A stretch of DNA of 64,000 nt from the NCBI RefSeq assembly GCF_008728195.1, contig NZ_CP031598.1, positions 310,001-374,000 on the forward strand, given 5' to 3'. A model generated the notes under the pieces. That model was given only the letters and a program-made list of their open reading frames with translations, was not told the DNA's origin and did not search any database. The stretch comes from Roseovarius indicus (lineage in GTDB: Bacteria; Pseudomonadota; Alphaproteobacteria; Rhodobacterales; Rhodobacteraceae). Shown here piece after piece: positions 1 through 64,000 of the stretch (its first letter is position 1; each line of letters opens with the position of its first letter). A program made the position numbers and the translations under genes.

Positions 1-396
1 CGTGGCGCCTTTGGGGGGCCGGGGGAGTGAGTATTTCTGGCAAGATGAAGCGGGGTGGGCTCGGGCTTGTCGGAAAGGCGTGGCCGGGGAGGCGCGGCGC
101 GTCTTGGTGGGCGGGGGAGCGAGTATTTTTGGCAAGATGAAGCCGGGCGGGCTCGGCCTTGCCGGAAGGGCGTGACCGGTGGAGGCGGGGCGCGATTGGT
201 GGGCGGGAGAGTGAGTATTTTTGGCAAGATGAAGCGGGGTGGGTTCGGCCCTGCCGGAAGGGCGGGACCGGGGGAGGCGGGGCGCGATTGGTGGGCGGGG
301 GAGTGAGTATTTTTGGCAAGATGAAGCGGGGTGGGTTCGGCCCTGCCGGAATGGCGGGACCGGGGAGGCGCGGCCAGTTTGGCGGTCGAGGCATGA
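1..396. repeat. 92-bp tandem repeat array, about four units
   Basis: Units begin at 29, 121, 213 and 305 and are exactly 92 bp long; bases 1-28 look like the tail of an earlier unit, so the array probably extends beyond the window. Each unit opens with the AT-rich core GAGTATTTTTGGCAAGATGA followed by a G-rich tail. Units 3 and 4 are nearly identical for their first 60 bases and unit 4 then decays. Because 92 is not a multiple of three, the reading frame shifts in every unit, so the short open frames here are not considered genes. The same core occurs singly elsewhere in the window, for example at 62779. Confidence 0.9.
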
Positions 397-453
397 GTGG
401 TTCCGGCGAAACGAGGACCGGGGCGCGCGCAGATGCGGCGCGGGGTGGCGGGG

Positions 454-705
454 TCAGCCGCGCAGGGCCTTGATCAGCTCGTCCTTGGTCATGTCGCTGC
501 GGCCCTCGATGCCGATGTCCTGGGCCTTGTCGTAGAGCTCTTCCTTGGTCCAGTCCTCGTAGGCCGGGTTCTTGCCGCCTTTCTTCGAGGGTTTCTGCTT
601 GTCGTTGGCCTGGGCGTTGGCGATGCGGGCGGCTTTCTCCTTGGAGTAGCCCTTGTCGCGGAGTTCCTCGTAGGTGTCTTCGTTCTTGATGCTCGGGTCG
701 GGCAT
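454..705 (-). CDS. Small Rho-termination-factor N-domain-like protein
   Basis: An 83-residue, highly charged soluble protein. The N-terminal half (YEELRDKGYSKEKAARIANA) resembles the small alphaproteobacterial DUF7218-type proteins. The C-terminal half, from about residue 50, has the helix-extended-loop-helix pattern of a Rho N-terminal or SAP-like domain (WTKEELYDKAQDIGI, then MTKDELIKAL), which suggests nucleic-acid binding. The middle is a lysine-rich linker. It has its own upstream gap and no operon partner. Function is not established; a role in DNA or RNA binding is inference from the fold only. Confidence 0.8.
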   Translation of the reverse strand: MPDPSIKNEDTYEELRDKGYSKEKAARIANAQANDKQKPSKKGGKNPAYEDWTKEELYDKAQDIGIEGRSDMTKDELIKALRG

Positions 706-775
706 GGGGTGGCTCCTTCTGGCGGTGCTCTCTAGGGTAACGCCGGAGCGGAGGGGTGGTTCCGCCCGGGGGCCG

Positions 776-1690
776 TCAGGGCTGGGGCAGCGGCCGGCGC
801 CCCAGCTTGCGTTCGCGGAAGAAGACGAAGAGCCCCGAGCCCACCACCAGCGCGATACCGGCGAAGGCCATCGTGCCCGGCAGGTCGCCGAAGATGTAGT
901 AGCCGAGCAGCGTGGCGCAGACGATTTCGAGGTACTGGATCGATGCCAGCAGCGAGGCGGGCGCGAAGGAGAGGGCGAAGCTCAGGCAGACATGGCTGAT
1001 CGTCGCGACGACCCCGAGGCCCAGCAGCAGTGTCAGGTCGCGCGGGTCGGGCCAGACCGGGTCGAGCGGGGCGAAGCCGGAGCCGTCGAACGCCGCCAGG
1101 ATCGGGACGGCGAGGGACAGCGCGGCGATGCCGGTATAGATCTGCAGGGTGATCGGGTGCATCCGCGTGGCCATGCGCCGGGTCAGGATCATGTAGAAGG
1201 CAAAGCACAGCGCCGTGACCAGCGGCAGAAGCGCCGTCGGCCCGACCTCGGCAAAGCTGGGCTGGATGATCAGCAGCGCCCCGGCAAAGCCGATGCCGCA
1301 GGCGATGTAGCGGCGCGGGCCGATGGGTTCGCCCAGGAGGAGGCCGCCGAGCAGGGTCAGGATGAAAGGCTCGACGAAGAAGATGGCGATGGAATCGGCG
1401 ATGGGCATCACGCGGATGGCGGTGAAGAAGAAGGCGGTGGCGATGAGCAGAAGCGTGGCGCGGGCGAGGTGCAGGCCGATTTCGCCCGCTTTCGGGCGGT
1501 GCAGCCAGCCGAAGGCCAGGGCCAGCGGCAGCAAGAGCGCCGCCTGGGCGAGAAACCGGGTGGTCGCGACCTGGCCCACGGCGACGGCGTCGCTGGTCAG
1601 CTTGGCGAAACTGTCCTGAACCGGGGCCAGGATGCAGAAGCCGATCATCAAGAGAATACCAAGGCCCGTCCGGCCGGTGTCCGCGCTCAT
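776..1690 (-). CDS. EamA/DMT-family drug/metabolite transporter
   Basis: A 304-residue integral membrane protein with about ten hydrophobic segments arranged as two five-helix halves, the usual DMT (EamA, RhaT-like) layout and length. The first half contains ADSIAIFFVEPFILTLLGGL and the second a matching segment near FAPASLLASIQYLEIVCA. It should move a small metabolite across the inner membrane; the substrate cannot be read from the sequence. Start chosen at the ATG giving MSADTGRTGLG, directly before the first helix. A second, distinct DMT carrier lies at 59.2-60.2 kb. Confidence 0.85.
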   Translation of the reverse strand: MSADTGRTGLGILLMIGFCILAPVQDSFAKLTSDAVAVGQVATTRFLAQAALLLPLALAFGWLHRPKAGEIGLHLARATLLLIATAFFFTAIRVMPIADSIAIFFVEPFILTLLGGLLLGEPIGPRRYIACGIGFAGALLIIQPSFAEVGPTALLPLVTALCFAFYMILTRRMATRMHPITLQIYTGIAALSLAVPILAAFDGSGFAPLDPVWPDPRDLTLLLGLGVVATISHVCLSFALSFAPASLLASIQYLEIVCATLLGYYIFGDLPGTMAFAGIALVVGSGLFVFFRERKLGRRPLPQP

Positions 1691-1793
1691 TCTGTCCTGC
1701 CTGTGATGGGGTCGTTCCTGGGCGGCAATGCACAGAAAAGCGGCAGGAGGTGCAAGGGGAAACTGGCGCCCTGCTGACGGGATCGGTCTGCGG

Positions 1794-3167
1794 TCAGCAG
1801 TTGGGCACGTTCACCGCGAGGCCGCCAAGCGAGGTTTCCTTGTACTTCTCGCTCATGTCCGCGCCGGTCTGGCGCATGGTCTCGATGCAGGCGTCGAGCG
1901 GGACGAGATGCGTGCCGTCGCCGCGCAGCGCGAGGCTGGCGGCGCTGACCGCCTTGATGGCGCCGAGGCCGTTGCGTTCGATGCAGGGCACCTGGACGAG
2001 GCCCTTGACCGGGTCGCAGGTCATGCCGAGATGGTGTTCGAGCGCGATTTCGGCAGCGTTCTCGATCTGTTGGGGCGTGCCGCCGAGTACGGCCGCCAGC
2101 CCGGCCGCACCCATGGCCGCCGCGCTGCCGACTTCGGCTTGGCAGCCCGCTTCGGCGCCGGAGATCGAGGCGTTGTATTTCACCAGCCCGCCGATGGCGG
2201 CGGCGGTGAGCAGGAAATCCTCGACATGGGCCTCGGAGGCGCCGGGCACGTGTTCCAGCCAGTACTTGATGACCGCCGGCACGACGCCCGCCGCGCCGTT
2301 GGTGGGGGCCGTCACGACCTGACCGCCGGCGGCGTTCTCCTCGTTGACGGCCATGGCATAGGCGCTCATCCAGTCGTTGATCTTGTGGGGCGCGTTGAGG
2401 TTGGTGCCGCGCTCGGCGTCGAGCGCGTCGGCGATGCCCTTGGCGCGGCGCTTGACGTAGAGCCCGCCGGGAAGCTCGCCCTCGGTCGTGAGGCCCCGTT
2501 CGATGCAGTCGTTCATCACCTGCCAGATGCGGCGCACGCCCGATCTGAGGTTCTCGGACCCGCCGCGCGAGATTTCGTTGGCCTTCTTCATCTGGGCGAT
2601 GGTCTTGCCGCTGGTTTCGGCCATCTCCAGCATCTCGACCGCGCTTTTGAACGGGTAGGGGACGGGCTCGCCCTCGTCGGTGTTGCGCCCCGCCGCCAGC
2701 TCGGCCTCGGTCATCACGAAGCCGCCGCCGATGGAGTAATAGGTCTCCTGCAGGATGACGTCGCCCTGCTTGTCGGTGGCCATCAGGATCATGCCGTTGG
2801 CATGGCCGGGCAGGTTGGGGCCGAAGTCGAAACTCAGGTCGTTTTTCGGGTCGAATTGCAGCGTGCCGAGGCCCTCGGGTTTGACGGTGTGGGTCTCGCG
2901 GATCTCCTCGAGCACCTTTTCGGCCGCGTCATGGTCGTAGGTGTCGGGCAGGAAGCCGGCGAGGCCGAGGATGGTGGCCCGGTCGGTGGCGTGGCCGACG
3001 CCGGTGAAGGCCAGAGAGCCGTGCAGCGTGCCCTTCACCCCGTGAAAGCCGAAGGGGGCCGCGCGCATCTTTTCGAGGAATTTCCCTGCTGCCACCATCG
3101 GCCCCATCGTGTGCGAGGAGGACGGGCCGATGCCGACCTTGAACATTTCGAAGACGGAAAGAAACAT
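1794..3167 (-). CDS. sdaA: L-serine ammonia-lyase (iron-sulfur type)
   Basis: A 457-residue single-chain L-serine dehydratase that converts L-serine to pyruvate and ammonia. It has the N-terminal domain signature VGIGPSSSHTMGPM and the C-terminal catalytic domain with APTNGAAGVVPAV, the cysteine in EAGCQAEVG and the pair in MTCDPVKGLVQVPC expected to bind the oxygen-labile [4Fe-4S] cluster. Length is normal for the fused alpha-beta form. Its ATG shares one base with the stop of the upstream glutathione S-transferase gene (TGATG), so the two are probably co-translated. Confidence 0.95.
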   Translation of the reverse strand: MFLSVFEMFKVGIGPSSSHTMGPMVAAGKFLEKMRAAPFGFHGVKGTLHGSLAFTGVGHATDRATILGLAGFLPDTYDHDAAEKVLEEIRETHTVKPEGLGTLQFDPKNDLSFDFGPNLPGHANGMILMATDKQGDVILQETYYSIGGGFVMTEAELAAGRNTDEGEPVPYPFKSAVEMLEMAETSGKTIAQMKKANEISRGGSENLRSGVRRIWQVMNDCIERGLTTEGELPGGLYVKRRAKGIADALDAERGTNLNAPHKINDWMSAYAMAVNEENAAGGQVVTAPTNGAAGVVPAVIKYWLEHVPGASEAHVEDFLLTAAAIGGLVKYNASISGAEAGCQAEVGSAAAMGAAGLAAVLGGTPQQIENAAEIALEHHLGMTCDPVKGLVQVPCIERNGLGAIKAVSAASLALRGDGTHLVPLDACIETMRQTGADMSEKYKETSLGGLAVNVPNC

Positions 3168-3868
3168 CAGGTGGCGCTGCCTTCTGGTGGTGTTGCGTGT
3201 CGCGGGGCCGTGAACGGCGTTTCGCCCAGGCCTTCGGCATGTATGGCAGCCCTGACGCTGTTACAACGTTCCAGACGCGTCGCCATCGCCTGCAAATGCG
3301 GCCAGTCGGCGAGGTTGAACCAGCTGTTGTCTTCGGCGGCCGGGTAGATTTGCAGCCAGCGCAGGAGGCAGGCGAGGTAGAGGTCGAGCGCCGAGGGGGC
3401 GGGGCCGCAGAGCCAGGCGGGCGATTGCGCGGCCTGGGTTTCGAGGAGGCCCACGTGGCGGCTGATCTCGCCCTTGAGATGGGCGCGCAGGGTGGCCTGC
3501 GCGGCTGGGTCGCCGCCCACATATTGGTCGGGGTAGAACCGCATCCGCATCGCCACGTGGAGCGTGTTGGAGGTGAAGAACAGCCATTTGAGGAAGGCGC
3601 CGCGCCCGGGGGCTTCGGGGACGGGGGCCAGCGTGCCGTGCCGGTCGGCCAGCCAGAGCAGGATCGCACCGGTCTCGAAGATCGCGCCGTCGGGGGTTTC
3701 CAGCGCGGGGATCAGGCCGGCGGGGTTCACCGCGAGATAGGCGGGCGCCTTGTGGCCGCGCGCCTTGCGGTCGATCAGCGCGGTTTCATAGGGCAGGCCC
3801 AGCTCCTCCAGCGCGAGGCGGATGATGAGCGAGGCGTTGTCGGGGGCGTAATGCAGGCGGTAGGTCAT
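3167..3868 (-). CDS. Glutathione S-transferase family protein
   Basis: A 233-residue cytosolic protein. The N-terminal thioredoxin-like domain (about 1-80) carries the cis-proline segment NPAGLIPAL and the glutathione gamma-glutamyl contact region FETGAIL; an all-helical C-terminal domain follows. The first residues (MTYRLHYAPDNAS) place a serine near the usual catalytic position. It is the first gene of a two-gene unit with sdaA, linked by a TGATG junction. The electrophile is unknown; the pairing with an iron-sulfur serine dehydratase could reflect redox protection, but that is only inference. Confidence 0.88.
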   Translation of the reverse strand: MTYRLHYAPDNASLIIRLALEELGLPYETALIDRKARGHKAPAYLAVNPAGLIPALETPDGAIFETGAILLWLADRHGTLAPVPEAPGRGAFLKWLFFTSNTLHVAMRMRFYPDQYVGGDPAAQATLRAHLKGEISRHVGLLETQAAQSPAWLCGPAPSALDLYLACLLRWLQIYPAAEDNSWFNLADWPHLQAMATRLERCNSVRAAIHAEGLGETPFTAPRHATPPEGSAT

Positions 3869-4004
3869 GGGTCGCGATTACGGCGGGGCGCGGGGGCTGT
3901 CACGCCGGAAAACGACCTCGGGCTGGCTGGATCGGAGAATTTCACCTGGCGTTAACCGAGTCGCCCTAGCCTTGGCCGGGCATATCCCGAAAGGAGGGCT
4001 GCCC

Positions 4005-4121
4005 ATGTCCGCTGCCTGGTTCGTTCTGTTTCTCGCCACGCTCTGGCTTGCCATGTTCGGCGCCGACCCGGGGCGCGCGGTGACGCTTCCGCTGCAGGTG
4101 GGGGTCAGCCCGCCCGTCTAG
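4005..4121 (+). CDS. Small single-helix membrane protein, hypothetical
   Basis: A 38-residue open frame starting MSAAWFVLFLATLWLAMFGA, one clear transmembrane helix followed by a short proline-containing tail. It is preceded by a strong Shine-Dalgarno sequence (AAAGGAGG at 3990-3997) at suitable spacing from the ATG, which is the main reason to list it. No family is recognised and no function is proposed. It sits alone between gst and rpiA. Confidence 0.55.
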   Translation: MSAAWFVLFLATLWLAMFGADPGRAVTLPLQVGVSPPV

Positions 4122-4215
4122 GGCCCCGTTCCCGGCATTTTTTGGGGCAATTGCCCCTCGCACCGTCCGCGCAACTCTCTTATAACCGCGTGGAGTGTTC
4201 GGGGAGTTGCCTGCC

Positions 4216-5004
4216 ATGTCCGGAGAGTTGTCGCCCATCGACAAGGCCAAATTCGTCGCGGCCAAGCGGTCTGTCGACTATGTCGAGGACGGCATGCGCG
4301 TGGGGCTTGGCACGGGCAGCACCGCGGCGTGGATGGTGCGCTGCCTGGGCGAGCTGGTGCGGGATGACGGGCTGAAGATCCGCGGTGTGCCCTCCTCGAC
4401 CCGGACGGCCGAGCTGGCGCGTGACGTGGGCATCGAGGTCATCAGCATCGACGAGGCCAAGTGGCTTGACCTGACGATCGACGGCGCCGACGAGTTCGAC
4501 GGCAACCTCAACCTGATCAAGGGCGGCGGCGGGGCGCTGTTGCAGGAGAAGATCGTCGCCACCGCCTCCGATCAGATGATCGTGATCGCGGATATCGGGA
4601 AAGAGGTCGAACATCTCGGCGCTTTCCCCCTGCCTGTCGAGGTCATTCCCTTCGGCTGGCAGACCACCCGCGCGCTGATCGAAGAGCTTCTGGTCAGCAT
4701 GGACGTGCTGGGCCGCGATGCCTCGCTTCGGATGAACGGGCGGCATCCCTACGTCACGGACGAGGGGAATTACATTCTCGACCTGCATCTGGGCCGCATC
4801 GGCGACCCGCACCAGATGGCCATGGTGCTCAACCAGATGCCCGGCGTCGTTGAAAACGGGCTTTTCATGGATATCTGCGACATCGTGATCATCGGCCATG
4901 GCAACGGGAAGGTCGAGACGCGCGATATCAACGAAGGCACGGTGGAAGAGGATCGTCTGGATTTCGTGGAATCCGACAACCTGTTCTCCGACCTGCAGGA
5001 TTAG
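4216..5004 (+). CDS. rpiA: Ribose-5-phosphate isomerase A
   Basis: A 262-residue enzyme of the non-oxidative pentose phosphate pathway that interconverts ribose 5-phosphate and ribulose 5-phosphate. The phosphate-binding loop GLGTGSTAAWMV and the catalytic block IDGADEFDGNLNLIKGGGG (Asp, Asp, Lys) followed by LLQEK (Glu) are intact. The ATG giving MSGELSPIDKAKF was chosen because GGGGAG lies just upstream; an upstream in-frame GTG would add seven residues. gor follows after 10 bases, a likely two-gene operon. Confidence 0.95.
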   Translation: MSGELSPIDKAKFVAAKRSVDYVEDGMRVGLGTGSTAAWMVRCLGELVRDDGLKIRGVPSSTRTAELARDVGIEVISIDEAKWLDLTIDGADEFDGNLNLIKGGGGALLQEKIVATASDQMIVIADIGKEVEHLGAFPLPVEVIPFGWQTTRALIEELLVSMDVLGRDASLRMNGRHPYVTDEGNYILDLHLGRIGDPHQMAMVLNQMPGVVENGLFMDICDIVIIGHGNGKVETRDINEGTVEEDRLDFVESDNLFSDLQD

Positions 5005-5014
5005 GACAAAAGTT

Positions 5015-6370
5015 ATGGTATTCGACTACGATCTTTTCGTGATCGGCGGCGGCTCGGGCGGTGTGCGCGCGGCCCGGGTGGCGGCGCAGGGCGGCGCCAA
5101 GGTGGCGCTGGCCGAGGAAGACCGTTACGGCGGCACCTGCGTGATCCGGGGCTGTGTGCCCAAGAAGCTGATGGTGTTCGCCAGCGAATACCCGGGCCAC
5201 ATCGCCGATGCGCGGGCATATGGCTGGCAGGTCGAGCCGGGCCGCTTTGACTGGGACGCGTTCAAGACCAAGCTGCATGGCGAGCTTGACCGGCTGGAAG
5301 GCGTCTATCGCAACCTGCTGAAGAACTCGGGCGTCGAGGCCTACGATGCCCGCGCCACGCTGGAAGATGCGCATACGGTGAAGCTGTCGACCGGCGAGAG
5401 CTTTACCGCCAAGCATATCCTGCTGGCGACCGGCGGCCGCCCGGTCAGGCCTGACCTGCCGGGCGCCGACGAGGGGCTGGTGTCGAACGACATCTTCCAC
5501 ATGGACACCCTGCCCAAGTCGATGCTGATCATCGGGGGCGGGTATATCGCCTGTGAATTTGCCGGCATCCTGAACGGGCTTGGGGTGGAGGTGACGCAGT
5601 TCTATCGCGGCGCGCAGATCCTGCGGGGCTTCGACGAGGAGGCGCGCGGCCTGATCGCCGACGAGATGATCGCCTCGGGCATTCACCTGCATCTGGGCAC
5701 CGATATCAAGCGGGTCGAGCAGGGCGGCGACGGCTACAAGGTGACCGGCACCAACGGCAGCGAACACACGTTCGAGAAGATCTTCTTCGCCACAGGCCGC
5801 ACCCCCAATACCGACGGGATGGGGCTGGAAGAGGCCGGCGTGAAGCTTGGCCGCAAGGGCGAGGTCGTGGTGGACGAGTACAGCCAGACCAGCGTGCCCT
5901 CGATCTATGCGATCGGCGACGTGACCGACCGGGTGAACCTGACGCCGGTGGCGATCAGGGAAGGGATGGCCTTTGTCGAGACGGTGTTCAACGGCAACCC
6001 GACGCCTGTCGATCATGAGCTCATTCCCACGGCGATCTTCACCCAGCCCGAGTTCGGCACGATCGGCCTGTCGGAGGAAGAGGCGCAGGAGCAGGAGCCG
6101 ATCGAGGTGTACGCGACCTCGTTCAAGCCGATGCAGCAGGCCTTTGCCGGGCGGAACGACCGGGTGCTGATGAAACTGATCGTGAGCCAGGAAACCCGCA
6201 AGGTTCTGGGCTGTCATATCGTCGCGCCCGGGGCGGGCGAGATGATCCAGCTGGCGGGCATCGCCGTAAAGATGGGCGCCACGAAAGAGGATTTCGACCG
6301 CACCGTGGCGGTGCACCCCACGATGTCGGAGGAGATCGTGACGATGAAAGCGCCGGTGCGCAGCGGTTGA
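5015..6370 (+). CDS. gor: Glutathione-disulfide reductase
   Basis: A 451-residue FAD-dependent pyridine nucleotide-disulfide oxidoreductase that reduces oxidised glutathione with NADPH. It shows the FAD-binding FVIGGGSGGVRAARVA motif, the redox disulfide GTCVIRGCVPKK (Cys42, Cys47), a second Rossmann motif IIGGGYIACEFAG and the C-terminal active-site histidine in AVHPTMSEE (about His434). The start just after rpiA is preferred to an upstream frame that would run into rpiA. Pairing with rpiA may link the pentose pathway to glutathione redox, which is inference. Confidence 0.95.
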   Translation: MVFDYDLFVIGGGSGGVRAARVAAQGGAKVALAEEDRYGGTCVIRGCVPKKLMVFASEYPGHIADARAYGWQVEPGRFDWDAFKTKLHGELDRLEGVYRNLLKNSGVEAYDARATLEDAHTVKLSTGESFTAKHILLATGGRPVRPDLPGADEGLVSNDIFHMDTLPKSMLIIGGGYIACEFAGILNGLGVEVTQFYRGAQILRGFDEEARGLIADEMIASGIHLHLGTDIKRVEQGGDGYKVTGTNGSEHTFEKIFFATGRTPNTDGMGLEEAGVKLGRKGEVVVDEYSQTSVPSIYAIGDVTDRVNLTPVAIREGMAFVETVFNGNPTPVDHELIPTAIFTQPEFGTIGLSEEEAQEQEPIEVYATSFKPMQQAFAGRNDRVLMKLIVSQETRKVLGCHIVAPGAGEMIQLAGIAVKMGATKEDFDRTVAVHPTMSEEIVTMKAPVRSG

Positions 6371-6439
6371 TTTTTGCCTGTTGATACACAGGTTATGAAG
6401 TAGCGTTTGGACGGACGCCAAAACAGAGGAAGAGGTTAT

Positions 6440-7603
6440 ATGGCTGGACATTCTGGCGGCCCCTGGGGCGGCGGCGGAAACTCGGGAGGCAACGGGGGCG
6501 ACGACGACGACCGCCGTGGCAACCGGGGCGGGCGACGGCCCCCCGAAGGCGGGTCGCAAATCCCCGAGATCGACGAGCTCGTCAAGAAAGGCCAGGATCA
6601 GCTGCGCGTCCTCATGGGCGGGCGCGGCGGCTCTGGCCGCGGCAATGGCAGCACGCCGGGCGGCGGCGGGCCGTCGTTCGGGCGCGGCGCCTTCGTGCTT
6701 GGCGGCCTGATTGCCGTTGTTTTGTGGGCCACGGCCAGCTTTTACACCGTCAAGCCGGAAGAGCAGTCTGTCGAACTGTTCCTCGGCAAGTATTACTCGA
6801 CCGGTGACCCGGGTCTGAACTTTGCCCCGTGGCCGCTCGTGACCGCAGAGGTCATCAACGTGACCTCGGAGCGGACCGAGAATATCGGCAGCGGCCGGGG
6901 TTCGTCGGGTGGTGACGGGCTGATGCTGACCACCGATGCCAATATCGTGGACATCGATTTCCAGGTGGTCTGGAACATCAACGACCCCGCCAAGCTTCTG
7001 TTCAACATCCGCGATCCGCAGCTGACGGTTCAGGCGGTGTCGGAGGCGGTCATGCGCGAGATCATCGCCGCGACCAACCTGGCGCCGATCCTCAACCGCG
7101 ACCGTGGCATCATCGCCGATACGGCGCGCGAGAACATCCAGACGACGCTCGACGAGTATGACAGCGGCATCAACATCGTCCGGGTCAACCTCGACACGGC
7201 CGACCCGCCGCGCGAGGTGATCGACGCCTTCCGCGAGGTGCAGGCCGCCGAGCAGGAACGTGATCGGCTGCAACGCCAGGCCGACGCCTATGCCAACCGC
7301 GTTCTGGCCGAGGCCCGCGGTGAAGCCGCGCAGGTTCTCGAACAGGCCGAGGGTTACCGGGCCCGCGTGGTCAACGAAGCCATCGGTGAGGCGAGCCGCT
7401 TCATCGCCGTGGCGCAGGAGTTCAACCAGGCCCCCGAAGTGACCCAGCGCCGTCTCTACCTCGAAACGGTCGAGCGCACGCTTGGCAAGATGGACAAGAT
7501 CCTGCTGGACGAAGCCACCGGTGAAAACGGTCAGGGCGTGCTGCCCTACCTGCCGCTTGATCAATTGCGCCGGTCGCAGACCGACAACGGAGGATCGAAC
7601 TGA
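6440..7603 (+). CDS. hflK: FtsH protease modulator HflK
   Basis: A 387-residue membrane-anchored SPFH/prohibitin-domain protein that with HflC surrounds FtsH and modulates turnover of membrane proteins. A Gly/Asp-rich cytoplasmic N-terminus (about 1-85) precedes one transmembrane helix (FVLGGLIAVVLWATASFY), then the SPFH domain and a charged coiled-coil (QERDRLQRQADAYANRVLAE). The ATG was chosen for the AGGAAGAGG sequence just upstream. Its stop overlaps the hflC start (TGATG), showing translational coupling. Confidence 0.95.
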   Translation: MAGHSGGPWGGGGNSGGNGGDDDDRRGNRGGRRPPEGGSQIPEIDELVKKGQDQLRVLMGGRGGSGRGNGSTPGGGGPSFGRGAFVLGGLIAVVLWATASFYTVKPEEQSVELFLGKYYSTGDPGLNFAPWPLVTAEVINVTSERTENIGSGRGSSGGDGLMLTTDANIVDIDFQVVWNINDPAKLLFNIRDPQLTVQAVSEAVMREIIAATNLAPILNRDRGIIADTARENIQTTLDEYDSGINIVRVNLDTADPPREVIDAFREVQAAEQERDRLQRQADAYANRVLAEARGEAAQVLEQAEGYRARVVNEAIGEASRFIAVAQEFNQAPEVTQRRLYLETVERTLGKMDKILLDEATGENGQGVLPYLPLDQLRRSQTDNGGSN

Positions 7604-8835
7604 TGCGTAAATCCGCGCTACTCCTTCCCATCCTCGCCGTTGTTGTCATCGGCATCCTGTCCTCGCTCTACATCGTGGACGAACGCGAGAAGGCCCTCGT
7701 GCTGCAATTCGGCCAGATCAAGAAGGTCGTCGACGAACCGGGCCTGGGCGTGAAGGTACCCCTGATCCAGGAAGTCGTGCGGTACGACCGCCGGATCCTG
7801 TCGCTGGATACCGACGCGATCGAGGTGACCCCGTCGGATGACCGCCGGCTGGTGGTCGACGCCTTCACCCGCTACCGGATCGCCGACGTGGTCCAGTTCC
7901 GGCAGGCTGTCGGCATCGGCGGCACCCGTGTCGCCGAAGACCGGCTGGCCTCGGTTCTGAACGCCCAGATCCGCGAGGTGCTGGGTGCCGACCAGGTCAC
8001 ATCCGACACGATCCTGTCGCCGCAGCGGCGTGACCTTGCCGTTCGCATCCTCGAACAGGCGCGCGCCAGCGCGGCGGGGCTTGGCCTCGAGATTGTCGAC
8101 GTGCGGCTGAAGCAGACCAACCTGCCGCAGCAGAACCTCGACGCCACCTTCGCCCGGATGCGGGCGGAACGGGAACGCGAGGCTGCCGACGAGATCGCCC
8201 GCGGTAACGAGGCGGCGCAACGCGTGCGCGCCGCCGCCGACCGGACCGTGGTGGAAACCGTGTCGAACGCCGAACGCGAGGCCGAGATCGCCCGCGGTGA
8301 GGCCGATGCCGAACGGAACCGGATCTATGCCGAAGCCTTTGGCAACAATCCGGATTTCTTCTCCTTCTACCGGTCGCTCTCGGCGCTGGAACGGTCGATG
8401 AACCAGGAAAACTCGACCATCGTCTTCTCGCCGCAAAGCGAGTTCCTTGGCCCGATGTTCGACGCCGTGCGCGCCGACGGGCTGGGCGAGGTTGCCGTCG
8501 ACGAGATCGACCTGGATCGCCTTCGCGAAATGGCCCCGGAAACCGAGATTTCCCCGGACCTGCCCGAAAGCGAGCGGCGGCGGCTGGAAGAGGACGCGGC
8601 CCAGCAGGAAGCCGAGCAGGAGGCCGAAGCGGCTGAAACCTCCGGGGACGAAGAGGCCGACGCCGGTATCGTCGACCCCGATGAGGTCGACACCGATACC
8701 GAAGCCGAAGCTGACGCCGGCATCGTCGATCCGGACGAGGTCGACACCGATACCGCCGATGAGGAACCGGCCGACGACGCGGCGGCCGACGACGCCGCCG
8801 CGGACGAGCCCGCCGGTGAGGATGTCGAAAATTGA
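7603..8835 (+). CDS. hflC: FtsH protease modulator HflC with acidic repeat tail
   Basis: A 410-residue SPFH-domain partner of HflK with an N-terminal signal anchor (LLPILAVVVIGILSSLYIV) and the HflC core ending near FSPQSEFLGPMFDAV. Ordinary HflC proteins are roughly 290-330 residues. This one has an extra tail of about 90 residues, extremely rich in Glu, Asp and Ala, containing two copies of DAGIVDPDEVDTDT. The tail should be periplasmic by HflC topology. The last bases overlap a TTG start of the next gene. Confidence 0.93.
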   Translation: MRKSALLLPILAVVVIGILSSLYIVDEREKALVLQFGQIKKVVDEPGLGVKVPLIQEVVRYDRRILSLDTDAIEVTPSDDRRLVVDAFTRYRIADVVQFRQAVGIGGTRVAEDRLASVLNAQIREVLGADQVTSDTILSPQRRDLAVRILEQARASAAGLGLEIVDVRLKQTNLPQQNLDATFARMRAEREREAADEIARGNEAAQRVRAAADRTVVETVSNAEREAEIARGEADAERNRIYAEAFGNNPDFFSFYRSLSALERSMNQENSTIVFSPQSEFLGPMFDAVRADGLGEVAVDEIDLDRLREMAPETEISPDLPESERRRLEEDAAQQEAEQEAEAAETSGDEEADAGIVDPDEVDTDTEAEADAGIVDPDEVDTDTADEEPADDAAADDAAADEPAGEDVEN

Positions 8836-9029
8836 TCGCCACGTTTTTCCTGGCCCTCGGGCTGGTACTTGTGGTCGAGGGGCTGGTGTACGCACTGGCC
8901 CCTTCGCTTGTCGAGCAACTGCTGGCCGCGCTGCGCGCCATTCCGGAGGACAGCCGCCGGCTGATCGGGCTTGCGTCGATCGCCTTCGGGCTGCTTCTCG
9001 TGTGGTGCGCGAAGATGCTCGGCGCGTGA
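8832..9029 (+). CDS. DUF2065 small membrane protein
   Basis: A 65-residue protein with two hydrophobic segments (FFLALGLVLVVEGLVYALA and LIGLASIAFGLLLVWCA) separated by a short charged loop, as in the DUF2065 family, which commonly sits beside hflKC. The start is TTG overlapping the hflC stop, the only start that covers the first helix in this frame. It is part of the hflK-hflC unit. Biochemical role unknown; a link to FtsH/HflKC membrane quality control is inferred from position. Confidence 0.85.
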   Translation: MIATFFLALGLVLVVEGLVYALAPSLVEQLLAALRAIPEDSRRLIGLASIAFGLLLVWCAKMLGA

Positions 9030-9185
9030 TCTGGGCGCTTGATTTGGCGGTCGCGACCGGTTCACATGGTCGTGACAGATGCTTGTCACCTTTTGCGTAT
9101 CGGCATTGCGTTCATACATAGTCGCTCAGGACACCAACTGCCCTACCGATGATGACAATCGGATCAATCCGGAGGAGAGTTTCCA

Positions 9186-10676
9186 TTGACAGCAAAAACC
9201 ATCACCAAAACCCGGGACGACCGCGGCATGCTGCGGGCCTTCTGGCTGACGGCGCTCGCCATGGGCCTCGTCATTGCCCAAGCCATCGCGGCACAGGCGC
9301 GCCCCGACAGTTTTGCCGACCTCGCTGACACGGTCAGCCCCGCGGTCGTCAACATCACCACGTCCACCGTGGTGGCGCAGGGCACCGGGCCCTCGCCGAT
9401 CGTCCCCGAGGGTTCGCCCTTCGAGGACTTCTTCCGTGAATTCCAGGATCGCAACGGCGACCGGCCCCGCCGCACCTCGGCGCTGGGCTCGGGCTTCGTG
9501 ATCTCGGAAGACGGCTACGTGGTCACCAACAACCACGTCATCGAAAGCGCCGACGAGGTGATCATCGAGTTCTTCTCGGGCGAGGAGCTGACGGCGGAAG
9601 TCGTGGGCACCGACCCCAAGACCGATATCGCGCTTCTGAAGGTCGATACGGACAAGCCGCTGCCCTTCGTCAGCTTCGGCGACAGCGACACCGCCCGCGT
9701 GGGCGACTGGGTGATCGCCATGGGCAACCCGCTGGGGCAGGGCTTCTCGGTGTCTGCCGGGATCGTTTCGGCCCGCAACCGGGCGCTCAGCGGTACCTAT
9801 GACGACTACATCCAGACCGACGCCGCGATCAACCGCGGCAACTCGGGCGGGCCGCTGTTCAACCTCGATGGCCAGGTCATCGGCGTGAACACCGCGATCC
9901 TGTCGCCCAATGGCGGCTCGATCGGCATCGGCTTCTCGATGGCGTCGAACGTGGTGACCCGGGTGGTCGACCAGCTGCGCGAATACGGCGAAACCCGCCG
10001 CGGCTGGCTTGGCGTGCGCATCCAGGACGTGACCGACGACGTGGCCGAGGCGATTGGCCTCGAGAAGGTCTCGGGCGCCCTTGTCACCGACGTGCCCGAA
10101 GGCCCGGCCGCCGAGGCCGGCATGGAAGCGGGCGACGTGATCATGTCGTTCGACGGCAAGGAAGTCACCGACACCCGCAGCCTGGTGCGCCAGGTGGGCA
10201 ACAGCCCGGTGGGCAAGACGGTGCGCGTGGTGGTCTTCCGTGACGGCAAGACCAAGACGCTGAAGGTCGAGCTTGGCCGCCGCGAAGAGGCCGAGGGCGC
10301 CATCCCCGCCGCCCAACCCGGCGAGGACGAGCCCGAAGCCCAGGAAACCGAGAAGACCGTTCTCGGCCTGACCCTCGCTCCGCTCGACGACGAGCTGCGC
10401 GAGCAGCTGGAGCTTGACGGCGATACCGAAGGCCTTGTGGTCAAGGATATCGACACGCTGGCAGAGGCCTACGAGAAGGGCATGCGCGCCGGTGACGTGA
10501 TCACCGAGGCCGGCCAGCAGAAGCTGCGTGCCATCGGCGACCTGGAAGACCGCATCGCGGATGCACGGGAAGCCGGGCGCAAATCGCTCCTGCTTCTGGT
10601 CCGCCGCGCCGGCGAGCCGCGTTTCGTGGCGCTGTCGCTGGATGAAGGCGAAAACGGCGGCAGCAGCAGCGAGTAA
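9186..10676 (+). CDS. degP: Periplasmic serine protease of the DegP/HtrA (Do) family
   Basis: A 496-residue envelope protease/chaperone. An N-terminal signal segment (about 16-38) is followed by a trypsin-like domain with His117 (TNNHVIE), Asp147 (KTDIALLKV) and Ser220 (RGNSGGPLF), and two PDZ domains at roughly 255-345 and 385-480. The TTG start is supported by GGAGGAG 8 bases upstream; an ATG at codon 15 is a possible alternative. It follows the hflKC unit with a 156-base gap that should hold its own promoter. Confidence 0.95.
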   Translation: MTAKTITKTRDDRGMLRAFWLTALAMGLVIAQAIAAQARPDSFADLADTVSPAVVNITTSTVVAQGTGPSPIVPEGSPFEDFFREFQDRNGDRPRRTSALGSGFVISEDGYVVTNNHVIESADEVIIEFFSGEELTAEVVGTDPKTDIALLKVDTDKPLPFVSFGDSDTARVGDWVIAMGNPLGQGFSVSAGIVSARNRALSGTYDDYIQTDAAINRGNSGGPLFNLDGQVIGVNTAILSPNGGSIGIGFSMASNVVTRVVDQLREYGETRRGWLGVRIQDVTDDVAEAIGLEKVSGALVTDVPEGPAAEAGMEAGDVIMSFDGKEVTDTRSLVRQVGNSPVGKTVRVVVFRDGKTKTLKVELGRREEAEGAIPAAQPGEDEPEAQETEKTVLGLTLAPLDDELREQLELDGDTEGLVVKDIDTLAEAYEKGMRAGDVITEAGQQKLRAIGDLEDRIADAREAGRKSLLLLVRRAGEPRFVALSLDEGENGGSSSE

Positions 10677-10704
10677 GCGCTGCGCCCATAGCTGAAACGA
10701 CGGC

Positions 10705-10728
10705 AGCCCCGGAGGAAACTCCGGGGCT
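10705..10728 (+). terminator. Intrinsic terminator of degP
   Basis: A perfect 10-bp stem (AGCCCCGGAG pairing with CTCCGGGGCT) closed by a GAAA tetraloop, followed by a T-rich stretch, 28 bases after the degP stop. Confidence 0.85.
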
Positions 10729-10757
10729 GTTGTCATTTCTCGACCTGGCGCGCGGTG

Positions 10758-10804
10758 CCGCTTTCTTGAAAAGAAAGCGGATCGAAATCTTTTGAAGATT
10801 TCGA
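10758..10804. repeat. Double-hairpin palindromic element
   Basis: Two adjacent hairpins separated by one base: CCGCTTTCTT/AAGAAAGCGG around GAA, and TCGAAATCTT/AAGATTTCGA around TTG, each a perfect 10-bp stem. It lies between the convergent ends of degP and the toxin gene, so it could end transcription from either side. Its architecture recalls the triple-palindrome elements at 19.8, 24.4 and 25.9 kb, but the sequence differs. Confidence 0.8.
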
Positions 10805-10809
10805 CCTCG

Positions 10810-11085
10810 TTAGGGCCACATCCGTGCCGCGTGAAGCACTCGCAGCACTGTGACCACCGTGGGGCGCTCGGCATAGATCACGATGTAATTGTGGTGAACG
10901 ACCAGCTCCCGCGTACCATGAACCCGGCCGGGGCGTCCTGTCTTTGGCTGCTCGGCAAGGCGGGCCACCCTGGCCTCGATCTTCTCCAAAAGGGCCAGTG
11001 CCGCGTCGGGGTTATCGTTCGAGATGTAGTCGACGATGGCCATCAGGTCAGCCACCGCCGACGCCTTCCATTCCAGTTCAGGCAC
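10810..11085 (-). CDS. RelE/ParE-family toxin
   Basis: A 91-residue protein with the RelE/ParE fold signature: an N-terminal helical hairpin (VADLMAIVDYISNDNPDAAL), then KTGRPGRVHGTRELVVHHNYIVIYAE and a final strand TVVTVLRVLHAARMWP. It is the second gene after its antitoxin, overlapping it by 8 bases, the common order for type II toxin-antitoxin loci. The family contains both ribosome-dependent mRNA interferases and gyrase poisons; the sequence alone does not decide which. Confidence 0.9.
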   Translation of the reverse strand: MPELEWKASAVADLMAIVDYISNDNPDAALALLEKIEARVARLAEQPKTGRPGRVHGTRELVVHHNYIVIYAERPTVVTVLRVLHAARMWP

Positions 11086-11371
11086 CGCGTTTCCTGTTGA
11101 TCAGCGCGCGAGCATCCTGCATGGCCTCGTCATGCGGCGTCGCTGGCCCGGTATCGGCCAGCGCCTCCTGAACCTTTTTGCGAAACCAGGCGTCATACGC
11201 CTCCGGATCGGCGGTCAGGCCCGCGGGCAGCCCCCCTTCCGCCGCCACGCGGGTCAGCAGGATACGTACCGCATCCGACAGAGTCAGGCCGACGCCGGAA
11301 AGGGCTTCGGCGGCCTGCGCCTTCAAATGGTCATCGACGCGAACATGAAGCATTGAGGTTCGGGCGGGCAT
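11078..11371 (-). CDS. RelB/DinJ-family antitoxin
   Basis: A 97-residue protein whose N-terminal half is a ribbon-helix-helix DNA-binding domain (MLHVRVDDHLKAQAAEAL, then LTLSDAVRILLTRVA) as in RelB/DinJ; the C-terminal half is the toxin-neutralising part. It is the first gene of the pair, with AAGGAG just before the ATG. It probably represses its own operon through the palindrome 30 bases upstream. Confidence 0.88.
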   Translation of the reverse strand: MPARTSMLHVRVDDHLKAQAAEALSGVGLTLSDAVRILLTRVAAEGGLPAGLTADPEAYDAWFRKKVQEALADTGPATPHDEAMQDARALINRKRGA

Positions 11372-11400
11372 GGGATGATCTCCTTTACTGGGAAGATATA

Positions 11401-11416
11401 TATCTCAATTGAGATA
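11401..11416. promoter_or_regulatory. Palindromic operator of the toxin-antitoxin operon (candidate)
   Basis: TATCTCAATTGAGATA is a perfect 16-bp palindrome in the AT-rich stretch immediately upstream of the antitoxin gene. Ribbon-helix-helix antitoxins bind such short palindromes for autoregulation, and the neighbouring ATATATAT could serve as a -10 region. The function is inferred from position and symmetry. Confidence 0.65.
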
Positions 11417-11485
11417 CGCTCAAGCGTCCGTCAACGAAAAAGGGCGCCCCCGAAGGCGCGCCCCGTTGTCTCGCGATCCAGCGCC

Positions 11486-12772
11486 TCAGAACGACTGGGT
11501 CGTGTAATCCACCTCGTCGGGGTAGAACGTGTCCTCGATCGAGGTGGTGTGCACGCGCTTGAGGAACCCGTCCTCGACCCGGCTGATATACTGGTGGCCG
11601 AACACCTGGTGGGTCTTGCCGTTGAACTGCTTGGCCCCCTGCGGGTGCTCGTTCGAGTGTGGCATCTCGGTCATCGCCTCGACCGCCTCGATCAGCGCGG
11701 CGCGGTCATCCGGGCCCTTGTAGTCACAGGCTTCCATCCCGGCCTTGAGCGTGTAGAGCGTCTCCCAGCAGCCGAACATGTGGGCATAGGTCGACACGTC
11801 GGTGGCATCGCTGACCGAGGCGCCGCGTTCGTCGACGCCCACCTGCTCGCGGAAGAACTTGTCGAACTCCGACTGGTCTTCCTGGGCGTGGCGCGGGTTG
11901 CCCTCCCAGAAGTAGGTGTCGTTGAGGTATTCGAGGCCGGGGCTGGCCAGGTCGACCGCCTCGAGGCTGTCGATGAAGCCGAACATTTCCGGCCGCGACG
12001 GCCCGAAGAACTCGCCCAGCTCCTTCACGAAGGTCAGAACGGCCGGCCCCACCATGACGTGATACAGCACTTCCGTCTCGCGCGGGATCTTGGGGAAATA
12101 CTTGGTGAACGACGTCTCGGACGGCGGGATGGCGATATGCTCGAGCACCTCGCCGCCCTGCGCCTCGATCGCCGAGGTGAAGAAATCGCGGTGATCGTGG
12201 CCGAAGGCGAAATCGGGGAACACCATGGTGACCTTCTTGCCGAGGTTCTCCGACACGTAGGGCGCCATCGCCTGCACCTGGCTTTTCACGTCGGTGATGC
12301 CGGGCTGCAGGGTATAGCGGTTGAGCATGCCCGAGGCCACGTGATGCCCTTCCGAGACCACGAAATAGGGCAGCTTCAGCTCGCCCGCCCGCGGGGCCGA
12401 GCCGATCACCACGTGGCTGAACAGCGTGCCGAAGCCCACGTCGCAGCCATGCTGGTTGGCGAATTTCTCGACCACCTCGGCGCCGCGCTTGGGGTCGGTG
12501 CCGTCATCCTCGGCGACGATCTCGACCATGCGGCCGTTGATGCCGCCCGCGTCGTTGATCAGCTTGGCGGCGGCCTGGGTGGTGCGGTCGTACCAGCGGC
12601 CATAGGCGGCGCCGATGCCGGTGCGGTGGACCTGGAAGCCCACCTTGATCGGCTCGGAGGTCTGCGCGTCGGCAAAACGCGCCCAGAGCGGCAGGCTTGC
12701 CGCGCCCGCCGCGCCACCCGCCAGTGTCTTCAATGCGCCCCGGCGCGTCGTGCCCTTGATGAGTTTGGTCAT
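11486..12772 (-). CDS. TAT-exported periplasmic binding protein, amide/branched-chain amino-acid type
   Basis: A 428-residue solute-binding protein of the type I periplasmic-binding fold (Peripla_BP_6, AmiC/UrtA/LivK relatives). A twin-arginine signal is visible (TTRRGALKTLAGGAAGAASL) before the mature start. Core motifs include INDAGGINGRMVEIVAEDDG and the VVEKFANQHGCDVGFGTLFS region. The ATG at MTKLIKG was chosen because it places the signal at the N-terminus. No ABC permease or ATPase gene is adjacent, so it is an orphan here. The ligand is unknown; short amides, urea or amino acids are the usual range. Confidence 0.88.
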   Translation of the reverse strand: MTKLIKGTTRRGALKTLAGGAAGAASLPLWARFADAQTSEPIKVGFQVHRTGIGAAYGRWYDRTTQAAAKLINDAGGINGRMVEIVAEDDGTDPKRGAEVVEKFANQHGCDVGFGTLFSHVVIGSAPRAGELKLPYFVVSEGHHVASGMLNRYTLQPGITDVKSQVQAMAPYVSENLGKKVTMVFPDFAFGHDHRDFFTSAIEAQGGEVLEHIAIPPSETSFTKYFPKIPRETEVLYHVMVGPAVLTFVKELGEFFGPSRPEMFGFIDSLEAVDLASPGLEYLNDTYFWEGNPRHAQEDQSEFDKFFREQVGVDERGASVSDATDVSTYAHMFGCWETLYTLKAGMEACDYKGPDDRAALIEAVEAMTEMPHSNEHPQGAKQFNGKTHQVFGHQYISRVEDGFLKRVHTTSIEDTFYPDEVDYTTQSF

Positions 12773-12842
12773 AGCAAGCTCTCCCTGTTGCTTGACCCAA
12801 GTCTGCGAAGCGTCAGGCCATTTGTCCAGCAGTTTGCGCGCG

Positions 12843-14342
12843 CTACAGCCCGCGGGGCGAGGCCAGAAGCCAGAGACCGAACACCGTATAGGCAACCATG
12901 AAGGCCGCCAGCGGCGCCTGCCCGAGAACGGCGCGCCGGGTGCCGGGCGTGTCGCGCAACGCCAGCGCATGGGCCAGCAGGATGGCGATGACATGGCCGA
13001 TGACCACGGCACCGGCCTGGCTCAGCCAGATCACCTTGACCGTGCCGGGCGTGTTGAAAAAGCCGGTGGTGACATAGAAATCGCCGAGGCCCAGCAGGTT
13101 GGCGCCGTTGCCCAGCGGGTCGTTCAGCGCCTTCGCCACGTATTGCCCGTCGACCAGGATGGCCGTCAGGTAATGCGCCACGTGATAGCCCAGCGCGATC
13201 GGCAGGATCGACGGGGCAAACAGGCAGAACGCCTGTTTCAGCGGCCGGCGCGTGCCGGCGATCCGCTCGCCCAGCCACAGGCAGGCGGCGAAGGCGGCGA
13301 TCAGGGCGAGGTTGCAGACCACCAGCCCGATCAGCGTCTGCGCGATCACCGCCGAGCGGCCGGGGAACTCCAGCGGGTTCACCCCCAGCACGCCCATCCA
13401 CCAGAAGGTCTCGTTCAGCCCGTCGAAACTGCCGGTGCCCAGCAGCACCAGCGTGAAGACGGCCAGCGCCAGCGGCGGCGCCTTCATGGAAATCACCTGC
13501 CAGCCCGGCAGCCCCGCCGCCACCCGGCCCCGCGCCCGGCCCAGCAGGCCCATCCGCGCATAGATCCGCATCAGCACCGTGATCCCCTCGGCCCGCACCA
13601 TCCAGGCCGGGCCAAAGAGCACCAGGCCCAGCAGCGCCACGTACCAATAGGCGCCCGCATAGGCGGCCAGTCTTGCCGGATCGGTCGGCGCGGGATCGGC
13701 CAAAAGAAACCCCGCGAACAGAAGGAAAATCCCCAGCGCCGGCCAATGCCCCAGCCGGCGCGGATAGCGCCACGGCGCCCGGCTGCCGGTGAGCTTCGTC
13801 AGCAGGGCCGCCGGCCCCGTCCACGGGTTCGTCCAGCGCCAGTGATTGCCGATCAGCCCCTGCACCGAGACCATGCCGATCCACCACACCGTCCAGACGA
13901 AAAGCGGCATCGGGTTCACCGACGGGTCGCGCGAACCGGTGAATCCCCGCCAGACGAGAAACGCCAGCACCACAGCCGCGAGGCAGGAGGTGACATGCCG
14001 GAGGGCCGCGCTCGCGGGCCACATCCGGACCGTCCGGAACAAGGCCTCCGCCGCGCCGGGCGGCAACAGCGCGAGCAGTACGACCGTCAGGGCAACGCTC
14101 GCCCCCCCGGCGGCGATGTAGACATCCGTGGGCAGAAGCAGCACGAAGCCCTGCTCCGAGGCATGCGCCAACGCCCCCTGCGCCGTCAGCGCGACAACCG
14201 CGAGGGCAGCGATTGCGGCAAGGGCGGATTTGGATATTTGGGCCAAGAAGAAGCGCAGGTGTCTGCCAGCTTCTTCTTGGTCAAAATATCCCCGCCGGAG
14301 GCATCCCGAAATCTGCCCCATGCGCGCGCGCCGATGGTTCAT
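12843..14342 (-). CDS. Polytopic membrane protein, function unknown
   Basis: About 499 residues with ten or more hydrophobic helices and a signal-like first segment (ALAAIAALAVVALTAQGALA). Conserved-looking loops include VSVQGLIGNHWRWTNPWTG and IALGYHVAHYLTAILVDGQ, with paired histidines that might bind a metal or quinone. I do not recognise the family. The start is uncertain: the ATG used here has GGAG 8 bases upstream, but the 5' codons run through an inverted repeat, and a TTG inside it (14246) would give a cleaner signal peptide. It lies 70 bases upstream of the binding-protein gene, same strand. Confidence 0.7.
   Translation of the reverse strand: MNHRRARMGQISGCLRRGYFDQEEAGRHLRFFLAQISKSALAAIAALAVVALTAQGALAHASEQGFVLLLPTDVYIAAGGASVALTVVLLALLPPGAAEALFRTVRMWPASAALRHVTSCLAAVVLAFLVWRGFTGSRDPSVNPMPLFVWTVWWIGMVSVQGLIGNHWRWTNPWTGPAALLTKLTGSRAPWRYPRRLGHWPALGIFLLFAGFLLADPAPTDPARLAAYAGAYWYVALLGLVLFGPAWMVRAEGITVLMRIYARMGLLGRARGRVAAGLPGWQVISMKAPPLALAVFTLVLLGTGSFDGLNETFWWMGVLGVNPLEFPGRSAVIAQTLIGLVVCNLALIAAFAACLWLGERIAGTRRPLKQAFCLFAPSILPIALGYHVAHYLTAILVDGQYVAKALNDPLGNGANLLGLGDFYVTTGFFNTPGTVKVIWLSQAGAVVIGHVIAILLAHALALRDTPGTRRAVLGQAPLAAFMVAYTVFGLWLLASPRGL
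14232..14291. repeat. Inverted pair of the ATATTT/AAGAAG dispersed motif
   Basis: Two 23-base arms (GGATATTTGGGCCAAGAAG.. and its near complement ..CTTCTTGGTCAAAATATCC, 20 of 23 matching) flank a 14-base loop that itself holds a GCAG/CTGC pair. The whole can fold into one long hairpin. It occupies the presumed first codons or leader of the downstream membrane-protein gene. Confidence 0.85.
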
Positions 14343-14414
14343 GTGCCGGTCTCCGCTTGCCTGTCCCGGCCACAGCGTCAGGTGCGCCGCCCGGCAAGTC
14401 AAGCGGCGCCGGTG

Positions 14415-14699
14415 TCACGTCTGCTCGGCGCGCTCCGCCACCTTGTCGACCTCGCCAAGGCTGAGCAGGTGGATCTCCCGTGCCAGCCGCAGCGTGGGCT
14501 TGAGGCAGAAGAGCAGCGAGCCCACCACGAAGAGCCAGATCGCCGCCGTCTCGGTGTCCTTCCAGAAGAACAGGATCGAGCCTACGAGAAAGCTCAGCGC
14601 GGCGCCGAAATCGGCGGCGGTGTGGGCGATTTCATAGGCGGCGTAAAGATCGCGGCTTTCCTGCGTCTTCTGCCGGTTTTCCTGCCTGAAAAGGGGCAT
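14415..14699 (-). CDS. YrhK-family small membrane protein
   Basis: A 94-residue protein with a charged N-terminus (MPLFRQENRQKTQESRDLY) and two hydrophobic segments (FGAALSFLVGSILFFW and TAAIWLFVVGSLLFCL) ending in a charged tail, matching the YrhK-type domain. The ATG has GGAG upstream. It follows pheS on the same strand. Function unknown. Confidence 0.8.
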   Translation of the reverse strand: MPLFRQENRQKTQESRDLYAAYEIAHTAADFGAALSFLVGSILFFWKDTETAAIWLFVVGSLLFCLKPTLRLAREIHLLSLGEVDKVAERAEQT

Positions 14700-14771
14700 G
14701 TCACATCTCCGGGTCTGGGGTGTTCGCGGGTCAACATAATCGCCCCGCGCCCCGTCGCAACCCGGCCGTAG

Positions 14772-14789
14772 GGTGGGTGACAACCCACC
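14772..14789. terminator. Hairpin of the GGTGGGT/ACCCACC type after pheS
   Basis: A 7-bp perfect stem with a GACA loop, 12 bases past the pheS stop on the minus strand. A sequence of the same style recurs at 60829-60850, so it may belong to a dispersed family rather than being a dedicated terminator; there is no strong T-run. Confidence 0.55.
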
Positions 14790-14801
14790 GTGCGGTGGCC
14801 C

Positions 14802-15875
14802 TTACCGCGACAGCCCGCCGTGCAGGGTCGGCACGTCGAGGCTTGAAAACCCGTAATGCCGCAGCCAGCGCAGGTCGGAATCGAAGAACGCCCGCAGGTC
14901 GGGGATGCCGTATTTCAGCATCGCCAGCCGGTCGATGCCGATGCCGAAGGCGAAGCCCTGCCAGCGGTCGGGGTCGATATTGCCGGCCTGAAGCACCTTG
15001 GGGTGCACCATGCCCGAACCGAGGATTTCCATCCAGTCGTCGCCCTCGCCGATCTTCAGCGTGCCGCCTTCCCAGGAGCAGCGGATATCGACCTCGGCCG
15101 AGGGTTCCGTGAACGGGAAATGCGAGGCGCGGAAGCGCAGCTCGACCGAGTCGACTTCGAAGAAGGCCTTCACGAACTCCTCGAGGCACCATTTCAGGTT
15201 CGCCATCGAGATGTCGGTATCCACCGCCAGCCCCTCGACCTGGTGGAACATCGGCGTGTGGGTCTGGTCGAAATCCGCGCGGTAGACGCGGCCCGGGCAG
15301 ATCACCCGCAGCGGCGCGCCCTGCAGCTCCATCGAGCGGATCTGCACCGGCGAGGTATGGGTGCGCAGCACGTGGGGCGGGCGGTTGTCGCCCTCGGCGC
15401 GGTGCATGTAGAACGTGTCCATCTCGGCCCGCGCGGGGTGGTGGCCGGGGATGTTGAGCGCGTCGAAATTGTGCCAGTCGCTTTCGATCTGCGGGCCTTC
15501 CGCGACCGAGAAGCCCATATCGGCGAAGATCGCCGTGACCTCTTCGGTCACCTGGCTGACCGGGTGGATCGTGCCGCTGCGCCGGGGCCGGCCGGGCAGG
15601 GTGACGTCGAGCCACTCGGTTTTCAGCCGCTCATCGAGCGCCGCATCGGCCAGCGCCGCCTTCTTGGCCGCCAGCGCCGAGTTGATCTCGTCCTTCAGCG
15701 CGTTCAGCTTCGGCCCGGCTTCCTGCCGTTCCTCGGGCGTCATCTTGCCCAGCTCGCGCATCTTCAGGCTGACCTCGCCCTTCTTGCCGACGGCCTGCAC
15801 GCGCAGGTCCTCGAGCGTGGCCTCGTCGCCGGCCTCGGAAATCAGGGAAATATACTTGTCGCGCAGATCGTCCAT
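14802..15875 (-). CDS. pheS: Phenylalanine--tRNA ligase alpha subunit
   Basis: A 357-residue class II aminoacyl-tRNA synthetase subunit that charges tRNA-Phe as part of the alpha2-beta2 enzyme. The N-terminal coiled-coil (about 1-85) precedes the catalytic core with motif 2 ([17 protein letters not shown]) and motif 3 ([14 protein letters not shown]). Length is typical. The partner pheT is not adjacent and not in this window, and the rpmI-rplT genes often found just upstream lie about 4 kb away. Confidence 0.97.
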
Positions 15876-15958
15876 CGCGGGGCGCCCTTGGTTGTGCTGT
15901 CGGCTGTCCTGCTAGCCGGGCGGGGCCGCGAATGCAAGCGGTGGCAGGGGCTTTCGCG

Positions 15959-16846
15959 CTAGCGCAGGGCCTTGGCGTAATCCGCGGTGAAGGCCGCATA
16001 GCCCTCGGATGTCACCGCATGCCGGCCTTCCATGTGCCCGTGCAGCTCCGGCAGGCGGTGGAAGGGCACGTTGGGCAGGGTGTGATGCTCGACATGGTAG
16101 GGCATGTTCCAGGCGAGGAACCGGATGATGCGGTTGGTACAGGTGGTGCGCGTGTTCTCGAACATGTTGGCGACAAAGGCGCAGCGCCCGTGCTCGGCCA
16201 GCAGGTAGAGCCGGAGAAAGGGTTGCCCCACGAGACAGGGCAGCAGCCAGACCCAGAAGAGCAGCGGCGTGACCAGAAGGCTTGCCAGCGCCACGGCGTA
16301 GATCGCCAGCATCCAGCGCGCCTCTGCCACCACGCGGGGCCGGGCACGCGCCGGAATATAGCGCCCCGGGTCGCGCCCCAGCGCGTTCTGCACCGTAATG
16401 CCGATCATCGCCCCCCAGAAGGGCAGGCCCGAGACGTGGCGGATATACTGCCCCCAGGTTTCCGGCTTGCCGCCCGCCACAAGCTCGGGGTCCTTGTCGG
16501 GGATGTTGGTGAAGCGGTGATGGGCGAGGTGGAAATACCGGAACCACTCGAAGGGCTGACAGATGAGCAGGCCGCTGACCCGCCCGACCCATTCGTTGAT
16601 CCAGAGCGTGCGGAAGGGCGTCTTGTGCGTCGCCTCGTGTTCCAGCGTGAAGAGGAAGCAGATCGTGATGCCCTGCGCGACCACCGCCAGGGGCCAGAGC
16701 CACCAGCCCTGCGCGATCCACACGCCGAACAGCCCGATCAGCCCGAAATGCCCGGCCAGGTGGCGCAGGCCGGGGGCATCGGCGGTGGCGTTCAGATCGG
16801 CCAGCACCTCGCGCGGCAGGGCGGCGGTGAATTGCTTGTGGTCCAT
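15959..16846 (-). CDS. Membrane fatty acid desaturase-like protein
   Basis: A 295-residue membrane di-iron oxygenase-type protein with the three histidine boxes in order: EHEATH, HLAHH and HVEHH, set among hydrophobic segments (GLIGLFGVWIAQGWWLWPL; LLVTPLLFWVWLLPCLVG). The family introduces double bonds or hydroxyls into acyl chains or carotenoids; the substrate is not evident. The ATG giving MDHKQFTAAL was chosen over an upstream start lacking conserved residues. It is divergent from the next gene. Confidence 0.88.
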   Translation of the reverse strand: MDHKQFTAALPREVLADLNATADAPGLRHLAGHFGLIGLFGVWIAQGWWLWPLAVVAQGITICFLFTLEHEATHKTPFRTLWINEWVGRVSGLLICQPFEWFRYFHLAHHRFTNIPDKDPELVAGGKPETWGQYIRHVSGLPFWGAMIGITVQNALGRDPGRYIPARARPRVVAEARWMLAIYAVALASLLVTPLLFWVWLLPCLVGQPFLRLYLLAEHGRCAFVANMFENTRTTCTNRIIRFLAWNMPYHVEHHTLPNVPFHRLPELHGHMEGRHAVTSEGYAAFTADYAKALR

Positions 16847-16986
16847 GGTGCAGAGCCTATGCAGGCGTCGCCCCTGCGGCAAGGGGCATCGAAGAGTGCC
16901 CCCCTCGCGCTTTCGTCAGTTGACAGTGTCTGCCCGGATTCATAGCGGATGTAGGCGACTCTTTTTCTCAAGTAAGGCAGGTAACG

Positions 16987-17667
16987 ATGCGCTCCTTTTC
17001 CCCCGCTGACCAGATTCTCTTCGGCCTGATGAATGCCAGCCTGTTGTTCACCATCGCCTACTGGATTCTCGGCTTCGACCGGCAATTCGCCACCGGCTTT
17101 GCCATCGAGGACGGCCCTGTCGAGTACGGCACGGCGCTGATGCTGCTGGTCTCGGCGCTGGTGCTGGCCTGGCAGGCGGTGCGGCAGTTTCGGATGGGGC
17201 AGGCACTGGCCGGGGTCTGCCTGGTGGTCTATGCGCTGATCTTCGTCTTCGGAACGGGTGAGGAGATTTCCTGGGGCCAGCGCATCTTAGGGCTGGAAAC
17301 GCCCGACTACCTGATGGAGCGGAATTACCAGGAGGAGATCACGCTGCACAATATCGTGGTGGGCGGCAAGCAGCTGACCAAGACGGTGTTCGGGGGCGGG
17401 CTGACCGTGGCGATCCTGCTTTACCTGCTGGCGCTGCCGGCGCTTTACGGGAAATCCGCCGTCGTTACCCGGCTGGCCGACAGGCTGGCCGTGCCGGTGC
17501 CGCTCTGGCGCCACGGGATCATGGGCGTGGGCGCCAGCGTGGTGATGCTGGTGGTCGACATCCCCCGGCAGTGGGAGGTTTACGAGCTGGTCTTCAGCCT
17601 GCTCACGGTGTCGATCTTCCTTGCGCCTGCGAACCTTGCGGCCTTCGGGCGCCGCACGGCTACTTGA
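16987..17667 (+). CDS. Conserved membrane protein with EEISWGQR motif
   Basis: A 226-residue inner-membrane protein with about six hydrophobic stretches. The most distinctive segment is FGTGEEISWGQRILGLETPDY, following the third helix, whose acidic pair and Trp-Gly-Gln-Arg look like a functional site. I know this motif from uncharacterised membrane proteins but cannot name a function. Its 3' end overlaps the convergent glutaredoxin-fusion gene by 8 bases. Confidence 0.75.
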   Translation: MRSFSPADQILFGLMNASLLFTIAYWILGFDRQFATGFAIEDGPVEYGTALMLLVSALVLAWQAVRQFRMGQALAGVCLVVYALIFVFGTGEEISWGQRILGLETPDYLMERNYQEEITLHNIVVGGKQLTKTVFGGGLTVAILLYLLALPALYGKSAVVTRLADRLAVPVPLWRHGIMGVGASVVMLVVDIPRQWEVYELVFSLLTVSIFLAPANLAAFGRRTAT

Positions 17668-18436
17668 GCAGCATCCAGGCGCCCATCGCGATCATCACGA
17701 GGTTCTCGGTCAGCGAGACGAAGCCCAGGGGCACGTTGGAATTGCCGCCGACACAGGCGCATTTCAACTCGCGCTTGTCGACATAGACCGCCTTGAAGAC
17801 CGAAACGGCGCCCACCGTGCCGATGAACAGCGCCACCGGCGCGGCCAGCCATATGAGCGCGCCGGCGATCATCAGGATGCCCGCCAGCGCCTCGCCGAAC
17901 GGGTAGAGATAGCCGTAGGGCACCCAGCGCCGGGCGAGCAGGTCGTAGTTGAGGAACATGGTGGAGAAGCTCTCCACGTCCTGCAGCTTCTGCACGGCGA
18001 GAAGAGTCATGGCGGTGGCGGCGAACCACTCGACCGTGCGGATGGCGAAGACCGTGCCCAGCGATGCCCAGGCGATTGCCAGCGCGACCAGGGCCGAGAC
18101 GGCAAAGATGGCGATGACGGGGGTGTAGGAGGTCTCGCCCTCCTTCGTCACCGAATGGCCGAGCCGTTCGCGCAACTCCTCGTAGCCGCCGACACGTTCA
18201 CCGCCGATATAGGTCTGCGGCGTGGTCTTCACGCCTTCGCGCTCCATGAAAGCGTCCACCTCCTCGCGGTTGGTGAGCAGGTGGTCGTCGACCTCGTAGC
18301 CCGAGCGTTTGAGCAGCCAGCGCGATTTCAGTCCGAACGGGCAAAGGTGGCCCGGCATGTTCATCCGGTAAAGGCTGGCGGTGCGGGTGTCGGCGGGGGC
18401 GGTGGTGTCTGCGGTTGCATCGGTCATGATACTCAT
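17660..18436 (-). CDS. Glutaredoxin domain fused to a MauE/DoxX-like membrane domain
   Basis: A 258-residue fusion. Residues about 20-95 form a glutaredoxin-like domain with a single-cysteine CPFG site (NMPGHLCPFGLKSRWLL), the TPQTYIGG cis-Pro segment and GGYEELRE. Residues from about 105 form four or more transmembrane helices ending in ELKCACVGGNSNVPLG, typical of MauE/MethylAmine-utilisation-like electron-transfer membrane proteins. It may pass thiol redox equivalents across the membrane, which is inference. Its start overlaps the apparent end of the amine oxidase frame (ATGA). Confidence 0.82.
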   Translation of the reverse strand: MSIMTDATADTTAPADTRTASLYRMNMPGHLCPFGLKSRWLLKRSGYEVDDHLLTNREEVDAFMEREGVKTTPQTYIGGERVGGYEELRERLGHSVTKEGETSYTPVIAIFAVSALVALAIAWASLGTVFAIRTVEWFAATAMTLLAVQKLQDVESFSTMFLNYDLLARRWVPYGYLYPFGEALAGILMIAGALIWLAAPVALFIGTVGAVSVFKAVYVDKRELKCACVGGNSNVPLGFVSLTENLVMIAMGAWMLLK

Positions 18437-19734
18437 GAAACGTGCCAGCCCCGCTCCCTGTTCCGAGCCACGCCCGGCCCCGGCCACTCGCCCCACAGTT
18501 TCATTGTTCCAAAAATACTCGAATCCGCCGCCTGCCACGCGCGCGTCGGCTGCAACAGGATCGCCCCGGTCACGCCGGAAACAGCCTCGCAATCTCCTGC
18601 GCCTTGTCGCGCCCGCTCTGATAGGCGCCGCTGATGCGCCGCGCCGGGGCGGGGGGTGGCATAGCTGCCGCCGATCAGCGGGTTGCGGCGCCAGGTGCTG
18701 GTGCCGGTGGCGATGATCCGTTTGCCGAACGCGCTGCCGAAGGCGAGGCAAAGCCGCTCCACCGCCAGGGCGGTCATGGCGGCGGGGCCGTCGGCCACGG
18801 CCGCTCCGGCGGCGTCGCCGCCGAGATGGGCGATGAACACCGGGGGCGGGCCGGGCATGACCTGGAAATCCACAGCCGTCTGGCCCGAGCCGGGGTCGAC
18901 CATGCAGAAGATCTTGCCCGCCACCTCCGGCGGCAGGTCGGGCACCGCCACCGCGACCTTTTCGTAGGTGCCGCAGGGCAGGTCGGCCACGGTCTCGAGA
19001 AACGCGGCGGTCTCGCCGCCGGTGAACCGGATCGCGCCGGACGTCAGAACGTTGGTCGAGACTGTCACGATCGCTGCACCTGCGGTGATCTGCCCGTCCG
19101 GGGTGTGAACCTCGACCGTGCCGGGGTGCTCGACGATCTGGTCGACGGGCAGGCCCGTCCTGATCGGCAGCCCGGCTGCCATGCCCGCAATCAGCGCGCC
19201 ATAGCCCGAGACGACGGGCCAGTCGGCCCCGGTATCCTCGTAATCCCGGTAACCCGGGGCCGAAACCTGGTCCGGGTCGGCGCCCGCCATGTATTGCAGG
19301 ATGCACCTGACCCCGGCGGTCCAGCGCCCCGCATCGGGCAGCACCTGCTGGATCGAGACGTCGCGGCCCGCCGATGCGGCCGCTTCGATCGCGGCGCAGG
19401 CCGCTTGCGTTGCGGCCCCGGCCTGCTCCAGCTCGGCAGGCGAGGCGAACCTGCCGCCCTGCCAGATGGCAAAGTGATCCTGGCGCTCTTCCATGAAATA
19501 CGCCGCGCCCAGCCGGTCGGCCCAGGGCACCAGCGGATTGACATCGCCCGAATGCAGCCAGTGACAGCCGTGATCCCACGGAACGGGCAGGGAGGTCGTA
19601 TCGGTCAGGGCGCGGCCGCCGATACGGTCGGCGGCCTCGAGCATGACAAAGCGCAGGCCGGTGCCGGCCAGTTCCAGCCCGGCCCCGATTCCGGCGGCCC
19701 CGGCCCCTATGATGACGACGTCGAATTCCGGCAT
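18433..19734 (-). CDS. FAD-dependent amine oxidase-like gene, C-terminus apparently broken
   Basis: A 433-codon frame beginning with the dinucleotide motif FDVVIIGAGAAGIGAGLELA and continuing as a flavin amine oxidase through STWRRNPLIGGSYATPRPG. After that, about residue 370, the expected FFAGEA-type segment is absent and the frame becomes low-quality. The neighbouring frame instead encodes ISGAYQSGRDKAQEIARLF and stops at 18570, a good match to the normal end of the family. A deletion of roughly 30 codons with a frameshift is the simplest reading, so this is probably a pseudogene. The alternative that the long frame is used is kept open because it ends in an ATGA overlap with the next gene. 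Confidence 0.75.
   Translation of the reverse strand: MPEFDVVIIGAGAAGIGAGLELAGTGLRFVMLEAADRIGGRALTDTTSLPVPWDHGCHWLHSGDVNPLVPWADRLGAAYFMEERQDHFAIWQGGRFASPAELEQAGAATQAACAAIEAAASAGRDVSIQQVLPDAGRWTAGVRCILQYMAGADPDQVSAPGYRDYEDTGADWPVVSGYGALIAGMAAGLPIRTGLPVDQIVEHPGTVEVHTPDGQITAGAAIVTVSTNVLTSGAIRFTGGETAAFLETVADLPCGTYEKVAVAVPDLPPEVAGKIFCMVDPGSGQTAVDFQVMPGPPPVFIAHLGGDAAGAAVADGPAAMTALAVERLCLAFGSAFGKRIIATGTSTWRRNPLIGGSYATPRPGAAHQRRLSERARQGAGDCEAVSGVTGAILLQPTRAWQAADSSIFGTMKLWGEWPGPGVARNRERGWHVS
18499..18520 (-). repeat. Dispersed ATATTT-type motif, AACAATGAAA variant
   Basis: Read on the minus strand this is GAGTATTTTTGGAACAATGA plus AA, identical over 22 bases to one arm of the inverted pair at 47387-47408. 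It lies just past the displaced stop of the amine oxidase and upstream of the glutaredoxin-fusion gene. Confidence 0.8.
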
Positions 19735-19775
19735 CCGTCAGTTTTGCGGTACAGGTGCCTCAAACGCAACGGGGG

Positions 19776-19843
19776 CCGGAATTTTCGAAAATTCCGGGGT
19801 AGAAAATACGTATTTTCTACCCCGTTTTCCGCGCGGAAAACGG
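19776..19843. repeat. Triple-palindrome element, copy 1
   Basis: Three perfect palindromes overlap by 2 bases each: 22 bp (19776-19797, half-site CCGGAATTTTC), 28 bp (19796-19823, half-site GGGGTAGAAAATAC) and 22 bp (19822-19843, half-site CCGTTTTCCGC). The 68-bp block lies between the amine oxidase start and the rplT terminator. Order is inverted relative to copies 2 and 3. Confidence 0.92.
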
Positions 19844-19866
19844 CGCCGGCCGCCCCCGTAAAAGAA

Positions 19867-19899
19867 AAACGCCGCCGGCATCTCTGCGCGGCGGCGTTT
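19867..19899 (-). terminator. Intrinsic terminator of rpmI-rplT
   Basis: On the minus strand a GC-rich stem (AAACGCCGCCG against CGGCGGCGTTT) with an 11-base loop is followed by a run of T interrupted by one C, 26 bases after the rplT stop. Confidence 0.88.
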
Positions 19900-19924
19900 C
19901 CGTTTGTCCCTCGGTGCGACTGGC

Positions 19925-20290
19925 TTACTGGGCCAATGCGCTTTTTGCCTGCTCGACGATGGCGCCGAATGCCGCCGGCTCGTGCACGGCCAGGTCGGCG
20001 AGAACCTTGCGGTCGACCTCGACGCCGGCCAGGCTCAGGCCGTTGACGAAGCGCGAATAGGTCAGGCTTTCATCATGGGCGCGCACCGCGGCGTTGATCC
20101 GCTGGATCCACAGCGCACGGAAGTTGCGCTTGCGGTTCTTGCGGTCGCGGGTGGCGTACTGGTTGGCCTTGTCGACGGCCTGTGCCGCCACCTTGTAGGT
20201 GTTCTTGCGGCGGCCGTAATAGCCTTTCGCGGCGCTGGTGACTTTCTTGTGACGGGCGTGGGTAACTGTCCCACCTTTAACGCGTGCCAT
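19925..20290 (-). CDS. rplT: 50S ribosomal protein L20
   Basis: A 121-residue, strongly basic protein with the L20 signature ([38 protein letters not shown]). It binds 23S rRNA early in large-subunit assembly. It follows rpmI after 13 bases. In many bacteria infC precedes and pheST follows; neither is adjacent here. Confidence 0.98.
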
Positions 20291-20303
20291 TGATCAGTTC
20301 TCC

Positions 20304-20504
20304 TTAGCGCGAATAGGGCATCATCGGCTTGATGATCTTCTCATCAGCCTTGCTCAGCGTGGTCGTGCCACGCGCGTCGCGGATGAACTTGTTGGTGCGC
20401 TTGATCATCCCGTGCTGTTTGCCAGCCTGGGCGCGGATGATCTTGCCGCTGCCGCTTACCTTGAACCGCTTCTTGCAGCTCGATTTTGTCTTCATCTTGG
20501 GCAT
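20304..20504 (-). CDS. rpmI: 50S ribosomal protein L35
   Basis: A 66-residue basic protein, [20 protein letters not shown] onward, with the L35 signature [17 protein letters not shown] and a basic [12 protein letters not shown] segment. Length is normal. It starts a two-gene operon with rplT; the 120 bases upstream must hold the promoter, as infC is absent. Confidence 0.98.
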
Positions 20505-20624
20505 TTCCGGCTCCTTTGTCGGTCGGTTGTTCTACGCGACTCGGCATGCCACTCCGGCCGGCCGCGCTGATGAGCGGGCCGTATACGAGCTTCCCGCCTT
20601 CCGTGCAAGGGAAAATCCGGGCGT

Positions 20625-21260
20625 TCAGCCGGGCTCGTGGACGTGCCCGGCCTCCTCGCGCCGCTCGTCCAGCGCCTGCCGGATGATCTGAACCGACGAC
20701 GACAGGAAGAGCCCCGCCATGATACCCGCGACCAGAAGGTCGGGCCAGCCAGTCGTGGTGCCCCAGACGCCGAGGGCCGCCAGCATCACCGCGACATTGC
20801 CGATCGCATCGTTACGCGAACAGAGCCAGACCGAGCGCACGTTGGCATCGCCATCCTTGTACTGCATCAGCAGCAGCACGCTGGCCAGGTTGGCCGCCAG
20901 CGCCATGACCCCCACGACGCCCATGATCCCCGCCTCGGGCACGCCGGTCACGAAGACCCGGTAGACGGTCGAGCCGAACACCCACGTGCCCATGAGCAGC
21001 AGGCTGACGCCCTTGGCCAGCGCGGCCGTGGTGCGCACATGTACCGATGCGCCGATCACCGCCAGCGAGATGCCATAGGTCAGCGCATCGCCCAGGAAAT
21101 CGAGCGCGTCCGCCTTCAGCGCCTGCGACTGCGCGGCCCGGCCGGCGCTCATCTCGACGACGAACATCGCCGCGTTGATGGCGATGACTGCCCAGAGCCT
21201 GCGTTTGTAAGCGGCCGACACCCCGTCGAACCGCGCCTCATGTCCACAACAGCCTGCCAT
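20625..21260 (-). CDS. Cation diffusion facilitator (CDF) metal exporter
   Basis: A 211-residue inner-membrane transporter with about six helices. The metal-site motif LKADALDFLGDALTYG in helix 2 (Asp-x3-Asp) and LCSRNDAIGNVAVML in helix 5 are the paired CDF features. It lacks the long cytoplasmic C-terminal domain of larger CDF proteins. The N-terminus MAGCCGHEARF has Cys and His that could sense or bind metal. It is divergent from a MerR gene with a MerR-type promoter between them, so it probably exports Zn, Cd, Co or a similar ion. Confidence 0.88.
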   Translation of the reverse strand: MAGCCGHEARFDGVSAAYKRRLWAVIAINAAMFVVEMSAGRAAQSQALKADALDFLGDALTYGISLAVIGASVHVRTTAALAKGVSLLLMGTWVFGSTVYRVFVTGVPEAGIMGVVGVMALAANLASVLLLMQYKDGDANVRSVWLCSRNDAIGNVAVMLAALGVWGTTTGWPDLLVAGIMAGLFLSSSVQIIRQALDERREEAGHVHEPG

Positions 21261-21290
21261 GGCGTACCTCGTTGAAATCGCGTTACCCGT

Positions 21291-21321
21291 AACCTAATCT
21301 CTCTAGTAACTAGAGCTTCAA
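21291..21321 (-). promoter_or_regulatory. MerR-type promoter for the CDF exporter, 19-bp spacer
   Basis: On the minus strand TTGAAG (21316-21321) and TAGGTT (21291-21296) are separated by exactly 19 bp, the overlong spacer typical of MerR-activated promoters. The spacer contains the dyad CTCTAG-TTA-CTAGAG, the expected MerR operator. This explains the divergent arrangement with the regulator gene. Confidence 0.78.
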
Positions 21322-21332
21322 GGGGGTTTTTG

Positions 21333-21761
21333 ATGTATTCCATCGGAGAATTGTCCCGCCGCACCGGGGTCAAGGTGCCCACCATCCGCTATTACGAGGA
21401 GATGGGCCTGATTGCCGCCGCCGGGCGCACCTCGGGGAACCAGCGCCGCTATGGCCGCGACGAGCTGGAGCAGCTGGGGTTCATCCGCCATGCGCGCGAT
21501 CTGGGTTTTCCGCTGGGGGCGATCTCGTCGCTCATCGAGTTGCAGCGCCACCCCGACCGCACCTGTCGCGAGGCGTCGGAGATCGCGCAGGCGCAGCTCG
21601 ATGACGTGCGGGAGAAGATCGCGCGGCTCAGGGCGCTCGAGACGGAGCTGGGCCGGATCGTCGACGGCTGTTCGGGCGAGGGGACGCCGGAGGAGTGCTA
21701 TGTGCTGGCCTCGCTGTCGGACCACGACCTGTGCGAAACCGAGCATGGGCAGGGGCATTAG
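21333..21761 (+). CDS. MerR-family heavy-metal-responsive regulator
   Basis: A 142-residue regulator. An N-terminal winged helix-turn-helix (MYSIGELSRRTGVKVPTIRY, then YEEMGLI) is followed by a dimerisation coiled-coil and a C-terminal cysteine/histidine-rich loop (DGCSGEGTPEECYVLASL, then CETEHGQGH) like the metal sites of ZntR and CadR. The ATG giving MYSIGEL was chosen as it follows AAGGGGG. It should activate the divergent CDF exporter when it binds its metal. Confidence 0.9.
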   Translation: MYSIGELSRRTGVKVPTIRYYEEMGLIAAAGRTSGNQRRYGRDELEQLGFIRHARDLGFPLGAISSLIELQRHPDRTCREASEIAQAQLDDVREKIARLRALETELGRIVDGCSGEGTPEECYVLASLSDHDLCETEHGQGH

Positions 21762-21773
21762 CTCCGAGGCGGC

Positions 21774-21995
21774 TCAGATGAACTGCGCCACCACCCGCAC
21801 GAAGACCTCGGGGATTTCCTCGAGCGTGTAGCCGCCCGGCTGTTCGCGGAAGGCCCAGACGATCAGGCCGCCCCCGACGATGGCCACAACGGCCGCCACC
21901 CGCGGCGTGCGCCGGTCGGCAAAGGCCGACAGCATCGACGGCACCGAGAGAACCGCCAGAACGATACCGATGATTAGCAGAAGATCTGGCTCCAC
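21774..21995 (-). CDS. Small two-helix membrane protein next to pyk
   Basis: A 73-residue protein, GTG start (VEPDLLLIIGIVLAVLSVPS), with two hydrophobic segments and a conserved-looking tail (YTLEEIPEVFVRVVAQFI). It lies 47 bases downstream of pyk on the same strand, an association I recall in Rhodobacterales. Function unknown. AAAGGAC precedes the GTG. Confidence 0.65.
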   Translation of the reverse strand: MEPDLLLIIGIVLAVLSVPSMLSAFADRRTPRVAAVVAIVGGGLIVWAFREQPGGYTLEEIPEVFVRVVAQFI

Positions 21996-22042
21996 GTGCG
22001 GTCCTTTTCCGAAAGGGGCCGGGGCCGGCCCTGGCGGGCAGG

Positions 22043-23488
22043 TTAGCCCGGATCGGTGGCGTAAATCAAACTTTCCTGACAGGGCGCGACGCGCAGGATG
22101 TTGGTTGTTCCCGGCACGTTGAACGGCACCCCGGCGGTGACGACGATCTGGTCGAGCGGCTCGGCATAGCCCTGTTCCCGCGCCGCCCGCGCCGCGCCCA
22201 GCACGGCCTGCTTGAACCGGTCGAGCGTGCCGGTCATCACGCAGTTCACGCCCCATGTCAGCGCCAGCCGCCGGGCGGTGCCCACGAGGTTGGTCATGGC
22301 GATGATCGGCACGCGCGGCCGTTCGCGGGCGGTCAGCAGGGCGGTGGTGCCCGACTGCGAGAAACAGCAGATGGCGACGATATCGGTCGCCTCGGCGATC
22401 TCGCGCGCGGCGGCGACGATACCGTCGGCGACGGTGGTGCGGTCGACCACGCGCGACGCCTCGATGATCTGGGTATAGGTCGGGTCGTCCTCGACCTCGC
22501 GCGCGACATTGTCCATCGTCGTGACAGCCTCGACCGGGTACTGCCCCGCGGCGCTTTCGGCCGACAGCATCACCGCGTCGGTGCCCTCGTAGATGGCGGC
22601 GGCCACGTCGGAGACCTCGGCCCGGGTGGGCATCGGGCTTTCGATCATCGATTCGAGCATCTGGGTCGCCACGATCACCGGCTTGGCCGCGGCCCGGCAC
22701 TTGCGCACCAGCCGTTTCTGGATCGGCGGCACGTTCTGCACCGGCAGTTCGACACCCAGGTCGCCACGCGCCACCATGATCCCGTCAGAGGCGGCGAGAA
22801 TGTTGTCGAACCATTCGACCGCCGAGGGCTTCTCGATCTTCGACAGGATCGCGGCGCGGCCCCTGGCCAGCTCGCGGGCCTCCTCGACATCCGCCGCGCG
22901 CTGCACGAAGCTCAGCGCCAGCCAGTCGACGCCCAGCTCGCAGGCAAATTCCAGGTCCTCGCGGTCCTTCTCGGATAGCGCGGCGAGCGGCAGCACCACG
23001 TCGGGCACGTTCACCCCCTTGCGGTTCGAGATCGTGCCGCCGACGATCACCTCGGTTTCGGCGTAATCGGGGCCGCATTCGGTGACCCTGAGGCGGATCT
23101 TGCCGTCATTGACCAGCAGGGTCGAGCCCACCTCCAGCGCTTGGAAAATCTCCGGGTGGGGCAGGCAGACCCGGGCGCCATCCCCTTCCGCCCCGTCGAG
23201 ATCGAGCCGGAAGGACGCGCCTTCCTCAAGCTCCTCCTCGCCTTTGGCGAACGCCCCCACCCGCAGTTTCGGCCCTTGCAGGTCGGCCAGGATCCCGATC
23301 GGGCTGTTCAGCTCCTCCTCGATCTGGCGGATGATCCGGTGCTTCTCGCGAATGCCGTCATGGGTGCCGTGGCTCATGTTCAGCCGGAACACGTCGGCCC
23401 CGGCCTCGTGCAGGGCGCGGATCATCTCGTAGGTCTCGGACGAAGGCCCGAGCGTGGCGACGATCTTGACGTTGCGGTGGCGTCTCAT
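22043..23488 (-). CDS. pyk: Pyruvate kinase
   Basis: A 481-residue glycolytic enzyme that makes pyruvate and ATP from phosphoenolpyruvate and ADP. Visible motifs are RRHRNVKIVATLGPSS, FRLNMSHG, the signature ILSKIEKPSAVEWF, VARGDLGVELP and ATQMLESMIESPMPTRAE; the C-terminal allosteric domain is present. The ATG at MRRHRNVKIV was chosen because AAGGA lies 10 bases upstream and homologues begin there; an ATG 13 codons earlier lacks a ribosome site. Confidence 0.95.
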   Translation of the reverse strand: MRRHRNVKIVATLGPSSETYEMIRALHEAGADVFRLNMSHGTHDGIREKHRIIRQIEEELNSPIGILADLQGPKLRVGAFAKGEEELEEGASFRLDLDGAEGDGARVCLPHPEIFQALEVGSTLLVNDGKIRLRVTECGPDYAETEVIVGGTISNRKGVNVPDVVLPLAALSEKDREDLEFACELGVDWLALSFVQRAADVEEARELARGRAAILSKIEKPSAVEWFDNILAASDGIMVARGDLGVELPVQNVPPIQKRLVRKCRAAAKPVIVATQMLESMIESPMPTRAEVSDVAAAIYEGTDAVMLSAESAAGQYPVEAVTTMDNVAREVEDDPTYTQIIEASRVVDRTTVADGIVAAAREIAEATDIVAICCFSQSGTTALLTARERPRVPIIAMTNLVGTARRLALTWGVNCVMTGTLDRFKQAVLGAARAAREQGYAEPLDQIVVTAGVPFNVPGTTNILRVAPCQESLIYATDPG

Positions 23489-23680
23489 GCGGGCGAAATC
23501 CTTCGGCTTGGGGTCCGCCACGATCATTCAGCCGTGGCCGGGCATGTCAATGGGCCTGTCGCGAATGGCGGCGGGGTATACGGAAAGTCTGTTATCGCTA
23601 ACGGGTTTATGGTTGGTTATTACCCAATTCACATCCCCGCGCAACTGTCCTAGACCGTGCGCAAAGGACATGACACCCCG

Positions 23681-24421
23681 ATGACGTACCACCCGTTCGA
23701 GATCGAAGGGGCCGACCGCCCTGCGCGCTGGCTCGTGACCTGCGACCACGCGGCCAACACCGTGCCCCCGTTCGTGAATGGCGGCACGCTGGGGCTGGCC
23801 GAGGGCGACATGGCGCGCCACATCGCCTATGACGTGGGCGCGCTGGGCATGGCACGCGAACTCGCCCGGCAGCTCGACGCGCCCTTCATCGCCACCAATT
23901 TCTCGCGCCTCGTGATCGACCCGAACCGGGGCGAGGATGACCCGACGCTTCTGATGAAGCTCTATGACGGCACGATCATCCCGGGCAACCGGCATGCGGG
24001 CGACGAGGAGCTTCAGCTGCGGCTCAACCGGTGCTACCGGCCCTATCACACGGCTCTGGCGGAGCTGGCGGCGCGGCGGGCCGATACGGTGATCGTCTCG
24101 GTCCACAGCTTCACCCGCCAGCTTCAGGGCCGCCCGCCCCGGCCGTGGCATGTGGGCGTGCTTTACGCCGCCGACGAACGCCTGAGCCGCCCGCTGGCGG
24201 CGCGCCTGCGGCAAGAGCCCGACCTGTGCATCGGCGAGAACGAACCCTATGGCGGGCATCTGCCCGGCGACGCCATCGCGCGGCACGCCATCGCCTATGA
24301 GCGGCCCAACGTGTTGCTGGAAGTGCGCAACGACCTGATCGAGGAAGAGGCGGATCAGGTCGCGTGGGGGAGGCGCCTGGCGCCGCTTCTGGAGGACGCG
24401 GCGGAGACGGCGGGGGTGTAG
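23681..24421 (+). CDS. N-formylglutamate amidohydrolase-family protein
   Basis: A 246-residue zinc hydrolase-like protein of the HutG/FGase family. The motifs CDHAANTVP, DPNRGEDDP and VSVHSFTRQ (His) and a Glu in GENEPYGGH correspond to the family's metal and substrate site. No histidine-utilisation genes are near, so the in vivo substrate may differ from N-formylglutamate. It is divergent from pyk. A triple-palindrome element begins directly after its stop. Confidence 0.85.
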   Translation: MTYHPFEIEGADRPARWLVTCDHAANTVPPFVNGGTLGLAEGDMARHIAYDVGALGMARELARQLDAPFIATNFSRLVIDPNRGEDDPTLLMKLYDGTIIPGNRHAGDEELQLRLNRCYRPYHTALAELAARRADTVIVSVHSFTRQLQGRPPRPWHVGVLYAADERLSRPLAARLRQEPDLCIGENEPYGGHLPGDAIARHAIAYERPNVLLEVRNDLIEEEADQVAWGRRLAPLLEDAAETAGV

Positions 24422-24489
24422 CCGTTTTCCGCGCGGAAAACGGGGTAGAAAATGCGCATTTTCTACCCCGGAATTTGCGCAAATTCCGG
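24422..24489. repeat. Triple-palindrome element, copy 2
   Basis: Perfect palindromes of 22 bp (24422-24443, half-site CCGTTTTCCGC), 28 bp (24442-24469, half-site GGGGTAGAAAATGC) and 22 bp (24468-24489, half-site CCGGAATTTGC), overlapping by 2 bases each. It starts on the base after the stop of the upstream gene, so its first hairpin would form at the mRNA 3' end. Confidence 0.93.
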
Positions 24490-24574
24490 GCACGCCGACC
24501 GCAGCGTATCGCGTCGTCCGACGCCCTTGCGATCGACCCTCCACAAATGAACTCCATCTGCTAGGCTCGGGCGC

Positions 24575-25840
24575 ATGTTTCGGCTTCTCTCCGGCGTCTG
24601 GGCGCTTCTGCTCGGGATCGTGTTCATCATGCTGGGCAACGGCATGCATTTCACCCTGATCGGCCTGCGCGGCGGGATCGAGGGGTTTTCGGCCACTGAA
24701 CTCGCCATCGTCACCTCGGGCTATTTCCTGGGCTTCCTCTCGGGCGCCCGGATCACGCCGCTGATGATCCAGCGCGTGGGCCATGTGCGGGTCTTCGCCG
24801 CGCTGGGCAGTTTCATGTCGGCCGGGCTCATCGCCTTCCCGCTGGTGACCGACCCCATCGCCTGGACGGTGCTGCGCCTGCTGGTGGGGTTCTGCATGTC
24901 GGGCGTCTACGTGACCGCCGAAAGCTGGCTCAACGATTCCACCACCAACGAGACGCGCGGCTCGGTGCTGGCGGCCTACATGATCGCCCAGACCCTCGGG
25001 ATCATCGGCGCGCAGGGGCTTCTGACCCTCGGCGATGCCGGGACCGCGACGCTGTTCATCGGCGCCTCGATCCTCGTCTCCATCTCCTTCGGGCCGATCC
25101 TTCTGTCGGCGACGCCCGCGCCGGCGGCCAAGGTCGCCAAGCCGATGTCGCTGCGCCGGCTCTTCACCGGCTCGCCGCTCGGCACGGTGGGGATCTTCCT
25201 GCTGGGCGGGGTCTATGCCACGCAGTCGGGCATGGCGGCTGTTTTCGGCACCGAGATCGGCATGTCGTCCGATGCCATCGCGCTTCTGGTGGCGATGCTG
25301 TTCGGCGGCGCGCTGCTGCTGCAATACCCGATCGGCTGGCTGTCGGACCGGATGGACCGGCGCAAGCTGATCTTCGGCGCGGCGGTGCTGGGCGGGGTGT
25401 CCTGCGGGCTGGGCTGGATGGCGGGCGGCAACCTGTGGTTCCTGATGGCGGCGGCCTTCTTTGCCGGGGGCGTGACCACGCCGCTTTACGCCCTCTTCCT
25501 CGCCTACACGAACGACTTCCTCACGGCCGAGGAGATGCCGGCGGCCTCGGGCGGGCTCGTGTTCACCTTCGGTCTGGGCGCCATCGTGGGGCCGCTGCTG
25601 GCGGGCTGGGCGATGGGGCAGTTCTCTCCGTCGGCCTTCTGGCTGGTGCTGGGCGGCACCTTCGCCTTCATCGCGCTCTATGCCCTCTACCGGATGACCC
25701 AGCGCGCGGTGGCGCCGGCGGAGGAGACCGAGAGCTATCTCGGTGTCCTGCCCACCGCCTCGCCCGTCGCGGTGGAGGCCGCCGGGGCCTGGGCGGCGGA
25801 GCAGGCGGAACAGGACCGCGACGCGCAGGAGGAAGGCTGA
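24575..25840 (+). CDS. Major facilitator superfamily transporter
   Basis: A 421-residue protein with about twelve hydrophobic helices. The loop between helices 2 and 3 is SGARITPLMIQRVGHVRVFA and the matching loop in the second half is GWLSDRMDRRKLIFGAAVL, both variants of the MFS motif A. A soluble acidic, alanine-rich tail of about 45 residues follows the last helix. The substrate is unknown. It is flanked on both sides by triple-palindrome elements. Confidence 0.87.
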   Translation: MFRLLSGVWALLLGIVFIMLGNGMHFTLIGLRGGIEGFSATELAIVTSGYFLGFLSGARITPLMIQRVGHVRVFAALGSFMSAGLIAFPLVTDPIAWTVLRLLVGFCMSGVYVTAESWLNDSTTNETRGSVLAAYMIAQTLGIIGAQGLLTLGDAGTATLFIGASILVSISFGPILLSATPAPAAKVAKPMSLRRLFTGSPLGTVGIFLLGGVYATQSGMAAVFGTEIGMSSDAIALLVAMLFGGALLLQYPIGWLSDRMDRRKLIFGAAVLGGVSCGLGWMAGGNLWFLMAAAFFAGGVTTPLYALFLAYTNDFLTAEEMPAASGGLVFTFGLGAIVGPLLAGWAMGQFSPSAFWLVLGGTFAFIALYALYRMTQRAVAPAEETESYLGVLPTASPVAVEAAGAWAAEQAEQDRDAQEEG

Positions 25841-25858
25841 CCCGTCCGCGGCCGGGGG

Positions 25859-25925
25859 CGTTTTCCGCGCGGAAAACGGGAGAGAAAATGCGCATTTTCT
25901 CCCCCGGAATTTGCGCAAATTCCGG
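25859..25925. repeat. Triple-palindrome element, copy 3
   Basis: Palindromes at 25859-25878 (20 bp, CGTTTTCCGC half-site), 25878-25905 (28 bp, half-sites GGGAGAGAAAATGC and its near complement, one mismatched pair) and 25904-25925 (22 bp, CCGGAATTTGC half-site). Same order as copy 2. It lies between the convergent ends of the MFS gene and the DUF2200 gene. Confidence 0.92.
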
Positions 25926-25944
25926 GTGCCGCGCTCGAGGCCGC

Positions 25945-26298
25945 CTAGCCCGCCCGCAGGATTTTCTCCATCGCCTTGCCCTTGGCCAGCTCGTCCACCA
26001 GCTTGTCGAGGTAGCGGATCTCGCGCATCAGCGGCTCCTCGATCTGTTCGACCCGCACGCCACAGATCACGCCCGTGATCCCGCTTCGCGCCGGGTTCAT
26101 GCGGGGCGCCCGGGCGAAGAAGGTCTCGAAATCGCGCTCATCCGCCAGCACCGCCTTCAGCCCTGCCGCGTCATACCCGGTCAGCCAGTGGATGATCTGG
26201 TCGAGCTCTGCCCTGGTGCGGCCCTTCCGCTCGGCCTTGGCGACGTAGTGCGGGTAGACGCTCGCGAAACTCATCGAGAAGATCTTGTGCCGTGTCAT
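25945..26298 (-). CDS. DUF2200 protein
   Basis: A 117-residue soluble protein that opens with [20 protein letters not shown] and contains [26 protein letters not shown] and [20 protein letters not shown], the recognisable DUF2200 pattern. Length matches the family. The function of the family is not known to me. It stands alone, convergent with the MFS gene. Confidence 0.88.
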
Positions 26299-26418
26299 CG
26301 GGGCCTCTGTCGTGCTGCTTGACCCGTTCTACCACCGGCTTGGCCGAGATGCCCCAACTTTGCTGTTGCGCCCCGTGCGGCCAGCCGCGTTTACTCGCCC
26401 GGAAGAAGGAGACCGCCC

Positions 26419-26760
26419 ATGCCCCATATCACCATCGAACATTCCAAGGGCCTTGAGGACAGCCACGACCTTCAGGCGCTGTGCGACACCCTGTGGGAGG
26501 CCTTTGCCGCCCACCCCTCCGTCAGTTCCCCCGATACCGTGCGCACGCGCACCATCGCCGCGACCGCCTCTCGCATCGGGGTCGAGCCGCAGAGCTTCGC
26601 CCACGCCACCCTCCTGCTGCTGCCGGGCCGGGATGAGGACACCCGCGCCGACCTTGCCCGGCTGACACTGGACCACCTGGAAAAGCATCTTCCCGATGTC
26701 GGCAGCCTGACGGTCCGGCTGAGCGACATTCACCCGCCCTACCTCAAGCGCATGTTGTAA
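26419..26760 (+). CDS. 5-carboxymethyl-2-hydroxymuconate isomerase-like protein
   Basis: A 113-residue tautomerase-superfamily protein of the HpaF/CHMI type: it begins MPHITIEHSKGLED, so Pro2 is available as the catalytic base after removal of Met1, and ends in LTVRLSDIHPPYLKRM. HpaF acts in homoprotocatechuate breakdown, but no other hpa genes are present, so the natural substrate is uncertain. GAAGGAG lies upstream. The next gene starts 6 bases after its stop. Confidence 0.82.
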   Translation: MPHITIEHSKGLEDSHDLQALCDTLWEAFAAHPSVSSPDTVRTRTIAATASRIGVEPQSFAHATLLLLPGRDEDTRADLARLTLDHLEKHLPDVGSLTVRLSDIHPPYLKRML

Positions 26761-26766
26761 CCCGCC

Positions 26767-27846
26767 TTGTCAGCGCCGCGCCAATATCCCGACGTGTTCC
26801 ACAAGCACCGCTGGACGGTTCTTCCCGAACCCGTGCAACGCGCAGTCTACGAGCTTGGCTGTGCCAGTCGCCGCGACCGGGTCGAGCCGGGGCAGATCGC
26901 CGCATACAGACAGGGCCTTGCCGGGCTCACGCCCATGGCCGTGCCGCGCGGAGGCTACGAGATCAGGCGGCTTTACGAGCCCTGGATCCCGTCCAGGGAC
27001 GAGGATCCCTACCTGACGTCCCTGTGGCCCAATGGGCGGTTCGGTCGCGCCCCGCGCGACAGCAAACGCCTCGCCCTGAACCCCGACCTCGGCTGGCTCG
27101 TCCTTTTCCACGGCGACGGCTATCTGCGGCAGGCGGCGATGGAGGCGCTTCCCGGTCCGCCGCGCTCTGCCTTTGAACTGGCCGCTGCCTGTTATCGCCT
27201 GAACGACTGGGTCGAGAACGTGCGCCTCGCGGCCGAGGCCTATGCCGCCCGCGCCTTCCCCGAGACCGACCCGAACGTCATCGCCGGCGCCGCGCTCTTC
27301 CTGCTGGAGATGGAGCCGCATCTTCAACGCTGGTCCGCCACGGGCCGGGCAGCGGTGCGGCATCTCCTGACCCGCCGCGATACCGCCGCCTGTCTTGCAG
27401 ATACCCTGCAGACGGCGCTTACCGGCCGACAGGGATACCTTTTGCAACAGCTGCTTCGCGACCCGTCGCTTGATCCCTACCTGCACCGTCTCGCCCATGA
27501 CGCCGCCCATCCGGGCGTGCGCCGTGTTGCCATGACATGCCTGCTGACCGGTCAGGCCCGCTGGCTTACGGGCTTTCGCTACGAGTGGATCGACAAGTCC
27601 ATGGCGCGGCGGAAGCGTGTTCCCGTGCACGAGACCCAGTCGCTTACCGTCGCCGGCGACCTTCCCGCACTCCTCTCGGCCGCGGTGGCTGACCGATCGC
27701 CGAAAGTCCGCGCAGTGGCCGCCGACCGCTTGATCGCCCGCCGGCAAGAGGCCACATCCGACATGGACAGGCTTGCCGCACGCCTTGCGGAGGATACCTC
27801 TCCCTCTGTAAGATCGCGTGCCGCCTATTATCTGACCCACCGGTAA
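26767..27846 (+). CDS. HEAT-repeat-like protein of unknown function
   Basis: About 359 residues, all-helical in character. The C-terminal part shows HEAT-like units (LSAAVADRSPKVRAVAADRL and LAEDTSPSVRSRAAYYL). The N-terminal part contains an aromatic-rich stretch (YEPWIPSRDEDPYLTSLWPN) I do not recognise. The TTG start directly after the preceding stop is the likeliest, but no good ribosome site is visible, so translation may be coupled to the upstream tautomerase gene. No function is assigned. Confidence 0.65.
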   Translation: MSAPRQYPDVFHKHRWTVLPEPVQRAVYELGCASRRDRVEPGQIAAYRQGLAGLTPMAVPRGGYEIRRLYEPWIPSRDEDPYLTSLWPNGRFGRAPRDSKRLALNPDLGWLVLFHGDGYLRQAAMEALPGPPRSAFELAAACYRLNDWVENVRLAAEAYAARAFPETDPNVIAGAALFLLEMEPHLQRWSATGRAAVRHLLTRRDTAACLADTLQTALTGRQGYLLQQLLRDPSLDPYLHRLAHDAAHPGVRRVAMTCLLTGQARWLTGFRYEWIDKSMARRKRVPVHETQSLTVAGDLPALLSAAVADRSPKVRAVAADRLIARRQEATSDMDRLAARLAEDTSPSVRSRAAYYLTHR

Positions 27847-27857
27847 GGAGACCCGTC

Positions 27858-28172
27858 ATGGACGACCAGACCCGCATCGAGCTCGAGGCCGCCGCGTTCC
27901 GGACCCTGCGCGAGCACCTGATGGAAAAGCGCACCGACGTGCAGAATATCGACATGATGAACCTCGCCGGGTTCTGCCGGAACTGCCTCTCGCGCTGGTA
28001 CCAGGAGGCCGCCAACGAGCGCGGCATCGAGATGGGCAAGGAAGAGGCGCGCGAGATCTTCTACGGCATGACGATGGACGAGTGGAAGGCCAACTACCAG
28101 ACCGACGCCTCGCCCGAGAAGCAGGACGCCTTCAAGAAATCCTTCGCCGAGAACGTGGGCGACAAGGGCTGA
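27858..28172 (+). CDS. DUF1244 protein
   Basis: A 104-residue protein with the DUF1244 pattern: FRTLREHLMEKRTDVQNIDM, GFCRNCLSRWYQEAA (two cysteines that may bind a metal) and EAREIFYGMTMDEWKA. AAGGAG lies before the ATG. A GTG-start DoxX gene follows after 1 base, suggesting an operon. Biochemical role unknown. Confidence 0.88.
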   Translation: MDDQTRIELEAAAFRTLREHLMEKRTDVQNIDMMNLAGFCRNCLSRWYQEAANERGIEMGKEEAREIFYGMTMDEWKANYQTDASPEKQDAFKKSFAENVGDKG

Positions 28173-28173
28173 G

Positions 28174-28557
28174 GTGCCTTTCTCAGACGCTCTCAACCTT
28201 GTTGGCCGGGTTCTGATCGCGCTGCTGTTTCTCGGCGGCGCGGTTCAGAAGGTCGGCGACCCGACGCAGGTGATCGGGATGATCACCGGGATCGGGTTGC
28301 CGGGGTGGCTGGACTGGCCGGTTGCCGCGTTCAACCTCGTGGCCGGTCTGTGCCTTGTGCTCGGGCCGCGCGTGCGGGTCTGGGCGCTGGTGCTGGCGGC
28401 GTATTGCGTGTTCACCAGCTTCTTTCACTGGCAGCTGCGGGCCGACCCGTGGCAGGTGACGATCATGGTCAAGAATATCGCCATTGCCGGGGGCTTGCTG
28501 ATCCTCGCGGCGCAGGGGCCGGGGCGGTACTACTTGTTCGGCCGCAAGAACACCTAA
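28174..28557 (+). CDS. DoxX-family membrane protein
   Basis: A 127-residue protein with four hydrophobic segments and the DoxX pattern: LNLVGRVLIALLFLGGAVQK, then WPVAAFNLVAGLCLVLG, VWALVLAAYCVFTSFFHW and NIAIAGGLLILAAQGPGRY. The start is GTG, one base after the DUF1244 stop. DoxX-like proteins are linked to quinone or thiol redox in a few organisms, but the role here is unknown. Confidence 0.87.
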   Translation: MPFSDALNLVGRVLIALLFLGGAVQKVGDPTQVIGMITGIGLPGWLDWPVAAFNLVAGLCLVLGPRVRVWALVLAAYCVFTSFFHWQLRADPWQVTIMVKNIAIAGGLLILAAQGPGRYYLFGRKNT

Positions 28558-28766
28558 GCGCAATCGCTGGCGCGGAACGAAGGCGCGCCAAGCGAGCGCC
28601 GCCGCGCATCGCCCTCTAGCTTAACCCCCGTCAAAGCCCCTCGTCCCACTCCCTGCTAAACCCGCCCCGCGCAAGGTTCAGCCGGTGTCTGCCCGCCCCC
28701 TTTTCCGAACGCCGAAAGGCTTCCTATATCCAAACCAGTCTCACCCGAGGTGGAAGGACCAACCCA

Positions 28767-29492
28767 ATGATCGAGATAGACCACACCGGCGACCACGGCA
28801 TCCTCGAGATCCGCATGACGCCGCCCGTTACCGACGCCGACTACACCGATACCCTGATCCCCGCCATCGACGCGGCCATCGCCAAGGGCGACCGCGTGCG
28901 CATGCTGGCCGTGGTCGAGGCCGGCTTTTCCGACTTCACCCTGGGCGCGATGCTGAAAGACGCGCGCACCGGGCTCAAGCACTGGCGCGGCTTCGACCGG
29001 GCGGCGCTGGTGACCGACAACACCGCCATGCGCAATGCCGTGGGCGCGTTTTCGGTGTTCCTCCCCTGCCCGGTGGGCAAGTTCGCCATGTCCGAGCTGG
29101 AGGATGCCCGCCGCTGGCTGCGCGAAAGCCTCGGCACCATCCAGCAGGAGGAGATCGGCGACGGCATCCTGCATCTCAGCCTGCGCGGCAAGCTTGACGG
29201 CGAGGCCTATGCCAACGACCTCGAAGACCTCAATCGCTACATGGCCAAGCACGAGAAGATGCGCCTGCTGATCGACCTGCGCGATTTCGACGGCTGGCAG
29301 GGGCTGGGCGCGCTGAAGGATCACTTCGACCTCGTGCGCGGCCATGCCTCCCGCGTCGACCGGGCGGCCATCGTCGGCGATGCCGGCTGGCAGGACATGG
29401 CCGTGGGCATCGGCAAGCGCGCCTTCGGGCTCGACGCCCGGCATTTCGGCGGGTCGGAGTTCGACAAGGCGAAGGAGTGGCTTGCCGCCTGA
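28767..29492 (+). CDS. Tandem SpoIIAA-like (STAS-type) protein
   Basis: A 241-residue cytosolic protein made of two similar halves of about 120 residues, each with the SpoIIAA-like pattern: first half LIPAIDAAIAKGDRVRMLAV and GFDRAALVTDNTAMRNAVGA; second half DLNRYMAKHEKMRLLIDLRD and RVDRAAIVGDAGWQDMAVGI. Most relatives have a single domain, so this is a within-gene duplication. The family resembles anti-sigma-antagonist folds but lacks an obvious phospho-serine. Function unknown. Confidence 0.83.
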   Translation: MIEIDHTGDHGILEIRMTPPVTDADYTDTLIPAIDAAIAKGDRVRMLAVVEAGFSDFTLGAMLKDARTGLKHWRGFDRAALVTDNTAMRNAVGAFSVFLPCPVGKFAMSELEDARRWLRESLGTIQQEEIGDGILHLSLRGKLDGEAYANDLEDLNRYMAKHEKMRLLIDLRDFDGWQGLGALKDHFDLVRGHASRVDRAAIVGDAGWQDMAVGIGKRAFGLDARHFGGSEFDKAKEWLAA

Positions 29493-29499
29493 CCCATCC

Positions 29500-29532
29500 C
29501 GGGGCCGCTTCACGCAAGGGCAGGCGGCCCCG
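29500..29532 (+). terminator. Terminator-like hairpin after the SpoIIAA-like gene
   Basis: A 9-bp GC stem (CGGGGCCGC with GCGGCCCCG) and a 15-base loop, 8 bases past the stop. There is no clear T-run, so it may act with Rho or merely protect the 3' end. Confidence 0.55.
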
Positions 29533-29589
29533 CAGGAACAACCCCCTGCCGACTCTCGTTGACTCTCCGAGATTTCAGAGAGGCCGACG

Positions 29590-31107
29590 ATGACCGACGA
29601 CAAGAAGACACCCCCGACCACCACGGACGCAGGTTTCAAGGTTCAGAGCGACGAACACTCGCTGACCGTGGGCCCCGATGGCCCGATCGTGCTGAACGAT
29701 CACTACCTGATCGAACAGATGGCCAACTTCAACCGGGAGCGCATTCCGGAACGCCAGCCCCACGCCAAGGGCTCGGGCGCCTTCGGCACGTTCGAAACCA
29801 CGCAGGACGTGTCGAAATACACCAAGGCCGCCATCTTCCAGCCCGGCGCGAAATGCGAGGTGGTCGCCCGCTTCTCGACCGTCGCCGGCGAGCGCGGCAG
29901 CCCCGACACCTGGCGCGACCCGCGCGGCTTTTCCATCAAGATGTACACCGAAGAGGGCAATTTCGACATGGTCGGAAACAACACGCCTGTCTTCTTCGTC
30001 CGCGACCCGATGAAGTTTCAGCACTTCATCCGCAGCCAGAAACGTCGCGCCGACAATGCGCTGCGCGACCACGACATGCAGTGGGATTTCTGGACGCTGT
30101 CGCCCGAAAGCGCCCACCAGGTCGCCTATCTGATGGGAGATCGCGGCATTCCGCGCACATGGCGCGAGATGAACGGCTATTCCTCGCACACCTATTCGCT
30201 GGTCAATGCCGAGGGCGAGAAGTTCTGGGTCAAGTTCCACTTCCACACCGACCTGGGCGACGGCAACGCCTACCTGAGCCAGGAGGAAGCCGACGAGTTG
30301 GCCGGTGCCGACAGCGATTACCACCGGCGCGATCTCTTCAACGCCATCGCCGAGGGGAACCCGCCCTCTTGGACGCTCAAGTGGCAGATCATGCCCTACG
30401 AGGATGCCAAGACCTATCGCATCAACCCCTTCGACCTCACCAAGGTCTGGCCGCATGACGACTATCCCCTGATGGAGGTCGGCAAGCTGACCCTCGACCG
30501 CAACCCGGTCGATTTCCATAGCCAGATCGAACAGGTCGCCTTCGAGCCCAACAACATGGTGCCGGGCGTGGGGCTTTCGCCCGACAAGATGCTGCTGGCG
30601 CGCGGCTTCTCCTATGCCGACGCGCACCGTGCGCGGCTTGGGGTGAACTACAAGCAGATCCCGGTGAACGCGCCCAAGACCGAAACGCACGCCTATTCCA
30701 AGGATGGCGAGATGCGCACCAAGCACGCGGTCGACCCGGTCTATGCGCCCAACTCCTATGGCGGTCCGGCGGCCGAGCCGGACATGACCGGCGAGGCGGG
30801 CACCTTCCACGCCGATGGCGATCTGGTCCGGCAGGCCTATACCCTGCGCGAGGACGATGACGACTGGAGCCAGGCGCACGCGCTGGTGCGCGACGTGATG
30901 GACGATGCCATGCGCGAGCGGCTGGTCAACAACGTGGTTGGCCACCTCTGCGACGGCGTCAGCGAGAAGGTCCTGCAGCGGGCCTTCGAATACTGGCGCA
31001 ACATCGACAAGGATGTCGGCGACCGGATCGAGAAAGGCGTGCGCGAGAAGCTCGGCGGCACATCCGACGCGCCGGGCATGGCCTCGGCCAAGAGCATCGG
31101 CGGCTAG
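29590..31107 (+). CDS. Haem catalase
   Basis: A 505-residue monofunctional catalase that disproportionates hydrogen peroxide. The catalytic histidine lies in [15 protein letters not shown], the distal asparagine in [14 protein letters not shown] and the haem-ligand tyrosine in [14 protein letters not shown]. Length and motifs fit the small-subunit catalase clade. No OxyR-type gene is beside it, and it appears to be monocistronic with a strong terminator downstream. Confidence 0.96.
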
Positions 31108-31117
31108 CCCGCCACGC

Positions 31118-31143
31118 GAAGGCGCGCTTTCGGGCGCGCCTTC
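31118..31143 (+). terminator. Terminator of the catalase gene
   Basis: A perfect 10-bp stem GAAGGCGCGC/GCGCGCCTTC with a TTTCGG loop, 10 bases after the stop, then a short CTGTTTC tail. Confidence 0.8.
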
Positions 31144-31257
31144 CTGTTTCGTGCACTGACACCCCGCGAAATCTTCCCCCATTGACACGGGTCAAACCAT
31201 GCGCTCGCCTGTCGGCCTAAAGTGGTGCGGCGGCAAGGACGACAGGAGGCGCGCGGT

Positions 31258-32292
31258 TTGAAGTTTCTCGTCACCGGCGGGGCCGGGTTCATGGGCATCA
31301 ACCTGATCAGGATGCTTCTCGATCAGGGGCACGGGGTGCGCAGTTACGACATTGCACCGTTCTCCTACCCCGAGGCGGGGCAAATCGACGTGCTTCAGGG
31401 CGATATCCGCGACCGGAGCCTGCATGACCGGGCCTTCGACGGGGTCGACGTGGTGGTGCATTGCGCCGCCGCTTTGCCGTTGTGGGAGCCCGAGGAGATC
31501 ATGTCCACCAATGTCGACGGCACCCGGGCGTTGCTGGAGACGGCGCAGGCGAAGGGGATTTCGCGGTTCATCCATATTTCCAGCACGGCTGTCTACGGCA
31601 TTCCCGACCATCACCCGCTGGTGGAAGAGGACGCGATGCACGGGGTCGGCCCCTACGGCGAGTCGAAGGTCAGGGCCGAGGAGGTGTGCGGAGAGGCGCG
31701 GCTGACAGGGCTGTGCCTGCCGGTGCTGCGGCCGAAAAGCTTCGTCGGGCCGGAGCGGCTGGGGGCGTTCGAGCTGCTGTACGATTTCGCCTGTGACGGG
31801 CACGGCTTCCCGGTGCTGGGTTCGGGGAACAACCGCTACCAGCTGCTGGATGTCGAGGACCTGAACCGGGCCGTGCTGCTTTGTGCGACGCTGGAGCGGG
31901 AGGTTGTGAACGACACGTTCAACGTCGGCGCCGAGCGGTTCGGGTCGTTGCGCGAAAGCTTCCAGGCGGTGCTGGACCGGGCCGGGCATGGCAAACGGGT
32001 GATCGGCATACCGGCGGGGCCGGCGATCGCGGTGCTGCGGGTGCTGGAGGCGCTGGGGCTGAGCCCGCTCTACAAGTGGATCTACGAGACCGCCGGCAAG
32101 GACAGTTTCGTCAGCGTCGAAAAGATCAGGACGCGGCTGGGCTGGCAGCCGGAGCATTCCAACGAGGAGGCGCTGGTCAGGAATTACGAGTGGTACCTGG
32201 CCAACCGCGAGACGATTTCGGCCCGCACGGGCGTGACCCACCGGGTGCCGTGGAAACGCGGGGCGCTCAGACTGTTGCGGTGGGTCATCTGA
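31258..32292 (+). CDS. NAD-dependent epimerase/dehydratase (extended SDR)
   Basis: A 344-residue protein with the N-terminal Rossmann motif [19 protein letters not shown], the STAVYG serine region and the catalytic YGESK pair (Tyr, Lys) of extended short-chain dehydrogenases, followed by a substrate domain. The TTG start was chosen because AGGAGG lies 8 bases upstream and it puts the Rossmann strand at the N-terminus. The sugar or isoprenoid substrate cannot be determined; no nucleotide-sugar gene cluster surrounds it. Confidence 0.86.
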
Positions 32293-32298
32293 GGGCAC

Positions 32299-32646
32299 TC
32301 AACCGCCGTGTTCGGCCTTGCTGTCCTGCGGCGCCTCGGCGCGCTCGTTGAGGCCGTAATCGCGCAGGACATGGGCCACGCGAAGGCGGTAATCGGCGAA
32401 CATGCCGGCGCGGCCTTTCGACTGTGCCCGGCGGTGGGCGGCAAGCCGGCGCCATTCCTCGACCGCCTCTTCGCTTTCCCAGAAGGAGAGGGAGAGCAGC
32501 TTTTCGGGGTGGACCAGGCTCTGGAACCGTTCGACCGAGATGAAGCCGTCGATCTGTTCGGCCAGGGGGCGCATCTCGGCGGCGATGTCGAGGTAGGGGT
32601 CTTTCTGGCCGTCGGCGGGGATGACCTCGAAGATGATGGCGATCAT
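32299..32646 (-). CDS. Antibiotic biosynthesis monooxygenase (ABM)-domain protein
   Basis: A 115-residue ferredoxin-like alpha/beta protein beginning MIAIIFEVIPADGQ, with the ABM pattern FISVERFQSL, LLSLSFWESEEAVEEWRR and HRRAQSKGR. Such small proteins act as cofactor-independent or haem monooxygenases, or have unknown roles. It is convergent with the epimerase gene and divergent from tauR. Confidence 0.85.
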   Translation of the reverse strand: MIAIIFEVIPADGQKDPYLDIAAEMRPLAEQIDGFISVERFQSLVHPEKLLSLSFWESEEAVEEWRRLAAHRRAQSKGRAGMFADYRLRVAHVLRDYGLNERAEAPQDSKAEHGG

Positions 32647-32727
32647 GGCTGTCTCCTTCCGGTGTTCGCGGGCGAGTTTCGGGGGTGTCGGGTTCAGGGG
32701 CAAGCGGTGTTTCCAATGGAGAGCGCC

Positions 32728-32777
32728 GGGGGGCCAGCCCCCCGGACCCCCCCGGGATATTTTCGCCAAGAAGAAGC
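32728..32777. repeat. Dispersed ATATTT/AAGAAG motif preceded by a G/C hairpin
   Basis: A six-G, CCAG, six-C hairpin (32728-32743) is followed by a C-run and GGATATTTTCGCCAAGAAG (to 32777). The block lies in the divergent gap between the ABM and tauR genes, outside any coding frame. The motif is the same family as that at 14232 and 42826. Confidence 0.8.
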
Positions 32778-32847
32778 AGGGGGTGGTCTTGTCGTTGTCG
32801 GGCAATACCAGATTGCAGGAGCGATAGGGCCAGTATAGCGTTCGGAT

Positions 32848-34311
32848 ATGTCGATCCCCGTCGAGACCTTCTTCCTGAACCCAGAGGCGCAAGGCACGCT
32901 GCAGGCGCAGATCCAGCAGATGATCGCGCAGGGCATCCTTTCGGGGCGCTTGCGGAAGGGTGAGAAGCTGCCCTCGTCGCGGAAGCTGGCCGGGCACCTG
33001 GGGGTGAGCCGGATCACGGTGACGCTGGCCTATACGGAGTTGCAGGCCTCGGATTACCTCGAATCGCGGGACCGGTCGGGGTATTTCGTCTCGAACAACG
33101 CGCCGGAGCCGCCGCAATTCGCGGCAAGGCACCCGCGGCAGGACAGCATCGACTGGTCGCGGGCGCTGGGCCGGAAATTCACCGGCGGGGCCACGCCGGT
33201 GAAGCCGCGCGACTGGTGGAGCTTTCGCTATCCGTTCGTCTATGGGCAGACCGATCCGTCGCTGTTCGATCACGCCAACTGGCGCCATTGCGCGCTGAGG
33301 GCGCTGGGGCAGAAGGATTTCCAGGCGCTGACGACCGATTACTACGACAATGACGACCCGCAGCTGATCGAGTTCATCGCGCGGCATACGCTGCCGCGGC
33401 GGGGGATACTCGCGCGGCCCGAGGAGATCCTCGTCACGATGGGGGCGCAGAACGCGCTGTGGCTGACGGCGCAGGTGCTGTTGACGCAACGGCGCACGGC
33501 GGTGGCGGAGGAGCCGTGTTACCACGCGCTCAGGGATATCCTGACGCAGTCGCGCTGTCATCTTGCCCCCGTGGCGGTGGACCGGGACGGGTTGCCGCCC
33601 GAGGCGCTGCCGGAAAGCGCCGACGTGATCTTTACCACGCCGAGCCACCAGTCGCCCACCAATGCGACCATGCCGATGGGCCGGCGCAAGGCGCTGATGG
33701 CAAGGGCGCGGGAGATGGAGGCGCTGATCGTCGAGGATGATTACGAGTTCGAGATGTCCTTCCTGCGGGCGCCGCTGCCGGCGTTGAAGTCGCTCGATAC
33801 CGACGGACGGGTGATCTATGTGGGCAGTTTTTCGAAGTCGATCTTTCCGGGGCTGCGGCTGGGCTATCTTGTCGGGCCCGAGCCGTTCATCCGCGAGGCC
33901 AGGGCGCTTCGGGCGAGCGTCTATCGCCACCCGCCGGGGCATATTCAGCGGACGGCGTCGTACTTCCTGAGCCTCGGGCATTACGACAGCCTGATCCGGC
34001 GGATGGGGCAGGTGTTTGCCCGGCGGCGCAAGGTGATGGAGGAGGCGCTGGCGGGCCACGGCCTTGGCGTGGCCGGGCGGGGCGTGTTCGGCGGCTCGTC
34101 GATCTGGATGCAGGCCCCCGACGGGGTGGACACCGGAGAGCTAGACCGGCGCCTGCGGGAGAAGGGTGTGCTGATCGAGCCCGGGCGGCCGTTCTTCCAT
34201 GCCGCCGAGCCGCCGGGCAGCTATTATCGCCTCGCCTATTCGTCGATTTCGTCGGAACGGATCCCCGAAGGGATCGCCCGGCTGGCGACGGAATTGGCGC
34301 TGATGCGCTGA
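32848..34311 (+). CDS. tauR: MocR-family PLP-dependent regulator, TauR-like
   Basis: A 487-residue regulator: a GntR winged-helix N-terminus (LPSSRKLAGHLGVSRITVTL) joined to an aminotransferase-I domain with the PLP lysine in VGSFSKSIFPGLRLGY. This matches TauR, which activates taurine genes in Rhodobacter when taurine is bound to PLP. The adjacent xsc gene on the same strand supports the assignment. Candidate TauR boxes lie in both flanking gaps. Taurine itself as inducer is inferred from the family. Confidence 0.87.
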   Translation: MSIPVETFFLNPEAQGTLQAQIQQMIAQGILSGRLRKGEKLPSSRKLAGHLGVSRITVTLAYTELQASDYLESRDRSGYFVSNNAPEPPQFAARHPRQDSIDWSRALGRKFTGGATPVKPRDWWSFRYPFVYGQTDPSLFDHANWRHCALRALGQKDFQALTTDYYDNDDPQLIEFIARHTLPRRGILARPEEILVTMGAQNALWLTAQVLLTQRRTAVAEEPCYHALRDILTQSRCHLAPVAVDRDGLPPEALPESADVIFTTPSHQSPTNATMPMGRRKALMARAREMEALIVEDDYEFEMSFLRAPLPALKSLDTDGRVIYVGSFSKSIFPGLRLGYLVGPEPFIREARALRASVYRHPPGHIQRTASYFLSLGHYDSLIRRMGQVFARRRKVMEEALAGHGLGVAGRGVFGGSSIWMQAPDGVDTGELDRRLREKGVLIEPGRPFFHAAEPPGSYYRLAYSSISSERIPEGIARLATELALMR

Positions 34312-34344
34312 CTGGTCCTAACCTGGCTGCGATTCTGGCCCTAC
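34312..34344 (+). promoter_or_regulatory. Candidate TauR direct repeats upstream of xsc
   Basis: CTGGTCCTAA (34312-34321) and CTGGCCCTAC (34335-34344) are direct repeats 23 bp apart, resembling the CTGGACYTAA-type boxes described for Rhodobacter TauR. They start on the base after the tauR stop and precede xsc by about 80 bases. Confidence 0.6.
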
Positions 34345-34424
34345 TGAGTCTTCCGGCCCTGCCGTACCTTCTGGCCAACTGCCGCCCCGGGGAGGGGGCC
34401 GGCTCGCATTCCAGGAGACACGCC

Positions 34425-36200
34425 ATGAAGATGACCACCGAAGAAGCTTTCGTGAAAACCCTGCAGATGCATGGCATCCAGCATGCCTTCGGGATCATCG
34501 GCTCGGCGATGATGCCGATTTCGGATATCTTCCCCAAGGCCGGGATCACCTTCTGGGATTGCGCGCATGAGGGCAGCGCCGGGATGATGGCCGATGGCTA
34601 TACCCGCGCGACCGGCAAGATGAGCATGATGATCGCCCAGAACGGGCCGGGCATCACCAACTTCGTGACCGCCGTGAAAACCGCCTACTGGAACCACACG
34701 CCGCTGCTGCTGGTGACGCCGCAGGCGGCGAACAAGACCATCGGGCAGGGTGGCTTCCAGGAGGTCGAGCAGATGAAGCTGTTCGAGGACATGGTGGCCT
34801 ACCAGGAGGAAGTGCGCGACCCGACGCGGATTGCCGAGGTGCTGAACCGGGTGATCCTGAAGGCGAAGCGGGCGAGCGCGCCGGCACAGATCAACATCCC
34901 GCGGGATTACTGGACGCAGGTCGTCGATATCGCGCTGCCGCAGATCGTGGCGTTCGAGCGGCCGACGGGCGGGGCGGAGTCGCTGGACCGGGCGGCGAAG
35001 CTGCTGGACGAGGCGAAATTCCCGGTGATCCTGAACGGCGCGGGCGTGGTTCTGGCCGGCGGGATCGAGGCCAGCAAGAAGCTGGCCGAGCGGCTGGATG
35101 CGCCGGTTTGCGTGGGCTATCAGCACAACGATGCCTTCCCCGGCTCGCACCCGCTTTTCGCCGGGCCGCTGGGCTATAACGGGTCGAAGGCGGGGATGGA
35201 GCTGATTTCGCAGGCCGACGTGGTGCTGTGCCTCGGCACGCGGCTCAACCCGTTCTCGACCCTGCCGGGCTATGGCATCGATTACTGGCCCAAGGACGCC
35301 AAGATCATCCAGGTCGACCTGAACCCCGACCGGATCGGCCTGACCAAGCCGGTCAGCGTGGGGATCGTGGGCGATGCCAAGGCGGTGGCCGAGGGTATTC
35401 TCGAGCGGCTGTCGGATACCGCGGGCGATGCGGGGCGTGACGAGCGCAAGGCGCTCATTGCCAAGACGAAATCGGCCTGGGCGCAGCAACTGTCCAGCAT
35501 GGATCACGAGGATGACGACCCGGGCACCACGTGGAACGAGCGCGCCCGCAAGGACAAGCCCGACTGGATGAGCCCGCGCATGGCGTGGCGGGCCATTCAG
35601 CAGGCCCTGCCGAAGGATGCGATCATCTCGTCGGATATCGGCAACAACTGTGCCATCGGCAATGCCTACCCGTCCTTCGAGGAAGGCCGGAAATACCTGG
35701 CGCCGGGGCTGTTTGGCCCCTGCGGCTATGGCCTGCCCTCGGTGATGGGCGCGAAGATCGGCTGCCCCGACGTGCCGGTGGTTGGGTTTGCAGGTGACGG
35801 CGCGTTCGGCATTGCCGTCAATGAACTCACCGCGATCGGCCGCGAGGAGTGGCCGGCGATGACGCAGATCGTGTTCCGCAACTACCAGTGGGGCGCGGAG
35901 AAGCGGAACTCGACCCTGTGGTTCGACGACAACTTCGTCGGCACCGAGCTGGACGAGGGCGTGAGCTATGCCGGGATCGCCAATGCCTGCGGGCTGAAGG
36001 GCGTCGTGGCGCGCACGATGGACGAGCTGACCGATGCGCTGAACCAGGCGATCAAGGACCAGATGGAACACGGCAAGACCACCCTGATCGAGGCGATGAT
36101 CAACCAGGAGCTGGGCGAGCCCTTCCGCCGCGACGCGATGAAGAAACCGGTGGAAGTCGCCGGGATCGACGCGGCCGACATGCGCGAGCAGGTGGTCTGA
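34425..36200 (+). CDS. xsc: Sulfoacetaldehyde acetyltransferase
   Basis: A 591-residue thiamine-diphosphate enzyme that converts sulfoacetaldehyde and phosphate to acetyl phosphate and sulfite. The N-terminal pyrimidine-binding domain shows FGIIGSAMMPISD, DCAHEGSAGMMADG and MIAQNGPGITN, and the C-terminal pyrophosphate domain FAGDGAFGIAVNE with downstream FRNYQWGAEKRN. These are diagnostic of Xsc within the ThDP family. It lies between tauR and ackA, only 4 bases before ackA. Confidence 0.96.
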   Translation: MKMTTEEAFVKTLQMHGIQHAFGIIGSAMMPISDIFPKAGITFWDCAHEGSAGMMADGYTRATGKMSMMIAQNGPGITNFVTAVKTAYWNHTPLLLVTPQAANKTIGQGGFQEVEQMKLFEDMVAYQEEVRDPTRIAEVLNRVILKAKRASAPAQINIPRDYWTQVVDIALPQIVAFERPTGGAESLDRAAKLLDEAKFPVILNGAGVVLAGGIEASKKLAERLDAPVCVGYQHNDAFPGSHPLFAGPLGYNGSKAGMELISQADVVLCLGTRLNPFSTLPGYGIDYWPKDAKIIQVDLNPDRIGLTKPVSVGIVGDAKAVAEGILERLSDTAGDAGRDERKALIAKTKSAWAQQLSSMDHEDDDPGTTWNERARKDKPDWMSPRMAWRAIQQALPKDAIISSDIGNNCAIGNAYPSFEEGRKYLAPGLFGPCGYGLPSVMGAKIGCPDVPVVGFAGDGAFGIAVNELTAIGREEWPAMTQIVFRNYQWGAEKRNSTLWFDDNFVGTELDEGVSYAGIANACGLKGVVARTMDELTDALNQAIKDQMEHGKTTLIEAMINQELGEPFRRDAMKKPVEVAGIDAADMREQVV

Positions 36201-36204
36201 TCCG

Positions 36205-37365
36205 ATGACGGGAACCGGCGGCGAGGACGCGATACTGGTTCTCAATGCCGGGTCCTCTTCCATCAAATGCGCTGTGTTCGGCGGTGACCTGACCGAGCGG
36301 CTGGGCGGCATGGCCGACGGAATCGGCGGCGAAGGGTCGCTGAAGGTCGGGGACACCCGGCACAAGGCAAGGTTCGCCAATCATGAAGAGGCGCTGGCGG
36401 CCCTGCTGGAGGGGCTGGCGGCGCAAGGCCTGTCGGTGGAGAGCTTCCGGGCGGCCGGGCATCGCGTGGTGCATGGCGGCACCGAGCTGACCCGGCCGGC
36501 ATTGGTGACAGACGACGTGCTGGCGGGCATCCGGCGCTGCGTGCCGCTGGCGCCGCTGCACAACCCCCACAACCTTGCCGCCATCGAAACGCTGGCGCGG
36601 CTGGCGCCCGACCTGCCGCAATGCGCAAGCTTCGATACCGGCTTTCATGCTTCCAATCCGGAAGTGGCGCGGCGCTATGCCCTGCCCGCGGATATCGAGG
36701 CGCGGGGGATACGGCGCTACGGGTTTCACGGCCTGTCTTATGCGTCGCTGGTGCGGTCGCTGCCCGAGGTGTCCGGCGAGGTGCTGCCGAAACGGCTTCT
36801 GGCGCTGCACCTCGGCAACGGCGCGTCGATCTGTGCCATCCGCGACGGGCAGTCAGTGGCGACAACGATGGGCTATTCGCCGCTGGAAGGCCTGACCATG
36901 GGCACGCGTACCGGCAGCATCGACGGCAACGCCGTTCTGCGGCTCGCGGGCGAGGACGGGATCGACGCGACGCACCGGAGGCTCAACAAGGAGAGCGGGC
37001 TCTGGGGCCTGTCGGGTGGCATTTCCGACATGCGCGCGCTGCTCGAGGATGGCGGCGACCGCGCGCGCTTTGCGGTCGAGCATTTCTGTTACTGGGCGGT
37101 GCGCCACTCCGGCTCGATGATCGCGGCGATGGAGGGGCTGGATGCCGTGGCCTTCACCGGCGGCATCGGCGAGAACGCCGCGCCCGTACGGCAGCGTATT
37201 GCCGAGGGGCTGGGCTGGCTGGGGCTGAAGCTCGACCCCGAGGCCAATGACAAAGGGCATACAAAGCTGCATTCCGAGGGGTCGAATGTGGCGTGCTGGA
37301 TCATCGAGGCGCAGGAAGAACGCCGGATCGCGGCGGATGCGCTGGACTTGCTGGGGGACGGGTGA
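36205..37365 (+). CDS. ackA: Acetate kinase
   Basis: A 386-residue ASKHA-fold kinase that turns acetyl phosphate plus ADP into acetate plus ATP. Motifs seen: VLNAGSSSIKCAVF, GHRVVHGG, FDTGFH, RYGFHGLSY, LHLGNGASICAI and FTGGIGENA. It starts 4 bases after xsc, so it should capture the energy of the acetyl phosphate that Xsc makes. Many taurine loci carry pta in this place, so here the acetyl group would leave as acetate unless other enzymes intervene. Confidence 0.95.
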   Translation: MTGTGGEDAILVLNAGSSSIKCAVFGGDLTERLGGMADGIGGEGSLKVGDTRHKARFANHEEALAALLEGLAAQGLSVESFRAAGHRVVHGGTELTRPALVTDDVLAGIRRCVPLAPLHNPHNLAAIETLARLAPDLPQCASFDTGFHASNPEVARRYALPADIEARGIRRYGFHGLSYASLVRSLPEVSGEVLPKRLLALHLGNGASICAIRDGQSVATTMGYSPLEGLTMGTRTGSIDGNAVLRLAGEDGIDATHRRLNKESGLWGLSGGISDMRALLEDGGDRARFAVEHFCYWAVRHSGSMIAAMEGLDAVAFTGGIGENAAPVRQRIAEGLGWLGLKLDPEANDKGHTKLHSEGSNVACWIIEAQEERRIAADALDLLGDG

Positions 37366-37502
37366 TTGGATTGTCGGGAAAAACGTCTGCAAGACCCGGT
37401 GATTCCTGGGAGAGTGTTCCAATCCCGGATGTCACTCAGAAAATGGTCGCGGACCCTATCAATCTGGCCTAATGTACCGCCGGACGGAGGGACAATTTCC
37501 AA

Positions 37503-40331
37503 ATGAGTTTTGATCAACCGCGAATCAATACCTCGCCCAAGGTGTCGGACGAGGTGCGCAAGACCACGTGCTACATGTGCGCCTGCCGCTGCGGGATCAA
37601 CGTGCACATGAAGGACGGCAAGGTCGCCTATATCGAGGGCAACCGCGACCATCCGGTGAACAAGGGCGTGCTTTGCGCCAAGGGCAGCGCGGGGATCATG
37701 CAGGTCAACGCGCCATCACGGCTGCGGGCCCCGTTGAAGCGTGTCGGCCCGCGCGGCTCGGGCGAGTTCGAGGAGATCAGCTGGGACGAGGCGCTGGATA
37801 TCGCCGCCGGGTGGCTGGGCCCGCTGCGCAAGAACGACCCGTCGAAGCTGGCCTTCTTCACCGGGCGGGATCAGAGCCAGTCCTTCACCAGCTTCTGGGC
37901 GCAGAATTTCGGCACGCCCAACTATGCCGCGCATGGCGGGTTCTGCTCGGTCAACATGGCGGCTGCGGGCATCTACACGATGGGTGGCGCGTTCTGGGAG
38001 TTCGGCCAGCCCGATTGGGACCATACCAAGCTCTTCATGATCTTCGGCGTGGCCGAGGACCATGACAGCAACCCCATCAAGATGGGCATCGGCAAGATCA
38101 AGGCGCGGGGCGCCAAGGTGATCGGGGTGAACCCGATCCGGTCAGGCTACAATGCCGTGGCCGATGACTGGGTCGGGATCACGCCGGGGACGGATGGCCT
38201 CTTTATCCTGTCGCTGGTGCATTGCCTGTTGAAGGCCGGCAAGATCGACCTCGATTACCTCGCCCGTTACACCAATGCCGGGTACATCGTGAACCGGGAT
38301 TCCAAGTCGGCCCAGTACGGGCTTTTCCTGCGCGACGCCGACGGCAAGCCGCAGGTGATCGACCGGAAGACCGGCAAGCTGACGGCGTTCGACAAGAAGG
38401 GCGTGCGGCCAGACCTGTCGGCCACGTATCGGGATGGCGGGATCACCCACAAACCGGTGATGCACCTGATGGCCTCGCGCTACATGGGCAAGGAATACGC
38501 GCCCGAGGCGGTGGCCGAGCGTTGTGGCGTCAAGCCCGCCAAGATCCGCGCGATCGCCAACGAGCTGGCGCGGGTGGCCTTCGAGGAAGAGATCGTGCTC
38601 GAGCGGGAATGGACGGATTTCCGCGGCGAAAAGCATTCGGTCATGAAGGGCCGCCCGGTGAGCTTCCACGCCATGCGCGGCATCTCGGCCCATTCCAACG
38701 GGTTCCAGACCTGCCGGGCGCTGCACATGCTGCAGATCCTGCTGGGCTCGGTCGAGGTGCCCGGCGGCTTCCGGTTCAAGCCGCCCTATCCCAAGCCCGT
38801 CACCGCCCACCCGACACCACACTGCAAGTTCACCCCCGATGCCCCGCTCGACGGCCCGCACCTTGGCTTCGTGCGCGGCCCGCAGGACCTTGCGCTGAGG
38901 GAAGACGGCACGCCCGCCCGGATCGACAAGGCGTTCACATGGGAAAACCCGATGAGCGCGCATGGCCTGATGCACATGGTCATCAGCAACGCCCATGCCG
39001 GTGACCCCTACAAGATCGACACGCTGTTCATGTACATGGCCAACATGTCGTGGAATTCCAGCATGAACACGCGCGGCGTGATCGACATGCTGACGGACAC
39101 CGACGAGAACGGCGAGTATGTCATTCCGCGGATCATCTATTCGGATGCCTACAGTTCCGAGATGGTCGCCTATGCCGACCTGATCCTGCCCGATACGACA
39201 TATCTAGAGCGCTACGACTGTATCAGCCTGCTCGACCGCCCGATCTGCGAGGCGGATGCCGCGGCCGACGCGATCCGCTGGCCGGTGGTCGAACCCGACC
39301 GCGACGTGCGCGGCTTCCAGACGGTGCTGGTGCAGCTGGCGAACAAGCTGAAGCTGCCGGGATTCACCGATGAGGCGGGCGCCGCGAAATACACCGACTA
39401 CGCCGATTACATCACCAACCACGAGCGCAAGCCGGGCATCGGCCCGCTCGCCGGGTGGCGCAGCGGCAAGACCGGCCTGACCCACGGGCGCGGTGCGCCG
39501 AACCCCTCGCAGTTGAAAAGCTACATCGCCAATGGCGGGTTCTTCATCAAGCACATCCCCGACGAGGCGGCCTATATGAAGCCGTGGAACATGGCCTACC
39601 AGGACTGGGCCGTCGACATGGGCATCTATGACAGCCCGCAGCCGTATGTCTTCGATTTGTATGTCGAGACGATGCGCCAGTTCCAGCTGGCCGCCGAAGG
39701 CCATGGCGAACGCCAGCCGCCCGCGCATCTGCGCGAGCGGATCAAGCAGACGCTCGACCCGCTGCCGGTGTGGTACCCGCCCTTCGAGGATGGCAGCGTG
39801 GATGTGGAGGAATACCCGGTTCACGCCCTGACCCAGCGGCCGATGGCGATGTATCACAGCTGGGGCACGCAGAACGCGTGGCTGCGGCAGATCCACGGGC
39901 AGAACCCGCTCTACGTTCCGACGAAGATCTGGGAGAAGGAGGGCTTTGCCGAGGGGGACTGGGCGCGCGTGAGCTCGGCGCATGGAGAGATCGTGGTGCC
40001 GGTGGCCCACATGGCGGCACTGAACGAGAACACGGTCTGGACATGGAACGCCATCGGCAAGCGCAAGGGCGCCTGGGCGCTGGACGAAAAGGCTCCGGAG
40101 GCGACAAGGGGGTTCCTGCTGAACCACCTCATTCACGAGCTGCTGCCGCCCAAGGGCGACGGGCTGCGCTGGTCGAATTCCGATCCGATCACCGGGCAGG
40201 CCGCTTGGTTCGACCTGCGCGTGAAGATCGAGAAGACCACTGCACCCGACGAGGCAAAGCCCACGTTCAGCGCGATCAAGTCGCCGGTGGGCAAGGGGCC
40301 GGATGAACTCCGCTGGAAGGTGGGCGAATGA
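37503..40331 (+). CDS. soeA: Molybdopterin oxidoreductase, probable sulfite-oxidising SoeA
   Basis: A 942-residue catalytic subunit of the DMSO-reductase family. An N-terminal [4Fe-4S] motif has Cys23, Cys26, Cys30 and Cys58 (C-x2-C-x3-C-x27-C), followed by molybdopterin-binding domains and a C-terminal dinucleotide-binding domain near PMAMYHSWGTQN. There is no TAT signal, so it is expected to face the cytoplasm, as SoeA does. Together with B and C subunits downstream and xsc upstream, sulfite:quinone oxidoreduction is the best assignment. Other sulfur or formate enzymes of the family are less likely from context. Confidence 0.8.
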   Translation: MSFDQPRINTSPKVSDEVRKTTCYMCACRCGINVHMKDGKVAYIEGNRDHPVNKGVLCAKGSAGIMQVNAPSRLRAPLKRVGPRGSGEFEEISWDEALDIAAGWLGPLRKNDPSKLAFFTGRDQSQSFTSFWAQNFGTPNYAAHGGFCSVNMAAAGIYTMGGAFWEFGQPDWDHTKLFMIFGVAEDHDSNPIKMGIGKIKARGAKVIGVNPIRSGYNAVADDWVGITPGTDGLFILSLVHCLLKAGKIDLDYLARYTNAGYIVNRDSKSAQYGLFLRDADGKPQVIDRKTGKLTAFDKKGVRPDLSATYRDGGITHKPVMHLMASRYMGKEYAPEAVAERCGVKPAKIRAIANELARVAFEEEIVLEREWTDFRGEKHSVMKGRPVSFHAMRGISAHSNGFQTCRALHMLQILLGSVEVPGGFRFKPPYPKPVTAHPTPHCKFTPDAPLDGPHLGFVRGPQDLALREDGTPARIDKAFTWENPMSAHGLMHMVISNAHAGDPYKIDTLFMYMANMSWNSSMNTRGVIDMLTDTDENGEYVIPRIIYSDAYSSEMVAYADLILPDTTYLERYDCISLLDRPICEADAAADAIRWPVVEPDRDVRGFQTVLVQLANKLKLPGFTDEAGAAKYTDYADYITNHERKPGIGPLAGWRSGKTGLTHGRGAPNPSQLKSYIANGGFFIKHIPDEAAYMKPWNMAYQDWAVDMGIYDSPQPYVFDLYVETMRQFQLAAEGHGERQPPAHLRERIKQTLDPLPVWYPPFEDGSVDVEEYPVHALTQRPMAMYHSWGTQNAWLRQIHGQNPLYVPTKIWEKEGFAEGDWARVSSAHGEIVVPVAHMAALNENTVWTWNAIGKRKGAWALDEKAPEATRGFLLNHLIHELLPPKGDGLRWSNSDPITGQAAWFDLRVKIEKTTAPDEAKPTFSAIKSPVGKGPDELRWKVGE

Positions 40332-41170
40332 GCATGCCGGAGATCACCGGCCGCGACGGCGTGCGGCTGGCCACGTATGCGGAGGGCCCTGAGGGCGCGC
40401 CGGCCGTGCTCTTCATCCACGGCTGGGCGCAGCAATCTGTGTGCTGGCGGCCGGTGATGGACCGGCTGAAGGGCCGGTTCCGCGTGGTGGCGATGGATTT
40501 GCGCGGGCATGGCGCGTCGGACAAGCCGGAGGGCGAGGGGCCCTACACCGATACGGCGCTCTGGGCCGATGACGTGACCGCGGTGATCGAAGGCTACGGG
40601 CTCGAGAAGCCGGTGCTTGTGGGCTGGTCTTATGGCAGCCGGGTGATCGCGTCGTACCTGTCGGTGCATGGCGATGCAGGGCTGTCAGGCATGGTGCTCG
40701 CCGGTGGCATCCTGACCATTGGCGCGGCCCGCGAAGACTGGATGGTCGGACCGTCGAGCCCCGGCGTGCAGCGCGACCTTTACACCGACGACCTGCCGAG
40801 GCGGCTGGCGGCCACCGCGAAATTCGTCAAGGAATGCACCGCGCAGCCCCTCGATACGCAAGCGTATGGTGAGCTGGTCGGCGCTAACATGCTCTGCCCG
40901 CCGCATGTGCGCCGGGCGCTCTTTGCCCCCACGTGGGATTTCCGGCCCGTCTACGCGGCGATGACCTGCCCCGGGCTGGTGATTCACGGTGTGCAGGACG
41001 AGGTCGTTTCCGCCGCGACCGGTGAGGCGGCGGCGGCGTTGATGAAAGACGCCCGCTACCTGCCCTATGACGGGGCGGGCCATGCGCCCTTCCTCGAAAA
41101 CCCCGACCGGTTCGCCGACGATCTCGCGGCATTCGTTGAAACTTGTACCACAGCGGAGGAGGGTCAATGA
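40328..41170 (+). CDS. Alpha/beta hydrolase inside the soe operon
   Basis: A 280-residue alpha/beta-hydrolase with the oxyanion region VLFIHGWAQQ, nucleophile elbow LVGWSYGSR (Ser), acidic residue in HGVQDEVVS and catalytic His in GAGHAPFLENP. It overlaps soeA by 4 bases (ATGA) and soeB by 4 bases (ATGA), so it is translated with the complex. Known Soe complexes consist of A, B and C only, so its role is unclear: maturation, or an ester/thioester substrate linked to sulfonate use, are possibilities. Confidence 0.88.
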   Translation: MSMPEITGRDGVRLATYAEGPEGAPAVLFIHGWAQQSVCWRPVMDRLKGRFRVVAMDLRGHGASDKPEGEGPYTDTALWADDVTAVIEGYGLEKPVLVGWSYGSRVIASYLSVHGDAGLSGMVLAGGILTIGAAREDWMVGPSSPGVQRDLYTDDLPRRLAATAKFVKECTAQPLDTQAYGELVGANMLCPPHVRRALFAPTWDFRPVYAAMTCPGLVIHGVQDEVVSAATGEAAAALMKDARYLPYDGAGHAPFLENPDRFADDLAAFVETCTTAEEGQ

Positions 41171-41913
41171 CCACGCTTCCCGAAAAGACCGACCGCAAGC
41201 TCGGGCTGGTGATCGACCTCGACACCTGTGTCGGCTGTCACGCCTGCGTGGTCAGCTGCAAGGGCTGGAACACCGAGAATTACGGCGCGCCCCTGTCCGA
41301 TCAGGATCCCTATGGCGCCGACCCGAGCGGCACGTTCCTCAACCGGGTGCATTCCTACGAGGTACAGCCCGAGGAAGGCGCGGCGCAGCTCATCCACTTC
41401 CCGAAAAGCTGTCTGCATTGCGAGGATGCGCCTTGCGTCACCGTCTGCCCCACCGGCGCCAGCTACAAGCGGGTCGAGGACGGGATCGTTCTGGTGAACG
41501 AAAGCGCCTGCATCGGCTGCGGCCTCTGCGCCTGGGCCTGCCCCTATGGCGCGCGCGAGATGGATGCGGCCGAAGGGGTGATGAAGAAATGCACGCTCTG
41601 CGTCGACCGGATCTACAATGTGAACCTGCCCGAGGAAGACCGGGTTCCCGCCTGCGTGCGCACCTGCCCGGCGGGCGCGCGGCATTTCGGCGACCTTGGC
41701 GATCCGGAGAGCGATGTCTCGAAACTGGTCGAGGAACGGGGCGGCATGGACCTGATGCCGGAGCAGGGCACGAAGCCCGTCAACAAGTACCTGCCGCCGC
41801 GGCCCAAGGACGAGCTCGACCAGGTCGACGTGCTGGCGCCCTATCTTCAGCCGGTCGCGGAGGAGCCCAAGGGCTTCCTCGGCTGGCTTGACAAGACTTT
41901 GGAGAAGCTCTGA
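41167..41913 (+). CDS. soeB: Iron-sulfur electron-transfer subunit, SoeB-like
   Basis: A 248-residue DmsB/NrfC-type protein with four ferredoxin-like cysteine groups: DTCVGCHACVVSCKGW, CLHCEDAPCVTVCPTGA, CIGCGLCAWACPYG and KKCTLCVDR with CVRTCPAGA. It should relay electrons from the molybdenum subunit to the membrane subunit. The start overlaps the hydrolase stop (ATGA). soeC begins 1 base after its stop. Confidence 0.9.
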   Translation: MTTLPEKTDRKLGLVIDLDTCVGCHACVVSCKGWNTENYGAPLSDQDPYGADPSGTFLNRVHSYEVQPEEGAAQLIHFPKSCLHCEDAPCVTVCPTGASYKRVEDGIVLVNESACIGCGLCAWACPYGAREMDAAEGVMKKCTLCVDRIYNVNLPEEDRVPACVRTCPAGARHFGDLGDPESDVSKLVEERGGMDLMPEQGTKPVNKYLPPRPKDELDQVDVLAPYLQPVAEEPKGFLGWLDKTLEKL

Positions 41914-41914
41914 C

Positions 41915-42787
41915 ATGCATCCGGCGCCGTCCGTCATCATCTTCACCACGCTCTCGGGGCTGGGCTTCGGCCTTCTGGCGTGGCTGGGCCTCGGCTTTCC
42001 GCAGGTCACCGGCTGGGTTGCGTTCACCTTCTTCGTCATCGGCTATGCGCTGGCGGTGGGCGGGCTTGTCTCCTCGACCTTCCACCTCGGCCACCCGGAA
42101 CGCGCGCTGCTGGCCTTCACGCAATGGCGCAGCTCGTGGCTGAGCCGCGAAGGCGTCGTCTCGGTCGCGGCCCTCGTGGTGATGGCCCTCTATGGCGCCG
42201 GGCTGGTCTTCTGGGGCGAAAGCTGGCGCCTCCTCGGCGTGATCGGCGCGGCGCTGTCGCTGGGCACGGTGTTCTGCACGGCGATGATCTATGCGCAGAT
42301 GTCCACGGTGCCGCGCTGGAAGACCTGGCTGACGCCGCTCCTGTTCCTGATGCTGTCGGTCTCTGGCGGCGCGCTGCTGGCCGGGCAGATCAAGGCGGCG
42401 ATGCTGCTTCTGCCCCTGGCGGCGGCGGTTCAGGTGCTGTGGTGGATGCGCGGCGACGGGGCATTCGAAAACAGCGGCACGACGCTGGCGACGGCGACGG
42501 GGCTTGGCCGTACCGGCAAGGTGCGCTCGTTCGAGCCGCCGCATACCGGCAACAACTACCTGCTGCGGGAATTCGCCTACCAGGTGGGCCGCAAACACGC
42601 GACCAAGCTGCGCTCGATCGCGATGCTGCTGGGCTTCGTCCTGCCCTTTTCGCTGCTGATCATGCCCTTTGCGCATGTGCTGGCGCTGGTGGCAGTGATC
42701 AGCCATCTCGCGGGCGTCGCGGCCAGCCGATGGCTCTTCTTCGCCGAGGCCGAGCACGTGGTGGGCCTCTATTACGGCAAGCGCTAG
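41915..42787 (+). CDS. soeC: Membrane anchor subunit, SoeC/DmsC-like
   Basis: A 290-residue DmsC-family protein with about eight hydrophobic helices (MHPAPSVIIFTTLSGLGFGL at the N-terminus; GLVSSTFHLGHPERALLAF in the conserved second loop). It anchors the complex and exchanges electrons with the quinone pool. DmsC-type subunits usually lack haem. It is the last gene of the set, followed by a repeat and hairpin. Confidence 0.88.
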   Translation: MHPAPSVIIFTTLSGLGFGLLAWLGLGFPQVTGWVAFTFFVIGYALAVGGLVSSTFHLGHPERALLAFTQWRSSWLSREGVVSVAALVVMALYGAGLVFWGESWRLLGVIGAALSLGTVFCTAMIYAQMSTVPRWKTWLTPLLFLMLSVSGGALLAGQIKAAMLLLPLAAAVQVLWWMRGDGAFENSGTTLATATGLGRTGKVRSFEPPHTGNNYLLREFAYQVGRKHATKLRSIAMLLGFVLPFSLLIMPFAHVLALVAVISHLAGVAASRWLFFAEAEHVVGLYYGKR

Positions 42788-42825
42788 GGCGCCGCTCATC
42801 AGCCCTTGCGGGCTGCCTCGCCCCG

Positions 42826-42849
42826 GCTTCTTCTTGGAATCAAATATCC
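42826..42849 (-). repeat. Dispersed ATATTT/AAGAAG motif
   Basis: The plus strand reads GCTTCTTCTTGGAATCAAAT followed by ATCC, the reverse orientation of the family seen at 14232 and 32755. It lies in the convergent gap between soeC and the DUF1523 gene. Confidence 0.75.
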
Positions 42850-42862
42850 ATAGCGTGACGGA

Positions 42863-42881
42863 AGCGTGTCGGTGACACGCT
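42863..42881. terminator. Short hairpin between soeC and the DUF1523 gene
   Basis: An 8-bp stem (AGCGTGTC/GACACGCT) with a GGT loop, 75 bases past soeC and just outside the end of the convergent gene. It may serve both genes; no T-run is present. Confidence 0.5.
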
Positions 42882-42888
42882 CATGGGG

Positions 42889-43464
42889 TCAGCCCCAGCC
42901 ATCCGTCCATTCATCGACCTTCGGGTTGATCCTGTTCCGGCGGAACCGCCGCCACCGCACGCGCACCGCCCAGAACAGCGCGAAGAGCAGCGTCAGCACG
43001 ATGATGTTGAACCACGGGATGATCTGCACGTCGGGCCCCGCGACCCGTTTGATGGTGACCGCGTTTGGATAGATCGAAATGAACTCGTTGCGCCAGCCAT
43101 AGTGGCGGATCGACACCCACCGGGGGTTCTCCGAGGTCGATTTCAGGTCGGCCGCCTCGGCCTGCAGGTTCGAGGTGTCGAACTTGAAATAGGGCGGCCA
43201 GCCCCAGCCGGTGTCCTCGTTGCGATAGACCATCACCCGGCCGTTCTCGCGCACCGCCGTGATGAAGAACACGTCGCGGTTCACCGTGCCTTCGACCTCG
43301 CCCGTGCCCTGGTTGGCCCAGAAGATCGAGTTCTCGCCGAAATCGACGCGCTTTTCATAGGTGTCGGTGATGCGCGCGATATCGTGCTGGGGCAGGGTGT
43401 AATGCAGGAAGGCGCCCACGACGAGCCAGAAGGCGATGATGAAGACCCATTTGACGTAGACCAT
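42889..43464 (-). CDS. DUF1523 membrane protein
   Basis: A 191-residue protein with an N-terminal helix (VFIIAFWLVVGAFLHYTLP), an extracytoplasmic domain with the DUF1523 signature (DIARITDTYEKRVDFGENSI; RNEDTGWGWPPYFKFDTSNL) and a C-terminal helix (IIVLTLLFALFWAVRVRWRR). Length fits the family. Function unknown. It is convergent with the soe operon and not part of it. Confidence 0.87.
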   Translation of the reverse strand: MVYVKWVFIIAFWLVVGAFLHYTLPQHDIARITDTYEKRVDFGENSIFWANQGTGEVEGTVNRDVFFITAVRENGRVMVYRNEDTGWGWPPYFKFDTSNLQAEAADLKSTSENPRWVSIRHYGWRNEFISIYPNAVTIKRVAGPDVQIIPWFNIIVLTLLFALFWAVRVRWRRFRRNRINPKVDEWTDGWG

Positions 43465-43668
43465 GCCGGCCCCTTTCCTTTGCTGCGCGATTCCTGCCCG
43501 TGTGACCGCATATAATCATGAACCCGCGAGGGGCCAGATGCGACCGGGAATCTCGCAAAATTTCCCGGCACTGGCGGGGTGGCGGGACGGGGTGTGCGCG
43601 AATCCCGTTTGGCCGACGGCCCTTTCGGGTTACGTTTGCCCGATAATCATAAATCAGGGAGTACGATC

Positions 43669-44490
43669 ATGTGTGATATCTGCGTGATGAATGCCGTGAA
43701 GGAAAAGATGCTGTCGCGGCGGAGTTTCTTTACCGCGACCGCCGCAAGCGGCGCGGCCGCGGTGCTGGGCAGCTCGGTCGCGGCCCCGCCGGCGATGGCC
43801 GCCGGGGTGGGGTCGGTCGAGGACCTGACCCATGCCTATGGCCCCGATTTCCCCACCTTCTTCGGTGCCCCCGGCATCGAGATGACGCAGGAGTTCAACT
43901 TCGCCGACCACGGCTTCAACCTCTTCAACCTGAGCATCAACGAGCACACCGGCACCCATGTCGACGCGCCGATGCATTTCTCGGCCGATGGCAACTCGGT
44001 CGACGAGATCCCGGTGAACACGCTGGTCGCGCCCCTTTGCGTGGTGGATATCGCCGCCAAGGCCGAGGAGGACGCCGATGCACAGGTCACGCCAGACGAC
44101 CTGAAGGCGTGGATCGACGCCAATGGCGAGATCCCCGAGAATGCCTGTGTGGCGATGCATTCCGGCTGGGGTGGCAAGACCGGCGGCGACGGGTTCCGCA
44201 ACGCTGATGGCGAAGGGGTGATGCACTTCCCCGGCTTCCATGTCGAGGCGGCGACCATGCTGATGGAGGAAACCGCGGCACAGTCGATCGCGGTCGACAC
44301 GCTGTCGCTCGATTTCGGCCCTTCGCCCGATTTCGCGACCCATTACGCCTGGCTGCCCTCGGGCCGGTTCGGCATCGAGTGCCTCGCCAATCTCGACAAG
44401 CTGCCGGCGGCCGGGGCGACCATCGTCGTGGGGGCGCCCAAGCACAAGGGCGGCTCCGGCGGGCCGGCGCGGATCTTCGCGATGACGTGA
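43669..44490 (+). CDS. TAT-exported cyclase-family (kynurenine formamidase-like) hydrolase
   Basis: A 273-residue metal-dependent hydrolase of the cyclase family. The N-terminus carries a twin-arginine signal (LSRRSFFTATAASGAAAVLG) after a cysteine pair (MCDICVMN). The metal motif HTGTHVDAPMHF is intact, and FPGFHVEAATML supplies the later histidine and glutamate. Exported members of this family are less common than cytosolic KynB. The substrate is unknown; cyclic amides or lactones are typical. AGGGAG precedes the ATG. Confidence 0.85.
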   Translation: MCDICVMNAVKEKMLSRRSFFTATAASGAAAVLGSSVAAPPAMAAGVGSVEDLTHAYGPDFPTFFGAPGIEMTQEFNFADHGFNLFNLSINEHTGTHVDAPMHFSADGNSVDEIPVNTLVAPLCVVDIAAKAEEDADAQVTPDDLKAWIDANGEIPENACVAMHSGWGGKTGGDGFRNADGEGVMHFPGFHVEAATMLMEETAAQSIAVDTLSLDFGPSPDFATHYAWLPSGRFGIECLANLDKLPAAGATIVVGAPKHKGGSGGPARIFAMT

Positions 44491-44509
44491 CGGGTTACGT
44501 CGTGAGAGC

Positions 44510-44530
44510 GTCCCGGACCTGATCCGGGAC
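44510..44530. repeat. GTCCCGGA/TCCGGGAC hairpin of a dispersed REP-like family
   Basis: An 8-bp perfect inverted repeat around CCTGA, followed within 40 bases by a related GGTCCCGG...CCGGGAC pair. It lies between the convergent ends of the cyclase and SCP2 genes. I recall sequences of this style as frequent in Rhodobacterales intergenic regions. Confidence 0.65.
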
Positions 44531-44578
44531 CTCTTCGCTGTCCGGAGGTCCCGGTTCGGGGCCGGGACGGGTATCGCG

Positions 44579-44872
44579 TCAGGGCGCCGCGCTCAGGATC
44601 TCGCCCACTTTCAGCGCCCGCATCGGGCTGCCGTCGACCTTGAGCTTGCCGGTCATCACGGCGGTGGTGGGGTTCTGGCTGCCCTCGACGATGTTGCGGA
44701 AGACCTGCGACGTGGCCGTCAATGTCAGGTCGGCATCGCGGTCGCTTTCGGTCGCCCCGGTCTCGTCGACATAGAGGCGCCCGAGGTCGGGCATGTCGAG
44801 CGCGACGGAGCCCCGGATACGCCCCTTGGCGCGGGCACTGACGGCGGCGGCGAAGTCTTCGAGCGGGGTCAT
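44579..44872 (-). CDS. SCP2 sterol-carrier-like domain protein
   Basis: A 97-residue single-domain protein with the SCP2 fold pattern: IRGSVALDMPDLGRLYVDET, ADLTLTATSQVFRNIVEG and AVMTGKLKVDGSPMRALKVG. Such bacterial proteins bind hydrophobic ligands such as acyl-CoA. The ATG giving MTPLEDFAAAV was chosen over an upstream start, because the extra residues do not fit the domain. It lies downstream of creatinase on the same strand, separated by a strong hairpin. Confidence 0.87.
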   Translation of the reverse strand: MTPLEDFAAAVSARAKGRIRGSVALDMPDLGRLYVDETGATESDRDADLTLTATSQVFRNIVEGSQNPTTAVMTGKLKVDGSPMRALKVGEILSAAP

Positions 44873-44950
44873 GGACGGGGTCTCCGGCTGGATGTCGGGG
44901 ATACCATGCCAGAGCGCGCGGGAAAGCAAAGTGTGACGGTGGGTCACTTC

Positions 44951-44977
44951 GGGCGCCGCCCCGGTTAGGCGGCGCCC
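44951..44977 (-). terminator. Strong GC hairpin after creatinase
   Basis: A perfect 10-bp stem (GGGCGCCGCC/GGCGGCGCCC) with a 7-base loop, 7 bases beyond the creatinase stop. No T-run follows on the minus strand, so termination may be Rho-assisted. Confidence 0.6.
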
Positions 44978-44983
44978 GGTGTC

Positions 44984-46192
44984 TCAACCGACCACGTTGA
45001 ACCCCGGCCCGTAGGGGTAGCCGGTGATGTTCTCGTGTCCCTCGTCGGTGATCACCAGCACGTCATGCTCGCGATAACCGCCGGCGCCGGGCGCTCCCTC
45101 GGGGAGGGTCAGCATCGGCTCCATCGAAATGACCATGCCGGGTTGCAGCACGGTATCGATATCCTCGCGCAGCTCCAGCCCGGCCTCGCGCCCGTAATAG
45201 TGGCTGAGGATGCCGAAGGAGTGGCCATAGCCGAAGGTGCGGTATTGCAGCAGGTCGCGCTCTTCCAGGAAGGCGTTGATCTGGTGCGTGACCTCGGCAC
45301 AGCTGACGCCGGGTTTCAGCAGCGACATGCCATATTCATGGGTGGCGACGTTGGCCTCCCAGATCCTGCGGGAGGCCTCATCCACCTCGCCCACGAACAT
45401 CGTCCGCTCCAGCGCCACGTAATAGCCCGAGACCATCGGGAAGGTGTTGAGGCTGAGGATATCGCCACGCTGCAATGGCCGCGCCGTGACCGGGTTGTGG
45501 GCCCCGTCGGTGTTCAGCCCCGACTGGAACCAGACCCAGGTGTCGCGGTATTCGGCGTCGGGGAAAACGCGGGCGATCTCCAGCTCCATCGCGTCGCGCC
45601 CGGCCATCGCCACGTCGATCTCGCGCACCCCTTCGCGCACCGCTTCCTTGATCGCGTAGCCGCCCACATCGGCGATCGCGGTGCATTTGCGGATCAGGGC
45701 GATCTCGGCGTCGGATTTCATCATCCGCTGGCGCATCGTGGCCGGCGCGATATCAAGCATGGTCAGCGGCTTGAGGAAATCCTCGAGCTTGTCGCGCTGC
45801 ATCAGCGTCAGGTGGTCGCCCTCATACCCGATCACCGCGTTCTCACCCGTCACCTCGCGCACGGCGCGCCAGAAATTGTCGCGCTGCCAGTCGGTATAGG
45901 TGATGTTGTCGCCCACCGAACGGCGCCACGGCTGGCCCGCGTCGATGCCGGCCGAGATGGTGACGCAGTCGGTGTCGGTGACGACACAGGCATAGGGCCG
46001 CCCGAAGGCGCAATAGAGAAACCCCGAGAAATAGGCGGCGTTATGCATCGAAGTGAGCACGCAGGCGCTGGCGCCCATCTGCTCCATCGTGTCGCGCAGG
46101 TCGGCGAGGCGGGCGTCGTATTCGGATTTGGCGAAAGGCAGCGGGGCCTTTTCGCCATTGTGGAAGCGGTAGAATTCAGGACGTGCAGTCAT
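44984..46192 (-). CDS. Creatinase (creatine amidinohydrolase)
   Basis: A 402-residue pita-bread-fold enzyme of the M24 superfamily. It follows the Pseudomonas creatinase almost block by block: FLYCAFGRPYACVVT, QPWRRSVGDNITYTDWQRDN, WFQSGLNTDGAHNPVTARPL, YRTFGYGHSFGILSHYYGRE and PEGAPGAGGYREHDVLVI. Creatinase hydrolyses creatine to sarcosine and urea and needs no metal. The close match argues against an Xaa-Pro peptidase. Sarcosine oxidase and urease genes are not in the window. Confidence 0.9.
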   Translation of the reverse strand: MTARPEFYRFHNGEKAPLPFAKSEYDARLADLRDTMEQMGASACVLTSMHNAAYFSGFLYCAFGRPYACVVTDTDCVTISAGIDAGQPWRRSVGDNITYTDWQRDNFWRAVREVTGENAVIGYEGDHLTLMQRDKLEDFLKPLTMLDIAPATMRQRMMKSDAEIALIRKCTAIADVGGYAIKEAVREGVREIDVAMAGRDAMELEIARVFPDAEYRDTWVWFQSGLNTDGAHNPVTARPLQRGDILSLNTFPMVSGYYVALERTMFVGEVDEASRRIWEANVATHEYGMSLLKPGVSCAEVTHQINAFLEERDLLQYRTFGYGHSFGILSHYYGREAGLELREDIDTVLQPGMVISMEPMLTLPEGAPGAGGYREHDVLVITDEGHENITGYPYGPGFNVVG

Positions 46193-46343
46193 TTTCAGAC
46201 CCTCCTTGATCAGAAAGGTCCCGGCGTTCAGGACTGTGGGGAAGGGCCATGAGGGGGCGACGCCATCGCCCGGGCCTGTGGGTGTTCTTGCCGATCCGGG
46301 GCGATCCGGTCAAGACTGTTTGCGACTGAACGGAGGGCGACGC

Positions 46344-47342
46344 GTGACGGAAGCTTATCGACCGGGAGAGCGGAACCTGATCACCGACGTGGGCGGCCTG
46401 CGCGTGGGGCACGCGGCGGATGCGCGGATCAAGACCGGGTCGACCGTGCTGGTGGGGGACAAGCCCTTCGTCGCCGGGGTCCAGGTGACGGGCGGCGCGC
46501 CGGGCACGCGGGAAACGGATTTGCTGGCGCCCGACAAGACGGTGCAGGAGGTCGATGCGCTGGTGCTGTCGGGCGGCTCGGCCTTCGGGCTCGACGCGGC
46601 CTCGGGCGTGGCAGACGGGTTGCGCGTCACGGGGCGCGGCTTTGCGGTGGGGCCCGTGAGGGTGCCGATCGTGCCGGGGGCGATCCTGTTCGACCTGGCG
46701 AATGGGGGCGCAAAAGATTGGCCCGAGAATCCCTACAAGCGGCTCGGCGCGCAGGCGCTGGAGGCCGCGGCGCAAGACTTCGCGCTGGGCACGGAAGGGG
46801 CCGGAACGGGGGCGGTGACGGCCACGCTGAAAGGCGGCATCGGCTCGGCCTCGCTGCGGCTGCCCTCCGGCCATGTCGTCGGCGCACTTGTGGCGGTGAA
46901 CGCGCTGGGCTCGGCGATCGTCGGCGACGGGCCGCAGTTCTGGGCGGCGCCTTTCGAGATCGGCGGCGAGTTCGGCGGGCTGGGGTTGGCCCCAACCGCC
47001 CCGCCCCTGGCCCCTCACATCAAGGGCCGCGACCGGGGCAACACCACCATCGGCATCGTCGCCACCGACGCCGTGCTCACCCAGGCCCAATGCACCCGCA
47101 TGGCCACCGCCGCCCATGACGGCATGGCCCGCGCCCTTGTGCCGTCGCACACGCCGCTCGACGGTGACCTGATCTTCGCCGCCGCCACCGGGGAAAAGCC
47201 GCTGACCGATCCGCTGGCCGATACGCTTCTGCTGGGCCACGCCGCCGCCCTCTGCGTGGCGCGGGCCATTGCCCGCGGCGTCTACGAGGCGCGGGCGGAA
47301 GCGGGCGACATGAAACCGTGCTGGCGCACCAGGTTCGGCTGA
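46344..47342 (+). CDS. P1-family (S58, DmpA-like) aminopeptidase
   Basis: A 332-residue member of the DmpA/ornithine acetyltransferase-fold hydrolases, which self-cleave before a catalytic residue. Conserved stretches are NLITDVGGLRVGHAAD, ALVLSGGSAFGLDAASGV, GTGAVTATLKGGIGSAS and RGNTTIGIVATDAVLT. The expected nucleophile region is RGNTTIG, Thr in place of Ser. The GTG start was chosen for GGAGGG 6 bases upstream. It is divergent from creatinase, with a 151-base gap. Confidence 0.87.
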   Translation: MTEAYRPGERNLITDVGGLRVGHAADARIKTGSTVLVGDKPFVAGVQVTGGAPGTRETDLLAPDKTVQEVDALVLSGGSAFGLDAASGVADGLRVTGRGFAVGPVRVPIVPGAILFDLANGGAKDWPENPYKRLGAQALEAAAQDFALGTEGAGTGAVTATLKGGIGSASLRLPSGHVVGALVAVNALGSAIVGDGPQFWAAPFEIGGEFGGLGLAPTAPPLAPHIKGRDRGNTTIGIVATDAVLTQAQCTRMATAAHDGMARALVPSHTPLDGDLIFAAATGEKPLTDPLADTLLLGHAAALCVARAIARGVYEARAEAGDMKPCWRTRFG

Positions 47343-47352
47343 CGGTTCTTTC

Positions 47353-47408
47353 GAGTATTTGGGGCAAGATGAAGGACGGGCCGTGCTTTCATTGTTCCAA
47401 AAATACTC
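47353..47408. repeat. Inverted pair of the GAGTATTT dispersed motif
   Basis: The left arm (47353-47374) is the AAGATGAAG variant and the right arm (47386-47408) the inverted AACAATGAAA variant, separated by 11 bases. The two can pair into a hairpin directly after the peptidase stop, so it may act as a terminator. Confidence 0.82.
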
Positions 47409-47628
47409 AAATCCGCACCGGCACCACACGCGCGCCCTATCGCGTTTCCCTTGCGACAGAGCCAGACTCGCTATATCTGCATGTGCATGACACGGATATT
47501 CGACATGGATGACCGCGCGCGCCTGCCCTGGCGCTTCCACGGCGCGACGATGACGGTGCTGGCGCGCCTATGAGCGCGCGGCCATTCCTGTCACACCACA
47601 ACTCCATCTGAAGAACCGGAGAGGACCC

Positions 47629-49032
<1,404 letters not shown>

Positions 49033-49038
49033 CGGTGT

Positions 49039-49089
49039 GCCGGGCTGAAGCCCGGCCTACCACCGGCGTAGGGCGGGCTTCAGCCCGCC
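49039..49089. repeat. Two REP-like hairpins between leuC and leuD
   Basis: GCCGGGCT-GA-AGCCCGGC (49039-49056) and GGCGGGCT-TC-AGCCCGCC (49072-49089) are two perfect 8-bp stems 15 bases apart with related sequences. Located inside the leuCD operon, they may stabilise or differentially attenuate the messages. Confidence 0.8.
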
Positions 49090-49110
49090 ACCCGTTCAAG
49101 GAGACAAGAC

Positions 49111-49716
49111 ATGGAAAAATTCGAGAAAATCACCGGGGTCGCGGCGCCCATGCCGATGATCAACGTCGATACCGACATGATCATCCCCAAGCAGTTCCTG
49201 AAGACGATCAAGCGCTCGGGCCTCGGCGTGAACCTGTTTCACGAGATGCGCTATGACGACGACGGCAACGACATCCCCGAGTTCGTGCTGAACAAGCCGC
49301 AGTATCGCGAGGCCGAGGTGCTTGTCACAGGCGACAATTTCGGCTGCGGATCGAGCCGCGAGCACGCGCCCTGGGCGATCAAGGATTTCGGCATTCGCTG
49401 CGTCATCGCGCCCAGCTTTGCCGACATCTTCTACAACAACTGCTTCAAGAACGGCATCTTGCCGATCTCGCTTCCGCAGGAGAAGGTCGACGTGCTGATG
49501 AAGGATGCCGAGAAGGGCTCGAACGCGCGGATGACCGTCGACCTCGAAGAGCAGACGGTCACCACCTCGGATGGCGAAGTCATTCCGTTCGAGATCGACA
49601 GCTTCAAGAAGCACTGCCTTCTGGAAGGGCTCGACGATATCGGCCTGACGATGGAAAAAGCCGACGCCATCGCCGCCTATGAAACCCGCGCGGCGGCCGA
49701 ACGGCCCTGGGTCTGA
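49111..49716 (+). CDS. leuD: 3-isopropylmalate dehydratase small subunit
   Basis: A 201-residue swivel-domain subunit with the signature [20 protein letters not shown] and [18 protein letters not shown]. It pairs with LeuC. AAGGAG lies before the ATG. A long inverted repeat follows 29 bases after the stop. Confidence 0.97.
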
Positions 49717-49744
49717 GGCACAAGCCCGCCACAATTCGGCCATC

Positions 49745-49779
49745 TTCCCGGCCTTCCCGCATGGCGTGCGGGCCGGGAA
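49745..49779 (+). terminator. Terminator-like inverted repeat after leuD
   Basis: TTCCCGGCC (49745-49753) pairs with GGCCGGGAA (49771-49779), and an inner CCGCA/TGCGG pair can form an alternative stem. AT-rich sequence with TTTT follows some bases later. Confidence 0.7.
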
Positions 49780-50090
49780 ATTGCCACATCTTTTAAGCGA
49801 AACTTGCCACAGGCCATTCAGGTATAGTGGCGAGGCTTGCCAATTCCACCATATGTTGTGTATATACACAAGAACGTCAAATTTCGGATATCAAATTGAT
49901 GCATTCCCGCACCACTTGCATCATCAATTGAACAGAAAATTCCGATCTAGAATGCCCCAAGCTTGAGCCCGTGGTGGAAAAGGGGCAAAAATTGGACAAG
50001 AATGAGGCAGACCGCCAGAAACGGCGGGATCAAGTTGGGACAAAGGCGCGGCATCGTACCGGGCCTGGCCAGTTTGAAGGGAAACGGGCA
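49780..50090. promoter_or_regulatory. AT-rich intergenic region with a 16-bp palindrome
   Basis: This stretch is much richer in A and T than its surroundings. It contains the perfect palindrome TTGTGTATATACACAA (49856-49871), a TGATGCA/TGCATCA pair around 49896-49925, and several TATA-like tracts. No gene is convincing before the GTG at 50091, although an in-frame extension back to 49971 exists. It probably holds the promoter and an operator for the downstream membrane-protein gene. Confidence 0.6.
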
Positions 50091-50933
50091 GTGGTTTCGC
50101 AGATTGTCAGTGCGCTTTTTCGCGCCTATTGCGTGGCGGTTCTCGTCGCGCTTCCGGCGTTGCTGCTGCCGACCGTCGCCTCGGATACCGCCCAGATCGT
50201 TGTCGTCATCGCGCTGCTGGCCTCGCTCCTGACCTTCATGGAGTATTACGGGAAGTACCCCAGCATCGTCGAATTCCGTTTCGCGCCGCCCTTCAACCGC
50301 ATCAAGTTCATCGCCCTGGCGGTCTCGGTGGTCACGATCTCGCTGATCATGCGGGGCAAGACCGACCCGAACGGCGTGACGGTCATGCTCAGCCAGCTGG
50401 GCGACGTGCTGGGCCGGGTGATCGACTTTCCCTATTCGCCCGTTCGCCTTGTGGTGCTGATGCTGCCGCCCGATGCCGGGCCCGACCTGACCCACGATGT
50501 GCGCACGGCGGCCGGCATTTCCTATGCCGTCTCGCTGGTGATGATGCTGATCTTCGTCACCTATGTGCGGATGCTGAATTGGCCCATGCGCAAGGGGTCG
50601 TTCAATGTCTGGGTCAACCTGCCGCTTTTCGACCCCACGCGCGGCGGTGACGTCGTCGACCGGCTCAAACGCGATGCCGGCGTTAACATAGTGTTAGGGG
50701 CTCTTCTGCCATTCATTATCCCGACGGCGATCAAGGCGACGTCGGATATCATCGATCCGGTGTCGGTCGCCAATCCGCAAACGCTGATCTGGACGATAAC
50801 GGCATGGGCCTTTCTACCTGCAAGCATGTTGATCCGGGGCATCGCCCTGTCGCGCGTGGCCGAGCTGATCGAGGCCAAGCGCCGCCGGGTCTATGGCAAG
50901 GACGAGGCCGAAGACACGCTGCAGGAAGCCTGA
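50091..50933 (+). CDS. Conserved multi-pass membrane protein, function unknown
   Basis: About 280 residues with six or so hydrophobic segments: YCVAVLVALPALLLPTVA, TAQIVVVIALLASLLTFMEY, RIKFIALAVSVVTISLIM, GISYAVSLVMMLIFVTYV and others, and a charged C-terminus. GTG at 50091 is preferred, since AAGGGAA lies upstream and the earlier codons are unusually basic and polar. I do not recognise the family. The next gene overlaps its stop. Confidence 0.68.
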   Translation: MVSQIVSALFRAYCVAVLVALPALLLPTVASDTAQIVVVIALLASLLTFMEYYGKYPSIVEFRFAPPFNRIKFIALAVSVVTISLIMRGKTDPNGVTVMLSQLGDVLGRVIDFPYSPVRLVVLMLPPDAGPDLTHDVRTAAGISYAVSLVMMLIFVTYVRMLNWPMRKGSFNVWVNLPLFDPTRGGDVVDRLKRDAGVNIVLGALLPFIIPTAIKATSDIIDPVSVANPQTLIWTITAWAFLPASMLIRGIALSRVAELIEAKRRRVYGKDEAEDTLQEA

Positions 50934-51976
50934 TTTCCGCCCTCCTGCTGGGCTGGCTTCTGGCCGGGCCGGCCATGGCGGACACCCTTCGCATCGCCAC
51001 CTTCCACACCGAGCTGTCCCGCAAGGGGCCTGGCCTCCTGCTTCGGGATATCCTCGACGGCGATCCACAGGCCGAGGCGGTCGCCGAGGTGGTCGCGCAC
51101 GCGGCGCCCGATGTGCTGATCCTCCAGGGCATCGATTACGATCACGGGCAGGCGGCTCTGGCTGCATTACGCGATCTCATCGAGGCGGCAGGCGTGGCCT
51201 ATCCGCACATCTTCGCCCTGCGCCCCAACAGCGGCATGGCCAGCGGTCACGACCTCGACGGCGACGGGCGGCTGGGTGAGCCGGAGGATGCCCAGGGCTA
51301 CGGCTGGTTCGCGGGCGAGGGGGGCATGGCGATCCTGTCGCGCCACCCGGTCGACCTGGCCGGCGTGCAGGATTTCAGCGATCTGTTGTGGAAAGACCTG
51401 CCCGGTGCAATTCCAGACGAGGGGATGAACGCCGAGGTGCAGAGGTTGTCCTCGGTCGGCCATTGGGCTCTCCCCATCACGATCGGCGACAGGCGGTTGA
51501 CGCTGCTGACCTTCCACGCCACGCCGCCGGTCTTCGACGGCCCGGAAGACAGGAATGGGCGGCGGAACCATGACGAGATCGTCTTCTGGCAGCGCTATCT
51601 CGACGGCGCTTTCGGTGACGTGCCGGGGCATGCCTTCGTGCTGGCGGGCAACGCCAACCTCGACCCTGTCGATGGCGACGGGCGAAAGGAGGCGATAGCA
51701 GGCCTGCTTGCAGACCCACGGCTTCAGGACCCCGCGCCACAGCGCGACGGCCCGGCGGCCCGGGCCGAGGGGCAGATGGGCGACCCGGCCCTCGACACCG
51801 CCGCCTGGGGCGAGCCGGTGCCGGGGCACCTGCGGGTCAGCTACGTGCTGCCCTCGGCTGACCTGAAGGTCGCCGCGTCAGGTGTGGTCTGGCCCGGCGA
51901 GGGCGACCCGCTGGCCGCCGCCGCGACAGAGGCCAGCCGTCACAGGCTCGTCTGGGTCGACCTCGTCATCGACTGA
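50930..51976 (+). CDS. Secreted endonuclease/exonuclease/phosphatase-family protein
   Basis: About 348 residues: a signal peptide (ISALLLGWLLAGPAMA, cleavage before DTLRIATF), then an EEP-fold domain with RIATFHTELSRKGPG, APDVLILQGIDYDH, GGMAILSRHPV and LAGNANLDPVDGDG. No ATG, GTG or TTG fits the signal peptide; a CTG overlapping the upstream stop as CTGA is the best candidate. The substrate may be nucleic acid or a phosphoester in the periplasm. The end overlaps the convergent epimerase gene by 37 bases. Confidence 0.75.
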   Translation: MISALLLGWLLAGPAMADTLRIATFHTELSRKGPGLLLRDILDGDPQAEAVAEVVAHAAPDVLILQGIDYDHGQAALAALRDLIEAAGVAYPHIFALRPNSGMASGHDLDGDGRLGEPEDAQGYGWFAGEGGMAILSRHPVDLAGVQDFSDLLWKDLPGAIPDEGMNAEVQRLSSVGHWALPITIGDRRLTLLTFHATPPVFDGPEDRNGRRNHDEIVFWQRYLDGAFGDVPGHAFVLAGNANLDPVDGDGRKEAIAGLLADPRLQDPAPQRDGPAARAEGQMGDPALDTAAWGEPVPGHLRVSYVLPSADLKVAASGVVWPGEGDPLAAAATEASRHRLVWVDLVID

Positions 51977-52869
51977 CGGATCACGGTGCAGCGTTTCGCC
52001 GGTTTCAGCCAGGGCGCCGCGGCGCGGGCCAGCGCATCCTCCGGCGCGGTGGCGGTGAAGCGGGGGCAAAGCCTATCAAACGCCTCGCTTTCCAGCCAAT
52101 GCGGCGTGTCCCACAGGTAGCGCATCTCCAACAGGCTGCGCCCCATCGGCCAGACCGGCGCGGCAAACCGCAGCGGCAGCCACGACATCCGGCGCAGCGC
52201 AACCCGACGGCCCGCAAGGCCCGACAGCATGTCGGCCATGTCCGCCCCGGTCATCGTGTATCCCGGGAAATTCACATCGGTGAACGCCGGCAGGCTCTCC
52301 TTCTGCTCGGCAATCTCGGCCGCGGCTCGGGTCAGGTCCGGCAGGTAGGCCCAGGCATGGGGAATGTCCGGCTGCCCCGGATAGGTCAGCGTCCCGCGCG
52401 GCAGCGACGGCAGCATCATCCGGTCAAGCCAGTTGCCCGAGGCCTCGGTGTCGATGAAATCGCCAGCCCGCAGGATGACGGTCTGCACCCCGCTGTCGCG
52501 ATAGCTCTGCTCCATCCCGACCCGCAAACGGCCAAGCGGGTTGGCCGCCGCATGGGCCGAACCTTCCCGCCAGGGGGCGGGCGTCTGCTCCCCATAGACA
52601 TAGACATTCCCGGGGATCACAACCATCGCGCCCGAACGGCGGGCGGCCTCCTGTATGCGCGCATGCAACTGCGGCAGCTGCGCCGCCCAATCGGGGTAGG
52701 CCGGGTTCCAGGCGGCAACGATCACGTCGGCGCCCTGCGCGGCCTCGTTCAGGTCGTCATGCCGCCGGTCGAAACTGCGAATCGACCAGCCGGCATTCCA
52801 GAAGGCCTCGGCGGCATTGCGGCCGAACCGGCCCGAGGCGCCGAGGATCAGTACGGATTTCTGCATCAT
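51940..52869 (-). CDS. NAD(P)-binding epimerase/reductase-like protein
   Basis: A 309-residue atypical SDR with an N-terminal Rossmann motif (VLILGASGRFGRNAAEAFW) and segments such as MVVIPGNVYVYGEQTPAPW and GDFIDTEASGNWLDRMMLPS. The usual Tyr-x3-Lys site is not clear; YVYGE may be a remnant. The ATG-ATG pair makes 52869 or 52866 the start. It is divergent from a LysR gene and is the likely target of that regulator. Confidence 0.82.
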   Translation of the reverse strand: MMQKSVLILGASGRFGRNAAEAFWNAGWSIRSFDRRHDDLNEAAQGADVIVAAWNPAYPDWAAQLPQLHARIQEAARRSGAMVVIPGNVYVYGEQTPAPWREGSAHAAANPLGRLRVGMEQSYRDSGVQTVILRAGDFIDTEASGNWLDRMMLPSLPRGTLTYPGQPDIPHAWAYLPDLTRAAAEIAEQKESLPAFTDVNFPGYTMTGADMADMLSGLAGRRVALRRMSWLPLRFAAPVWPMGRSLLEMRYLWDTPHWLESEAFDRLCPRFTATAPEDALARAAAPWLKPAKRCTVIRQSMTRSTQTSL

Positions 52870-52963
52870 CCCGCTCCCATGTGTTCGAGGAATTGACGTA
52901 ACGATACCTGTTCCCCTCCGAATGGGAATTGCCAAAAATTCTGCAATTGATATTCAATAATGA

Positions 52964-53860
52964 ATGGATAAATCCCTCACCTCTCTCGACTGGGCCCTCG
53001 TCCGCGCCTTTCTCATCGTGGCCGAGACCGGCTCGCTTTCCGCGGCGGCGCGGCGCCTCGGGGCCAGCCAGCCAACGCTCGGCCGCCAGATCCGGCAGCT
53101 TGAAACCGCGCTCGGGCAGACGCTTTTCAACCGCCAACCCAAGGGGCTGGCGCTGACCGAGAATGGCCGCGCGCTGATGCCCGGCGCGCAGAAGATGCAG
53201 ACGGCGATGCACGAGATCACGCTGACGGCGGCGGGGCAGGAAACCGGCCTCGCGGGCCCGGTGCGGATCACCGCCAGCGAATCGGTCTCGCTCTACATCC
53301 TGCCGCCGATCCTCGCCAAATTGCGGGCCGAGGCGCCGGGCATCAGCGTGGACATCGTGCCAAGCGACAGCACCGAGAACCTGCTCTTCCGCGAGGCCGA
53401 CATCGCGCTGCGCATGTACCGCCCGAAACAGCTCGAACTGGTGGGGCGGCACCTGGGCGATATCCGGCTGGGCATCTTCGCCTCGCGCGCCTATCTCGAC
53501 CGGGCGGGCCGGCCGGAAACGGTGCGCGACCTCTTCGATCACCCGATCATCGGCTATGACCGCAACGAAGAGATCATCCGCGAATTGCAGGCGCGCGGCT
53601 TTCCGGCCACGCGCGAGTGGTTCGCCTTCCGCTGCGACAGCCACACCGTCAACTGGGAACTGGTGCGCGCCGGCTGCGGCATCGGCTTCGGCCAGGCCGG
53701 CGTGGCCGAGGCCGACCCCGAGGTCGAGGAAATCCCGATCGACGTGAACCTGCCGGTGCTGCCGGTCTGGCTGGCCACGCACCAGGCTCTGCGCCATAGT
53801 CCGCGCATCGCCCTGGTGTGGGACGCGCTGGCCGAAGGCATGGCACCGCACCTGGTCTGA
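52964..53860 (+). CDS. LysR-family transcriptional regulator
   Basis: A 298-residue regulator with the N-terminal winged helix (ALVRAFLIVAETGSLSAAAR, then ASQPTLGRQIRQLE) and a periplasmic-binding-like effector domain. LysR proteins usually control the divergent neighbour, here the epimerase-like gene, through the 94-base AT-rich gap between them. The effector is unknown. Confidence 0.92.
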   Translation: MDKSLTSLDWALVRAFLIVAETGSLSAAARRLGASQPTLGRQIRQLETALGQTLFNRQPKGLALTENGRALMPGAQKMQTAMHEITLTAAGQETGLAGPVRITASESVSLYILPPILAKLRAEAPGISVDIVPSDSTENLLFREADIALRMYRPKQLELVGRHLGDIRLGIFASRAYLDRAGRPETVRDLFDHPIIGYDRNEEIIRELQARGFPATREWFAFRCDSHTVNWELVRAGCGIGFGQAGVAEADPEVEEIPIDVNLPVLPVWLATHQALRHSPRIALVWDALAEGMAPHLV

Positions 53861-53873
53861 GCGGGAGAGGACG

Positions 53874-54266
53874 ATGGAAAACCTGACCGGCGGCTGCCTC
53901 TGCGGCAAGGTACGGATCGTGGCGACGGGCCGGCCCAACCGGGTGGGCCTCTGCCACTGCCTCGACTGTCGCAAGCATCACGGGGCGCTCTTCTATGCCG
54001 CGGCGATCTTTCCCGCCGGCGCGGTGCGGGTCGAGGGCGAAACCAGGGCCTGGAAGGGCCGGCATTTCTGCCCCGACTGCGGCTCCTCGGTGTTTGCCGA
54101 AGACGGCGAGGAAACAGAGCTGCACCTGGGTGCGCTGGATGCACCGGATCAGCTGCAACCGACCTACGAGAACTGGTGCATCCGCCGCGAGGCATGGCTG
54201 CCCGCGTTTCCGTTGTCGATAAGCTACGACAGGGACCGCGAAGGCGAGGGCCGCGGCGAGGATTGA
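53874..54266 (+). CDS. GFA/CENP-V-family zinc-binding protein
   Basis: A 130-residue protein with the GFA domain cysteines: GGCLCGKVRI, CHCLDCRKHHG and HFCPDCGSSVF, which bind two zinc ions. The family includes the glutathione-dependent formaldehyde-activating enzyme, but most members lack that activity. AGAGGA lies before the ATG, 13 bases after the LysR stop, so the two may be co-transcribed. Confidence 0.88.
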   Translation: MENLTGGCLCGKVRIVATGRPNRVGLCHCLDCRKHHGALFYAAAIFPAGAVRVEGETRAWKGRHFCPDCGSSVFAEDGEETELHLGALDAPDQLQPTYENWCIRREAWLPAFPLSISYDRDREGEGRGED

Positions 54267-54286
54267 CGCGCCGACGTCTGCCTTTC

Positions 54287-54315
54287 TTGACCCTCCCCCG
54301 GCTTCGGGCTAGGCG
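54287..54315 (+). promoter_or_regulatory. Sigma-70-type promoter candidate for leuB
   Basis: TTGACC (54287-54292) and TAGGCG (54310-54315) are 17 bases apart, 37 bases before the leuB start. The -35 is good, the -10 is weak. Confidence 0.45.
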
Positions 54316-54351
54316 ATTGGCGACATAGTTTCCAGACAGAGGATTGCCCCC

Positions 54352-55458
54352 ATGACCAACCCTTCGCTTCTTATCCTCCCCGGTGACGGGATCGGCCCCG
54401 AAGTGATGGCGGAAGTCGTCAAGATCATCGGCTGGTATGGCGACAAGCGGGACATGAAATTCGACGTCAGCGAAGACCTTGTCGGCGGCGCCGCCTATGA
54501 CATGCACGGCACCCCGCTGGCCGACGTGACGATGGACCGCGCGCAACAGGTCGACGCCGTCCTGCTCGGCGCCGTGGGCGGGCCGAAATACGACAACCTC
54601 GACTTCTCCGTGAAGCCCGAGCGCGGCCTCCTGCGCCTGCGCAAGGAAATGGACCTCTTCGCCAACCTGCGCCCGGCCCAGTGCTTTGACGCGCTGGCCG
54701 ATTTCTCCTCGCTGAAGAAGGACGTGGTCGCAGGCCTCGACATCATGATCGTCCGCGAGCTGACCAGCGGCGTCTATTTCGGCGAGCCGCGCGGCATCTT
54801 CGAGGAAGGCAACGAGCGCGTCGGCATCAACACCCAGCGCTACACCGAGTCGGAGATCGACCGCGTCGCCCGCGCCGCCTTCGAACTGGCCCGCCGGCGG
54901 AATAACAAGGTCTGCTCGATGGAGAAGGCCAACGTGATGGAGAGCGGCATCCTCTGGCGCGAGGTCGTGCAGAAGGTGCATGACGAGGATTACGCCGATG
55001 TCCAGCTCTCGCACATGTACGCCGACGCCGGCGCCATGCAGCTCTGCCGCTGGCCCAAGCAGTTCGACGTGATCGTCACCGACAACCTCTTCGGCGACCT
55101 GCTGTCGGACGCCGCCGCGATGCTCACCGGCTCGCTCGGCATGCTGCCATCGGCCAGCCTCGGCGCGCCGATGGCGAACGGCCGGCCCAAGGCGCTCTAC
55201 GAGCCGGTCCACGGCTCGGCCCCCGATATCGCGGGCCAGGGCAAGGCCAACCCCATCGCCTGTATCCTCAGCTTCGCCATGGCGCTGCGCTATTCCTTCG
55301 ACCAGGGCGACGAGGCCGCGCGCCTCGAAGGCGCGGTCGAGAAAGTGTTGGCCGACGGCCTGCGCACCGCCGACCTGCTGGGCGAAGAGGGCGTGACGCC
55401 CGTCTCCACCAGCGAGATGGGCGACGCCATCGTCGCGGCGCTCGACGCCAGCCTGTGA
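54352..55458 (+). CDS. leuB: 3-isopropylmalate dehydrogenase
   Basis: A 368-residue decarboxylating dehydrogenase of leucine biosynthesis. Motifs include [46 protein letters not shown], the metal site region [16 protein letters not shown] and [20 protein letters not shown]. Length is normal. A GNAT gene overlaps its stop by 4 bases (GTGA). Confidence 0.97.
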
Positions 55459-55946
55459 TCGAAACGCGGCCCTACCGTCCCGGCGACGGGGCCGCGTTCG
55501 AACCGCTCTACCACGGCTATCTCGAACATTACCGCCTCGGCCCCCCGGACGGGGCCGAGACCGCGCAACTGATCGGCCATCTCGATGCAGGCCGGCACAT
55601 GTCCTGCCTGATGGCCCATGACGGCGCCCGGCCCGTGGGCTTTGCCACATGGGCGCTCACTTTCCCGGCGGGCCGCGGCACGGCGCTTTTCATGAAGGAG
55701 CTGTTCGTCGACCCCGCCGCCCGCGGACAGGGCGCGGGCCGCCACCTGCTGGCCGGCCTGGCAGAGATCGCCGAGGCCGAAGGCTGCGTCAGGCTCGACT
55801 GGCAGACGGATGGCGACAACCAGGGCGCCCAGGCCTTCTACAAGGCCATCGGCGCACCACGTCTCGAAAAGCTTAGCTTTCGCGTCCCCGCTGCCGACCT
55901 TGCCGACTTCCGACGTCGGCTTACCCGGCCTTCCGCTCGGCCATAG
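55455..55946 (+). CDS. GNAT-family N-acetyltransferase
   Basis: A 163-residue acetyltransferase with the acetyl-CoA loop motif [20 protein letters not shown] (motif A) and the later [10 protein letters not shown] segment (motif B). GTG start overlapping the leuB stop, so it is probably translated with leuB. The acceptor substrate is unknown. The 3' end overlaps the convergent CHAD gene by 26 bases. Confidence 0.87.
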
Positions 55947-56835
55947 TGGGCGCCGAGATCCAGTAGCCCGCCAGCCGGTCGGCAAGCTGGCCCTTCTTCT
56001 CCCCCAGCATCTGGGCAGCCAGCCCGAAGGCCCGCTTGCGCAGCACCTCGCTTTCGGCGTCGGCCAGCTCGGCCACCCGTTTGCGGGCCGCTTTCGGCAG
56101 GTCTTTCGACGCCTCGTCCAGCGTCGCGCGCAGAACCACAAGGTCGTGATCGTCGCCCAGCACGTCCGACAACTCGTCCAGCGTGTCGACCCGGGCAAGC
56201 ATCGGCTCGGGCCACGCCTCGCGCAGCAGGCGGCAATGATACCAGTGATACTTCACACGCTTGCGCCACTGGTGCAGAAGCTCGTCATTCTCCGGGTCGC
56301 GCCCGGCCTTGCGCCAGTTCTTCCGGGCCCGGCCATAGGTCTTTTTCAGCCCGCCCGCGATCACCTCGTGCGAGGTACCGTCGACGGGCCAGGCCGTGGC
56401 GCGGATGCGGGCATCCTCCAGCCGGTTCGCCGCCTCTTCCAGCCGGCCGGGCAGGTCGTGCTCGTGCAGCATCGCATCGCGCCGCTCGCCGGCCCAGGCG
56501 ATCAATGGAGACAGGCTGTCGTCGCCGGCCTTCTCCGCCAGCCCCTCCAGGGTTTGCGTCAGAACCTGCTTGTCGCGGATATCCGAGAACAGCCGCGCGA
56601 TATCGCGAAACTCGGCATTCTCCGACTTGTAATGCTTGCCCAACCCGGGGCGGACCAGCCGCAGAAGCCCGCGCAGCTTCTTCATCCGCTTGCGCACATC
56701 ATGCACACGCGGCTCGAGCGCGCCCTCGCCGGTCAGCGAGGCCAGCGCGGCACCGATCTGGTCATCGGCCACCTGCCGCACGTTTTCCGTCAGCGACAGC
56801 CCGGGTTTGAAATGATAGGTCATATCGTCTGTCAT
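55921..56835 (-). CDS. CHAD-domain protein
   Basis: A 304-residue all-helical protein with CHAD signature residues: VHDVRKRMKKLRGLLRLVRP in the first half and LLHQWRKRVKYHWYHCRLLR in the second, both rich in basic residues and histidine. CHAD domains bind polyphosphate. There is no CYTH (triphosphatase) domain, so this is a CHAD-only protein. Confidence 0.92.
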   Translation of the reverse strand: MTDDMTYHFKPGLSLTENVRQVADDQIGAALASLTGEGALEPRVHDVRKRMKKLRGLLRLVRPGLGKHYKSENAEFRDIARLFSDIRDKQVLTQTLEGLAEKAGDDSLSPLIAWAGERRDAMLHEHDLPGRLEEAANRLEDARIRATAWPVDGTSHEVIAGGLKKTYGRARKNWRKAGRDPENDELLHQWRKRVKYHWYHCRLLREAWPEPMLARVDTLDELSDVLGDDHDLVVLRATLDEASKDLPKAARKRVAELADAESEVLRKRAFGLAAQMLGEKKGQLADRLAGYWISAPTMAERKAG

Positions 56836-56917
56836 TACATATTTACCCTTGCACGGATTTCCATGATTTCGCTACTTGCAAATCGTCGGGCAGGCGTATA
56901 ATCGCGTGGCTCAGCGT

Positions 56918-56994
56918 CGGAGTGTAGCTCAGCCTGGTAGAGCACTGTCTTCGGGAGGCAGGGGCCGGAGGTTCGAATCCTCTCACTCCGACCA
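56918..56994 (+). tRNA. tRNA-Pro (anticodon CGG)
   Basis: A complete 77-nt cloverleaf with a 7-bp acceptor stem (CGGAGTG with CACTCCG), D arm AGCTCAGCCTGGTAGAGCA, anticodon stem CTGTC/GGCAG around TTCGGGA, T arm with GGTTCGAATCC, and an encoded CCA. The anticodon CGG reads the proline codon CCG. Confidence 0.97.
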
Positions 56995-57111
56995 TTATTT
57001 TCCCGCATAATCCACTATGACCGTTGTTGCCCCCGCTGAATTGGGGTGTTGCGTTGCCGGTGCCCATCGAATCTAACGGGCCCGACCAATTCTAGCGACG
57101 ATTTGATACCC

Positions 57112-57807
57112 ATGAATGAGACCTACGATATTCGCGAGTTTCTCGCCGACCCTACGAACCCGAGGCATATTGAAGGCGAAGTGACGTGCCCGGCCAGCGC
57201 GCGGGGCCGCGTGAAAATAAACCCGGTCGGCAATATGGCGGCGAAGCGGTTTCTCACGGTGCGGATCCTGGCAGATGAGGTTCCCGGAAGCATCATCATC
57301 GGCATGGGCCCGGGCTCCTCGGACTGCACGATTCATTCCGGAAGCCGTATGATCGCCAAGATCAACTTTTGGCGCAGGGCCAGCCTGACGATCGGCGAGG
57401 GCACCACGATGAACGGGGTGCGGCTCGTGGTCGACGAGGCCGATGTCGAGATCGGCAAGGATACCCTTTGGTCTGACGAGATTATCGTGCAGTCGAACGA
57501 TCAGCATGGGCTCGTCGATCTTGCGGATTTCAAGGTCATACGGTCCGGCCGGAAACACGTCCGGATCGGCGATCATGTCTGGGTCGGGCGGCGGTCTCTG
57601 ATCATGCCGGATATCGAGATCGGCGAGGGCAGCGTCATCGGCGCGGCGAGCCTCGTGACCAAGTCGGTTGAGCCGTTTACCATCGTCGCCGGCAACCCGG
57701 CGCGCGTGGTCCGCGAGAACGCGACGTGGTGCCGATCGCCAAAGGGGTTCTCCGAGGCTGAAGAGGCGTGGGTGCGGGCACGGATGCCAGGCCAGGGCGG
57801 GGACTGA
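57112..57807 (+). CDS. Hexapeptide-repeat acyltransferase
   Basis: A 231-residue left-handed beta-helix protein, with isoleucine-rich hexapeptides (GEGTTMNGVRLVVDEADVEI, HVRIGDHVWVGRRSLIMPDI, EIGEGSVIGAASLVTKSVEP) and the C-terminal loop VAGNPARVVRENA typical of sugar O-acetyltransferases (WcaF/NodL type). The ATG was chosen as the first start giving ordinary composition. It stands alone just after tRNA-Pro, with somewhat lower GC than its neighbours. The acceptor is unknown; a polysaccharide is likely. Confidence 0.85.
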   Translation: MNETYDIREFLADPTNPRHIEGEVTCPASARGRVKINPVGNMAAKRFLTVRILADEVPGSIIIGMGPGSSDCTIHSGSRMIAKINFWRRASLTIGEGTTMNGVRLVVDEADVEIGKDTLWSDEIIVQSNDQHGLVDLADFKVIRSGRKHVRIGDHVWVGRRSLIMPDIEIGEGSVIGAASLVTKSVEPFTIVAGNPARVVRENATWCRSPKGFSEAEEAWVRARMPGQGGD

Positions 57808-57813
57808 AGAGCT

Positions 57814-58908
57814 TCAGGTCAGCAGCCCACGATCCGCAAGTTCCTTGCGGATGGCCGCGCTGTCGGCGCCGCGGTCGGGCGGTGCGGCGGGCGACGGTGT
57901 CGCCCCGCCAAAGCGCGGGGCAGGGGCCGGTTGCAGCGTGGCCCCGTCCGTTGACCAGGTGCCTCGGGCCTTCATGTGCGGGTCTTCCGCCGCTGCATCC
58001 GGCGACAGCACCGGGGCGACGCAGGCGTCGGAGCCCTCGAACAGCCCGGCCCAGTGGGCGACAGGCTGGTCGGCGAAGATTTCGGCGAGGCGGGCACCCT
58101 GCTCGGGCCACAGGGCGCGGTCGTATTGCTCGGCGAACGCCGGATCGTCGGCGAGGCCCATCAGTGACAGGAACTCGGCATAGAATTTCGGCTCGAGGCA
58201 TTGCACGCTGATCCAGGCCCCGTCGGCACAGGCATAGGTCCGGCACCAATGCGCCCCGTCGAGAAGGCTCTGCCCGCGCGCCTCGACCGTGTTGCCCGAA
58301 GGCACCATCGACATCAGCAGGGCCATCATGTGGGCCGAGCCGTCGACGATGGCGGCATCGACCACGGTGCCCTGTCCGGTGCGCCCGGCGTTGATGATCC
58401 CGGCCAGCAGACCCGCCACGAGGTAAAGCGCGCCGCCGCCGACGTCGCCCACCAGCGTGGCCGGGGTGATCGGCGCATCGCCCGGCGCGCCCGCATACCA
58501 GAGCGCCCCCGAGGTGGCGATATAGTTGAGGTCATGCCCGGCGGTCATGGCGCGCGGGCCGGTCTGGCCCCAGCCGGTCATCCGGCCATAAACGAGCTTC
58601 GGGTTGCTCTCTGCAAAGCTGTCGGGCCCGAGGCCGAGCCGCTCCATCACGCCGGGGCGAAAGCCTTCGATCAACGCGTCGGCCGAGGCGATGAGCGCCC
58701 GCGCGGTCGCAAGGTCCTCCCGATCCTTCAGGTCGAGCGTGATCGATTTCTTGCCCCGGTCGAGCAGCGAGGCACCGCTGCCCGTGGGGTTGGTCGAGGC
58801 GGGGCGGTGGATCACGATCACCTCGGCCCCCATATCGGCCAGCATCATGCCCGCAAACGGGCCGGGGCCCAGCCCCTCGACCTCGACGATGCGAATTCCG
58901 TCTAGCAT
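57814..58908 (-). CDS. CaiB/BaiF-family CoA-transferase (alpha-methylacyl-CoA racemase-like)
   Basis: A 364-residue class III enzyme beginning MLDGIRIVEVEGLGPGPFAG, with LADMGAEVIVIHRP, KKSITLDLKDREDL, and GRMTGWGQTGPRA, all characteristic. The catalytic Asp is expected in GHDLNYIATSGAL. The absence of FldA/CaiB-specific context and the racemase-like N-terminus favour alpha-methylacyl-CoA racemase. GGGAGG lies before the ATG. An 11-bp repeat array occurs 150 bases upstream. Confidence 0.88.
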   Translation of the reverse strand: MLDGIRIVEVEGLGPGPFAGMMLADMGAEVIVIHRPASTNPTGSGASLLDRGKKSITLDLKDREDLATARALIASADALIEGFRPGVMERLGLGPDSFAESNPKLVYGRMTGWGQTGPRAMTAGHDLNYIATSGALWYAGAPGDAPITPATLVGDVGGGALYLVAGLLAGIINAGRTGQGTVVDAAIVDGSAHMMALLMSMVPSGNTVEARGQSLLDGAHWCRTYACADGAWISVQCLEPKFYAEFLSLMGLADDPAFAEQYDRALWPEQGARLAEIFADQPVAHWAGLFEGSDACVAPVLSPDAAAEDPHMKARGTWSTDGATLQPAPAPRFGGATPSPAAPPDRGADSAAIRKELADRGLLT

Positions 58909-59057
58909 GCGTACCTCCCTCTGTTGGGCCAAAGGCTAGCCCAGAGGCGCCGACGGGGAAATGCGGTTTCGCCAAAACGCCCTCCGTTGCGCACCACACC
59001 ACATCTCGTATCACGCCCCATCGCGCGCCACATGAACCCGGCCCTGCACCGTGAAAC

Positions 59058-59101
59058 GCACCGACGGAATACCGACAAAATACCGACGTTATACCGACAC
59101 G
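59058..59101. repeat. 11-bp direct repeat array upstream of the CaiB-type gene
   Basis: Four consecutive 11-bp units: GCACCGACGGA, ATACCGACAAA, ATACCGACGTT and ATACCGACACG. Three share ATACCGAC exactly and one matches 6 of 8. The 11-bp period is close to one helical turn, so the sites would lie on the same DNA face. It lies between the DMT carrier stop and the CaiB-type gene start, both on the minus strand. Confidence 0.85.
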
Positions 59102-59175
59102 GCATTCTCATCCAAAATCAACGCATTAACCCTGATTCGCGGCCCAATGCGAAAACACCCCGGTTCATACCTCCG

Positions 59176-60162
59176 TCAGAACCGCCGGTGCAGCCGCTTC
59201 CGCGTCACGATATACCGCTTCTTCTGCCGCTCGCGCAGGAACACGAACAGCCCCGCCCCGAGGATGAGCGCGATGCCCATCATCGCCACCGGCTCGGGCA
59301 GGTCGTCCCAGATGAGCCACCCCCAGAGGATCGCCAGCGGCAGCCCGGTATATTCGAACGGCGCAATCGTGGCCGCGTCGGCAATGCGATAGGCCGCGCT
59401 CAGGCAATAGCCCACGATGGAGGAACTGAAGCCGAGCGCGAGGAAGAGATAGATGTCCGTCCCCTCCGGCCAGACCCAGGCGCGCAGCAGGAAAACAAGG
59501 CTTTCATTCTCCACCCCCTCGGCAAACCGCCCGTCGCCGGCCACCAGCCAGAACATCGAACTGACGATGATGAAGCCCACCTGGATATAGATCGCCATCG
59601 CCGAAGCCTTGGAGCTGACCCCCAGTTTGCGCGTCAGCACCTGGTTCAGCGCATAGGCGAACGCCGCGATGATCGGCAGAAGGTAGACCCAGAGAGAGAC
59701 ATCGCGCGACGCGTCGCTCTGCCAGGGCCGGGTCATGATGATGACGCCCAGAAGGCCCACCACGACGGCACCGATCCTGAGCGGGCCCACCTTCTCGCCC
59801 AGCAGCGGGATCGACAGCAGCGTGATCATCAGCGGCGCCACGAAGAACGCCGCCGTCGCCTCGGCCAGCGGCAGCACGGCCAGCGCGGCGAAATAGGTCA
59901 TGTTGGCGAAGATGATCATCAGGCAGCGCAGCGCATGCAGCCCCGGCGTCGAGGTGCGCAGCAGTTTCCAGCCGCCTTCAAGTTGCAGCAGCACGATACT
60001 GAAAAGAATGCCGATGGCCGAGCGGCAGAACACCATCTGATGCAGCGGGTAGCCACCCGACAGGAACTTGATCAGCACGTCATTGGCGGAAAGCGCCACG
60101 ATGGCCAGCAGGATGAAACCGATGCCCGCCGAGGGGTTCTGAAGCCGTGCGATCCCTGTCAT
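59176..60162 (-). CDS. EamA/DMT-family transporter
   Basis: A 328-residue membrane protein with ten hydrophobic segments and a basic C-terminal tail (ERQKKRYIVTRKRLHRRF). EamA features include LAEATAAFFVAPLMITLLSI and ADAATIAPFEYTGLPLAILW. It differs from the carrier at 0.8-1.7 kb. The substrate is unknown. Confidence 0.87.
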   Translation of the reverse strand: MTGIARLQNPSAGIGFILLAIVALSANDVLIKFLSGGYPLHQMVFCRSAIGILFSIVLLQLEGGWKLLRTSTPGLHALRCLMIIFANMTYFAALAVLPLAEATAAFFVAPLMITLLSIPLLGEKVGPLRIGAVVVGLLGVIIMTRPWQSDASRDVSLWVYLLPIIAAFAYALNQVLTRKLGVSSKASAMAIYIQVGFIIVSSMFWLVAGDGRFAEGVENESLVFLLRAWVWPEGTDIYLFLALGFSSSIVGYCLSAAYRIADAATIAPFEYTGLPLAILWGWLIWDDLPEPVAMMGIALILGAGLFVFLRERQKKRYIVTRKRLHRRF

Positions 60163-60316
60163 GGAATGTCCTTTCCCCGACCCCCTAACACGGCCGCGCC
60201 CGGGCCTCCATCCTCAATCGCGACAATCCGCCACACGGATGCGCAGGGCGCTCTTGGCCCCGCCCCGGTGCTGGGGTACGCTTCCGCCGACAGCGTGACA
60301 GGAGGGAGCCGCCGCC

Positions 60317-60820
60317 ATGAAGATGAGTGACGAAAAGCAGATCAACGCCGACCGCGAAACGGTCTGGAACGCGCTGACCAGTCCGGACGTGCTTCAGGAA
60401 TGCGTGCCCGGCGCGCAAGATGTCAGCGGCTCGCCCGAAGAGGGGTTCGAGGCGACGGTCACCCAGAAGGTCGGCCCGGTGAAGGCGACGTTCAAAGGCA
60501 CGGTGACGTTTTCGGAGATGGAGAAGCCCGAGAAACTGACCCTGACGGGCGAGGGCAAGGGTGGGGCGGCCGGCTTCGCCAAGGGCAGCGCCGCGGTGAC
60601 CCTGACCGAGAACGAGGGCGGCACGCTTCTGTCCTACGATGTCGAGGCGAAGGTGGGCGGCAAGCTGGCCCAGCTTGGCAGCCGGATCGTCGATGGCTTC
60701 GCCAAGAAGATGGCCGACCAGTTCTTTTCCCGGCTCGAAGAGGTGATCGAGGGGCCGAAGGACGAGGACGAAGAGCAGGAGGCCGAGAAAAAAGGCTGGC
60801 TCAAGCGGCTGATTTCCTGA
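60317..60820 (+). CDS. CoxG/SRPBCC-family protein
   Basis: A 167-residue protein. Residues 1-145 show the CoxG pattern (INADRETVWNALTSPDVLQE, CVPGAQDV, GFEATVTQKVGPVKATFKG, LLSYDVEAKVGGKLAQLGSR), then a charged linker and an amphipathic tail (KKGWLKRLIS) that could bind the membrane. CoxG recruits CO dehydrogenase to the membrane in Oligotropha, but no cox genes are present, so the partner here is unknown. Confidence 0.88.
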   Translation: MKMSDEKQINADRETVWNALTSPDVLQECVPGAQDVSGSPEEGFEATVTQKVGPVKATFKGTVTFSEMEKPEKLTLTGEGKGGAAGFAKGSAAVTLTENEGGTLLSYDVEAKVGGKLAQLGSRIVDGFAKKMADQFFSRLEEVIEGPKDEDEEQEAEKKGWLKRLIS

Positions 60821-60828
60821 GGAAAATC

Positions 60829-60850
60829 AGGGTGGGTTCGCACCCACCCT
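60829..60850 (+). terminator. Hairpin after the CoxG-like gene
   Basis: A 9-bp perfect stem (AGGGTGGGT/ACCCACCCT) with a TCGC loop, 8 bases after the stop. The same GGTGGGT style occurs after pheS at 14772. Confidence 0.65.
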
Positions 60851-61072
60851 ACGCAAGCCCGCGTGGCGCGGATCACCGAAGGGTCGGCCACCGGCGCATG
60901 CAGCCCCTGCTCGACGACACCCGGATCAGTCTCTTCTGAAACCCGGAGCCGTTGGAGTGAATACACGGGAATTTGATGATTTTCGCACAGGCCCGCCTGC
61001 TCTCAGGGGCAATTGCACTTCGGTGCATGAGGGCTAGTTTGGCCGGATACCAAGCGCGAACAAGGTGAACTC

Positions 61073-62005
61073 ATGGCCCCAATTGTCGATGTCAAAGACC
61101 TGCGCAAGACCTTTGACGGCGGGTTCGAGGCGCTGAAAGGCGTCTCGCTGGAAATCGAGGAGGGTGAAATCCTTGCCCTGCTGGGCCCGAACGGCGCGGG
61201 CAAGACCACGCTGATCTCGGCGCTCTGCGGCATCACCACGCCCACGGGCGGCAGTGCCCGCGTGGGCGGGCATGACATCATTTCCGACTATCGCGCCGCG
61301 CGTCAGATGATCGGGCTCGTGCCCCAGGAAATCGCACTGGAACCCTTCGAGAAGGTGATGAACGCGGTACGCTTCTCCCGCGGCCTCTTCGGCAAGCCGC
61401 GCGACGAGGCCTTCATAGAGAAGACGCTGAAACAGCTGTCGCTCTGGGACAAGCGCAAGAGCAAGGTGATGGAGCTTTCGGGCGGCATGAAGCGCCGGGT
61501 GATGATCGCCAAGGCGCTCTGTCACGAACCGCGGGTGCTGTTTCTCGACGAGCCCACCGCCGGCGTCGATGTCGAACTGCGCCGCGACATGTGGAAGGTG
61601 GTGGCGGGCCTGAAGGAAAGCGGCGTTACCATCATCCTGACCACCCATTACATCGAAGAGGCCGAAGCCATCGCCGATCGCGTCGCCGTGATCAACAAAG
61701 GCGAGATCCTGCTGGTCGAGGAGAAATCGGCGCTGATGACGCGCATGGGCCGCAAGAGCCTGCGGATCGAACTCGTCGAGCCGCTCAGGGAGGTGCCCGA
61801 CGGGGTGGAAGAGTACGACCTCGAGCTTGCCCCCGATGGCCGCGCCCTGACCTATACCTACGACACCAACGCCGAGCGCACGGGCATCACGCGCCTTCTT
61901 CAGACCTTGTCCGAGAAGGGCGTGGCGCTGAAAGACCTCCAGACCTCGCAGTCGAGCCTTGAGGAAATTTTCGTGAGCCTCGTCAACGAGGGGGATGCGG
62001 CATGA
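61073..62005 (+). CDS. ABC-2 type exporter ATP-binding protein
   Basis: A 310-residue ATPase with Walker A ([12 protein letters not shown]), Q-loop ([11 protein letters not shown]), signature ([15 protein letters not shown]), Walker B ([12 protein letters not shown]) and H-loop ([12 protein letters not shown]). The C-terminal 80 residues are the extension common to DrrA/CcmA-type exporters. It overlaps the permease by 4 bases (ATGA). Substrate unknown. Confidence 0.93.
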
Positions 62006-62763
62006 ACCTGACAGCTATCCGTGCGATCTATGTTTTCGAAATGGCGCGGTTTTTCCGCACCCTGCTGCAAAGCTTCATCTCGCCGGTGATCTCGACCTCG
62101 CTCTATTTCGTCGTCTTCGGCGCGGCCATCGGCAGCCGCATCGACCAGGTCGAGGGCGTCAGCTATGGCGCCTTCATCGTGCCGGGGCTGATCATGCTGA
62201 CGGTGATGACGCAAGGTATCTCGAACGCCTCCTTCGCCATCTACTTCCCGAAATTCATCGGCACGATCTTCGAGCTTCTCTCGGCGCCGGTGAACTTTCT
62301 CGAAATCGTGCTGGGCTATGTCGGCGCGGCGGCCACCAAGGCGCTGTTCATCGGCATCGTGATCCTCGGCACCTCGGCGTTCTTCGTCGATCTCGACATC
62401 CAGCACCCGCTGGCGATGGTGGTCTTCCTGCTGCTGACTTGCATATCCTTCGCCCTGTTCGGCTTCATCATCGGCATCTGGGCGGGGAATTTCGAACAGC
62501 TGCAGCTGATCCCGCTGCTGGTCATCACGCCGCTCGTGTTCCTCGGCGGGTCGTTCTACTCGATCTCGATGCTGCCGCCCGTCTGGCAGACGATCACCAT
62601 GTTCAACCCGGTGGTCTACCTGATCTCGGGTTTCCGCTGGTCGTTCTTCGGGCAGGCCGACGTGGCGATCGGGTTCAGCCTCTTTGCCATCGGGCTCTTC
62701 ACCACGATCTGCCTCGTGATCGTCTGGCTGATCTTCAAGACCGGCTGGCGTATCCGCTCGTGA
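62002..62763 (+). CDS. ABC-2 type exporter permease
   Basis: A 253-residue protein with six hydrophobic segments and the ABC-2 patterns ([59 protein letters not shown]). It partners the upstream ATPase as a half-transporter that should dimerise. The family exports drugs, polysaccharide or lipids. Confidence 0.92.
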
Positions 62764-62778
62764 TCGCCGTCGGGTTTT

Positions 62779-62800
62779 GAGTATTTTTGGCAAGATGAAG
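62779..62800 (+). repeat. Dispersed GAGTATTT motif, single copy
   Basis: Identical over 22 bases to the core that opens the tandem-repeat units at 121, 213 and 305. It is in the gap between the exporter permease and the S49 peptidase gene and is followed by the same kind of G-rich tail. Confidence 0.85.
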
Positions 62801-62943
62801 GGCGGGGCGGCGCCTCCCCGGTACGGTGCCGCAAGGTAAGTCGCCGGAATAATGTGCCTCGCGTACGGGTTTTTTGCGTCTGCACGTAAAACAGCGGGGC
62901 GCCCCGCCTTGTTATGGGCGCCCGCGCGATCTACATCGGGCGG

Positions 62944-63741
62944 ATGAAGCTGAAACTGCCTTTTGTCGACCGCGGGCCGCTTGTCGCCGTGATCCGTCTC
63001 AATGGTGCCATCGGCACGGGCGGGCGCGCGCAGCTCAACGACGAGTCGCTGGCCCCGATCATCGAAAAGGCGTTCAAGCGCGGCAAGCCAAAGGCGGTGG
63101 CGCTGGTGATCAACTCACCGGGCGGCTCTCCGGTGCAATCCTCGCTCATCGCGGCCCGCATCCGCCGGCTGGCGGAAGAGAAATCCGTGCCCGTCCATGC
63201 CTTCGTCGAAGACGTGGCGGCCTCGGGCGGCTACTGGCTGGCCTCGGCGGCCGATGACATCTGGGTCGACGAAAGCTCGATCGTCGGTTCGATCGGCGTG
63301 ATCTCGGCGGGGTTCGGCGCGCATGTGCTGCTGGCCCGGCAAGGGGTCGAGCGTCGCGTCTACACCGCCGGCAAGTCGAAAAGCATGCTCGACCCGTTCC
63401 TTCCCGAAAAGGAGGAGGACGTGAAGCGCCTCAAGTCGCTGCTCGACCAGATGCACGAGACCTTCACCGCGCAGATCAAATCGCGCCGGGGCGACCGCCT
63501 CGCCGACCGACAGGACCTTTTCACCGGCGAATTCTGGCTGGGCAGCCGCGCGGTCGAGCTTGGCCTCGCCGATGGCGTGGCCCATGTCGTGCCCAAGCTG
63601 AAGGCGCTCTACGGCGACAAGGTGCGCTTTGCCCGCTACGGCAAGAAGCGCGGCCTGTTCCAGCGGTTCGGCGCGACCATGGCGCAGGACGCCTTCGACA
63701 CCATCGAGGAGCGGGCGGCCTATGCCCGTTTCGGCCTCTGA
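62944..63741 (+). CDS. S49-family (SohB/SppA-like) serine peptidase
   Basis: A 265-residue ClpP-fold peptidase with VAVIRLNGAIGTG, VINSPGGSPVQSSLI, the nucleophile region VEDVAASGGYWLASAAD (Ser) and the general-base lysine in VYTAGKSKSMLDPF. The size matches the single-domain bacterial enzymes. The ATG at MKLKLPF is preferred; one 10 codons earlier is possible. There is no signal peptide, so it may work at the cytoplasmic face, degrading signal-peptide remnants. Confidence 0.88.
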   Translation: MKLKLPFVDRGPLVAVIRLNGAIGTGGRAQLNDESLAPIIEKAFKRGKPKAVALVINSPGGSPVQSSLIAARIRRLAEEKSVPVHAFVEDVAASGGYWLASAADDIWVDESSIVGSIGVISAGFGAHVLLARQGVERRVYTAGKSKSMLDPFLPEKEEDVKRLKSLLDQMHETFTAQIKSRRGDRLADRQDLFTGEFWLGSRAVELGLADGVAHVVPKLKALYGDKVRFARYGKKRGLFQRFGATMAQDAFDTIEERAAYARFGL

Positions 63742-63913
63742 CGTGATCGTCAAGATCGTCATATTGTTCCTCGTCTTCATGGTCGTGATGGCCATGTTCG
63801 GCAAGTTCCGCTTTCCCGGCCAGCAGCGCCTCGCCTCTGCGCGCTGCAAGAACTGCGGCCGGTTCCGCCTTGGCAAGGGTCCGTGCGACTGCCGGAAAGG
63901 CAAGGCGAAATGA
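63722..63913 (+). CDS. Small membrane protein with C-terminal cysteine cluster
   Basis: A 63-residue protein: one transmembrane helix (VIVKIVILFLVFMVVMAMFG) then a basic tail with ARCKNCGRFRLGKGPCDCRK, a four-cysteine zinc-ribbon-like knuckle. The ATG has GAGGAG 10 bases upstream and overlaps the S49 gene by 20 bases; a GTG at 63743 is the alternative. It overlaps the next gene by 4 bases, so the three are likely one operon. Function unknown. Confidence 0.72.
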   Translation: MPVSASDVIVKIVILFLVFMVVMAMFGKFRFPGQQRLASARCKNCGRFRLGKGPCDCRKGKAK

Positions 63914-64000
63914 TCGTATGGCTGCTGGCAGGGCTCGGTCTGCTGATTCTGCTTCTGGCGGGGGATGCCCTCGTGAAAGGAGCTGTTAACCTCAGCCTGC
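63910..64000 (+). CDS. Calcium/sodium antiporter, 5' end only
   Basis: The frame starts ATG overlapping the preceding stop and reads MIVWLLAGLGLLILLLAGDA, then LVKGAVNLSL, at the window edge. This is the first helix of the YrbG/CaxA Na+/Ca2+ exchanger family (GDALVKGAVNLS is the usual turn). Only 30 codons are visible, so the assignment is provisional. Confidence 0.7.
   Translation, partial: MIVWLLAGLGLLILLLAGDALVKGAVNLSL

Follow-up and report, generated by a model that had tools for sequence, protein, structure and literature searches.

Br-REP1 of Bradyrhizobium and Rhodopseudomonas is the closest published element that we found among open-licence PMC papers. The section of the paper describing it (Hahn et al. 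2016, PMC5082802) reports an intergenic element, first found in the overlapping 3′ UTRs of convergent genes, whose three palindromes give three RNA stem-loops and whose central palindrome, CCGGAATCTCGAGATTCCGG, lies at about 200 sites and evolves fast. In eight Br-REP1 loci from one genome with 13 copies, an outer stem (CGTCATTCCGG...CCGGAATGACG) was seen by eye to enclose the three hairpins, a feature taken from those loci and not stated in that section of PMC5082802. Short extragenic palindromes, some of them near stop codons, are also described for enterobacterial REP/BIME elements and for GTAG/CGTC-tagged REPs in the parts of PMC3733652 and PMC12306157 that deal with them. No publication on the triple-hairpin element described here was found among the same open-licence papers. 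To our knowledge, transcript ending and stabilisation have been little mapped in marine Rhodobacterales.

The window, a 64,000-nt stretch of the Roseovarius indicus genome spanning positions 310001-374000 of its contig, contains three copies of this element (gene names throughout are readings of the translations):

19776..19843, minus strand: copy 1, arm order A-B-C on the plus strand, so C>A reads on the minus strand; arms A 19776-19797, B 19796-19823, C 19822-19843; neighbours rplT (19925-20290, minus) and a FAD-dependent oxidoreductase-like gene (18433-19734, minus)
24422..24489, plus strand: copy 2, arm order C-B-A; arms C 24422-24443, B 24442-24469, A 24468-24489; neighbours an N-formylglutamate-amidohydrolase-like gene ending at 24421 and an MFS-like gene from 24575
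25859..25925, plus strand: copy 3, arm order C-B-A; C arm 25859-25878, B core 25882-25901, A arm 25904-25925; convergent neighbours, the MFS-like gene (24575-25840, plus) and a small gene (25945-26298, minus)

All three copies are genuine. Allowing three mismatches at most, the window has three occurrences of each arm pattern, against 0.00 to 0.04 expected from 100 dinucleotide shuffles. They are intergenic and occur in both orientations, as the initial annotation had it. The palindromes of 22, 28 and 22 bp with 2-base overlaps that it described are present, by direct reading of the sequence, in copies 1 and 2 but not in copy 3, where one pair of the B palindrome is mismatched and the outermost C pair is unformed. 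Copy 2 folds as RNA at -34.5 kcal/mol from both strands (z -4.9 and -5.5) and copy 3 at -32.5 kcal/mol on the plus strand (z -4.4). The first base of copy 2 directly follows a TAG stop codon (0 nt), 85 nt ahead of the MFS-like gene start, and copy 3 is separated by 18 and 19 nt from two convergent stops, both in line with the earlier description. The 3′-end rule set out below does not hold for copy 1, which lies 81 nt past rplT and is followed after 41 nt by the next start codon; an ordinary terminator-like hairpin stands between rplT and this copy. A search of the whole window against Rfam at gathering score returned one tRNA and no match to the element, and all 12 matches in a permissive scan of 19700-26000 were below gathering.

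As far as the section on Br-REP1 describes that element, it has in common with ours three stem-loops in a convergent gap or in what would here be a transcribed 3′ UTR. Its central palindrome resembles arm A of the host element (CCGGAATTT....AAATTCCGG), with no exact match in the host genome when no mismatches are allowed, and the host hairpins abut without the outer closing stem of the eight Br-REP1 loci. The tagged REPs differ in another way, since no unpaired GTAG or CGTC tag was seen by eye between or beside the stems in the 25 copies listed, and the host element is made of three different near-perfect hairpins in fixed order. Some copies do contain GTAG, but as part of the B stem. A RAYT-type enzyme is the usual explanation invoked for REPs; PF01797, the REP-associated tyrosine transposase, had no match in the host (control matches in 5 of 14 known genomes), and RAYT mobilisation was rejected on this basis. 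With neither RAYT gene nor tag nor closing stem found, the element is distinct from classical REPs and from Br-REP1, and it is a REP in the broad sense of dispersed extragenic palindromes biased to gene 3′ ends. We give about an even chance to the 68-bp block being a REP-like yet distinct Rhodobacteraceae 3′-end element, as part of the 3′-end reading developed below.

The initial annotation had named three copies without relatives as the outcome that would count against it, and the element instead belongs to a genome-wide dispersed family. Thirty-five host sites were analysed from the best model matches listed, together with 73 sites chosen in the same way from four congeners and a close relative. 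Of the host sites, 34 have all three arms, while the C arm of L025:1581 is poor. Across the family, model matches at E<=1e-4 occur in 42 of the 295 genomes (the host counted among them), and the relatives beyond this group are looser. The resulting 108 sites are drawn from the best of the model matches listed and comprise a single strand of each site, scoring about 52 bits or higher, with reverse-strand, weaker and overlapping loci dropped. L232, L274 and L282 (51.8 bits) and L275 (49.8) are not among them, whereas L025:1581, L277, L278 and L280 were kept despite one poor or cut arm. A3, in which both strands of each site are mixed and fitted to the model, supplied none of the counts. The unit is a block of about 68 bp with three abutting stem-loops of 9, 10-12 and 9 bp and loops of mostly 4 nt, in the fixed arm order C-B-A; the element occurs in either orientation. 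Paired changes occur in 12 of 28 pairs, against a shuffle mean of 3.9. Loops were self-complementary in 73 of 105, 48 of 108 and 63 of 106 cases. When 400 kb of host sequence was surveyed for hairpins, 16 arrays of at least two abutting hairpins came up, whereas three local shuffles gave 0-1 each. Of these arrays, 13 were taken further and the other three seem not to belong to the family.

Position relative to genes was assessed with our own codon-usage gene caller, trained on the host and applied to the other genomes too. Over tandem and convergent sites, the nearest stop codon is a median of 9 nt away and 63 of 93 sites lie within 15 nt, compared with a mean median of 26.9 nt and a mean of 32.7 such sites (maximum 46) in 2000 random placements within the same gaps. 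The upstream stop is closer than the downstream start at 38 of 49 sites in tandem gaps. Convergent gaps hold 16 of the 35 host sites (placement share 0.149, p=1.3e-5) and 12 of 22 in the relative G333 (placement share 0.125, p=2.8e-6). The bias to 3′ ends and convergent gaps suggested by copies 2 and 3 extends to the family. Orientation is unbiased (27/49), as expected for arms that are palindromes. Divergent gaps hold 9-11 of the 108 sites, some at positions common to several genomes.

Many copies are inherited, because flank comparison places 16 of the 22 G333 copies at host positions (two of the 16 by one flank only) and the nearest copy is the ortholog in 25 of 31 tested pairs. The 31 orthologous pairs, hand-picked from flank clusters with flank matches of at least 150 nt, have an identity of 91.6% in the element, 72.5% in intergenic flanks and 83.5% in coding flanks. 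Identity is higher in the element than in intergenic flanks in 26 of the 28 pairs with enough flank, and higher than in coding flanks in 27 of 31 pairs. Among the 23 pairs with coding flanks aligned at >=85% the number is 19, the figure used because one flank is not orthologous in some pairs. Being mostly better kept than the surrounding DNA suggests that the element is a working part rather than junk. Stem sites changed about one third as often as unpaired sites (85/1624 versus 52/355) in the 29 pairs of equal length, where B pairs in 69-70-nt copies are perhaps out of register. Between orthologs one-sided stem changes are commoner than paired ones: among 64 changed stem pairs, 16 are two-sided and paired, while one-sided changes lose a Watson-Crick pair in 30 cases and gain one in 7.

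The best explanation, which we hold with about as much belief as doubt on the grounds of position and selection, is that the element is an orientation-independent mRNA 3′-end module that acts in the transcript as an exonuclease barrier. RNA polymerase would read through the array and terminate downstream of it; Rho may account for most of this termination, as canonical terminators seem scarce in these gaps. Exonucleases working 3′ to 5′ would then shorten the transcript until the first intact hairpin halts them, which would fix and protect the mRNA 3′ end. One module could serve two convergent genes, reading much alike from both sides because each hairpin is a near-perfect palindrome, and three hairpins in a row would make it redundant, even with the first of them hidden under a terminating ribosome. 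Such a 3′-end function is testable, because the element is concrete, can be counted and comes in orthologous, decayed and paired-change variants.

Outside Roseovarius, arrays were found at 34 of the 61 loci inspected among matches in other genera (16/21 genomes; arrays with <30% A+T skipped), with 2-4 hairpins, loops of 3-6 nt and a median distance of 6 nt from the stop codon. We tentatively propose a Rhodobacteraceae-wide class of tandem-hairpin 3′-end modules, with two to four stem-loops flush with the stop and arm sequences that drift between genera. Many members of this class would be inherited in place and kept at least as well as the preceding genes, and they may share or take over the role of U-tract terminators, on both sides if the genes converge.

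RNA protection of 3′ ends, as the initial annotation had envisaged it, is the leading reading but unproven, and a wobble test divides on it. In transcript orientation, where a G.U excess had been expected, Roseovarius tandem sites have 19 A.C and 3 G.U pairs, nine of the 19 A.C at one outer B pair and some at orthologous sites; convergent sites, scored for the nearer gene, have 12 A.C and 7 G.U. This excess of A.C is the reverse of what an RNA hairpin should tolerate and counts against an RNA role there, as do the self-complementary loops, for which an RNA loop has no need. The prevalence of one-sided stem changes between orthologs, the copies in divergent gaps and the place of copy 1 beyond a terminator-like hairpin also speak against the 3′-end reading. 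Tandem sites of other genera have 9 G.U (three in GC-rich terminator-like hairpins) and 1 A.C, a lean that counts for an RNA role, and their convergent sites have 2 A.C and no G.U.

Action at the level of DNA would account for several of these features and is the most credible alternative, if a rather unlikely one. The palindromes would be binding sites for gyrase, a nucleoid protein or some dimeric protein, or they would form cruciforms that take up supercoils between converging transcription units, in the manner of BIMEs, and the enrichment in convergent gaps would follow from meeting positive supercoils and promoter avoidance. Near-perfect two-fold symmetry, the many self-complementary loops, the lack of orientation bias or of a G.U preference in Roseovarius transcripts and the copies in divergent gaps are consistent with this. 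However, DNA binding does not demand a near-zero stop-codon distance in tandem gaps, the variation of hairpin number, loop length and spacing by genus fits single-strand hairpins better than fixed dimer sites, and G.U outnumbers A.C at tandem sites outside Roseovarius.

We regard it as unlikely that the element is a bidirectional tandem-hairpin terminator without a U-tract, a reading to which its place behind stops and between convergent genes and the GTTTTCC that follows the B hairpin in the A>C orientation lend some support. That T-run geometry is found in one orientation only, yet orientation is unbiased. WebGeSTer reportedly recognises tandem ('V-shaped') and bidirectional ('X-shaped') classes of predicted terminators, which likewise present a row of hairpins behind genes, usable from both sides. 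The host element differs from these in being a dispersed homologous family and in having, by one simple criterion of our own, no canonical U-tract behind a hairpin at 75 of 78 scanned sites. The same scan does not support an intrinsic terminator (a GC-rich hairpin, then a U-tract), so the plain termination considered in the initial annotation was set aside. A missing canonical terminator is uninformative by itself, because convergent ends free of arrays also rarely carry one (5/72 and 5/66). Since gene ends in array-bearing convergent gaps have one in 3 of 8 and 1 of 10 cases, the array is not simply a terminator substitute.

A hairpin that holds up the ribosome at termination and thereby reduces the output of the preceding gene, as reported for E. 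coli REPs, is improbable. The 15-nt-from-stop rule for those REPs, cited in the relevant part of PMC12306157, would suit the majority of sites, but 30 of 93 lie further off and a stall needs no row of three hairpins.

The initial annotation had also raised a mobile palindromic unit, which finds weak support: some spread exists, because two copies at unrelated sites, L006 and L007, have the same sequence over the 67 bp listed, but most G333 copies sit at host positions. The family looks conserved and largely inherited, unlike a mobile parasite, and its host genome has no RAYT-type enzyme (PF01797). The ends share only CCG/CGG, and no target-site duplication is apparent by eye in the flanks listed. 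It is very improbable that this is a selfish REPIN/MITE-like miniature maintained solely through copying and palindrome repair in replication. Such an origin would suit the varying copy number (78, 49, 47, 39, 17 and 11 raw model matches per genome, both strands), the apparent deletion remnant at host site 2 and the absence of a recognisable element at site 3 in G333, and the ortholog pair L036/L271, where the element is largely replaced between well kept flanks. Against it, the plasmid collection has no match to the element and the viral contigs none to the C-plus-B-arm pattern, and carriage by plasmid or phage was rejected as far as records close to the host are represented there. The copies are conserved above their flanks, and palindrome repair alone should give equal rates of change in stems and unpaired sites, where the stems change far less often.

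The three 67-68-bp blocks that the initial annotation had placed in the window, each made of three abutting palindromes (arms A, B and C), were borne out at those positions by direct reading of the sequence:

19776-19843, minus strand: copy 1, near rplT
24422-24489, plus strand: copy 2, on one side of an MFS-like gene
25859-25925, plus strand: copy 3, on the other side of that gene

On the plus strand the arms run A-B-C in copy 1 and C-B-A in copies 2 and 3, and each arm pattern occurs three times in the window against 0.00-0.04 expected. Copy 2 folds as RNA into exactly three hairpins on either strand (-34.5 kcal/mol), and copies 1 and 3, folded as the plus strand only, give three hairpins each (-34.4 and -32.5 kcal/mol), with a middle loop of 8 nt in copy 3; fold z-scores range from -4.4 to -6.6. 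Behind rplT lies an ordinary GC-rich terminator-like hairpin (19867-19899), which drew a sub-threshold ctRNA_p42d match in a permissive Rfam scan (31.1 bits, gathering threshold 50).

The element is real and occurs across the family. BLAST of the host genome with copy 2 gave 77 matches, pieces and both strands counted, every one on contig C1, and 35 host sites were analyzed with R1, a covariance model built from 25 copies. At E<=1e-6, BLAST matches were found in 4 of 23 relatives of the same genus and in 0 of 16 genomes from other families of the class. With strict filters, R1 matched at E<=1e-4 in 42 of 295 genomes of the family, host counted, many of these matches being weak and the E-values rough, and in a class-wide sample (n=289) only in the host and one same-family genome. 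The host's genus is probably Roseovarius: the MFS-like protein is 95% identical to its counterpart in a Roseovarius-labelled MAG, G333 (locus L081), whose DNA aligns to the host at 85.6% identity across 6.6 kb.

Among 108 sites in the host, four congeners and one close relative, 49 lie between tandem genes, 44 between convergent and 9 between divergent genes, with 2 undecided and 4 overlapping a called gene. Convergent gaps are enriched (host 16/35, p=1.3e-5; G333 12/22, p=2.8e-6) and divergent gaps depleted (host 4/35, p=0.01; G333 3/22, p=0.04). The nearest stop codon is a median of 9 nt away, and within 15 nt at 63/93 sites, against a mean of 32.7 and maximum of 46 such sites for random placement (2000 draws). 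Orientation relative to transcription stood at 27/49. In other genera, hairpin arrays were present in 34/61 loci, with 2 to 4 hairpins and loops of 3-6 nt; 24 are tandem and 7 convergent, and these 31 lie a median of 6 nt from a stop.

The element is conserved at sites common to the genomes. By flank comparison, 16 of the 22 copies in G333 correspond to host positions, two of them matched on one flank only, and in 25 of 31 pairs a copy's best match in the other genome was its ortholog. Identity across these 31 pairs was 91.6% for the element, 72.5% for intergenic flanks and 83.5% for coding flanks; the element exceeded its own intergenic flanks in 26/28 pairs and coding flanks in 27/31 (19/23 where coding flanks aligned at >=85%). 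Some sites decay, as at host site 2, where G333 keeps an apparent remnant (the start of arm C and end of arm A), and host site 3, where G333 has no recognizable element. Some copying still goes on, since copies L006 and L007 are identical across the listed 67 bp at unrelated places. Two identical C-B double-hairpin arrays less than 300 bp apart (G333:C7 653236-653281 and 653507-653552) are apparently part of a local duplication.

The 28 pairs of the three helices are 96.6% formed among 24 distinct copies, in which both-sided changes affect 12/28 pairs against a shuffle mean of 3.9 and at most 4 in slid structures. A set of 66 unique 68-nt copies has 17 pairs with double changes in at least 2 copies (shuffle mean 8.1, maximum 10). 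In 29 equal-length orthologous pairs, 85/1624 stem versus 52/355 unpaired sites changed, and there are 16 in-place paired changes (for example L233/L009, L227/L262 and L245/L269), one-sided stem changes being commoner. One-sided change loses Watson-Crick pairing in 30 and gains it in 7 of 64 changed stem pairs between orthologs. Five of the 16 come from L036/L271 alone (genomes G006 and G012), an orthologous site where the element is largely replaced (44/68 identical) between flanks 88-93% identical, which suggests conversion between copies.

The element is a REP-like 3'-end repeat of a new variant. No Rfam family matches it, no REP tag was seen by eye in the copies, and the host has no PF01797 (RAYT transposase). 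The closest published element found was Br-REP1, reported as three stem-loops within overlapping 3' UTRs of convergent genes (PMC5082802); an exact search for the Br-REP1 consensus found nothing in the host. By eye, eight Br-REP1 loci of one genome, with 13 copies, are closed by an outer stem whose ends read CGTC, a feature that the present element lacks.

The element may act as an RNA 3'-end barrier independent of orientation, a mechanism to which we give roughly even chances. A barrier to exonucleases is plausible, because REPs are reported to stabilize 3' ends without terminating (PMC13289151), E. coli REPs within 15 nt of stops (446/4,072) are reported to affect translation (PMC12306157), and in Rhodobacter sphaeroides the resistance of 3' ends to PNPase has been ascribed, as one possibility, to stable structures (PMC7866481). 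That loop length and hairpin number vary speaks for single-strand hairpins; the self-complementarity of loops speaks against them. An element that works in the transcript should show more G.U than A.C mismatches in the direction of transcription. The RNA reading is weakest on these mismatch counts: Roseovarius tandem sites have 3 G.U versus 19 A.C (nine of the 19 fall on a single outer B pair, and orthologs are among the sites), and convergent sites, assigned by nearer gene, 7 versus 12. Other genera have 9 versus 1 at tandem loci, with GC-rich terminator-like hairpins supplying three of the nine, and 0 versus 2 at convergent loci.

A second type of tandem hairpin array lies at 10758-10804 of the window, CCGCTTTCTTGAAAAGAAAGCGG adjoining TCGAAATCTTTTGAAGATTTCGA, each with a loop of 3 nt. 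It is 5 nt away from the stop codon of a small gene on the minus strand, which faces a gene named degP/htrA-like from its translation. This type recurs at positions 281650 and 540220 of the host contig and three times within 400 kb of G333. Iteron-like runs of about four direct repeats, each about 11 bp long and of the type GTCGGTATnnC, were seen by eye in intergenic gaps near 281600, 304400 and 540000 of the host contig (L187, L188 and L199/L200) and near 393086, 427845 and 482502 of G333 contig C7; hairpin arrays are present in these gaps too.
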